This document shows, in pieces, positions 1 through 34,433 of a stretch of DNA of 34,433 nt. Every line of letters starts with the position of its first letter. The stretch's first letter is position 1. The notes under the pieces were generated by a model. The model was not told the origin of the DNA, did not search any database, and saw only the letters and a program-made list of their open reading frames with translations. Both the position numbers and the translations under genes were made by a program. This stretch comes from Halorubrum lipolyticum DSM 21995 (lineage in GTDB: Archaea; Halobacteriota; Halobacteria; Halobacteriales; Haloferacaceae): contig NZ_AOJG01000006.1 of the NCBI RefSeq assembly GCF_000337375.1, forward strand, positions 1-34,433, in the 5' to 3' direction.

Positions 1-1
1 G

Positions 2-859
2 GTGTTACCGGCGGCGACCTGGGGCGAGTCCGAGGGGACGGTGATGAACATGGAGCGGCGCGTCTCGCGGGTCACGGCGGTGCGGGAGCCGCCCGGGAAT
101 GTCCGGCAGGACGCGGACATCATCGGCGCGGTCGCCGACCGGATCGTTCCCGAGCTGTTCGATTCGGTGCGCCTCGACCCCGAAGCGCTGTTCGACGAGG
201 TCAGCGCGCTGACGCGCGGCACGACCGCCGACCTCTCGGGGATCTCCTACGAGCGGCTGTCCGAGGAGCTGGCCCTCCGGTGGCCCGCCCCGGACGAGAC
301 CGGCGAGGGCGGGTACCGGTACTACGCGGGAGAGGCCCGAAACGGCGAGAGGGACGGAGACCCGGCCGACGACGGCCCGTGGTCGTTCCACACCGACTCG
401 GGCCGAGCGCAGTTCTCGAACGCCTCTCACGAGGCCGTGCCGGAGCCGATCGACGAGAAGTACCCGCTCACCCTCACCACGGGTCGGCGCCCGGACGCGT
501 ACAACACCGGTGTCCGGACCCGATCCGACGACGCCGGCGACGAGGGCGCGATGGCAGCGCGGATGCACCCCGAGACGATCGCCGACAACCTGCGGGCGTT
601 CGACCGGGGCGAGACGGTGATCGAGTCGCGTCGCTCCGCGGTGACGGTCGGCGTCGCGCCCGACTCCGACGTGCCGCCCGGGCTCGTCTGGCTCCCGGTC
701 CACAACCCGGCGGCCAACCGGCTCACGCTGTCCGCCGCGGACCCGGAATCGGCCGAGCCGAACCTCAAGCAGTGCGCGATCGGGCTGACCGCTCCGGACC
801 GCGGCGGGACTGAACCCACCGGCGGGCGGCAGGCGAACGGCACCGGTTCGTACTCCTGA
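2..859 (+). CDS. nasA: Assimilatory nitrate reductase (molybdopterin oxidoreductase), C-terminal part
   Basis: This frame is open from the left edge, so the gene begins outside the window and only about its last 285 codons are present. The opening residues (LPAATWGESEGTV, then MERRVSR) match the family segment that follows the substrate channel. The YPLTLTTGRRPDAYNTG stretch near residue 155 starts the molybdopterin-dinucleotide-binding C-terminal domain, and VWLPVHNPAANRLT lies near its end. These are typical of bacterial and archaeal NasA/formate-dehydrogenase-type enzymes. Assignment to nitrate reductase rests mainly on the NarK-type transporter downstream on the same strand. NasA reduces nitrate to nitrite in the cytoplasm for nitrogen assimilation. 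The Fe-S and catalytic N-terminal domains cannot be inspected, so a formate dehydrogenase-like enzyme remains possible. Confidence 0.8.
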   Translation: MLPAATWGESEGTVMNMERRVSRVTAVREPPGNVRQDADIIGAVADRIVPELFDSVRLDPEALFDEVSALTRGTTADLSGISYERLSEELALRWPAPDETGEGGYRYYAGEARNGERDGDPADDGPWSFHTDSGRAQFSNASHEAVPEPIDEKYPLTLTTGRRPDAYNTGVRTRSDDAGDEGAMAARMHPETIADNLRAFDRGETVIESRRSAVTVGVAPDSDVPPGLVWLPVHNPAANRLTLSAADPESAEPNLKQCAIGLTAPDRGGTEPTGGRQANGTGSYS

Positions 860-911
860 CGGTTCTCGTTCCCTCGCGCGAATGTTCTCTCGTGCGAAGC
901 GATACCCCACA

Positions 912-981
912 GCCGAGCGCGCCGTCGCCGACCCCACGCCGAGCGCGCCGTCGCCGACCCCACGCCGAGCGCGCCGTCGCC
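912..981. repeat. Tandem repeat, 26-bp unit, about 2.7 copies
   Basis: Two identical 26-bp units (912-937 and 938-963) are followed by the first 18 bp of a third (964-981). Each unit starts gccgagcgcgccgtcgcc and ends gaccccac. The array lies 50 bp past the nasA stop codon in non-coding DNA. It is seen directly; function is unknown. Unit length and complete identity suggest recent slippage or duplication. Confidence 0.9.
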
Positions 982-1244
982 ATCGCCGTCCCGCTCTCTC
1001 CTCGTTCGTCAGTCGATCGCACCTCGTCGACCGGCGTCTCGGGGCCGGAGCAGATCTCCTCACGATTATATAATTAAAACAGATCGCCGACGTTCGGGGT
1101 GGCGTGTCGTTATTCAAGAAGGAGTCCGATAATGTTCCCACATTATAATTTCAGATCCTCAGTCTTGGATGTATCTCTGTATGAAGCGTTATTGAGAATG
1201 AACTAATATCTTCTATCTAAACACGCCTTTTGTTAAGCGATTCG

Positions 1245-1254
1245 TTTATTAATA
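1245..1254 (+). promoter_or_regulatory. Probable TATA box for the narK transcript
   Basis: The sequence tttattaata sits in the AT-rich island. It predicts a transcript start near 1277, about 10 nt before the small ORF ATG at 1288 and about 170 nt before narK. A leader this long, followed by a perfect Shine-Dalgarno motif, differs from most genes in this window, which look leaderless. Confidence 0.45.
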
Positions 1255-1287
1255 TCTGGTATGTGTCTTTGTCACGTGAGAAAAACT

Positions 1288-1449
1288 ATGTTCGAACAAT
1301 TCAATCCGGATTCGATATGTGATCCCGGTAGCGATACCGCCGGGGTCCTCCCGAACCGCTCACTCCAGCGCGAGAACGCGATCGGTCGGTCCGCCGACCG
1401 CTGCCGCTCGGGCGACGCCGATCGCCTCGCGGGAGGTGACTCGCGGTGA
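1288..1449 (+). CDS. Possible small leader protein translationally coupled to narK
   Basis: This is a 53-codon ORF starting [10 protein letters not shown]. Its TGA stop overlaps the narK GTG start in the sequence GTGA, an arrangement common for coupled archaeal genes. Codons after residue 18 end mostly in C or G, as in real genes here, while the first part is AT-rich. An upstream in-frame ATG at 1261 would give 62 residues. No family is recognised and the residues show no clear domain. Against it, the GC-rich half would favour C/G-ending codons by chance, and the narK Shine-Dalgarno motif lies inside it. It may instead be a non-coding leader. Confidence 0.3.
1432..1439 (+). promoter_or_regulatory. 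Strong Shine-Dalgarno motif for narK
   Basis: GGAGGTGA is complementary to the 3' end of archaeal 16S rRNA and lies 6 nt before the GTG at 1446. It supports that GTG as the start and indicates SD-dependent translation from an mRNA with a leader, in contrast to the mostly leaderless neighbours. Confidence 0.75.
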
Positions 1450-2795
1450 AGCCGACCGACCTGCTGTACGGGAAGTACCGGAACCTCATCTTAGCGACGG
1501 CGATGTTCAACCTCGGATTCGTCATCTGGTTCTCGTTCGCGCCCTTCACGGGGGGAATCGCCGAGGAGTTCGGGCTCTCGGTCCAACAGCTCGGGATCGT
1601 CGCGAGCGCGGCCATCGTCGCCGTCCCGCTCGGTCGCATCCTCATCGGGCCGCTGACGGACCGGTTCGGGGCCAACGTCACCGGCGGCGTGACGCTCGTC
1701 ACCGTCGGGGCGTTCGCGATCCTGAGCGCGTTCGCACAGACGTACGAGGTGTTCATCGGGTCGCGGATCGTCGCGTCGCTGTCGGGAATCACGTTCGTCA
1801 TCGGTATCCAGCACGTCTCCGAGTGGTTCGAGGAGGAGAACCTCGGGACCGCGGAGGGAATCTTCGCCGGGATCGGCAACGCGGGGGCCGGACTGGGGGC
1901 GTACTTCACGCTCCCGCGGATCTTCGGGGAAGGGTACGTCGACCCGCTCTTCGGTCCGGCGTTTCTCGGGACCTCGTCGAGCTGGCGGGCGGCGTTCTTC
2001 TACACCGGCGCGCTCGCGGTGCTGCTCGGGGTCGTCTACTACGTCTTCGGGGCCGCCGCGAAGAGCGAGGCGAAGCGGGAGGCGACGAAGGCGGGCGTGA
2101 GCTGGGACCAGTGGCGGTTCATCGCCACGCGCTACGGCGCGGTCGTCCTCTCCGTCGCGTACGTGATGTCGTTCGGGCTGGAACTCGCGATGAACGGCTG
2201 GCTGGGGACCTACTACCGCGAGGCGTTCGGACAGGGCGACGTGGTGATCGCGGCGACGTTCGCGGCGACGTTCTCGGTCGCCGCCGGACTCCTCCGGCCG
2301 ATCGGGGGGTACGTCAGCGACGTGGTCGCGCGCAACGAGCGGGACATCCTCCCCGTCTTCGCGGGGGAGTACCGCAACCAGTGGACCTTCGCCACGCTCT
2401 CGTTCGTCGTGCTGTCGATGTTCGGCATGACGCTCGCCGGGCTGACGGGGAACATCTACGTCGCCGTCGTCGCCGGCTTCCTCGTCGGCACCGGATGCGC
2501 GTTCTCCGAGGGCGCGATCTTCGCGCAGGTGCCCACGATGTTCCCCAACAACTCCGGGTCGGTCACCGGGATCGTCGGCGGGATCGGTACCGTCGGCGGG
2601 GTCGTCTACCCGCTGGCCTTCTCGGCCGCGTTCCTCCCGAACCTCCACGTCGGCTACGCGATCGTCGGGGCGTCGATGATCCCGATCCTCGGCCTCGCCG
2701 CGTGGGTGTTCCAGCCGAAGATCGCGGCGCGTGCGAACGACGACGGGTGGCTCGTCTCCGGCGAGCGGATCGTCGCGACCGGCGACGACGACTGA
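1446..2795 (+). CDS. narK: NarK-type nitrate/nitrite transporter (major facilitator superfamily)
   Basis: The gene encodes a 449-residue membrane protein with about 12 hydrophobic segments. The MFS loop motif appears as [14 protein letters not shown] near residue 60. The nitrate-porter signature is seen twice: [16 protein letters not shown] in the first half (about residue 138) and [11 protein letters not shown] in the second (about 375). These glycine- and Asn-rich segments are known to contact nitrate in NarK proteins. It likely imports nitrate across the cytoplasmic membrane for the NasA enzyme encoded upstream. The GTG start is chosen because a perfect Shine-Dalgarno motif sits 6 nt upstream. 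The 586-bp gap from nasA and the own TATA-like element suggest separate transcription. Direction of transport (uptake, or nitrite exchange) cannot be read from sequence. Confidence 0.88.
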
Positions 2796-2825
2796 GCCGC
2801 CCGGTTCCGCGGCTATTTAAAAAAG
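2795..2825. terminator. Convergent terminator: hairpin plus T/A tract
   Basis: AGCCGC (2795-2800) and GCGGCT (2809-2814) form a 6-bp stem with an 8-nt loop, followed by atttaaaaaag. Read on the minus strand this gives a run of six T directly after the S10-like gene stop, a typical archaeal termination signal. The hairpin immediately follows the narK stop codon. The site plausibly ends both convergent transcripts. Confidence 0.5.
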
Positions 2826-2827
2826 AT

Positions 2828-3160
2828 TCAGTCGCGGCGGTGCCCGAGCGGCTTCTTCTGGTCGACCTCGACCTCGACGTGTATCGAGTCGGGGAAGTCG
2901 CGACCGACGACCTCGCGGGCGATGTCGTCCGCCCCGTGGATCTCCATCGAGCGCTTGTACACGTCGTAGGTCCACGGCGAGAACTCGTCGCCGGCGCGGA
3001 GCTGTTTATAAAGGGGAACGCGGACGGTCTCGGCGGGCGTGGCGTGCGGGCCCTTACACTCCGCGCCCTTTCGTTCGAGCGTCGACTTGAGCTCCTGAAC
3101 GGTCTCGGCGAGCACGTCGCGGTCGCCGGACGCGAAGGAGAGTTTCGTGACGAAGGTCAT
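2828..3160 (-). CDS. uS10-family ribosomal protein-like paralogue (uS10/mL48 type)
   Basis: The product is about 110 residues and begins MTFVTKLSFASGDRDVL. It shows the S10-like order of beta strand, helix (LAETVQELKSTLERKG), then a PHATPAETVRVPLYKQL strand similar to the KGP-hP-KT segment of S10, and a DVYKRSMEIHG segment. It is not the usual archaeal S10, which sits beside EF-1alpha and has a different sequence; haloarchaea carry this second S10/mL48-type protein. Its role is not established. The upstream in-frame ATG at 3181 adds only MHGRPPA. A TATA-like gcttttac (minus strand, about 3196-3204) fits a start at 3160 with a short leader better. A T-rich tract follows the stop. Confidence 0.7.
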   Translation of the reverse strand: MTFVTKLSFASGDRDVLAETVQELKSTLERKGAECKGPHATPAETVRVPLYKQLRAGDEFSPWTYDVYKRSMEIHGADDIAREVVGRDFPDSIHVEVEVDQKKPLGHRRD

Positions 3161-3365
3161 GGCTGGGGGTCGTCCGTGCATGGTGGCCCGAGGAGTAAAA
3201 GCGCATCTACCGAGAGCGAAACGCTACATCCAACGGCGTGAGCACCGTATAAAAACCCCGATGGGGGGCGATTAACGCCGCGCAGATCGGCCGAAGAGGG
3301 CCGTAACGGCCGGTGCGTTCGCGACTCCGACACCCTCTTTAGGGGTGGTGGCTTACCTGACGCTA

Positions 3366-3812
3366 ATGACGGTCGAAGCGACCAGCGCTGGAGCCATCCT
3401 CTTCCGCGACACCCGCGGCGAACGGGAGTACTTGCTCCTGAAGAGCCGACCGGGGGACTGGGAGTTCCCCAAAGGCGGGGTCGAGGGGGACGAGGAGCTC
3501 CAGCAGACGGCGATACGGGAAGTCGGCGAGGAGGCCGGGATCGAGGATTTCCGGCTGATCGACGGCTTCCGCAAGGAGTACGACTACGTGTTCGAGGCGA
3601 ACGGCAACACCATCCACAAGACGGTGCACCTGTTCATCGCCCGCTCGTTCGAAGCGAGCGCCGAGATCTCGAACGAACACCGCGACCTGCAGTGGCGCGA
3701 CTACGATCAGGCCCTCAACACGATCACGCAGAACGGGCCCCGCGACATCCTCGAAGACGCCCACGAGTACCTCGACGAGCGGAAAGACGAGGAGACGGGC
3801 GAGTACATCTGA
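3366..3812 (+). CDS. Nudix hydrolase, diadenosine tetraphosphatase-like
   Basis: The 148-residue product carries a complete Nudix box: G-x5-E-x7-REVGEEAGI, at about residues 37-59, which binds the catalytic divalent metal. The preceding WEFPKGGVE and following HLFIARSFEA segments resemble archaeal asymmetrical bis(5'-nucleosyl)-tetraphosphatases (Ap4A hydrolases). It probably cleaves nucleoside diphosphates linked to another group. The exact substrate is inference. The start at 3366 is preferred over the in-frame upstream GTG at 3345 because tctttag at 3336-3342 is about 27 nt upstream, which fits a leaderless transcript. It stands alone, diverging from the S10-like gene across about 200 bp. 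Confidence 0.85.
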   Translation: MTVEATSAGAILFRDTRGEREYLLLKSRPGDWEFPKGGVEGDEELQQTAIREVGEEAGIEDFRLIDGFRKEYDYVFEANGNTIHKTVHLFIARSFEASAEISNEHRDLQWRDYDQALNTITQNGPRDILEDAHEYLDERKDEETGEYI

Positions 3813-3885
3813 CCGCCGAGCGGCGCGCTCCGCCTCGGCTCGTCCCGCCCCGTTCATTTTTAAGCGGCCGCCGACTACCCGAACC

Positions 3886-4881
3886 GTGACTCCGGACGCC
3901 GAGTTCGGCTACGAGCTCCTGGTCTGTCGGTACGCCGAGCTTGCGTGGCGCCCCGGTGAGGGGCCGCGCCCGTCGCTCGTCGCCCGCCAGCTCGGCACCG
4001 AGAAGCGCCGCTGGGACACGGTCGTGATCGAGGTCGACCCGGCCGCGTTCGCCGCCCGCCGCGCGTTCGGCGACCGGACCATCGACTCGGACCTCCTCCA
4101 CGTCGTGCGCGGCGCCCCCGCCGAGTGGGCGTGGTACCGCGACGCGCTCCCGCACCCCGGCTACCCGTGGCGCTACGTCCGGCGGGCGGTCCACCGCGCG
4201 GCGGGCCGCGACCTGATCGAGAAGCGACGGCGGAACAACCGGATCGAGCTCCGCCGGAAGCGACCGTACCCGGACTGGGTCGAGCGGATCGTCGCGATCG
4301 AGAACAAGCCGGACCTCGACCGCTCCGCCGCCGACCGCCTCGCCGACCAACTGGAACACGACGTCGAGACCGGGCTCGCCGACGAGGCGTGGCTCGCCAC
4401 CGAGACGACCGGCGAGCGCGTCGAGCCGGCCCTGCTCCGCGAGATGCCCGTCGAGGCCGGCATCCTCGCGACCGACTTCTCCGGGGGCGTCGACGCCGAC
4501 GCCGCCGACGTGGCGTGGCACCCGAGCGGTCTGGGTCCCGCGGAGGGCGAGCGTCGCGATCCCGAAACCGAGACGCTGCGACTCGAGATCGCCGAGCGCG
4601 CCTACGGGAAGGGATGGCGCTCCTTCGCCGACACGATGCGCCCGGACTGTCGCCACTTCGAGCTCCGCCGCGAGGGTCGGGCGCTCGTCCCGTACTGCGC
4701 GGCGAAGGAGAAGGTCCCGACCGGGCGGGAGTGTTCGGGTTCCTGTCCGTCGTTCTCGCCGGAACCGCCTCAGTGGCGGACGAAGGGCTGGCCGATCGAG
4801 GGCGGACCGGGGAAGGGGCTGAAACTGGTCTTACACCGGCGACGGGAGCGAGAGCGCGACCGGATCGAAGGCGGCGAGTAG
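3886..4881 (+). CDS. DUF5787-like protein; probable Fe-S PD-(D/E)XK nuclease
   Basis: The 331-residue protein resembles a haloarchaeal family I recall as DUF5787, of unknown function. A nuclease-like core is visible: D130 in YPDW, then AIENK with E139-x-K141, and Q155 in a following helix. This is the PD-(D/E)XK order with motif IV. Cysteines sit at C14 (LLVCRYAEL) and in a C-terminal group C255, C271, C283, C287. That layout resembles Cas4/AddB nucleases, where one N-terminal and three C-terminal cysteines hold a 4Fe-4S cluster. DNA cleavage is therefore plausible but not shown. The GTG start fits a TATA-like tttttaag at about 3857-3864, 25-27 nt upstream. The gene stands alone and has no Cas neighbours. 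Confidence 0.7.
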   Translation: MTPDAEFGYELLVCRYAELAWRPGEGPRPSLVARQLGTEKRRWDTVVIEVDPAAFAARRAFGDRTIDSDLLHVVRGAPAEWAWYRDALPHPGYPWRYVRRAVHRAAGRDLIEKRRRNNRIELRRKRPYPDWVERIVAIENKPDLDRSAADRLADQLEHDVETGLADEAWLATETTGERVEPALLREMPVEAGILATDFSGGVDADAADVAWHPSGLGPAEGERRDPETETLRLEIAERAYGKGWRSFADTMRPDCRHFELRREGRALVPYCAAKEKVPTGRECSGSCPSFSPEPPQWRTKGWPIEGGPGKGLKLVLHRRRERERDRIEGGE

Positions 4882-4963
4882 ATGACTCGATTCGCCCTCG
4901 TCGAAATCCGCGGCGGATCGGAAGTTAACGCATATATCCGACGACCGAGTATTCCCGCGTCAT

Positions 4964-5281
4964 ATGCAATTCTGTGACGAGTGCGGTTCGATAATGCACA
5001 CGGAGGGCGACACGTGGGTGTGTCGCTCCTGTGAGAACGAGGAGCCGCGGGACTCGCAGGCGGATGCGGCGATGGCGACCCAAGATGTACAGCGGGAGGA
5101 CGCGGCACCCGCCGTGGCCGACGCGACTCAGGACTCCACCGAGACGATGCAGGAGCCATGTCCGGCGGACGACTGCGACGGCGACCGAGCCTCCTACGAA
5201 ATGCTGCCGAAGCCGGGCGGCTCCTACGAGGTTCGGCTGTTCACCTGCGTCGAGTGCGGCCACAAGTGGCGCGACTCCTGA
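4964..5281 (+). CDS. TFS/RPB9-like zinc-ribbon protein (RNA polymerase subunit M family), catalytic acidic pair absent
   Basis: The 105-residue product has two zinc ribbons joined by a linker of about 40 residues. The N-terminal one uses C4, C7, C20 and C23 (FCDECGSIMH...VCRSC). The C-terminal one uses C66, C71, C95 and C98 and ends ECGHKW, as in TFS/TFIIS and RPB9. In transcript-cleavage factors an Asp-Glu pair lies 9 and 8 residues before the third cysteine of this ribbon; here those positions are Gly86-Ser87. The first pair is spaced C-x4-C instead of C-x2-C. It may therefore bind RNA polymerase without stimulating cleavage. A TATA-like catatat (4931-4937) lies about 30 nt upstream, indicating a leaderless mRNA. 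Confidence 0.8.
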   Translation: MQFCDECGSIMHTEGDTWVCRSCENEEPRDSQADAAMATQDVQREDAAPAVADATQDSTETMQEPCPADDCDGDRASYEMLPKPGGSYEVRLFTCVECGHKWRDS

Positions 5282-5435
5282 CGGCGGGTCTCGCGAACCC
5301 CGCCGCTCAATAGCTCTTCACGCTCAGTCGGGAAGCGGCAGCTGCCAGCGTGCCCTCGCTTTTGAGAATCTCTCGGAGTCTCGGTGACGGTGTGACGAGG
5401 AGGAGGAGTGAGAGTCCCCCGCTCGAATCGCCCGC

Positions 5436-8400
5436 CTACGCCAGCGCCGCCGCGAGCTTCTCCACCGGGTGCGGCGGTTCGGGGGCGCCCGCGTCGCGCT
5501 CCTTCAGCTGGCTCCGGCAGGAGGCGCCGGGCGCGACGACCTCGTCGCCGTCGCTCTCGTCGATCTGATCGAAGAGGATCCGGCCGATCGCCTTGCTCAT
5601 CGAGTAGTGCTCGGCCTCGTACCCGAACGAGCCGGCCATCCCGCAGCAGGAGGAGTCGAGCGGGTCGACGCCGTAGCCGGCGCGCCGGAGCACGCCGACC
5701 GCGTGGTGGTCCTTCTTCGTCGCCTTCTGGTGGCAGTGGCCGTGGTAGGTGAGCGACTCCGTGGGCGCGTCGAGGGAGAGGTCCTCGTCGAGCCGGTGCG
5801 CGTCGACGTACTCCATGACGCCGTAAGTGTTCTCGGAGACGGTCGCCACGTCGGCGTCGGGCACGTCGCTGGCGCCGCCGTCGAGCAGGTCGTGGTAGTC
5901 GGACTGGAGCATCACGGCGTCGGTGGGCTCGACGACGACCACGTCCCAGCCGTCCCGAACGTCGGGCGCGAGCGTCTCCACGGCGTCCGCGGCGGCCGTC
6001 CGCGACTCGTCGAGCATCCCCTTCGAGTGCGGCGGGCGCCCGCTGCCGTCCACGTCCGGGATCCGGACGTGGCAGTTCGCGGCCTCTAACACCCTGACCG
6101 CCGCCTTCCCCGCGCCGGGGTTCGTGTAGGTGGTGTACACGTCGGGGAACAACAGCACGTCGCGGTCCGCCTCGGCGCGGGCGATTCCCGCGCCGCCGCG
6201 GGCCTCGAACCAGTCCGTCAGGCTCTCCGAGCGGAAGGTCGGGAGCTCCCGCTCCTTGGCGATCCCGAGGACCTTCTCCGCGACGAGGCCGGCGCCCGGG
6301 AGCTTCCCGGGGAGGTTCGAGAGCGGGGCGAGCGCCGAACCGAGCGGCGCCAACCGCTCGAAGTTCCCGAGCAGCCGGGTCCGCAGGTCGATCCCGTGTT
6401 CCTCGTGGTGGGCGTGCTCGACCTCGGCCTTGAGCTTCGCCATGTCGACGCCGCTCGGACAGTCCTTCGTACAGCCCTTACAGCCGACGCACAGGTCCAT
6501 CACCTCGGTGACGAACTCGTCGTCGGTCGGGTCGTCTGGGAGCTCGCCCGAGATGGCCCCGCGGAGCATGTTCGCCCGGCCGCGGGTCGCCTGTATCTCC
6601 TCCTCGCTAGCGCGGTAGGTCGGGCACATCACGCCGCCGGTGGTCTCCTGTGGCCCCCGACAGCCGCCGCAGCCGTGACAGAGCTCGACCATCCCCTGCA
6701 TCCCGTTGTCGATCGCCCACTCCATCGCGGGGTCGAAGCCGGCGTCGTACTCGTACTCCGAGTCGAACCGGAGGTTCTCGCTCATGTCGAAGTCGCCGCA
6801 GACGTTCCCGGGGTTGAGCAGCCAGTCCGGGTCGAAGGCGGTCTTCAGCTCGCGGAACGACTCCCAGAGGTCGTCGCCGTACAGCTTCCGGTTCCACTGG
6901 GTCCGGGCGCGGCCGTCGCCGTGCTCGCCCGACACCGACCCGCCGAGCCGGACCACGGCGTCGGTGACGCGGTCGGCGATGTCGACCATCGCGTCCACGT
7001 CGTCGACGTCCTTCGTGTTGATCAGCGGGCGGATGTGGAGCACGCCCGGGCCGGCGTGGGCGTAGAAGGTCGCGAACGTGTCGTTGTCGTCGAGGATCTC
7101 CTGGAACTCCCGGGTGTACTCGGGGAGGTGCTCGGGCGGGACCGCGCAGTCCTCGATGAAGGAGATGTGCTTCTCGTCGGTGGTGCGCGACAGGAGGATC
7201 GGGAGCCCGGCCTTGCGCATCTTCCAGAACCGGTCGCGCTTCGCGGGGTCGTGCGCCTCCATCGCGTCGACCGCGCGGCGGGGCTGGGTCGTCACGTCGG
7301 CGGCGCCCTCGCTCGGGTCGACCTCGGTCTCGGGAACGACCCTGTCGGCCGCGCCGTCGTCGCCCACTCGGTCCGCGATCAGGTCCGCGACCTTCCGCTT
7401 CCCCTCCGCGTCGCTCTCGGCGTAGAACTCGACGAGGAGGACCGAGTCCGTCCCCTCGGGCAACATCCCGACGACGTCCTCGAACTCGGGCGTGTCGGCG
7501 GCGAGCCCTAAGAGTACGTCGTCCATCACCTCGACCGCGGCGGGGTCGTGTTCGAGGATCGGCGCCACGTCCTCCATCGCGTCGAGGAGGTCACCGTACG
7601 TTAAGAGCGCGACGGCCTTCGTGTCGGGGATCTCGACGAGCGAGACGGTCGCCTCGGTGACGGTCGCGAGCGTCCCCTCGCTCCCGGCCATGAGCCGCCC
7701 GAGGTTGACCGTTCCCTCCTCGCCGTACTCGCCGCGGTACTCGGCGAGCAGGCGGTCGAGGTTGTATCCGGAGACGTTCCGCTTCATCTCCGGGAAGCGC
7801 TCGTCGATCGCCTCGGCCTCCTCGTCGAGGACCCGGACGATCTCGGCGTGGATCCGCGGTAGGAGGTCGTCGGCGTCGGGGTCGGCGGACTCGCGCAGGT
7901 CGTCGACGGCGACCTCCCCGAAGGTCGTCACCGTCCCGTCCGCGAGCACGACCTCCAGTTCCTCGACGTAGTGGTCGGTCTTCCCGTACTTCAGCGAGTG
8001 CGCCCCGGTGGAGTTGTTGCCGATCGCGCCGCCGATCGCGGACTTGTCGCGCCACGCCGGGTCGGGCGCGAACTTCAGCCCGTGGGGCTCGACGGCGGCG
8101 TTGAGGTCGCCGACGTACGCCCCGGCCTGCGCCCGGGCGGTCCCCGCGACCGGGTCCGTCGACAGCACCGCGTCCATCGAGTCGGTGAGGTCGAGGACGA
8201 CCGCCTCGTTGACGGTCTGGCCCGCGAGCGACGTGCCGCCCCCTCGGGGCAACACCGGGATCCCCTCCGCGTAGCAGTACTCGTGGACCGCCGCCACGTC
8301 CGCCGTCGACTCCGGCATCACGACGCCGATGGGCGTGACTTCGTACGCCGAGGCGTCGGTCGCGTACAGCCGCTTCGAGTACTCGTCGAACCGCACGTCG

Positions 8401-8513
8401 CCGTCGACCCGAGCCTCCAGCGCGTCCACGAGGTCCGGTCGCTCCACCGCGCCGCCAGTGTAGTCGAAGTTCCCCCCGTCCCGCGGATCCGGGTCAGGCG
8501 TGTGTGTCGCCAT
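5436..8513 (-). CDS. FAD- and Fe-S-containing D-lactate/glycolate dehydrogenase-type oxidoreductase (GlcD-GlcF fusion)
   Basis: This is a 1025-residue fusion. Residues about 25-560 are an FAD-binding (PCMH-type) oxidase module with the PRGGGTSLAG pyrophosphate loop at 89-98 and GNNSTGAHSLKYG near 165. From about residue 610 there are two iron-sulfur motifs: C612-x2-C615-x2-C618 with a later CP at about 629, and CVGCKGCTKDCPSG near 675. The C-terminal part holds cysteine-rich CCG-type motifs (HGHCHQKA, SSCCGMAGSFG near 953) as in GlcF/GlpC. Such proteins oxidise D-2-hydroxyacids and pass electrons to the membrane quinone pool. D-lactate is the commonest substrate for this fusion, but glycolate cannot be excluded. 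It is transcribed alone on the minus strand; no frameshift is seen. Confidence 0.85.
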   Translation of the reverse strand: MATHTPDPDPRDGGNFDYTGGAVERPDLVDALEARVDGDVRFDEYSKRLYATDASAYEVTPIGVVMPESTADVAAVHEYCYAEGIPVLPRGGGTSLAGQTVNEAVVLDLTDSMDAVLSTDPVAGTARAQAGAYVGDLNAAVEPHGLKFAPDPAWRDKSAIGGAIGNNSTGAHSLKYGKTDHYVEELEVVLADGTVTTFGEVAVDDLRESADPDADDLLPRIHAEIVRVLDEEAEAIDERFPEMKRNVSGYNLDRLLAEYRGEYGEEGTVNLGRLMAGSEGTLATVTEATVSLVEIPDTKAVALLTYGDLLDAMEDVAPILEHDPAAVEVMDDVLLGLAADTPEFEDVVGMLPEGTDSVLLVEFYAESDAEGKRKVADLIADRVGDDGAADRVVPETEVDPSEGAADVTTQPRRAVDAMEAHDPAKRDRFWKMRKAGLPILLSRTTDEKHISFIEDCAVPPEHLPEYTREFQEILDDNDTFATFYAHAGPGVLHIRPLINTKDVDDVDAMVDIADRVTDAVVRLGGSVSGEHGDGRARTQWNRKLYGDDLWESFRELKTAFDPDWLLNPGNVCGDFDMSENLRFDSEYEYDAGFDPAMEWAIDNGMQGMVELCHGCGGCRGPQETTGGVMCPTYRASEEEIQATRGRANMLRGAISGELPDDPTDDEFVTEVMDLCVGCKGCTKDCPSGVDMAKLKAEVEHAHHEEHGIDLRTRLLGNFERLAPLGSALAPLSNLPGKLPGAGLVAEKVLGIAKERELPTFRSESLTDWFEARGGAGIARAEADRDVLLFPDVYTTYTNPGAGKAAVRVLEAANCHVRIPDVDGSGRPPHSKGMLDESRTAAADAVETLAPDVRDGWDVVVVEPTDAVMLQSDYHDLLDGGASDVPDADVATVSENTYGVMEYVDAHRLDEDLSLDAPTESLTYHGHCHQKATKKDHHAVGVLRRAGYGVDPLDSSCCGMAGSFGYEAEHYSMSKAIGRILFDQIDESDGDEVVAPGASCRSQLKERDAGAPEPPHPVEKLAAALA

Positions 8514-8630
8514 GCGAATCCATCACGGTCGAACCGTGAAAAACCTCCCCCAGTCGTCGAGTCGTGAGAAACCCGCTTCCCCGGACTTCGATGGAGTTGC
8601 CCGCTGGAGACACGCGACCTGGAAGGAGTC

Positions 8631-8660
8631 GACCGCGGGAGACACGTGACCGCGGGAGAC
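8631..8660. repeat. Short tandem repeat, 17-bp unit
   Basis: gaccgcgggagacacgt (8631-8647) is followed directly by gaccgcgggagac (8648-8660), giving 1.8 copies. It lies between the divergent dehydrogenase and PRC-barrel genes, upstream of both promoters. Function is unknown. Confidence 0.75.
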
Positions 8661-8739
8661 GGAAAACGCCGCCCGCCTCGTCTGACGGGCGTCGTTCGAC
8701 AACGAACGCTTAATAGGCGCGCTCGTGACCGTATCGCAT

Positions 8740-9042
8740 ATGAACGCTGCTCCGGAGGAGATCACGTCTCTCGTCGGTCGCGAGGTGTACTCGAACAACG
8801 GCGTCTTCGTCGGCGAGATCGAGGACGTGCGCCTCGATCTGGACGCACAGGCCGTGACCGGGCTCGCGCTCGCGGAGCTCAACCACGAGCTGTTCGCCGG
8901 CCGCGTTGGCGGGAACACCGGCGTCATCCTCCCCTACCGCTGGGTCCGGGCCGTCGGCGACGTGGTGCTGATAAACGACATCATCGAGCGGCTCGACACC
9001 GGGAGCGACGACGCCGAGGGCGAGGCGGAAATCGAGGTCTAG
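8740..9042 (+). CDS. PRC-barrel domain protein
   Basis: The 100-residue cytoplasmic protein has a PRC-barrel core: EEITSLVGREVYSNNGVFVG followed by a strand-rich stretch ending LPYRWVRAVGDVVLI. PRC-barrels occur in RNA-processing (RimM) and photosynthetic proteins. Stand-alone haloarchaeal versions are common and of unknown function, possibly RNA-related. The ATG at 8740 is chosen over the upstream in-frame GTG at 8725 because cttaatag (8709-8716) lies about 27 nt before it, giving a leaderless transcript. The acidic tail after residue 85 is low in complexity. Confidence 0.85.
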   Translation: MNAAPEEITSLVGREVYSNNGVFVGEIEDVRLDLDAQAVTGLALAELNHELFAGRVGGNTGVILPYRWVRAVGDVVLINDIIERLDTGSDDAEGEAEIEV

Positions 9043-9082
9043 CGGGCGCCCGCCGAGCGGCCGACCCCGGGGAACCGCGGCG

Positions 9083-9409
9083 TCAGAACGGGAGCGCGTC
9101 CCGCAGGCTCGTCAGGAACCCGCCGCCCTCCCGCCGCTTGCGGTCGAACACCGGGTACAGCGCGTCGAGGAACTCCGTCTCGTTTTCGAACCGGCTCTGT
9201 GGCACCTGGTCGAGCGCCTCGCCGAGCGCGATCGTCCGCCCCTTGGCGTCGTAGGGGATCTCGCGGTCGCCGAGGGCGTCGCGGACCTCCTCGGCCGTCG
9301 CCGGGAACGACACGCCGGCCTCCTCGATCCGTTCGTCGAGCACGGCGATACCGAACTCGATCGCGTCCGGCTCCGAGGCTCCGCCGCCGCCGGGTGGGCG
9401 TGCTGCCAT
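9083..9409 (-). CDS. Conserved short haloarchaeal protein, DUF5789/DUF2795-like
   Basis: The 108-residue product starts with a Pro/Gly-rich segment (PPGGGG), then has a compact predicted alpha/beta region around FPATAEEVRDALGDREIPY and RFENETEFLDALYPVFDRKR, ending SLRDALPF. The FPATAEEV...LGD pattern is reminiscent of small haloarchaeal DUF5789/DUF2795-type domains, but I am not certain of the family. No catalytic motif or membrane segment is seen. A weak TATA-like tttcaaac lies about 27 nt upstream of the ATG. Codon use is typical of the genome. Confidence 0.65.
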   Translation of the reverse strand: MAARPPGGGGASEPDAIEFGIAVLDERIEEAGVSFPATAEEVRDALGDREIPYDAKGRTIALGEALDQVPQSRFENETEFLDALYPVFDRKRREGGGFLTSLRDALPF

Positions 9410-9470
9410 TGCGGCGTGCTACTCGCTCGGGACGTTTGAAACCCATGCTCGGAGCGCGGGCGGCGAGGCG

Positions 9471-9510
9471 GTCGTGCGAGCGACGGGTCGGTCGTGCGAG
9501 TGACGGGTCG
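9471..9510. repeat. Tandem repeat, 20-bp unit, two copies
   Basis: Units 9471-9490 and 9491-9510 both read gtcgtgcgag followed by c/t and gacgggtcg, with one mismatch. A partial third copy (gtc) follows. The array lies in the 135-bp gap between two minus-strand genes, about 35 bp upstream of the likely promoter of the 9083-9409 gene. An operator role is possible but unsupported. Confidence 0.8.
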
Positions 9511-9544
9511 GTCACGCGGGTCCCGCTCGGCGCCGCGGCCGCGG

Positions 9545-9961
9545 TCACTCCGGGAGCGACTCCTCGGGCGGCGCCGCGTCGAGGACCCCCAGTTCGATCC
9601 CGTCGCCGGCGCGGTCGAACGCGGCGAGCGCGTCGTCGTCGTACGGCGGGACCGCCACCAGCACGACCGCGGCGAGGTCGTCCGTCTTCGACACGCCGAG
9701 GAACCCGTCCGGGTGCGAGACGAACCGCGCCCCGCCCCGTCCGACGGGCGTCCCGATGTCGACGCCGAACACGGCGTTCACCGACCCGCCGACTCCCGCG
9801 GGCGTGAAGTGGGTTAACACCGGGGTCGCGGGGTCGAGGTCGGTCTCCTCGTCGAACTCGCCGGCGCGCGTGGCCGAGAGCTTCAGACTCGTCTCGTCGG
9901 GGTCGCGTTCGGCGGCGTGGTCGAGCAGCACCGTCAACAGGTCGCGGGTGACGTGGATCAC
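9545..9961 (-). CDS. Conserved haloarchaeal protein of unknown function
   Basis: The 138-residue protein begins with a helix (TRDLLTVLLDHAAERDP). It then shows PVLTHFTPAGVGGSVNAVFGVDIGTP, RFVSHPDGFLGVSKTDDLAAVVLVAVPPY and AFDRAGDGIELGVLDAAPPEE. The helix-then-strand start loosely recalls MPN/JAB folds, but there is no HxH...D metal motif, so no function is assigned. The start is a GTG. It lies 40 bp downstream of the 10002-10700 gene on the same strand and could be cotranscribed with it. Confidence 0.65.
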   Translation of the reverse strand: MIHVTRDLLTVLLDHAAERDPDETSLKLSATRAGEFDEETDLDPATPVLTHFTPAGVGGSVNAVFGVDIGTPVGRGGARFVSHPDGFLGVSKTDDLAAVVLVAVPPYDDDALAAFDRAGDGIELGVLDAAPPEESLPE

Positions 9962-10001
9962 GAGCGGAGCGTCGACGACCGGCGGACGACTGTCGACACG
10001 G

Positions 10002-10700
10002 TCAGATACCGAGCGCCGAGCGCAGGGTCCGCGCGTACAGCCGGGGCGCCTTGCGGCGGGACCCGGAGAGCGCGTCCTCGACGGCGAGGGCCGCTCGCTC
10101 GTCCACGCCCACGCCGTGGCCCACGCGCACCCGCTCCGGGTTCAGCCCCGAGAGCGCCTTGGTCGGCGGCGTCAGTCGGAGCATCGGGTGGACGCCGAGC
10201 CGCTCGCGATCGCCCCGGAAGTACGAGGCGGAGCCGAGCGACTCGGGGACGATCAGCGTCTCGCCGTCGAAGAAGCCGACCTCCTGCCACGGCGGGACCG
10301 ACGAGTCGCGGATCCGGAACGCCTCGAAGCCGGAGTCCGCCAGCCGCGAACCGAACCGCTCGACGGGGGCGTCGAGCTCGTCGGCGACGCCGGTCATCCA
10401 GTCGGCGACGTAGACGGGGACGCCGTGTCGGGTCGCGATCTCGGCGCTGTCGCGCTTGTGGCGGTCGAGCCCGACGACGACGCCCGCGACCGTCCCGAGG
10501 TCCGCCAGGAGGTCGTCGAGGCCGGGGGCGTCGATCGGATCGAACACCCAGACGTCGTTCGTCTCGCTCTCCTCGTTCGGGACCGCGACCGCGTGGCTCG
10601 CCCGCTCCATCGACTCGCCCGGGTACGCGATCCAGCCGACACCGCGGCCGAAGCGATCGATCTCGTGGAGCGCCGCGTCGCCGTCAGCTTTCATTCCCAT
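10002..10700 (-). CDS. Conserved haloarchaeal protein, possibly a degenerate metallo-beta-lactamase fold
   Basis: The 232-residue product starts MGMKADGDAALHEIDRFG. The order of WVFDPIDAPGLDDLLADLG, VAGVVVGLDRHKRDSAEIA, HGVPVYVADWM and a late VRVGHGVGVDE resembles metallo-beta-lactamase hydrolases. In these, VVLTHxHxDH follows the first strand and a PGHG loop comes late. Here the HxHxDH ligands are absent (LDRHKRDSAE), so it would be an inactive or altered member if the resemblance is real. An ATG at 10694 is an alternative start. A TATA-like ttgaaaag on the minus strand lies about 25 nt upstream of 10700. Function unknown. Confidence 0.65.
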   Translation of the reverse strand: MGMKADGDAALHEIDRFGRGVGWIAYPGESMERASHAVAVPNEESETNDVWVFDPIDAPGLDDLLADLGTVAGVVVGLDRHKRDSAEIATRHGVPVYVADWMTGVADELDAPVERFGSRLADSGFEAFRIRDSSVPPWQEVGFFDGETLIVPESLGSASYFRGDRERLGVHPMLRLTPPTKALSGLNPERVRVGHGVGVDERAALAVEDALSGSRRKAPRLYARTLRSALGI

Positions 10701-10774
10701 ACCACGCGTTCGGTCCGAACCCTTTTCAACCCGTCTCCGCCGGATCCACGGGTCCACCGATCCGCGACCGCCGA

Positions 10775-11227
10775 CTACCCCGAGAACTCGGACTCGCTCA
10801 CTCGGACGATCACCGTCTCGTCGACGTCGCGCAGGTCGTACTCGGGCGTCTCGCCCTGCGTCCGCCGGACGTAGAGGGGTTCGACCGGCCGGCCGTCGAC
10901 GAGCCCGAACAGCTTGAGGCGCTGGTCGGTCTCCTCTGGCGGGACCGCGCCGTCGCGAACCTCGCGGGCGAGGTCGCGAGAGAGCCACTCGTCGGCGGAG
11001 ACCGACGGCTCGCGGACGAGCGCCTCGTCGACGAAGCGCACGAGGTACCAGTTGAGGTCGTTTAACAGGGACACCGCCGCACCGAGGCTCACGGTGTCGA
11101 CGGCGACGCTGTTCTCGAAGGGCTCCTCGATCTCGTAGGTCGCGAGGGCGTCCCGGGCCGTCTCGCGGGACAGCAGCTCGTAGGTGAGGTTCACGTCGGG
11201 GTCGCCGAGGAGACACACCCGCGTCAC
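10775..11227 (-). CDS. DUF5804 family haloarchaeal protein
   Basis: The 150-residue protein opens VCLLGDPDVNLTYELLSRETAR and contains GAAVSLLNDLNWYLVRFVD, WLSRDLAREVRDG and a C-terminal VIVRVSESEF. I recognise this pattern as the haloarchaeal DUF5804 family, whose role is not known. No transmembrane segment, nucleotide-binding loop or catalytic motif is apparent. The start is GTG. It follows the histidine kinase gene on the same strand after 77 bp, but there is no evidence of a functional link. Confidence 0.75.
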   Translation of the reverse strand: MTRVCLLGDPDVNLTYELLSRETARDALATYEIEEPFENSVAVDTVSLGAAVSLLNDLNWYLVRFVDEALVREPSVSADEWLSRDLAREVRDGAVPPEETDQRLKLFGLVDGRPVEPLYVRRTQGETPEYDLRDVDETVIVRVSESEFSG

Positions 11228-11304
11228 ACGCTATCGGAGTCGGCCGCTCCACAAATCGGTTGCGGTCGCGGGGGTGTCCGGGCGGGGCCGACGGCGCGGA
11301 GGCC

Positions 11305-12351
11305 TCACGTCGTCTCGAAGACGAACTTCGCCCCGCCCTCGTCGCTCTCGTCGATGGCGACCGTCCACCCGTGCGCGTCGGCGATCCGCGAGACGATCGC
11401 GAGCCCGAACCCCGTCCCGTCCGTCTCCGTCGAGTACCCCGCGTCGAGCACCGACTCGCGGTCGGCCTCGGGGATCCCCGGTCCGTCGTCGGCGACGTAG
11501 AAACCGGACCCGTCGTCGAGGGCGCCGACGGAGACCGTCACCGAGCCGTCGACGCCGCCGTGTTCGATCGCGTTCCGGAAGAGGTTCTCCAACAGCCGAC
11601 GCAGGCGAGGGGCGTCCGCGTCGAAGGTCGCGTCGGAGTCGATCCGGAGCCCGGCCCCGGCGGTCGCCGCGTCCTCGGCCGCCTCGGTCGTGGACCACGC
11701 GTCGCGTGCGACCGCCGCGAGCGAGACCGGCTCCGTCTCCGTTGCGGCCTCCCCTTCGCGCGCGAGCGTCAGCGTGTCGTCGATGATGCGATCCGCCCGC
11801 ATCAGGGCGTTCTCGACGCGATCGAACGCCGACTCGTCGCCCTCGCGAGCGAGCAGGAGGTACCCCTGCGCGACCGACAGCGGGTTCCGGAGGTCGTGAG
11901 CGACGACGGACGCGAACTCCGCGAGTCGGTCCCGCTGGGACTCGCGCTCTCGGGAGCTGCGGATCGCGGCGCGGCGCTGGTGGTCGTACAGCCCGATCAG
12001 CAGCCCGAGCAGCGTCCCGCGCACGAACGCGTTCACCACGGTGAGCCGCCGCTCGGTGAGCACCACGCCCTGCGTCTGCTGGTAGAGGATCGTCGTGCCC
12101 TCGATGCCGGCGATCAGTGACCCGCCCAGGAGACACCAGCCGATCGTCCGACGGGTGATCGTCGTCCGGTCGTCGTACCGGATCCACCACACCAGTCCCA
12201 AGAGCGCGAGCGCGAATCCGATCGGGATCAGCGACCCGACGAACACCGTCAACGGGTCGTCCGTCGGCGACACCGAGAACTCCGCGACGCGGGCGACGAC
12301 CCCGGTGACCCCGATCAGCGCGATGACGGGCCACGCCCGCGTCGAAGTCAT
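11305..12351 (-). CDS. Membrane-bound sensor histidine kinase
   Basis: The 348-residue kinase has four hydrophobic segments in residues 7-121, then a short linker and a HisKA domain with the phospho-acceptor H142 (VVAHDLRNPLS). The HATPase domain carries the N box LLENLFRNAIEHG (243-255), G1 VADDGPGIP (276-284) and G2 GTGFGLAIV (302-310). It should autophosphorylate in response to a membrane or intramembrane signal. There is no PAS or GAF domain, and no response regulator is encoded nearby, so the partner and signal are unknown. This short 4-TM architecture is common in haloarchaea. A weak TATA (cttttgct, minus strand) lies about 27 nt upstream. Confidence 0.9.
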   Translation of the reverse strand: MTSTRAWPVIALIGVTGVVARVAEFSVSPTDDPLTVFVGSLIPIGFALALLGLVWWIRYDDRTTITRRTIGWCLLGGSLIAGIEGTTILYQQTQGVVLTERRLTVVNAFVRGTLLGLLIGLYDHQRRAAIRSSRERESQRDRLAEFASVVAHDLRNPLSVAQGYLLLAREGDESAFDRVENALMRADRIIDDTLTLAREGEAATETEPVSLAAVARDAWSTTEAAEDAATAGAGLRIDSDATFDADAPRLRRLLENLFRNAIEHGGVDGSVTVSVGALDDGSGFYVADDGPGIPEADRESVLDAGYSTETDGTGFGLAIVSRIADAHGWTVAIDESDEGGAKFVFETT

Positions 12352-12463
12352 GCCTCGCTGTCACCCGAGAGCAGCAAAAGGGCTTCGGAGACCGATCGGC
12401 GAATCGGTGGGAGTCGGGCGGTTCCGGAGCCGAACTTGCCGCCGCGCCGGCGGAACGACGACC

Positions 12464-13666
12464 TCAGAACGTCGACACGTCGCCGTCGATGACGCTCCGG
12501 GTCACGTCGGTGACGTTCGCCAGCTCGCGGTCGACGATCTCGAGGACCGCCGGCTCGATGTCGCCGATCGCGACTCCCTCCTCGGTGACGAGCTGCGCGT
12601 CGGCGACGTGGGGCTCGTCGATCGGGCGCCCGATCTGCGAGAGCAGGCGGACCTGCAGGTCGCGGATCCCGTCGACCTCGTCGGTGACGGACTCCGCGAT
12701 CCGGGTCGACAGCAGGTTGTAGATCTTCCCGATGTGGTTGACGGGGTTCTTGCCCGAGGTCGCCTCCATCGACATGGGTCGGTTCGGCGTGATGAGCCCG
12801 TTGGCGCGGTTCCCGCGGCCCACGGAGCCGTCGTCGCCCTGCTCCGCGGAGGTGCCGGTGACGGTGAGGTAGACGGAGCCCTCGTCGTAGTCGTCGGCGG
12901 TGTTGACGTCGACGTGGACCTCTCGGTCGGTGCGGTCCTCGGCCAGGTCGGTGACGAACTCGCGCACGTCCTCGACCGCGTCGTCGTACTCGTCGAGCCC
13001 GTCGACGTAGGCGTCGACCATCGCGGCCGCGACGGTGATGTCGATCCGGTCGCCCTCGCGTTTGCCCATGATCTTCACGTCCGGCCCGAGCTCGGGGTGG
13101 TCCGCGTGGTAGGTCGTGTTGAGCTCGCGCTCGGCCTCGTGGACGATCGCCTCGGTCTCCGTCAGGGGCGCGTGGCCGACGCCGAAGGAGGTGTCGTTGG
13201 CCATCGGCACCTGCTGGGTCTCCTCGCCGAAGACGTCTTGGAGGTCACCGGACCCCTCGCCGAGCTTGGCGTCGACGACCACGTCGGTGCCGTACTCCAG
13301 CTCCGGGATCGCCTCGCCGAGGTAGTCGCGGGCGGCCGCCAGCGCGGTCGAGTCGACCGGGAGCTGCTCGCCCTCGTACTCCTTCGTGGCGCGGCCGACG
13401 ATGAGCACGTAGAGCGGCTCGACGACCTCGCCGCCGCCGTACGCGGGCGCGGCGCGGCCGGCGACCAGCTGCGTCTCGTCGGTGTTGTAGTGGAGCACCT
13501 TCCCGACGCGGTCCAAGTAGAGCTGCGAGAGCGCCCGCGACACCGACTCCGCGATTCCGTCGCAGATCGAGTCCGGGTGTCCGATACCCTTCCGCTCGAC
13601 GATTTCGACCTCCTGGTCCTCGACCGCTCGGCGATCGAGGCGGCTGACCTGAATGTTCCGGTCCAT
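12464..13666 (-). CDS. mat: S-adenosylmethionine synthetase, archaeal type
   Basis: The 400-residue enzyme makes S-adenosylmethionine from methionine and ATP. It belongs to the archaeal family, which differs strongly from bacterial MetK. Recognisable segments are [17 protein letters not shown] (about residues 24-40), [25 protein letters not shown], and [20 protein letters not shown] with [13 protein letters not shown]. Length matches the family. The start MDRNIQVSR at 13666 is supported by gttatact (minus strand, centre about 13694) 28 nt upstream, so the mRNA should be leaderless; longer in-frame extensions are rejected. SAM from this enzyme feeds the methyltransferases and the radical SAM protein encoded in the window. 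Confidence 0.95.
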
Positions 13667-13770
13667 TACGGTTCGGTACTTCGCCGGCGGCAGTATAACT
13701 TGCGGAAACCTCCCGACACCGGGTAATGCCCTAGAGTTATTGTTTGGCAGGTGTTGCCGCAATTCGGTTC

Positions 13771-14892
13771 CTACCGCACCGCCTCGTACGCCTCGCCCAT
13801 CACGTCGAGCGCCTCCCGGAGCTCGCTCTCGTCGGTCGCGTACGAGATCCGGGCGTGGCCGCGCCCGCCCTCCCCGAACGCCTCGCCGGGCACGACGACC
13901 ACGCCGCGGTCGAGGCACTCGTCGACGAACCCCTCGGGGACCCGCGGCATCGCGTAGAACGCGCCCTGCGGCGTCGGGCAGTCGATCCCGATGTCGTCGA
14001 AGCCGTCGAGGAGGAGGTCGCGTCGGCGCTCGAAGGAGGCGGTCATCTCGTCGACGACCCCGCGGTCGCCCCGCAGCGCGGCCTCGGCGGCGTACTGCGC
14101 GGGCGCCGACGCACAGGCCTGCGCGTACTGGTGGACGCGCAGCATGCGCTCCACGCGCTCCGTAGAGCCGTACACCCACCCGAGCCGCCAGCCGGTCATC
14201 GAGAACAGCTTCGAGGCGGAGTTGACGACCACGACGTTGTCGGTCTCGGCGAACTCTATCGGCGAGTAGTGCTCGCCGTCGAAGACGGTGTACTCGTACA
14301 CCTCGTCGGAGACGCAGAGCACGTCGTGCTCGTCGGCGATGCGCGCGAACTCGCGCACGTCCGCCTCGGAGGAGACCGCACCGGTGGGGTTCCCGGGCGA
14401 GTTCACCACGAACGCCGCGGTGTCGTCGGTGATCGCCGCCTCGATCGCGGCGGGGTCGATCGTGAGGTCGTCGCGCAGCGGGACCGGGACCGGCTCCGCG
14501 CCCGTCAGCTTCGTCAGCGCGTCGTAGGAGACGAACCCGGGGTCCGGGATCAACACCTCGTCGCCGGAGTCGACGTGGGCCTCGAGGGCGATGTGAAGGG
14601 CCTCGCTGCCGCCCGCGGTGGCGATCACGTCGTCCGGGTCGAGGTCGATCCCTTGGTCCGTCCGGTGTTTCTCGGCGATCGCCTCGCGGAGCGACCGGGT
14701 CCCCTTGTTCTCGGTGTAGGCGTCGGCCTTCCCGGACTCGATGGCGTCGACCGCGGCTCGTCGCGCGTGGTCCGGCGTCGGGAAGTCGGGCTGGCCGAGC
14801 CCGAGGTTGATCGCGTCGTCGCCGGCCGCCTCGAACACCTCGCGGATCCCGCTGATCGAGATCCGCTCGACCCTGTCGGAGAAGTTCGGCAT
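13771..14892 (-). CDS. Class I/II PLP-dependent aminotransferase (aspartate aminotransferase-like)
   Basis: The 373-residue fold-type I aminotransferase shows the N-terminal INLGLGQPDFPTP motif, NSPGNPTGAV (about 165-174), SDEVYEYTVFDG, and the PLP lysine in NSASKLFSMTGWRLGW (about 228-243). The C-terminal arginine-containing ARISYATDE binds the substrate carboxylate. The subgroup includes archaeal aspartate and broad-specificity aminotransferases, so the substrate is not fixed. The start MPNFSDRVER at 14892 is preferred over 14931 because of family length and a weak TATA-like element around 14914-14924. That element overlaps the stop codon of the upstream regulator gene, so the promoter would be nested in the end of that gene. 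Confidence 0.85.
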   Translation of the reverse strand: MPNFSDRVERISISGIREVFEAAGDDAINLGLGQPDFPTPDHARRAAVDAIESGKADAYTENKGTRSLREAIAEKHRTDQGIDLDPDDVIATAGGSEALHIALEAHVDSGDEVLIPDPGFVSYDALTKLTGAEPVPVPLRDDLTIDPAAIEAAITDDTAAFVVNSPGNPTGAVSSEADVREFARIADEHDVLCVSDEVYEYTVFDGEHYSPIEFAETDNVVVVNSASKLFSMTGWRLGWVYGSTERVERMLRVHQYAQACASAPAQYAAEAALRGDRGVVDEMTASFERRRDLLLDGFDDIGIDCPTPQGAFYAMPRVPEGFVDECLDRGVVVVPGEAFGEGGRGHARISYATDESELREALDVMGEAYEAVR

Positions 14893-14917
14893 ACCCGTCC
14901 GGGGGCGCCGCCGGGAG

Positions 14918-15970
14918 TTAGTTCTTGTCACGTCGCCTCCGCGCCCACACCGGTCGGCGTTCGTCGCGTCCGGGATCCCGGACCCGTCCGTCCGCGTCGA
15001 GCGGGAGCGCGAACCGACCCCGGAGGACGCTGAGCACCTCCTCCGGCCTCGCGCGGAGCAGCGCGTCGTCGACGGCCCGAAGCCGGAGCTGCGGGCGGCC
15101 GTCGCCGGCGGGCATCTTGAGCGACTCGATCAGGTCCCGCCGTACCAAGGCCCGCCGGTCGGCGGTGAGGTCCTGTCCGGCGGCGATCCCGACGCCTTCG
15201 GTGTTCGCCTCGTCCCCGCCGCTCCCGTCGCCATTCCCGCCGCTCCCGCCGTCGCGCTCGCTGTTCGCTTCCGTCCCGATCCACCGCCGGAGGTCCCACA
15301 GCAGGTGGTCGTGGCGCGCCGCCATCGCCACGAGGAGCGTCCGGTCGGTCACCTCGCCGGTCCGACCGACCGCGCCGTACGGGAGCGCGTCGAGCGCCGC
15401 GGCCACGTCGTCCGCGAACCGGTCGTCGAGCGTCTCGCGAGCGGCCGCGAGCAGGCGGCTTCGCGCGGGCATGCCGACCGTCGCGGGGGTCGCCGCCGCG
15501 TACCGCTCGCGGACCGCTCGGGCCGCGGGTGCGACCCGATCCGGCGCCTCCTCGGCCACGAGCGTCCGGGCTCCCTCCGGGCCGGCGACCGCGTCGACGC
15601 GGGCGTGAGTCGCGAACAGGACCCGTTCGGACTCGGGACCCTTCGCGACCGTCCGAAGCTCGATCTCCCCCTCCGCGACCGCCTCGGCGACTTCGGTGCC
15701 GAGGACGAACGCCCGCCCGAGCGCGTCGGCGACGCCCGGCCGGCAGGCGACCCGCCACGCTCCGTCGCCCTCGGTCCGCTCTCGGGCCGCGAGGACCGGC
15801 GGGAGCAGCCCGAGCGGGACGCCGACGGCGACGACCTCGGACCGCCCGGCGAGCGCCGATTCGACCGCGTCGGCGAGCCCGTCGTCGATCTCGGCGAGCG
15901 CGACGGCGACCTCGGAGGGATCGTCGCCGTCGGGATTCCCGGAGTCTTCGCCAGTCGTCGGCGGAGCCAT
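14918..15970 (-). CDS. TbsP/DUF5821-like transcriptional regulator
   Basis: The 350-residue protein has an N-terminal alpha/beta region (SEVVAVGVPLGLLPPVLAA, then FVLGTEVAEAVAEGEIELRT and VLFATHARVDAVAGPEG). Its C-terminal half ends in a winged-helix-like segment (LVRRDLIESLKMPAGDGRPQ followed by LRLR). The order matches haloarchaeal DUF5821 proteins, which include TbsP, a regulator of glucose-responsive metabolic genes in Haloferax. A Gly/Ser/Asn/Asp-rich insertion near residues 242-268 (RDGGSGGNGDGSGGDEAN) separates the domains. Targets are unknown. It lies directly upstream of the aminotransferase gene with 25 bp between them. The last 15 residues are very basic. Confidence 0.6.
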   Translation of the reverse strand: MAPPTTGEDSGNPDGDDPSEVAVALAEIDDGLADAVESALAGRSEVVAVGVPLGLLPPVLAARERTEGDGAWRVACRPGVADALGRAFVLGTEVAEAVAEGEIELRTVAKGPESERVLFATHARVDAVAGPEGARTLVAEEAPDRVAPAARAVRERYAAATPATVGMPARSRLLAAARETLDDRFADDVAAALDALPYGAVGRTGEVTDRTLLVAMAARHDHLLWDLRRWIGTEANSERDGGSGGNGDGSGGDEANTEGVGIAAGQDLTADRRALVRRDLIESLKMPAGDGRPQLRLRAVDDALLRARPEEVLSVLRGRFALPLDADGRVRDPGRDERRPVWARRRRDKN

Positions 15971-16017
15971 ACGGCCAGTGGCGGCGGAACCGGAAAGAAC
16001 GTTGCGCCGGTGACGGG

Positions 16018-16758
16018 CTACGGCGCCCGGCCGAACACCAGGTAGCCGGTGTGGCCGACGCCCGCGGTGGAGGGGCGGGAGCCGCGGTCGGAGAAGTCCA
16101 TCTCTCGTTGAATCGTTTCGAGGGTCTCGACGCCCTCGAAGCCGGCCTCGCGGGCGGCGAGGGCCGCCTCGCGGGTCCCCTCGACGAACGGGGAGTAGAC
16201 GGCGAGGCGTCCGCCGGACGCGAGCAGGTCGTCCGCGCGCTCGACGACCGCCGGGGCGTCTCCCGTGTCGAGCGTCAGCACGTCGAACGGGTCCCCGTCG
16301 GCGAGCGCGTCCAACTCCTCGGTCAGGTCGCCGGTGCGGACCTCGACGCGGTCCGCCACGCCGGCGGTCGCCATGTTCCCGCGGGCGACCTCGGCGAACT
16401 CGGCGTCGATCTCGTAGGTGGTCACGTCGGCGCCGGCGCGGCCGAGGTACGCCGCGAGGATCCCAGTGCCGGTGCCGGCGTCGAGCACGCGGTCGCCCCC
16501 CGAGGCGCCGGTGTGGCCCATCACGAGCCCCACGTCGCGGGGCATCATCGGCGCGCCGGTGCGTTCGAGGTGGTTGAACAGATCGGGGCCGCGGAGCTCG
16601 CGGACCTCGAAGACGGTCCCGAGGTGGGTCTCGACGGCGTCGCCGCCCTCGACGTCGTCGGGGACCTCGAGCACGCCGAGGTCCGTGCCGAACTCCTCGC
16701 CGGGTTCCAGCAGGTACTCTCGGTCCTCGTGAACCAGCAGATACGCGGCGTCCGTCAC
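16018..16758 (-). CDS. trmI: tRNA (adenine-N1)-methyltransferase TrmI
   Basis: The 246-residue Rossmann-fold methyltransferase has SAM motif I VLDAGTGTGILAAYLG (about residues 91-106), motif II TYEIDAEFAEVARGNM, and a DVLTLDTGDAPAVVE segment at the position of motif IV. The N-terminal part (YLLVHEDREYLLEPGEEFG) is the TrmI-specific beta domain. Archaeal TrmI methylates N1 of A57/A58 in the T-loop of tRNA. The GTG start at 16758 is 10 bp after the stop of the NAC gene. The two genes form an operon, probably driven by the nac promoter, an arrangement known in archaea. Confidence 0.9.
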   Translation of the reverse strand: MTDAAYLLVHEDREYLLEPGEEFGTDLGVLEVPDDVEGGDAVETHLGTVFEVRELRGPDLFNHLERTGAPMMPRDVGLVMGHTGASGGDRVLDAGTGTGILAAYLGRAGADVTTYEIDAEFAEVARGNMATAGVADRVEVRTGDLTEELDALADGDPFDVLTLDTGDAPAVVERADDLLASGGRLAVYSPFVEGTREAALAAREAGFEGVETLETIQREMDFSDRGSRPSTAGVGHTGYLVFGRAP

Positions 16759-16768
16759 GCCGAATCAG

Positions 16769-17182
16769 TCACTCCAGCTCCGCGATCGCGGCCGCGAGGT
16801 CACCGTCGGCGTCCTCTAAGGCCTCGCGGGCCGTCGACTTCGGAACGCCCGCACGCTCGGCGACGAGCGCCACGTCCTCGTCGGGGATGCCCGCGTCGTC
16901 CGCGCCGTCCTCTTCGATCGCCGCCGTCCCCGAGTCGCCCTCGACCGCCGAGGGGCTCCCGCCGGCGCCCGCGTCGGCGACCGCCTCGGGCGAGCCGACG
17001 ATCTGGTAGGTCTCCTGGCCCTGGGCGTCCATCTTGGTCACCTGGGCGCCGTCGAAGACGAGGTCGTCGCCGTCGGCCGTCTCGATGACGACCCGCTCGG
17101 CGTCGAGCTCCTCGACGTCGATCCCCATCTGTTTCATCATCTGTTTCATCTTTCGCGGGTTCATGCCGCCTCCTCCGAACAT
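16769..17182 (-). CDS. nac: Nascent polypeptide-associated complex protein (archaeal NAC)
   Basis: The 137-residue protein starts [20 protein letters not shown], the archaeal NAC N-terminus. The NAC beta-barrel domain follows ([29 protein letters not shown], about 30-70), then an acidic Gly/Ser/Ala linker, then a UBA domain ([19 protein letters not shown], about 97-136). Archaeal NAC forms a homodimer at the ribosome exit tunnel and contacts nascent chains. The start at 17182 is set by the minus-strand TATA-like ctttttgtg centred near 17209, 27 nt upstream. It is the first gene of an operon with trmI. Confidence 0.95.
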
Positions 17183-17334
17183 ACGCCCGAATTCGGCGGG
17201 ACGACACAAAAAGGGTGGCGACACGGGCCGAGGAAGTGGCGATCGGGGGATCTCGCCGCGGCTTGCGACCCCCGATCCCGGCGAACGCGACCGAGAGAGC
17301 GGGGTTGATACGTCCGCGAACCCGGTGATCGAGT

Positions 17335-18108
17335 ATGTATCTCGCCGACCACACGTGGCCGGAGCTCGGGGAGGCGCTGTCGGACGAGTCCGTCGCGCTC
17401 GTCCCGCTCGGCTCCACCGAACAGCACGGTCCGCACCTGCCGCTGGCGACCGACCACCTGATCGCCGAGGCGCTCGCGACCGCGGCCGCCGAGGAGACGG
17501 GCGTCGTCCGCACCCCGACGGTAACCGTCGGCGTCAGCCCGCACCACCGGCAGTTCCCGGGGACGATGTGGGTCGACCCGCCGGAGTTCCGCGACTACGT
17601 CGAGTCGTTCACGCGGAACCTCGCGTACCACGGGATCGACCGCGTCGTGTTCGTGAACGCCCACGGCGGCAACGTCCAGCACCTCCGGGAGGTCGGGCGC
17701 CGGCTCCACGAGGACGAGACGGCTTACGCGATCGAGTGGATGTGGGACGAGTCGATCCCGGAGCTCGTCGACGACCTGTTCGAGCACAACGGCCCCCACG
17801 CGGGCCCGAAAGAGACCGCGATGATCACGCATATCGCCCCGGACCTGGTCGACACCGACCGGCTGGAAGACGCCCGCGACGACGGGCTCGTCCACCTCGA
17901 CGAGTCGGACGCGGTGGTCCACGGCGCCCGGACGTTCTACGACGCGGTCGACAACTCCGCGAACGGGGCGTTCGGCGACCCGACCGACGTGACCCCCGAA
18001 AAAGCGGAGCGGCTGTTCGAGGCCGCGAGCGACCAGCTCGTCCGGCTGGTCGAGTGGCTCGACGCCCGCGACCGCGCGGAGCTGCTGCCGAAGGACCGCG
18101 TGGCGTAG
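17335..18108 (+). CDS. arfB: Creatininase family amidohydrolase, probable FAPy deformylase ArfB
   Basis: The 257-residue protein has the creatininase-family metal motif [19 protein letters not shown], placing ligands at E29, H31 and D40. It also has NAHGGN (about 108-113) and a late [10 protein letters not shown] glutamate. In archaea this family includes ArfB, which removes formate from the formamido-pyrimidine formed by ArfA in the riboflavin and F420 pathway. Creatininase itself is less likely in this organism. Assignment to ArfB is by family and lineage, not by neighbours. A TATA-like gttgatac (17304-17311) is about 27 nt upstream of the ATG. The gene converges with mptE, with only 13 bp between stop codons. 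Confidence 0.8.
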
Positions 18109-18121
18109 CCCCCTCGCTCTT

Positions 18122-18838
18122 TTAAATACCGTCCCCGTCGCGTTCGCGGAGAACCGGTTCGAGCGCGTCGTCGAGCCCCTCGCGGCGCCCGTCGAGGACC
18201 GCGAACCGCTCGTCGCGGCGGCGCTCGAGCCACCGCAACAGCCGCGCGGCCCAGTCGAGCTTCCGCGCCTTCATCGGGTTCACGTCCGGGTCGTCGAAGT
18301 CCCATCCCGGGAAGACGAGGCGCCCGGCGCCGACGTGGTCCGCGAGGAAGGCGGCGCGGTCGCCGTCGGTGAACCCGCCGAGGTTCCGGACCGGGCCGAC
18401 GGGGGCCGCCTGCGTCGTCGCCAGCGTCGCGTCGTCCGCGAACCGGGGGAGCCACTCGCGGACCGCGTGGACGTTGTCGCCGTGGGCGTGAGCCGCGACC
18501 GGGACGCCCTCTCGCGTGAGCTCCGCCGCGGTCTCGGGGTTCTTGTCGAGGTCGGTCACCATGCAGTCGACGGCGACGCCGCGGTCGCGGAGCGCGTCGG
18601 CAGCGGTGGAGGCGGCGACCACGACGTCGGCGTCGCGGGCGGTCTCGACCTCCTCGGACAGGCAGGGAGCGGCGCCCGCGATCGCCACGGTCTCGCCGCG
18701 CCAGCCGCCGAGCCGGTCGAGGGGGAACGCCGTCGCGATGTCGGCCGCGGCGTCGCGAGCGCGTTCGTCGGCCGCGCGGTCGAAGCCGAAGTCGGCGAGG
18801 ATCGCCTCGTAGACGGGTTCGAAGGTCTCGAAATTCAT
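18122..18838 (-). CDS. mptE: 6-hydroxymethylpterin diphosphokinase MptE-like (DUF115)
   Basis: The 238-residue protein carries the DUF115 pattern: VAIAGAAPCLSEEVE (about 49-63), VVAASTAADALRDRGV, CMVTDLDKNPET, VPVAAHAHGDN and a late LVFPGWDFDDPDVNPMKARK. Archaeal MptE transfers diphosphate from ATP to 6-hydroxymethyl-7,8-dihydropterin, replacing bacterial FolK. The start MNFETFEPVY at 18838 is chosen by family; an upstream in-frame ATG at 18952 gives an implausible Pro/Ala-rich leader. folP, the next pathway step, lies directly upstream on the same strand with a 186-bp gap. Both genes probably serve tetrahydrofolate synthesis. Confidence 0.88.
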   Translation of the reverse strand: MNFETFEPVYEAILADFGFDRAADERARDAAADIATAFPLDRLGGWRGETVAIAGAAPCLSEEVETARDADVVVAASTAADALRDRGVAVDCMVTDLDKNPETAAELTREGVPVAAHAHGDNVHAVREWLPRFADDATLATTQAAPVGPVRNLGGFTDGDRAAFLADHVGAGRLVFPGWDFDDPDVNPMKARKLDWAARLLRWLERRRDERFAVLDGRREGLDDALEPVLRERDGDGI

Positions 18839-18939
18839 CTGGGATCCCTCGCTGTCGGGTCGTCGATACCGCACCGGTCGCGACCGTCCGATCGCGGCGG
18901 GAGACGGCGCCGCCGCTGGCGGGGTGGAATATGGTATGG

Positions 18940-18982
18940 GCCGGAGTAGCACAGAGTACCCCTACCCGCGTGCCCCTCCGGC
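18940..18982. other. Intergenic imperfect inverted repeat between folP and mptE
   Basis: GCCGGAG (18940-18946) pairs with CTCCGGC (18976-18982), and inside it GCAC (18949-18952) pairs with GTGC (18970-18973). This gives an 11-bp stem broken by a 2x2 internal loop, with a 17-nt apical loop. It lies between the folP stop and mptE start. It could be a terminator or attenuator, or an unannotated structured RNA. No known family is recognised. Confidence 0.4.
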
Positions 18983-19024
18983 GTCCACTGAACGGGTTGT
19001 CTGCACGACGGCATAAACTTTCTC

Positions 19025-20236
19025 TTACTTAGAGCCGCGGTCGATCGGTTCTAGTGCGGCGTCGAGCGCGGCTGACACGCCCGAAACGGCCGATCGAACC
19101 GCGGACACCTCGGCCGGCGTCGCGACGAGGAGGCCGGATCGGCCGTCCCTCGGTGCTCCGCCGTCGGTCGCGGAGGGCGGGATCTCGGCCTCGTCGGAAC
19201 CGGAGCCGGCGAGAGCGAACGCCGCGCCGACGCCCGGCTCGGCGGTCGCGGCTCGGAGCGCGCCGGCAGCCTCGTCGGTGAGTCCGCGCAGCTCGTAGGT
19301 GTGAACGACCGCGTCGTCGGCGACGGACGGGTCGGTGTCGAGCCGGTCGAGGTGGCGCTCGGCCTCTCGAACGGTCGTCACGTCGAGCTCCTCGACGGCG
19401 ACCTCGCCGGCCTCCGAGCGGACTCGGTCCCGGGCGAACTCGGCGCCCACGAGGGCGGCGTCGCGCGTCTCGGCCACGTCGTGGGTGCGGATCACGCGGG
19501 CGCCGCGCTCGACCGCCATCGAGGTGGCGGCGAGCGACACCGGAAGGGCCTCCTCGGTGCTCCGCCCGGCGATCGTCTTGAGGAAGCTCTTGCGGTTGAT
19601 CGAGACGAGCAGCGGGCGACCGTAGCCCCGGAACTCCCGGAGCCGGTCGAACGTCTCGCGGTCGTCCGCGTGGGTCTTCGCCTCGGACCAGCCGCCGAAG
19701 GCGGGGTCGAGGATCGTCTTGTCGGTGAACCCGTTCCTCGAGAGCGCCTCGTAGATGTCATCGACCTCCTCGATGGCTCCCGGTCGCTCCAGGTCCGGCG
19801 GCGAGGCCATCTTCGAGACGGCGGCGTCGTGCTCGCGGCAGACGCGGGGCATCTCGGGGTCGGCGAACCCGCAGATGTCGTTGACCATGTCGAAACCGCG
19901 CGCGAGCGCCGCGTCGGCGACCTCGTGGTAGCGGGTCTCGATCGACCAGACCGCGTCGCCCGAGGTCGACTCGAGCGTCTCGACCGCGGTGTCGAGGCGA
20001 TCCAGCTCCTGGTCGGCCGAGAGCACGTCCAGGTCCTTGTTGGCCGATTCGAGCCCCACGTCGACGATGTCGGCGCCCTCGCCGATCAGCTCCTCGTCGA
20101 CGTACTCGGCCGCCTCGCCGGGGTCGTCGTACACGCTCGGATCGTACGGCGACTCGGCGGAGACGTTGAGCACGCCCATGACCCGAGGCGGGTGGTCGTC
20201 GCCGATTCCGAGGCCCGCCGCGTCCACGTTTCGCAT
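19025..20236 (-). CDS. folP: Dihydropteroate synthase with C-terminal extension
   Basis: The 403-residue protein begins MRNVDAAGLGIG, then RVMGVLNVSAESPYDPS, GADIVDVGLES, GFDMVNDICGFADPEM, ILDPAFGGWSEAK, GRPLLVSINRKSF and GARVIRTHDVAETRDA. These are the DHPS barrel loops in order (residues 1 to about 285). The enzyme joins a pterin diphosphate to p-aminobenzoate or an analogue. It is a stand-alone DHPS, not fused to folylpolyglutamate synthase as in some haloarchaea. Residues about 285-403 form an extra region, Ala/Asp/Ser-rich, with no recognised domain. The start is fixed by the minus-strand TATA gtttatacc (centre about 20263), 27 nt upstream. Three 12-bp repeats lie just upstream of that promoter. 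Confidence 0.88.
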   Translation of the reverse strand: MRNVDAAGLGIGDDHPPRVMGVLNVSAESPYDPSVYDDPGEAAEYVDEELIGEGADIVDVGLESANKDLDVLSADQELDRLDTAVETLESTSGDAVWSIETRYHEVADAALARGFDMVNDICGFADPEMPRVCREHDAAVSKMASPPDLERPGAIEEVDDIYEALSRNGFTDKTILDPAFGGWSEAKTHADDRETFDRLREFRGYGRPLLVSINRKSFLKTIAGRSTEEALPVSLAATSMAVERGARVIRTHDVAETRDAALVGAEFARDRVRSEAGEVAVEELDVTTVREAERHLDRLDTDPSVADDAVVHTYELRGLTDEAAGALRAATAEPGVGAAFALAGSGSDEAEIPPSATDGGAPRDGRSGLLVATPAEVSAVRSAVSGVSAALDAALEPIDRGSK

Positions 20237-20256
20237 ACAGTTCCCACGGGCGCGAG

Positions 20257-20310
20257 CGGTATAAACGGGGCGAGTGTACGAAGGGGGCAAATGTACGCGG
20301 CGAGTGCACG
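20257..20310 (-). promoter_or_regulatory. folP promoter with three upstream 12-bp direct repeats
   Basis: The minus-strand TATA is at 20257-20266. Immediately upstream are three copies of a 12-bp element, plus-strand consensus GGCRARTGYACG, at 20269-20280, 20286-20297 and 20299-20310. Spacing is 17 and 13 bp. Position next to the BRE/TATA suggests an operator or activator site. The regulator is unknown. Confidence 0.45.
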
Positions 20311-20441
20311 CGGGAGTCGAGGGCGCGCGGTGACCGGCGCAGGGTCGCGGATCGGCCCCCGATCGGCGCGAGACGTGCCAGTATGAGACACGACGACAGC
20401 AGTCGGGCACGCGTTAATGCCGTCCAGCACGGAGGTGAGGG

Positions 20442-20672
20442 ATGGACACGAAAGCAGAAGACCGATTGCTCGGAGTTGCGCTGGCTGCCCTGGTCGCGAC
20501 GCTCGGGGGCGAACTGCTCGGGAGTCAACTTCTCATCACGGCCGGTGCGGTCGGATTCGTCGTCGCGCTCGCGGCACTGTTCGCGGTCATGACCGCCGTG
20601 CTCGCGGTGAGCGTCGCTCGCTCGCCGGAGCTGGACGCCCTCGAGCCGACGGCTACAGACAGGGCCCGCTGA
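20442..20672 (+). CDS. Small two-helix membrane protein
   Basis: The 76-residue protein has a short polar start (MDTKAEDR), two hydrophobic segments (about residues 9-30 and 32-58) and a charged tail. No family is recognised. Two initiation signals conflict. A TATA-like gttaat (20413-20418) about 26 nt upstream predicts a leaderless mRNA starting at the ATG. Yet a perfect GGAGGTGA occupies 20431-20438, only 3 nt before the ATG, which would fall outside such a transcript. It converges with the DUF192 lipoprotein gene with 6 bp between stops. Confidence 0.65.
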   Translation: MDTKAEDRLLGVALAALVATLGGELLGSQLLITAGAVGFVVALAALFAVMTAVLAVSVARSPELDALEPTATDRAR

Positions 20673-20678
20673 GCGGGG

Positions 20679-21311
20679 TCACAGTTCGAACGCCAGCGAA
20701 TCGCCGACTTCGACGCCGCGCCGGTCGGTCCACTCGTAGGGGACTTCGAGCACGTACTGGCCAGACCCGGGGTACCGCTGCTCGCTCCCGTCCTCGTTCG
20801 GCCCCGGTTCCGGCGCGTTGTGGATCCGGGTGATCGTCCGATCGGCGTCGACGTAGACGATGTCGATCCCGAAGTCCATGTTCGGCATGATGAACGTCAA
20901 CGTCTCTCGCGGCTCCGAGTACACGAACAGCACCCCGGCGTTTTCGGGCAGCGAGGGGGCGTCGCTGAGGCCGAGGGTCCGCTTGTCGCGCGTATCCGCG
21001 ATCGCGGCCCGCACCGCACCCAGATCGTCGCCGTCCGGGTCCCGAACCGTGACCGTCGTCGCGTCGTAGTCGGCGTACGCCCCGGAGGGCCAGTCGGTCG
21101 GGAGGTCGTCGGTGACGGCGTCCGTTTCGCCGCCGTTCTCTCCGCTTTGGCCGTCGCCGTCGCCGCTCCCGTCGTCGCCGCCACCCTCCTCGTCGTCGCC
21201 GCTCCCCTCCCCGTCATCCCCCTCGTCCGCCATCGGGGCGCTCCCGCCGCACCCCGCGAGCCCGCCGATCGACGCGACACCCATCGCCGCGAGGACTCCC
21301 CGTCGTCGCAT
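20679..21311 (-). CDS. DUF192 family lipoprotein
   Basis: The 210-residue protein starts MRRRGVLAAMGVASIGGLAG and then Cys, an arginine-led signal with a lipobox (GLAGC), so it is probably exported and lipid-anchored. A long Asp/Glu/Gly/Ser linker (about 27-75) leads to a DUF192 domain with KRTLGLSDAPSLPENAGVLF, FIMPNMDFGIDIVYVDAD and VLEVPYEWTDRRGVEVGD. DUF192 function is unknown. The start is set by a minus-strand TATA (atatacgg, centre about 21338) 27 nt upstream. The gene diverges from the 21409 gene, with back-to-back promoters in 97 bp. Confidence 0.88.
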   Translation of the reverse strand: MRRRGVLAAMGVASIGGLAGCGGSAPMADEGDDGEGSGDDEEGGGDDGSGDGDGQSGENGGETDAVTDDLPTDWPSGAYADYDATTVTVRDPDGDDLGAVRAAIADTRDKRTLGLSDAPSLPENAGVLFVYSEPRETLTFIMPNMDFGIDIVYVDADRTITRIHNAPEPGPNEDGSEQRYPGSGQYVLEVPYEWTDRRGVEVGDSLAFEL

Positions 21312-21408
21312 TGGCGGGCGATACGGGCCGCGTCCGTATATGCCTCGCGAACGGGGCGCTCGTCCCCGGAAGGACGCGTTTTTATCCGCGCCGCGCGTAG
21401 CCTCGCGC

Positions 21409-21999
21409 ATGGCGAAAGTGAGCGTCGGCCTCCGCGGATGGCGGTTCGACGAGGAGGAGATATTCACCGACGACGAGGAGCTGAAGCCCCTCGACGAGAT
21501 CCCCGAGGAGCCGCGGGAGCGACTCTTCAGGCTCGTCAGCCTCGTCGAGGAGCCCTGCGACGTCTGTTACCTCGAACACGGCGAGGCCGAGGTCCACCGC
21601 TGTAACCAGGCCGAGATCGTCTACGGCGAGCCGAAGGGAGAGGTGCTGCTCTGTCCCGAACACGAGCCGGACCTGCTCTACTGGTTCCGCGAGGAGGGCG
21701 GCGGCGAGCACGCCGGCTCCCTCGAGTTCGGCGACCGCTTCCACGAGTGGGTCGCCGCGGGCAACGAGGCCCCGGAGGGGTACGAGTCCGTCGAACACGT
21801 CGACGAGGACCCCGACGGGCTCCCCGACCTGCCGGACCAGCAGGACATCCAGGAGCGCGTCGAGCAGGACTTCGAGGGCGACCGGATCGACATCCTCGAA
21901 CTCGCCGGCGAGAGCGGCGGCGGGGACGGGGAGAACGAGCTGAGCGAGGACGACCTCGAAGGCGTCGACCTCTCGACCGACTACCCGTCGAACCGATGA
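21409..21999 (+). CDS. Conserved acidic haloarchaeal protein with a Cys/His cluster
   Basis: The 196-residue protein begins MAKVSVGLRGWRFDEEEIFT. It has a compact Cys/His group: EEPCDVCYLEHGE (C51, C54), VHRCNQAE and LLCPEHEPDLLYWF, which could bind zinc. The second half is highly acidic and includes DLPDQQDIQERVEQDFEGDR. I do not recognise a named family. It is leaderless, with gtttttatc (21378-21386) about 27 nt upstream. Its stop overlaps the next gene's ATG in the sequence ATGA, so it heads an operon with trmJ, azlC and azlD. That position hints at a translation- or RNA-related role, but this is only context. Confidence 0.8.
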   Translation: MAKVSVGLRGWRFDEEEIFTDDEELKPLDEIPEEPRERLFRLVSLVEEPCDVCYLEHGEAEVHRCNQAEIVYGEPKGEVLLCPEHEPDLLYWFREEGGGEHAGSLEFGDRFHEWVAAGNEAPEGYESVEHVDEDPDGLPDLPDQQDIQERVEQDFEGDRIDILELAGESGGGDGENELSEDDLEGVDLSTDYPSNR

Positions 22000-22829
22000 G
22001 CGGAGGCGACGCGGACGCGAGCGTCGAGGGCGACGACCGCGACGACCGCGATCGGTCGACCCGCCGCAAGCCGGTCGTGGTCGTCGTCGAGCCGGAGACC
22101 CCCGGCAACGTCGGCACCATCGCCCGAGCGATGAAGAACTTCGGGCTCACCGACCTCAAGCTGGTCGATCCCCCGGAGCTCAGCGAGGACGGCGAGGCGT
22201 ACGGCTTCGCCGGTCACGCCCGCGAGGACGTGCTCCCGAACGCCGATGAGGTGACCTTCGACGAGGTCGTCGCGAACTACCACACGGTGGGCACCACCGC
22301 GATCACGGGCGAGGACGACCAGAGCCACGAGCGGTTCCCGTTCAAGACGCCCGCCGAGCTGCGGGAGTCGCTGAAGGCCGTGGACGCGCCGACGGCGATC
22401 GTCTTCGGCCGCGAGGGCCGCGGGCTCAACAACGAGGAGCTCTCCCGGCTCGACGAGGTATGCTCGATCCCGGCCGACGACGACTACCCCGTCTTGAACC
22501 TCGGACAGGCCGCGACCGTGCTCCTGTACGAGCTCCGCGATCTGACCGTCGACGAGACGCAGCTCCCCGACACGGCGGTCACCCGCGCCCCCGAGGCCGA
22601 CGTGGAGCGCTTCCACGACTTTTTCGGCGACTTCCTCGAAGCCACCGGCCAGCGCGAGCACGTCCGCGAGAAGAACGCGCTGCTGATGCGTCGGCTGCTC
22701 GGGCGCGCGCACCCGACCGAACGCGAGGTCCACTCGCTGCTCGGCACGTTCCGCAAGGCCAACGCGAAGCTGGAGCACGCCGACCACCTCGCGGCGAAGC
22801 ACGACGAGCCCGTCTACCCGCGCGAGTGA
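21996..22829 (+). CDS. trmJ: tRNA 2'-O-methyltransferase, TrmJ/SpoU family
   Basis: The 277-residue SPOUT methyltransferase begins with an acidic/basic tail, then VVVVVEPETPGNVGTIARAM (about 27-46), motif 2 AIVFGREGRGLNNEELSRLD and motif 3 YPVLNLGQAATVLLYEL. These form the trefoil-knot SAM site. A C-terminal helical extension follows (REKNALLMRRLLGRAHPTER). Archaeal TrmJ proteins methylate the ribose of nucleotide 32 in tRNA, and bacterial ones do the same. The start is the ATG overlapping the upstream stop (ATGA). Its own stop overlaps the azlC GTG (GTGA), which suggests translational coupling along the operon. Confidence 0.85.
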   Translation: MSGGDADASVEGDDRDDRDRSTRRKPVVVVVEPETPGNVGTIARAMKNFGLTDLKLVDPPELSEDGEAYGFAGHAREDVLPNADEVTFDEVVANYHTVGTTAITGEDDQSHERFPFKTPAELRESLKAVDAPTAIVFGREGRGLNNEELSRLDEVCSIPADDDYPVLNLGQAATVLLYELRDLTVDETQLPDTAVTRAPEADVERFHDFFGDFLEATGQREHVREKNALLMRRLLGRAHPTEREVHSLLGTFRKANAKLEHADHLAAKHDEPVYPRE

Positions 22830-23581
22830 CCGTGGAGGGAGAGATCTCCGACGACACCTCCCCGGACGGAACCTCTCCGGATGCCACCTCCCCGGACGAC
22901 GCGGGTCTCTACGGCGACGTCTGGGCCGGGGTCCGAGACGTGTCGCCGCTGCTGCTCGGGATCGCCCCGTTCGCCTTGGTCGCCGGCATCGCCGCCGTCG
23001 ACGCCGGGCTCGGGCTCGCCGAGGCGGTCGGGATGTCGGTGATCGTGTTCGCGGGCGCCTCCCAGCTCGCCGCGCTCGGGCTGATCGGAGAGAACGCGCC
23101 GCTCGCGGTCGTGGTCGGCACCGCGGTGGTGATCAACCTCCGAGTGGTGATGTACTCGGCGTCGATCGCGCCGCACTTCGCGGACTACGGCCGCAGGCTC
23201 CGGGCGGGTCTCGCGTACCTGCTCACCGATCAGGCGTACGCGATCTCGGTCGCGGAGTTCGAGGCGAACCCGGAGCGGAGCCGGTGGCGCTACTACCTCG
23301 GCGCGGGCGGGGGGCTGTGGGTCGTCTGGCAGATCGGGACGGTGCTCGGCGTCGTCGTCGGCGCCAGCGTCCCCGACGCATGGGGGCTGACCTTCGCGGT
23401 CCCGCTGGTGTTCATCGCGCTGCTCGTCCCCGCGATGAAGGACCGGCCGACCACCGCCGCGGGCGTCGCCGCCGGGACCGTCGCGGTCGTCGCCGCCGGC
23501 CTTCCCCTGAACCTCGGCCTGCTCACCGGGGCCGTCTCCGGAATCCTCGTCGGCCTGCTGACGGAGGTGTTCGGGGAGTGA
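22826..23581 (+). CDS. azlC: AzlC family branched-chain amino acid exporter subunit
   Basis: The 251-residue membrane protein has a Ser/Asp/Thr-rich N-terminal tail with a repeated TSPD pattern. This is followed by GVRDVSPLLLGIAPFALVAG, GMSVIVFAGASQLAAL and INLRVVMYSASIAPHF (about 110-125), the AzlC signature, and further hydrophobic segments. AzlC with AzlD exports branched-chain amino acids or analogues. The GTG at 22826 overlaps the trmJ stop (GTGA); a second GTG at 22832 is an alternative. Its stop overlaps the azlD start in the same way. Confidence 0.9.
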   Translation: MTVEGEISDDTSPDGTSPDATSPDDAGLYGDVWAGVRDVSPLLLGIAPFALVAGIAAVDAGLGLAEAVGMSVIVFAGASQLAALGLIGENAPLAVVVGTAVVINLRVVMYSASIAPHFADYGRRLRAGLAYLLTDQAYAISVAEFEANPERSRWRYYLGAGGGLWVVWQIGTVLGVVVGASVPDAWGLTFAVPLVFIALLVPAMKDRPTTAAGVAAGTVAVVAAGLPLNLGLLTGAVSGILVGLLTEVFGE

Positions 23582-23934
23582 CGGGCGGGTCCCCGCTCCT
23601 CGGCGGCTCGCTCGAGGTCTGGATCGCCATCGTCCTCATCGGGGTCGCGACGTACGGCTTCCGGCTCTCTTTCATCCACCTGTTCGGCCGAGTCGACGAG
23701 GTGCCCGACCGGATCAAGCGCCCGCTCCGATACGTTCCGCCGGCGGTGCTCGCGGCGCTCGCGCTCCCCTATCTGGTGACGATCCGGCCCTCGGTCGCCG
23801 CGACGCTCGCCGACGAGCAGCTGATCGCCGGCGTCGTCGCCGGCGCGGTCGCGTGGCGCACGGAGAACGTGACGGCGACCATCGCCGGCGGGATGGTCAC
23901 CCTGTGGCTGTTCCGGTTCGTCGTGTTCGCCTGA
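23578..23934 (+). CDS. azlD: AzlD family branched-chain amino acid exporter subunit
   Basis: The 118-residue membrane protein has four hydrophobic segments and the AzlD pattern IAIVLIGVATYGFRLSFIHL, RPLRYVPPAVLAALALPYL and a late VAWRTENVTATIAGGMVTLW. It is the small partner of AzlC, and the pair is always adjacent. The GTG start overlaps the azlC stop (GTGA), giving tightly coupled translation. It is the last gene of the four-gene cluster beginning at 21409; the following gene is convergent. Confidence 0.88.
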   Translation: MTGGSPLLGGSLEVWIAIVLIGVATYGFRLSFIHLFGRVDEVPDRIKRPLRYVPPAVLAALALPYLVTIRPSVAATLADEQLIAGVVAGAVAWRTENVTATIAGGMVTLWLFRFVVFA

Positions 23935-23962
23935 GGGCGGAGCCGACCTCCTTCGCTCGCGG

Positions 23963-24331
23963 TCACGCGATCCGGTCCGCGTACCGGCGAGCGAGCAGGA
24001 ACGCGGCGACCGCACAGACCGTGGCGAACGGGACGGCCGTGCCGACGCTCACAACGGCGCGAGCCGGGGGTACCGCGTACGAGACCGCGGCGGCGGCGAG
24101 CAGCGCGTACCCGAACGCGGCGGTTCCGAGAAGCGGCGGTCGAGCCCGCGGAGCGCGCCAGAGACGCGTCCACGTCGCGATTCCCGCCGCGACGCCCGCG
24201 ACGATCCCGATCGGGAGTCCGACGAGCGCCGAAAACGCGATCCGGGCCGCGAGGAGTTCGGTCAGGAGCGCGGCGACGGCGAGGAACGTCGTGAGCGCGA
24301 CGCCGAGCGCCGCGACGGGACGGGCGTTCAT
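23963..24331 (-). CDS. Hypothetical four-helix membrane protein
   Basis: The 122-residue Ala/Val-rich protein has four predicted membrane segments (about residues 6-26, 33-52, 68-87 and 94-114) joined by short Arg-containing loops (WTRLWRAPRARPP). No family is recognised. It is supported as a real gene by a clear minus-strand TATA, cttataaatag at 24352-24362, about 27 nt upstream of the ATG. It converges with azlD and lies 44 bp downstream of engB on the same strand, but its own promoter suggests separate transcription. Confidence 0.7.
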   Translation of the reverse strand: MNARPVAALGVALTTFLAVAALLTELLAARIAFSALVGLPIGIVAGVAAGIATWTRLWRAPRARPPLLGTAAFGYALLAAAAVSYAVPPARAVVSVGTAVPFATVCAVAAFLLARRYADRIA

Positions 24332-24375
24332 GCGACCCCGATCGTCGGCTCGCTATTTATAAGAGGAGGGCCGTC

Positions 24376-24996
24376 TCACGCGACGAACTTCAGCAGGTCG
24401 TCGCGGTTGTGCTCGTGGAACCGCGTGCGCAGGCACTCCTCCAACGCCTCGACGTCGCCGCGCTTCGCGCAGATCGGCGCGATCCGGTCGGACCACTGCT
24501 GCCACGGCGGGTAGAGCCCGAGGCGGTCGCAGATCTCGTCGAGTCGCTCGTCGAGGTCGTCGATCTTGTCGGTCTTGTTGACGGCGACGATGGGCTCGAC
24601 GCCCACGTCCTCGAGGAAGCCGTACATCTCCACGTCGTGGGGAATGTTCCCGCGCTCGGCGTGGCGGTCGATGATGTCGACGGCTGCCTTCCCGTCCATC
24701 ACGACGACGCCCGCCAGAATCGAGTCGGCGTTGTCCTCCAGGTAGTGAACGATGTTCGTCTTGATCGCCTCGCGGTGCTCCTCCTCGACGCCGGACATGA
24801 ACCCGAACCCGGGCAGGTCCGTGAACATGAAGCTCTCGCTGGCCCAGTCGAAGTGGTTCGGCTGGCGGGTGACCCCCGGCTTGCCGCCGGTCGAGAAGTC
24901 GTGACCCGTCAGCTCGCGCATCAGCGTGGACTTGCCGACGTTCGAGCGCCCCACGAGGACGACCTCGGCGTCGCGGTCCGGCCGGTCTTCGAACAT
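24376..24996 (-). CDS. engB: EngB-type GTP-binding protein (YihA family)
   Basis: The 206-residue GTPase has G1 [10 protein letters not shown] (about 15-24), a switch region with [12 protein letters not shown]3 DLPGFG (about 59-64), G4 NKTD (about 140-143) and a G5-like CAKRG. Bacterial EngB acts in large ribosomal subunit assembly; archaeal members presumably also act on ribosomes. The start [11 protein letters not shown] is fixed by the minus-strand TATA cttttaaacc (centre about 25024), 28 nt upstream. Twin identical hairpin repeats lie directly upstream of that promoter. Confidence 0.92.
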
Positions 24997-25030
24997 ACCC
25001 GTACGTGGGCGGTTGAGCGGTTTAAAAGGC

Positions 25031-25071
25031 GCGTCGCGGGACGCGTCAGCGGTTGCGTCGCGGGACGCGTC
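25031..25071. repeat. Twin 17-bp direct repeats, each a small hairpin, upstream of the engB promoter
   Basis: gcgtcgcgggacgcgtc occurs identically at 25031-25047 and 25055-25071, a period of 24 bp. Each copy can form a GCGTC/GACGC stem and contains the palindrome gacgcgtc. The pair begins 2 bp upstream of the engB TATA region and ends about 20 bp before the DUF4013 stop. It may be an operator for engB or a terminator for the DUF4013 gene. Confidence 0.7.
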
Positions 25072-25092
25072 GACCGTCGTTTCGAAGCCGCC

Positions 25093-25803
25093 TCAGTACG
25101 CGAGGTCGTCGTCGCCGACGGCGCCGGCGTCGCCGACCGAGCCCGTCTCGATCCGGTCGTTCACGCTCGCGAACGCAGAACCGAACATCCGGAACACCGC
25201 GACCTGCCCGTAGAACTGGACGAAGGGGACGAGCAGGAGGCCGATGACGGTCACCGAGAGCACCGCGGTGACGATCCAGATGACCATCGCGACGACGATG
25301 GGCATCAGCACCGCGACGAGGTACTCCGTGCTGAACAGCGTGGGCTTCAGCAGGTCGATGTCGAACGCGGCGCTCATCTCCCCGCGGGCCGCGTACGCCG
25401 TCAGCCCGGCCGGAACCGCGTAGTAGATGAGGAACAGCACGGGGATGAACGCCAGCGCGAGCAGGAGGCCGACGACTCCGATGAGCGCGCCCGCGTCGCC
25501 GCCGATCCCGGCGCCGGCCCCGAACACGACCGTCACGAGAAGCGTGTACGCGACCACCGGGACGATCACGTACGCGAGCGTGATCACCGACCCGATGATC
25601 CCCTTCATCAGGAGGTCGCCCCACTCGTCGAACTCCGGCGGCACGTCGTCGCCGCCGACCGTCCGTTCGAGCACGCGAACGAGGTAGCCGACGATGACGA
25701 ACGCCGGGAGGAGGAGCACCGAGAGGAAGCCCAGTACGCCGCCGATGATTATCCGTCCGATCCAGTCGCCGCGAACCGGGTACGAGAGTCCGTCTTCGAG
25801 CAT
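25093..25803 (-). CDS. DUF4013 family membrane protein
   Basis: The 236-residue protein shows the DUF4013 pattern: DGLSYPVRGDWIGRIIIGGV at the start, then GYLVRVLERTVGGDDVPPEF, WGDLLMKGIIGSVITLAYVI and LKPTLFSTEYL. There are about five or six long hydrophobic segments and a short acidic C-terminus. Function is unknown, but the family is common in archaeal and bacterial membranes. The ATG at 25803 is preferred over 25821 because the strong minus-strand TATA tttatatatc is centred at 25829, 26 nt upstream. The gene diverges from the cyclo-ligase-like gene. Confidence 0.85.
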   Translation of the reverse strand: MLEDGLSYPVRGDWIGRIIIGGVLGFLSVLLLPAFVIVGYLVRVLERTVGGDDVPPEFDEWGDLLMKGIIGSVITLAYVIVPVVAYTLLVTVVFGAGAGIGGDAGALIGVVGLLLALAFIPVLFLIYYAVPAGLTAYAARGEMSAAFDIDLLKPTLFSTEYLVAVLMPIVVAMVIWIVTAVLSVTVIGLLLVPFVQFYGQVAVFRMFGSAFASVNDRIETGSVGDAGAVGDDDLAY

Positions 25804-25919
25804 GGATGAATTCACACGCATCTGATATATAAACGCCCCGGTAATTCATCGATCGAGAGATGAAACCGCGGCGGACGCGAGTTCGGGGACTACTTGTCAC
25901 CGGGCTTCCTGTTTCGACC

Positions 25920-26810
25920 ATGGACAAACAGGCCGTCCGCGAGGCCGTCTGGGACGCCTTCGAGGCGGGCGACCAGGCGCGGTTCCCGTTCCCGTCCCGC
26001 GACCGGATCCCGAACTTCGCCGGCGCCGACGCCGCGTGCGAGCGGCTGACCGACACCGACGCGTGGGCGGCGGCGTCGACGCTGAAGTGCAACCCCGACG
26101 CGCCGCAGCTCCCCGTGCGACGCGCCGCGCTCCGCGACGGGAAGACGGTGTACGTCGCCCAGCCGCGGCTCCGCGACGCCGACCCCTTCCTCCGGCTCGA
26201 CCCGGAGGCCATCGAGGCCGACGACGACGCCGATATCGACGACGCCACCACCGTCTCGGGCATCTCGACGCACGGCACCCCGGTCGCGCCCGAGGACGTG
26301 CCGCACGTCGACCTCGTGGTCGCCGGCTCGGTAGGCGTCACGACCGACGGTACCCGGATCGGGAAGGGCGAGGGGTACAGCGACCTGGAGTGGGGCGTGC
26401 TCAGCGAGCTCGGCGCCGTCGACAGAGAGGCGCAAAGCGCCTCTAGCGGCGAGGGACAGCGTCCCTCGGGCAACCGGGCTTCGCCCGGTGACAGTCGGAC
26501 GCAGTCCGACGACAGTGAGGCGCTCCGCGCTAGCAGCCGGACGCAGTCCGACGACCACGCGACCGTCGTGGCGACCACGGTCCACGAGCTGTCGGTCCTC
26601 GACGGTCCCGAGTCACCGATCGCGGACCCCGGCGAGCTTCCAGGGCCCGACGCCCACGACGTCCCCCTCGATCTGGTGGTGACTCCGGAACGAACGATTC
26701 GGACCGAGACGCCCTACGCGCGTCCGGAGGGGATCGACTGGGACGCGCTCGACGACGAGACGTTGGACGAGATTCCGGTGTTGGCCGAGCGCGCGCCGGA
26801 GGGGAGGTGA
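25920..26810 (+). CDS. 5-formyltetrahydrofolate cyclo-ligase family protein with in-frame hairpin-array insertion
   Basis: The 296-residue protein resembles archaeal MTHFS-like proteins: RFPFPSRDRIPNFAGADAA near the N-terminus, TVYVAQPRL, DLVVAGSVGVTTDGTRIG followed by KGEGYSDLEWGVL, and VPLDLVVTPERTIRTE near the end. The enzyme family converts 5-formyl-THF to 5,10-methenyl-THF using ATP. Residues about 169-212 (Arg, Ser, Asp, Gly, Gln-rich; for example SRTQSDDSEALRASSRTQSD) interrupt the family sequence between GVLSELGAVD and HATVVATTVHEL. They are encoded by consecutive DNA palindromes at 26426-26552. The insertion keeps the frame. Without it, length would match the usual 240-255. The start MDKQAVREAV fits a weak TATA about 28 nt upstream (gactactt); an upstream ATG at 25860 is rejected. 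Confidence 0.82.
   Translation: MDKQAVREAVWDAFEAGDQARFPFPSRDRIPNFAGADAACERLTDTDAWAAASTLKCNPDAPQLPVRRAALRDGKTVYVAQPRLRDADPFLRLDPEAIEADDDADIDDATTVSGISTHGTPVAPEDVPHVDLVVAGSVGVTTDGTRIGKGEGYSDLEWGVLSELGAVDREAQSASSGEGQRPSGNRASPGDSRTQSDDSEALRASSRTQSDDHATVVATTVHELSVLDGPESPIADPGELPGPDAHDVPLDLVVTPERTIRTETPYARPEGIDWDALDDETLDEIPVLAERAPEGR
26426..26552. repeat. Array of six short palindromes inside a coding gene
   Basis: Stems and loops in order are as follows. 26426-26444: agaggcgc with loop aaa, 8 bp. 26450-26468: cgagggac with loop agc, 8 bp. 26473-26489: accgggc with loop ttc, 7 bp. 26494-26510: gtcggac with loop gca, 7 bp. 26517-26533: gaggcgc with loop tcc, right arm degenerate. 26536-26552: gccggac with loop gca, one mismatch. 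An 18-bp direct repeat (cggacgcagtccgacgac) at 26496-26513 and 26538-26555 shows a 42-bp (14-codon) duplication. The array has no stop codon in the gene's frame. Confidence 0.92.
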
Positions 26811-26854
26811 GTGGAGGCGGCGCGGAGACGCGCTCGGCTCGCTGAGTCGATCGC

Positions 26855-27055
26855 TCAGTCCGCTCGCGGCGCCGGCGCCGACCGCTCCGTCCGGTGGTCG
26901 GCGACGTGGCCGCACTCCGGACAGACGATGGTGCGCTCGTCGCCGTCGCTGACGACGAGCCACCCCTCGGAGACGGGGTTCTCGAAGCTGCACTCTACAC
27001 AGAACAGGACCGACTTCCCGCGGGAGGACCCGGGACCGCTGGCGTCTGCGTTCAT
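26855..27055 (-). CDS. Small zinc-ribbon protein (two CxxC motifs)
   Basis: The 66-residue protein has LFCVECSFENP and VCPECGHVADH, two C-x2-C pairs that form a probable zinc ribbon, with a Gly/Ser-rich N-terminus and an Ala/Pro-rich tail. Haloarchaea encode many such mini zinc-finger proteins, some affecting motility or biofilm; the role of this one is unknown. The start MNADASGPGS at 27055 is chosen over a longer in-frame start because the minus-strand TATA cttatac (27077-27083) is about 25 nt upstream. Confidence 0.78.
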   Translation of the reverse strand: MNADASGPGSSRGKSVLFCVECSFENPVSEGWLVVSDGDERTIVCPECGHVADHRTERSAPAPRAD

Positions 27056-27227
27056 GGTTCCTCTCAGTATCCGGAGGTATAAGGGTCTTTTTCGACCTGA
27101 TCGATCGGTATGATCCGTATTCACACGCGCATTCTGTTCAGAAATTCGTACAAAACGGATCGTCCGTCTCGATTTTCCGACTTTTACTGATCGCAGTCGC
27201 CTCCGACCCCGCCCGTTTCGGACGTTC

Positions 27228-28322
27228 CTATCGCGCGAGCGGCATGTTGTAGCTCGTCTCTTCCTCCATCACGAGCTCCCACGTCGCCTCGCACTCGCAG
27301 GACACCTGCTCGAAGACGCTCGGGTCCTGTCGCTTGTCGAAGTCCTTGATCGCGGTCTGGACGCGGTCGTCGCACTCCCCGCAGTTGTGCGCGCCGCGGT
27401 CGGAGCCGTGCCCGACCGGGTCGGAGACGACGATGGCGTCGACGTCTGCGGTCTCCTCGAGGACGTGCGCGACCGACCAGAGCCACGGCGGGCGGTACCC
27501 CCCCTCGAAGAACAGCTCGTCGACCATCGTGTACCGCTGGACGTTCGTCGGGTTCATCGAGACGGTGTGGCAGCCGTCCACGTCGGCGCAGCGACGGATC
27601 GAGTCGATCATGTCGGCCGCGGCCTCCGGCTCCGCGAGGAAGGGCGGCTTCATCAGGAGGTACGCCTTGATCCCCACGTCGGCCGGGAAGTCGTCGTCCG
27701 CGGCGGCCGCCTCCGCGCAGGCCTCCTCGAAGTCCGAGAAGTCGAAGTACTTGTTGACGCAGTCGTGGCGGACGCGGTCGGTCGCGGTCTCCAGCCCGAC
27801 CGCCACGTCGGTCGCGATGCCGTGGTCCGCGAAGTCGCCGATCTTCTCCCGACTGACGAAGTCCGGCAGCGACTCGACGACGATCCGGTCGCGCTCGGCG
27901 AACGTCTCGGCGATGGCCCGGCGGGTCTCGGCGGGCACCTCGCGCTCGTCGAGGAAGGAGCCGGAGGTGTAGATCTTGATCAGCTCGGCGGGGGCCTCCG
28001 CCTCCTCGCGCTCGTGGTCGAGGCAGACCTCGATCTGGTTCATCAGCGCCTCGTGGCTCACGCTCCCGCCCTCGACCGACTCCGCGACGTAGCCGCACAT
28101 CGTGCAGCCGCCGGCGCGGGCCCACCGGCAGCCGCCGGTGTTGAGGATGATCGTGAGGGAGTTCACGACGCCGTCGGGCGTGTTGTCCTCGTCGATCCAC
28201 ACGCGGGTCGGCTGCGTCGGGTCGTACGTCTCCGAGCGCTCGGCGCGGATGTCGCGCATCACGGCGTTGTGCGCGTCCATCCCGCGCCCCTGCTCGTACG
28301 CGTCGGGGCTCGGCTTGCTCAT
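27228..28322 (-). CDS. raSEA: Archaeosine synthase radical SAM subunit RaSEA
   Basis: The 364-residue radical SAM protein carries NTGGCRWARAGGCTMCGYV, giving C-x7-C-x2-C for the 4Fe-4S cluster. This and the flanking TRVWIDEDN, IYTSGSFLDEREVP and GLETATDRVRHDCVNKYF are typical of the TIGR01210-type RaSEA family. RaSEA works with ArcS to convert a lysine adduct of preQ0 at tRNA position 15 into archaeosine. Extra cysteines near the C-terminus (HNCGECDDR, VSCECEATW) may bind a second metal or cluster. The start MSKPSPDAYEQ is supported by a TATA-like gctttacgc (minus strand, centre about 28349) 27 nt upstream; an extension to 28454 is rejected. Confidence 0.9.
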   Translation of the reverse strand: MSKPSPDAYEQGRGMDAHNAVMRDIRAERSETYDPTQPTRVWIDEDNTPDGVVNSLTIILNTGGCRWARAGGCTMCGYVAESVEGGSVSHEALMNQIEVCLDHEREEAEAPAELIKIYTSGSFLDEREVPAETRRAIAETFAERDRIVVESLPDFVSREKIGDFADHGIATDVAVGLETATDRVRHDCVNKYFDFSDFEEACAEAAAADDDFPADVGIKAYLLMKPPFLAEPEAAADMIDSIRRCADVDGCHTVSMNPTNVQRYTMVDELFFEGGYRPPWLWSVAHVLEETADVDAIVVSDPVGHGSDRGAHNCGECDDRVQTAIKDFDKRQDPSVFEQVSCECEATWELVMEEETSYNMPLAR

Positions 28323-28482
28323 TACCGGAGGGAGCGGCCGAGCGCGTAAAGCCGTGTCGTCATCGCGGACCACCGAGCGGGGATCGAACACGGCGGAGCC
28401 CGGGGTCCCACCCGGTCGCGACCCGCGGCCCGCGACCGCGACGTGTCGAGGCAATCTCCGATAGATATGGTGCGCCCATTAC

Positions 28483-28515
28483 ATATATTATCTAATATAT
28501 AGAAAGATTTTATAA
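28483..28515 (+). promoter_or_regulatory. Promoter of the 5'-nucleotidase-like gene with an 18-bp AT palindrome
   Basis: The sequence atatattatctaatatat (28483-28500) is a perfect inverted repeat with 8-bp arms and a 2-bp centre. A TATA box, tttataaa, follows at 28508-28515, about 25 nt before the ATG at 28536. The palindrome sits where a regulator would affect TFB/TBP binding. Because the gene encodes a phosphoesterase, phosphate control is a reasonable guess only. Confidence 0.6.
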
Positions 28516-28535
28516 ATAACGCTAAATGAAAGAAG

Positions 28536-30461
28536 ATGATGTCACGGAACCGTGACTACGGTCGGCGCGAGGTGCTTCGAGCGGGTGGAATCGTACTCGG
28601 CGGATCGGTCCTTTCCGGGTCGGCGGCGGCCGCCGACGGCGACGGGTCGACGACGCTGACGCTGCTGTCGTACAACGACGTTCAGACGGCCGCCGCGGAG
28701 GACAAGAAATTCCCGCGGCTGGTGACGCTCATCGAGCAGCGCCGGGCGGCCGCCGACGGACCGGTCGTCGTGGTCGGCGGGGGCGACCAGATCGGTCCGC
28801 ACGCGCTCAGTCCCGTCTCGCAGTGGCGCGCGCCGGTCGACGTGCTCAACGAGGTCGGACCGGACGCCGACGTGATCGGGAACCACGAGTTCGACTACGG
28901 GCTCGACGCCGTCTCCGACGTGACGGAGGACTCCGACTTCCCGTGGCTGGCGACCAACCTCGTGGACAGCGACACCGGCGAGGCGTTCGACGGCACGGAG
29001 TCGACGCGGGTCGTCGAGCAGGATGGCGTCAGTGTCGGCATCATCGGTCTCGTGGACGAGGGCGCGACGTTCGGCAAGACGAACATCGAGTTCAACGAGC
29101 GCGGGCTCACCCTCGAGGACTACACCGAGACGGGGCCCGCCGAGGCGAAGCGACTCAAGGAGGATGAGGGCGTCGACGTCGTCGTCGCCCTCGCGCACAC
29201 GGGCGTCCCAGACGCCGAGGCGCTCGCCGAGGCCGACGCGGACGACGACATCGACGTCGTGGTCGTGGGCGACGACGAACTGGAGTACCCGCCGGCGGAG
29301 GTCAGCGGGTCGATCGTCTCCGAGGCGCAGGCTCGCGCGAACTTCCTCAGCGAGATCACGCTGACCGTCGCCGACGGCGCCGTCACCTCGTGGGAGGGTG
29401 AGCTGATCCCCGTGACGGACGACATCGAGAAGGATCCCACCGCCTCCGACATCATCAACGACTACCGCGCGGAGGTGAGCCTCGACTCGCCGGTCGTGGA
29501 GACGGAGACGGCGCTTGACGCCACGTTCTCCTCGAACTACCACCGGGAGACCAACTACGGCAACCTGATCACCGACGCGATGCGCGAGCGGGCCGACGCC
29601 GACGTGGCGATCACGAACGCCGGCGGCATCCGCTCGGACTCGGTGTACGGCCCCGGCGAGATCACCGGCGGCGACGTGTTCAACACCCTCCCGTTCCCGA
29701 ACACGCTGGTCACGCTGGAGCTCACCGGCGACGAGCTCGTGGAGACGCTGGAGAGTCAGATCGTCACGCTGGAGAGCGGCGGCGGGCAGGAGTTCGGCGA
29801 GGAGGTGACCCAGCAGGTCAGCGGCGTGCGCTTCGAGTGGGTCCCCCACGACGACGCGGACGAGCTGGTCCGCGACGTGCGCGTGGGCGGCGAGCCGCTC
29901 GACGGCGACGCCACCTACGAGGTGGCCGTCAACAGCTTCATGGCCGGCGGCGGCAGCGGCTACCCGCTCGGGGACAAGCCGGTGCTCGCGGAGACGGGCG
30001 AGCTGCTCGCGACGACCGTCGTCGACTACCTGGAGGGGAAGGGAACTATCGCCCCTCGCGTCGAGGGGCGCATGCAGCGCGTCGACCGCGACCTGCCCGA
30101 CGCGTCCGTCACGGTCGACGGGAACGGCAAGGTCGTCTGCCAGTTCGACGCGCCCGACGACGTCGAGTCCGTCGCCGAGGACACCGTCGACGTGTGGGCG
30201 CTCGACGGCGAGCACCTCGGGGCCGAGAAGGTCGTCTTCGACGCGGACGAGCGGACGCTGGTCGTCCGCGTCGACGACGGCGACCTCGCGGAGACGGTCG
30301 GGGACGCGGACGACGGCGACGAGATCCCCCTCGACCTCTACGCCGAGTACGAGTCGAGCGAGTTCGACCACGTGTACTTCGAGCGCTCGCGGCTGAACGC
30401 CGACGTGGAGGCCGTCGTCGAGCAGCGCGGTCGCGGCCGTAACGCTCTCGCGGCGCGCTAA
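28536..30461 (+). CDS. Exported 5'-nucleotidase/UshA-like metallophosphoesterase
   Basis: The 641-residue protein has a Tat-type signal (GRREVLRAGGIVLGG, about 9-33). Its calcineurin-like phosphoesterase domain contains SYND48, GGGDQ with D84, GNHEFDYG with N116/H117, and H221 in ALAHTG. The 5'-nucleotidase C-terminal domain starts near 345 (TNYGNLITDAM, ITNAGGIRSD, FPNTLVTLELTGDEL). A further C-terminal region of about 120 residues (from about 520) lacks a clear domain. It probably hydrolyses nucleotides or other phosphate esters outside the cell. Two usual metal-site motifs are altered: D-x-H is D48-x-Q50 and GHxH is GDDE (245-248). ATG 28539 is an equally possible start. Confidence 0.85.
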   Translation: MMSRNRDYGRREVLRAGGIVLGGSVLSGSAAAADGDGSTTLTLLSYNDVQTAAAEDKKFPRLVTLIEQRRAAADGPVVVVGGGDQIGPHALSPVSQWRAPVDVLNEVGPDADVIGNHEFDYGLDAVSDVTEDSDFPWLATNLVDSDTGEAFDGTESTRVVEQDGVSVGIIGLVDEGATFGKTNIEFNERGLTLEDYTETGPAEAKRLKEDEGVDVVVALAHTGVPDAEALAEADADDDIDVVVVGDDELEYPPAEVSGSIVSEAQARANFLSEITLTVADGAVTSWEGELIPVTDDIEKDPTASDIINDYRAEVSLDSPVVETETALDATFSSNYHRETNYGNLITDAMRERADADVAITNAGGIRSDSVYGPGEITGGDVFNTLPFPNTLVTLELTGDELVETLESQIVTLESGGGQEFGEEVTQQVSGVRFEWVPHDDADELVRDVRVGGEPLDGDATYEVAVNSFMAGGGSGYPLGDKPVLAETGELLATTVVDYLEGKGTIAPRVEGRMQRVDRDLPDASVTVDGNGKVVCQFDAPDDVESVAEDTVDVWALDGEHLGAEKVVFDADERTLVVRVDDGDLAETVGDADDGDEIPLDLYAEYESSEFDHVYFERSRLNADVEAVVEQRGRGRNALAAR

Positions 30462-30477
30462 CGGGCGCCGATCGGGC

Positions 30478-31050
30478 TCACCGGGAGCCCCGTTCGGCCG
30501 AACGAGACCGCCAGAGCGCCTGCCCTCCCGCACCGATGCCCGCTCCGAGCGCGTTGACGGCGGCGTCGCCCCACGCGAACGACCGCCACGGGATCGGCGC
30601 CTGCACGAGTTCGATCCCGAATCCGAACGCGACCGCCGCGGCGGCCGCGAGGAGGAGCCCGCGCCGACCCCGCCCGATCGCGCGGCTCGCGAGCACCGTC
30701 AGAACGGCGTAGCCGACGAGGTGGAAGGGGTCGGTGAAGCCGACCTCGACGGGGAACGCGCCGACGATTCCGGCTCCCGTGCCGCCGACATCGCTTCCGC
30801 CGCCCGCCCCGCCGCCCGGCGCGACCCACGACACCGGGATCAGCGACGCGACGAGGAGTGCCAGCCCGAACGCCGCGGTGCCGGTCCACCGGTCGCTCCG
30901 GCCGTCGGCGTCGGTGTCGCGCTCAGCGTCGCCGTCGCGCTCAGCGTCGCCGTCGCGCTCGTCGTCGTCGTCGCGCTCGTCGTCGCCGTCGGTGTCGCGG
31001 TCGAGACCGATCACGCGCTGCAGTTCTCGCCCCTCGAAGTTAGCGGTCAC
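30478..31050 (-). CDS. VanZ-like family membrane protein with acidic repeat tail
   Basis: The 190-residue protein has a charged N-terminal region (about 17-53) of repeated RDGDAE-like units, then three or four membrane segments. These include ALLVASLIPVSWVAPG, FHLVGYAVLTVLASRAIGRG and VAFGFGIELVQAPIPWRSFA followed by WGDAAVNALG. The GIELVQ...R...WGDAAVNALG pattern is the VanZ-like signature, a family of unknown biochemical role first linked to teicoplanin resistance. The start is a GTG at 31050; no clear TATA is seen, so a shorter start cannot be excluded. The acidic repeats come from an 18-bp DNA tandem repeat. Confidence 0.8.
   Translation of the reverse strand: MTANFEGRELQRVIGLDRDTDGDDERDDDDERDGDAERDGDAERDTDADGRSDRWTGTAAFGLALLVASLIPVSWVAPGGGAGGGSDVGGTGAGIVGAFPVEVGFTDPFHLVGYAVLTVLASRAIGRGRRGLLLAAAAAVAFGFGIELVQAPIPWRSFAWGDAAVNALGAGIGAGGQALWRSRSAERGSR
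30916..30984. repeat. Coding tandem repeat, about four 15-18-bp units
   Basis: gtcgcgctcagcgtcgcc occurs at 30916-30933 and 30934-30951, followed by variant units at 30952-30966 (15 bp) and 30967-30984. All units keep the frame of the VanZ-like gene on the minus strand and encode its Asp/Glu/Arg-rich N-terminal tail. Copy number probably varies among strains. Confidence 0.8.
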
Positions 31051-31181
31051 GGAGCGGACGCGTCGCCCCCGGTACGCCGGCCGCGCCGAAACCGCTCGGC
31101 AGTACGGCGGCCGCTTCGAGCGTCGGAAGACCGGCTACCCCCGCTTCAGCCGGCGATTTTCTTCCCAGCTCTCACGGTCGT

Positions 31182-31266
31182 TATTTATATATCGTGAGGA
31201 CGACCACGGGCCACAGACGTAACCGGTAGTCGTTTCGCTCGGAGGTGAACAACTAACTCGCTCCGG
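31182..31266 (+). promoter_or_regulatory. aor promoter and leader with a possibly sequestered Shine-Dalgarno
   Basis: A TATA box, tatttatata, at 31182-31191 predicts a transcript start near 31213. The leader holds a perfect GGAGGTGA at 31241-31248, but the first in-frame ATG is 28 nt further on. CGGAG (31240-31244) can pair with CTCCG (31261-31265), hiding the SD core. The stem is short, so this is a weak structural prediction. Confidence 0.4.
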
Positions 31267-31276
31267 TCCATCTATA

Positions 31277-33223
31277 ATGAACGAGCATTACATGACTGAA
31301 ATGGGCGGCTACAGAGACCGAGTTGCACAGGTCGACCTCGGGGACGGGGCGGTCGACTACCGAGGAATCGACGAGGAAGACGCGGAGAAGTACATCGGCG
31401 CGCGCGGGCTGGGCGTCAAGTACGTCTTCGACGCCGGGCCGGACGTCGACCCGCTGGGGCCGGAGAACCGACTCGCGCTCATGACGGGTCCCCTCACCGG
31501 GACCCAGACCGTGATGAGCGGGCGGATCGCCCTGGTGACGAAGTCCCCGCTGACGGGGACGGTCACCGACTCGCACCACGGCGGCTGGTCCGGGGCGCGG
31601 CTCAAGTGGGCCGGGCTCGACGGGATCCTGCTGGACGGCGAGAGCGACGACCCCGTCTACCTGCTCGTCGAGGACGGCGAGGTCGAGGTACGCGACGCCT
31701 CCCACCTCTGGGGCCAGGGCGTCCACGACACGATCGACGCCCTCGGCGAGGAGGTCGACGGGTCGGTCGGCAAGAACCTCTCCGTGATGACGATCGGGCA
31801 GGGCGGCGAGAACGGCGTCCGCTACGCCTGCGTCATCAACGAGGACGACCGCGCCTCGGGCCGCGGCGGCACGGGCGCCGTCATGGGCGCGAAGAACGTG
31901 AAGGCGGTCGTCGTGAAATCGGGGACCGACATGCCGAAGCCCGCCGACCCGGAGACGTTCCAGGAGGGCTACCAGCAGGCGATGGAGGTCATCCGCGAGT
32001 CCGACGTGACCGCGCCCAACGAGGGCGGGCTCTCGATGTACGGCACCAACGTCCTGATGAACGCGACCGAGGAGATGGACGGGCTCCCGACGAAGAACGC
32101 CCAGCACACGTCGACGGAGGCGTTCAGCGAGGCCGACGGCGTCGACGTGCAGGCCGAGCGGGTCTCCGGCGAGAACGTCCGCGAGAACATCCTCGTCGAC
32201 GAGCCGACGTGTCACTCCTGTCCGGTCGCGTGCAAGAAGGAGGTCGAGGTCGACGTGACGCACAAGGGCGAGGACCTGAACGTCCGCATGGAGTCGTACG
32301 AGTACGAGTCCGCGTGGGCGCTCGGCCCGAACTCCGGCCACGACGACCGCGACGAGATCGCGGTCATGCTGGACCGGTGTAACGACCTCGGCATCGACAC
32401 CATCGAGTCCGGCAACATGATGGCGATGGCGATGGAGATGAGCGAGGAGGGCAAGCTCGACGGCGTCGGCCACCTCGACTGGGGCGACTCCGAGACGATG
32501 ATCGACCTCCTCGACGAGATCGGTCACCGCTCCTCGGACCTCGGCGACCTCCTCGCGGAGGGCCCCGAACGCGTCGCCGACGCGAAGGACGCGCACGGCA
32601 ACAAGCTCTCGGTCAAGGGCCAGACGATGGCCGCCTACGACCCGCGCTGCATGAAGGGGATGGGGATCGCGTACGCGACCTCCAACCGCGGCGCCTGCCA
32701 CCTGCGCGGGTACACCCCGGCCGCCGAGATCCTCGGCATTCCGGAGAAAGTCGACCCGTACGAGTGGGAGGGCAAAGGCGAGCTCACCGCCACCTTCCAG
32801 GACCTGCACGCGGTGTCGGACTCCTTCGACATCTGCAAGTTCAGCGCGTTCGCGGAGGGGATCGAGGAGTACGTGCTCCAGTACAACGGCATGACCGGCC
32901 GCGACCTCAGCGAGGACGAGCTGTTCGAGGCGGGCGAGCGAGTGTACAACCTCGAGCGCTACTTCAACAACCTCGCCGGCTTCGACGGCACGGACGACAC
33001 GCTGCCGAACCGCTTCGTCGAGGGGCACCCGGACGCCATCCCCGGCACGGGCGCCAGCGAGGGCGAACTGGTCGAACTCGACGAGATGAAGGCGGAGTAC
33101 TACGAGACCCGCGACTGGGTCGACGGCGTCGTCCCCGACGAGAAGCTCGAGGCGCTCGGCATCGACATCGGCCCCGGTACCGGCGTCTCCGCCGGCGACT
33201 CCGCGGCCCCCGCCGACGACTGA
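31277..33223 (+). CDS. aor: Aldehyde:ferredoxin oxidoreductase, tungstopterin family
   Basis: The 648-residue protein matches the AOR family along its length. The N-terminal domain begins MGGYRDRVAQVDL and contains YIGARGLGVKYVF, LMTGPLTGT and SHHGGWSGARLKWAG. The 4Fe-4S ligands C312, C315, C319 (PTCHSCPVAC) and C520 (FDICKFSAF) have the spacing of Pyrococcus AOR. The pterin segment YDPRCMKGMGIAYATSNRGA is near 455-475. These enzymes oxidise aldehydes to acids and reduce ferredoxin; the aldehyde used here is unknown. ATG at 31301 (MGGYRD) would match the usual family start equally well. No cofactor or ferredoxin gene is adjacent. Confidence 0.92.
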   Translation: MNEHYMTEMGGYRDRVAQVDLGDGAVDYRGIDEEDAEKYIGARGLGVKYVFDAGPDVDPLGPENRLALMTGPLTGTQTVMSGRIALVTKSPLTGTVTDSHHGGWSGARLKWAGLDGILLDGESDDPVYLLVEDGEVEVRDASHLWGQGVHDTIDALGEEVDGSVGKNLSVMTIGQGGENGVRYACVINEDDRASGRGGTGAVMGAKNVKAVVVKSGTDMPKPADPETFQEGYQQAMEVIRESDVTAPNEGGLSMYGTNVLMNATEEMDGLPTKNAQHTSTEAFSEADGVDVQAERVSGENVRENILVDEPTCHSCPVACKKEVEVDVTHKGEDLNVRMESYEYESAWALGPNSGHDDRDEIAVMLDRCNDLGIDTIESGNMMAMAMEMSEEGKLDGVGHLDWGDSETMIDLLDEIGHRSSDLGDLLAEGPERVADAKDAHGNKLSVKGQTMAAYDPRCMKGMGIAYATSNRGACHLRGYTPAAEILGIPEKVDPYEWEGKGELTATFQDLHAVSDSFDICKFSAFAEGIEEYVLQYNGMTGRDLSEDELFEAGERVYNLERYFNNLAGFDGTDDTLPNRFVEGHPDAIPGTGASEGELVELDEMKAEYYETRDWVDGVVPDEKLEALGIDIGPGTGVSAGDSAAPADD

Positions 33224-33245
33224 GCGCTCGCCGCCCGCAGCCGTA

Positions 33246-33251
33246 TTTTTT
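33246..33251 (+). terminator. Poly-T tract after aor
   Basis: Six T residues lie 22 bp after the aor stop in a GC-rich setting, a common archaeal termination signal. The same stretch (gtatttttt) could serve as the TATA-like element of the lipoprotein gene that follows. Confidence 0.4.
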
Positions 33252-33295
33252 GCGGACCGCAACCGGTATGACGGAGCCCTCCGCACGGCTTCCGT

Positions 33296-33748
33296 ATGTC
33301 CCCGAATCCGACTCGTCGGTCCCCGTCTGGACGGTCCTCGTCCCGTCGGTCTCTCCTCGCCGCGGGATGTGCCGCCGCCGCAACCGGCCTCGCCGGCTGT
33401 GCGGACCTCCTCGGCCCGGAGGAACTCGCGCACGAGGTCGAGGCGTACAACCGCCGGGACACCGCCCACACGCTCTCAGTTCGAGTCGAGAACGCCGACG
33501 GCGACGCGCTGTACCGCCGGACCTTCGAGATCGAGGGCGACCGCGCCCGAGAGGGAACCGAACCCTTCACCGGGACGCCGACGACGATCGTCGTGACGGT
33601 CGACGACCGCGAGCCGGTCGAGCGCGAGTGGCCGGACCCGAACTGCGAGCAACAGGGGACGCGCTCGGCAGGCGGCGTCGACGTGTATCTCCTCCCCGAC
33701 GGCGAGGTGCAGTTGGAGCCGACTTGCGACACGATCTACGCGGAGTAG
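33296..33748 (+). CDS. Tat-exported lipoprotein of unknown function
   Basis: The 150-residue protein begins with a polar Arg/Ser region, then SSRRSLLAAGCAAAATGLAG and Cys35, a twin-arginine signal with lipobox LAGC. The mature part (HEVEAYNRRDTAHTLSVRVE, YRRTFEIEG, TTIVVTVDDREPVEREW) looks like a small beta-sandwich. It has one cysteine pair (C119, C144) that could form a disulfide. No named family is recognised. It follows aor by 72 bp on the same strand, but a T-tract separates them. A second ATG at 33268 is in another frame and is rejected. Confidence 0.75.
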   Translation: MSPNPTRRSPSGRSSSRRSLLAAGCAAAATGLAGCADLLGPEELAHEVEAYNRRDTAHTLSVRVENADGDALYRRTFEIEGDRAREGTEPFTGTPTTIVVTVDDREPVEREWPDPNCEQQGTRSAGGVDVYLLPDGEVQLEPTCDTIYAE

Positions 33749-33789
33749 CGCCGGTCATTTTTAAATATCCCGCGACGGTAGCGCCGCGC

Positions 33790-34116
33790 ATGGCGCACGA
33801 CCCGCTCTCCCCCTCCGAAGCCCTCCGAACGCGGACCGGGGCGACGCTCGCCGTCGTCTCGATCCTCACGCTCGTTTACTCGCTCGTGATCGTGGGACAG
33901 GTCCTGTTCGGCCTCATCGTCGGCGTCGCACTCCCGGCCAGCCTGTACCTCTCCTACCGGCTGTTCGCCGCGCTCGACGCGCTCGCCGACGCGGCCCAGC
34001 GGATCGCCGACGCCCGCGATCGCGAGGCCGACGAGGCGGCTCGGTTCGACTCCGCGACCGAGCGTGACGCCCCGTCGTCGCAGTCGTCGGACCGACTCGC
34101 GGAGCGCGAACGGTAG
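33790..34116 (+). CDS. Small two-helix membrane protein with charged tail
   Basis: The 108-residue protein has hydrophobic segments at about 18-34 and 36-58, then a charged, probably helical tail (ALADAAQRIADARDREADEA). No family is recognised. The start is supported by a TATA box, tttttaaata, centred at 33763 and 27 nt upstream, indicating a leaderless transcript. It is preceded by 41 bp after the lipoprotein gene and followed by the repeat-rich right edge. Confidence 0.75.
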   Translation: MAHDPLSPSEALRTRTGATLAVVSILTLVYSLVIVGQVLFGLIVGVALPASLYLSYRLFAALDALADAAQRIADARDREADEAARFDSATERDAPSSQSSDRLAERER

Positions 34117-34260
34117 GCGGAGATCCAATGCTCCCCTTGGCCCTGTTGAACCACTGTGGGAGTATGTGTGTCAATTCGGTTGATCGGCTGTTTATAAGTG
34201 AACGAGTGGTGTTGCCGTCGGCTATTTATACGTGATCGACGACTTTGCGGTGAACACCTC
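34117..34260. other. Non-coding stretch with two TATA-like elements
   Basis: No credible ORF is present. TATA-like tttataag (34190-34197) and tatttata (34223-34230) occur 33 bp apart, upstream of the terminal repeat element. A segment near 34137-34152 (ttggccctgttgaacc) recalls ends of some insertion sequences, but no transposase or matching partner is in view. This may be the remnant flank of an insertion. Confidence 0.4.
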
Positions 34261-34422
34261 CAAAGCCCCAGTCGCGACGACTCGCGCGCTTTGCTGCGCT
34301 CCTCAGTCGCTCGTTACACTCGCTCCTTGCGGTGCTTGCTGCAGCGTGCTTCGTCCTTCCGGGAGACTTTGTCTCCCGTCTTCCCGCTCGCGTTGCTCGC
34401 GGGAATCGCGACTGCCCCTTTG
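34261..34422. repeat. Hairpin-rich element bounded by imperfect 17-bp inverted repeats
   Basis: caaagccccagtcgcga (34261-34277) and tcgcgactgcccctttg (34406-34422) are inverted repeats, 14 of 17 matching. Inside are a perfect 8-bp stem with a TTT loop (34360-34378, cgggagac/gtctcccg) and a 7-bp stem (34381-34387 with 34399-34405). There is no ORF with haloarchaeal protein character. I recall similar sequences dispersed in Halorubrum-like genomes, but cannot confirm that here. The sequence continues to the window edge, so the element may extend further. Confidence 0.7.
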
Positions 34423-34433
34423 AGTCCCACCCC

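Follow-up and report, generated by a model that had tools for sequence, protein, structure and literature searches.

A hairpin array within a folate-enzyme gene

What is a row of DNA hairpins doing inside the reading frame of a folate-enzyme gene? The question arises in the 34,433-nt stretch of Halorubrum lipolyticum DSM 21995 DNA analysed here (the window), where a forward-strand open reading frame at 25920–26810 encodes a 296-residue protein of the 5-formyltetrahydrofolate cyclo-ligase (5-FCL) family (PF01812, E = 4.6e-17). The protein begins MDKQAV, matching the starts of its orthologues, which are found in Halorubrum and beyond. Within the gene, also on the forward strand, lies a 132-nt insert (26424–26555; 44 codons, the DREAQSASSGEGQRPSGNRASPGDSRTQSDDSEALRASSRTQSDD region) that contains no stop and keeps the frame. 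The original prediction of six palindromes adding about 44 residues here is correct in both coordinates and sequence, and its proposed comparison with close relatives finds that most 5-FCL orthologues lack these residues altogether. The six hairpins (loops aaa, agc, ttc, gca, tcc and gca) follow one another head to tail, with perfect palindromes at the first four positions and degenerate ones at the final two. The 18-bp direct repeat with a 42-bp period that had been described is contained in a 22-nt repeat (26492–26513 and 26534–26555; 95% identity, 42-nt spacing).

The fold of the insert DNA outperforms 200 of 200 dinucleotide shuffles (z = -2.9). It packs into 70 nt four perfect hairpins with 3-nt loops and stems of 7 bp or more; the whole window holds 14, whereas resampled windows average about 8. 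A CRISPR array was considered and rejected on the basis of the perfect hairpins, the short constant spacers and the location inside genes. The GAC (Asp) codon at the left junction (26421–26423, forward strand) is the putative target, the empty site of relatives reading GTCGAC/GACGAG or similar, with the slash at the insertion point. In an AlphaFold model of the protein (45 orthologues as input; mean pLDDT 87, core above 90), insert residues ~171–212 have pLDDT values of ~48–55 between helix 153–163 and strand 216–220, and are predicted to form a disordered loop.

Structure of the 45-nt unit and of its array

We compared the 5-FCL orthologues by nucleotide length between conserved anchors. The gap is 15 nt in most orthologues from Halorubrum, Halobellus, Haloparvum and Halonotius, 60 nt in H. 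kocurii, H. salsamenti and H. californiense, 105 nt in H. aidingense, H. amylolyticum, H. persicum, H. yunnanense and SD626R, and 147 nt in the window. The steps are therefore +45, +90 and +132 (135 less 3), which gives a unit of 45 nt. The repeating element is a pair of hairpins, not a single hairpin, and consists of AGC, hairpin A (17 nt), TGGCAG, hairpin B (15 nt) and CGAC. Its stems are 7 bp (A) and 6 bp (B), its loops are 3 nt, it ends in AGC and CGAC, and it has neither a gene nor a terminal inverted repeat.

The insert consists of three such units, all on the forward strand: unit A, split by unit B, followed by unit C with a 3-nt deletion. The left part of unit A (26424–26447) carries hairpin A1, with stem 26426–26433/26437–26444 and loop AAA, and its right part (26493–26513) carries a hairpin at 26494–26510, with loop GCA, and the terminal CGAC. 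Nested between them is the complete 45-nt unit B (26448–26492), with hairpins at 26450–26468 (loop AGC) and 26473–26489 (loop TTC). It scores 58.3 bits (E = 4.2e-20) with R1, a covariance model built from the 45-nt unit. Unit C (26514–26555, 42 nt; 34.5 bits, E = 4.2e-10) has a decayed hairpin A that has lost 3 nt and a hairpin B that repeats that of unit A; the age and decay suspected for the degenerate copies hold for this third unit.

In most species with the 105-nt form, a full second unit (GAGGGAC..GTCCCTC GGGCAA CCGGGCttcGCCCGG TGAC) lies within the first, separating its hairpins A and B, and the window array has, beyond this form, an extra third unit minus 3 nt. Within an array, copy number changes in steps of whole 45-nt units, probably by new nested insertion or by slippage between GRCAGC spacers. 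On a gene tree built without the insert and of modest support, the site switches between filled and empty at least nine times. Recombination is likely among these changes, some of which may reflect homologous exchange between species and not a new insertion. H. halophilum carries an independent second unit in another 5-FCL loop, after residue ~102 (L061 3307–3351; also L154 1501–1545). At other loops, four orthologues (L063, L064, L067 and L073) show Gly/Asp-rich length variation that is unrelated to the unit.

Insertion into unrelated genes in a single frame

Filled and empty loci were compared in 11 genes, namely 5-FCL and those for sulfite reductase, acetyl-CoA synthetase (ACS), purA (two sites), leuC (aconitase family), DUF7095, a formate dehydrogenase-like molybdopterin oxidoreductase, DUF255, PspA, a zinc-finger protein and purD. 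With few exceptions, the insertions sit directly after a GAC codon, at a point where relatives are continuous, and lengthen the gene by exactly 45 or 90 nt, or by 138 nt when adjoining GAC codons are included; the second purA site is in a variable-length loop and has a less sharp insertion boundary. The insertions in purA, leuC and fdhA were found in just one or two species. Pfam domains span the insertion (Adenylsucc_synt, Aconitase, DUF7095, CobN, Glyco_hydro_68, tRNA-synt_1 and others), and copies found across the order (L195–L254) lie in valyl/leucyl-type tRNA synthetases, CobN, Obg-like GTPase, DNA polymerase X, beta-CASP nucleases, M20 peptidases, HerA-like helicases, levansucrase, histidine kinases and others.

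When 129 units were sorted by codon usage, 59 were clearly coding, as judged from codon usage together with open frames and Pfam. Every one of the 59 is 45 nt long, free of stops and in sense phase 0, reading as Asp followed by SEAQRASGSRTQSGD, so the avoidance of stops in the host frame noted for the array extends to all of them. Among the remaining units, 24 are 47–51 nt long and 11 of 45 nt have a stop in the phase-0 frame, usually where a GTA loop gives TAG. Sense phase 0 is expected at 43% of GAC/GTC sites in the coding DNA of the window, and the chance that all 40 independent sites would fall in it is ~1e-15. This bias is not explained by stops, because none of the six frames of the consensus unit contains one. 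The frame used is the most hydrophilic of the six and net neutral; of the others, four have charges of +3 to +5 and one, although neutral, is much less hydrophilic. We infer that selection in an acidic proteome acts against the other frames. A unit placed after a GAC (Asp) codon would lengthen the protein by exactly 15 residues, hydrophilic and net neutral.

In histidine kinases the unit lies at the N-box, where the protein reads RN, SVEHGSTGSRTESDD and then (S/A)VEHG (L163 1501–1635, L164 1501–1545, L176 1456–1545, L240, L245 and L251). Hairpin A of these units consists of the native N-box codons and their complement, and host sequence seems to have been copied into the hairpin.

Pairing evidence for a DNA-level palindrome

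In 30 distinct units from across the order, picked by a structural model, 13 of 13 pairs are Watson–Crick (100% paired), with 60 compensatory double-change cells compared with 15 in shuffles; slid controls of the same units are 30–47% paired. The count was repeated on 119 units from a pair-blind matrix. In this set 95 units are perfectly paired, and the 41 mispairs include 5 GT and 15 AC, showing no G-U preference. Selection on RNA would favour G-U pairs; the lack of such a bias indicates that the palindrome is preserved, or arose, as DNA. A GNA loop closes hairpin B in 88 of the 119 units, and C-GNA-G forms an unusually stable DNA mini-hairpin. In the same hairpin context L001 has the loop TTC and L019 the loop GAA, so that both loop orientations occur with identical flanking sequence (GGGCTTCGCCC / GGGCGAAGCCC), which suggests inversion of the hairpin tip.

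Of 75 distinct in-frame units, 46 are preceded by the codon GAC (9% in the background), 10 by AAC, mostly in histidine kinases, and 4 by GAT; the third base of the preceding codon is C in 70. Flanks other than GAC thus also occur (AAC in histidine kinases, ATC, GGC and AGC). The unit itself ends in GAC, and a 3-bp duplication would give the same sequence as a target motif at both ends.

Dispersal across haloarchaea

BLAST searches with the array found further copies in its own genome and in 38 of 59 relatives, disposing of the possibility, raised with the original prediction, that the units occur nowhere else. The other refuting outcome, distant orthologues with the residues but no palindromes, does not hold either, most orthologues of this gene being without the residues. 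Covariance model R1, whose per-genome counts are lower bounds, finds at least 83 matches in the H. lipolyticum DSM 21995 genome at E 0.01. The unit is present in 51 of 52 genomes of the genus and, at E 1e-6, in 284 of 342 genomes and 74 of 89 genera of the order, with one genome per species; the units sampled are the best-scoring ones and some loci are orthologous. Outside the order, a phylum-wide draw of ~132 genomes gave one borderline match. An exact unit motif matched 76 times in 39 genomes, and its reversed control did not match. The 45-bp unit is thus a dispersed family spread through the haloarchaeal order, which supports the earlier suggestion of a non-autonomous mobile element that can enter coding genes.

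No BLAST match to the array, in nucleotide or peptide mode, was found in plasmid and phage collections, and two degenerate unit patterns, one of which recovers 86 of the 326 loci collected here, had no match in 2.9 million viral contigs. Rfam has no family matching the unit, and the PDB has no chain with its peptide, only distant 5-FCL folds. In the open-access literature, with subscription papers outside the search, we found no report of a haloarchaeal in-frame palindrome family or its peptide.

In draft assemblies, units lie at contig ends (in G000, C18:37–83, C39:17–67 and C12:73–121; several contigs of G060), and runs of N interrupt the arrays of L187, L190 and L191. Copy numbers are probably underestimated, because repeats break assemblies.

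Origin of the insert

We consider it very probable that the insert comprises three tandem copies of a dispersed 45-bp palindromic element, mobile, non-autonomous and REP/PATE-like, whose length and peptide allow it to persist in genes as a disordered loop. The unit would enter DNA mostly 3' of GAC, which would be either duplicated at insertion or the cleavage or target motif at both unit ends. With a length of 45 bp and no stops in the sense frame, insertion after an Asp codon would be an addition of 15 residues, and selection would retain only copies in that frame and orientation, in loops that tolerate added residues.

From these sequence comparisons we infer mobility at the DNA level. A single-stranded hairpin intermediate, as in REP or core-deleted IS605/PATE elements, is quite possible if still doubtful, and the mover could be an enzyme from another element, an enzyme of a different class, or microhomology. 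PF01797 (the IS200/IS605 Y1 transposase) has no match in the genome of the window, despite its more than 80 units, nor in the unit-rich genome G027, while unit-poor genomes carry several. A unit lies near 2 of the 22 Y1 loci scanned (tnpB-only elements being outside the scan), about as expected by chance. With no PF01797 here and no correlation with unit number, a Y1 transposase was rejected as the resident mobiliser. A bolder proposal, which we put forward only tentatively, is that evolution has shaped the element for life in genes. Its length and stop-free frame, together with a net-neutral peptide and the preference for Asp codons, would make insertions nearly harmless; it would move without a Y1 transposase and, time and again across the haloarchaea, have given core enzymes new disordered loops.

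Spread might instead have needed no dedicated enzyme, with hairpin-protected short single-stranded DNA or replication template switching acting through microhomology at GAC and quasipalindrome correction keeping the stems perfect. Junctions that share only 3 bp, the lack of a linked transposase among the loci found, near-perfect Watson–Crick palindromes with many stem variants, and the native N-box codons in hairpin A of the histidine-kinase units are all consistent with this route; however, the recurrence of identical units with a fixed 45-nt boundary at sites unrelated to each other, and a strong GAC preference, resemble enzymatic end recognition, and we regard the route as somewhat unlikely. 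The units could also be old coding repeats, no longer mobile, whose spread among haloarchaea was due mainly to gene transfer and gene conversion. Positions common to several species (5-FCL, DUF7095 and ACS), the minimum of nine state changes counted for the 5-FCL site on a weakly supported tree, and decayed copies (unit C of the window, L027 and L048) point in this direction. The purA, leuC and fdhA insertions limited to one or two species, the two different sites each in purA and 5-FCL, and identical 45-mers in different genes (including L135–L138) argue against it and make it unlikely.

Two further explanations place selection on a product rather than on the DNA. An element acting as RNA, whether a structured mRNA insert, a terminator, a riboregulator or a self-splicing insert, would account for the strong folds and covariation and for similar hairpin arrays in intergenic regions. 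The structured-RNA reading in the original prediction is nevertheless weakened by the mispair spectrum, and copies in dozens of unrelated genes, kept as an in-frame peptide of fixed frame, together with the lack of an Rfam match, make it very unlikely. That the peptide itself is a selected linker or motif, the palindromes being a by-product of codon usage, would fit its single hydrophilic, net-neutral frame. It is extremely unlikely, since peptide changes follow compensatory stem changes in the DNA and intergenic copies exist, including the 24 units with a length that is not a multiple of 3 and the 11 units of 45 nt with in-frame stops.

Relation to known palindromic elements

Palindromes inserted in frame in genes are known from Rickettsia (RPE), Wolbachia (WPE) and Methanocaldococcus jannaschii (PMC2996958, PMC10969869), and intragenic REPs from several bacteria (PMC3733652). 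The haloarchaeal unit joins the protein-coding palindromic repeats as a variant. Like the Rickettsia, Wolbachia and M. jannaschii elements, it is palindromic DNA found in frame in unrelated housekeeping genes, in unstructured segments that are missing from orthologues (PMC2996958, PMC10969869, PMC3733652). Three of the features that define the RPE type are present: a nucleotide palindrome, in-frame residence in many unrelated genes, and orthologues without the insert. Compared by description only, the unit differs from RPEs (~100–150 bp) in being a fixed 45-bp double hairpin, associated with GAC, with a single peptide frame and arrays of whole units, and it spans an entire archaeal order whereas the RPE type is limited to one genus.

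REP, BIME and REPIN sequences of the GTAG and CGTC families are likewise short dispersed palindromes, paired or clustered and sometimes intragenic (PMC3733652), but they are mostly extragenic and head-to-head, with a GTAG (RAYT-linked) or CGTC tag, stems of 8–9 bp and loops of 4–5 nt. In contrast, the hairpins of the unit are paired head-to-tail with 3-nt loops, and the unit is mostly intragenic among the order-wide top matches. Its ends, AGC and CGAC, lack the GTAG-type terminal tag of REPs with a RAYT, and the Y1 searches above give no cognate transposase in the genome of the window or in G027. It also differs from CGTC REPs in tag, stem and loop sizes, the reverse-strand GTCG being only a weak resemblance. 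PATEs are short, transposase-free elements of Haloquadratum walsbyi (PMC3119063). PATEs and core-deleted IS605-type elements resemble the unit in being haloarchaeal and transposase-free, with two near-terminal palindromes, a short target oligonucleotide, no inverted repeats and lengths down to 52 bp. PATE termini match resident IS605-type transposons, whereas we found no shared ends in a scan of 22 Y1 loci; the passages of PMC3119063 consulted mention no in-frame coding copies. A MITE would have a target duplication and terminal inverted repeats; the unit lacks the latter (AGC...GAC), and a 3-bp GAC duplication looks the same as the element end.

The family is a source, apparently recent and extending over the whole order, from which essential archaeal enzymes have received in-frame insertions, resolved to the exact unit and target codon, and many matched empty and filled orthologues are available. 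An old question posed by the Rickettsia palindromes, how selfish DNA can add residues without killing its host, thus becomes testable in genetically tractable, polyploid haloarchaea. Insertions in haloarchaeal protein alignments may be copies of such an element rather than salt adaptations.

Intergenic copies and related arrays

Intergenic regions of Halorubrum carry mosaic arrays of units with longer stems, 47–51 nt in length (L171–L194 in the genome of the window; L016, L022 and L023). Long repeats adjoin these units, for example CACCTCACGCCTCCCCAGCCTCGTC and CTGCCCCTTTGAGTCCC, of which the second resembles the 3' part of a tRNA. Other hairpin arrays with longer stems and a different sequence, for example CGAGACGCC..GGCGTCTCG, occur at L017 1121–1220, L020 746–800, L045 2827 and L074 1311, and are possibly a related intergenic family.
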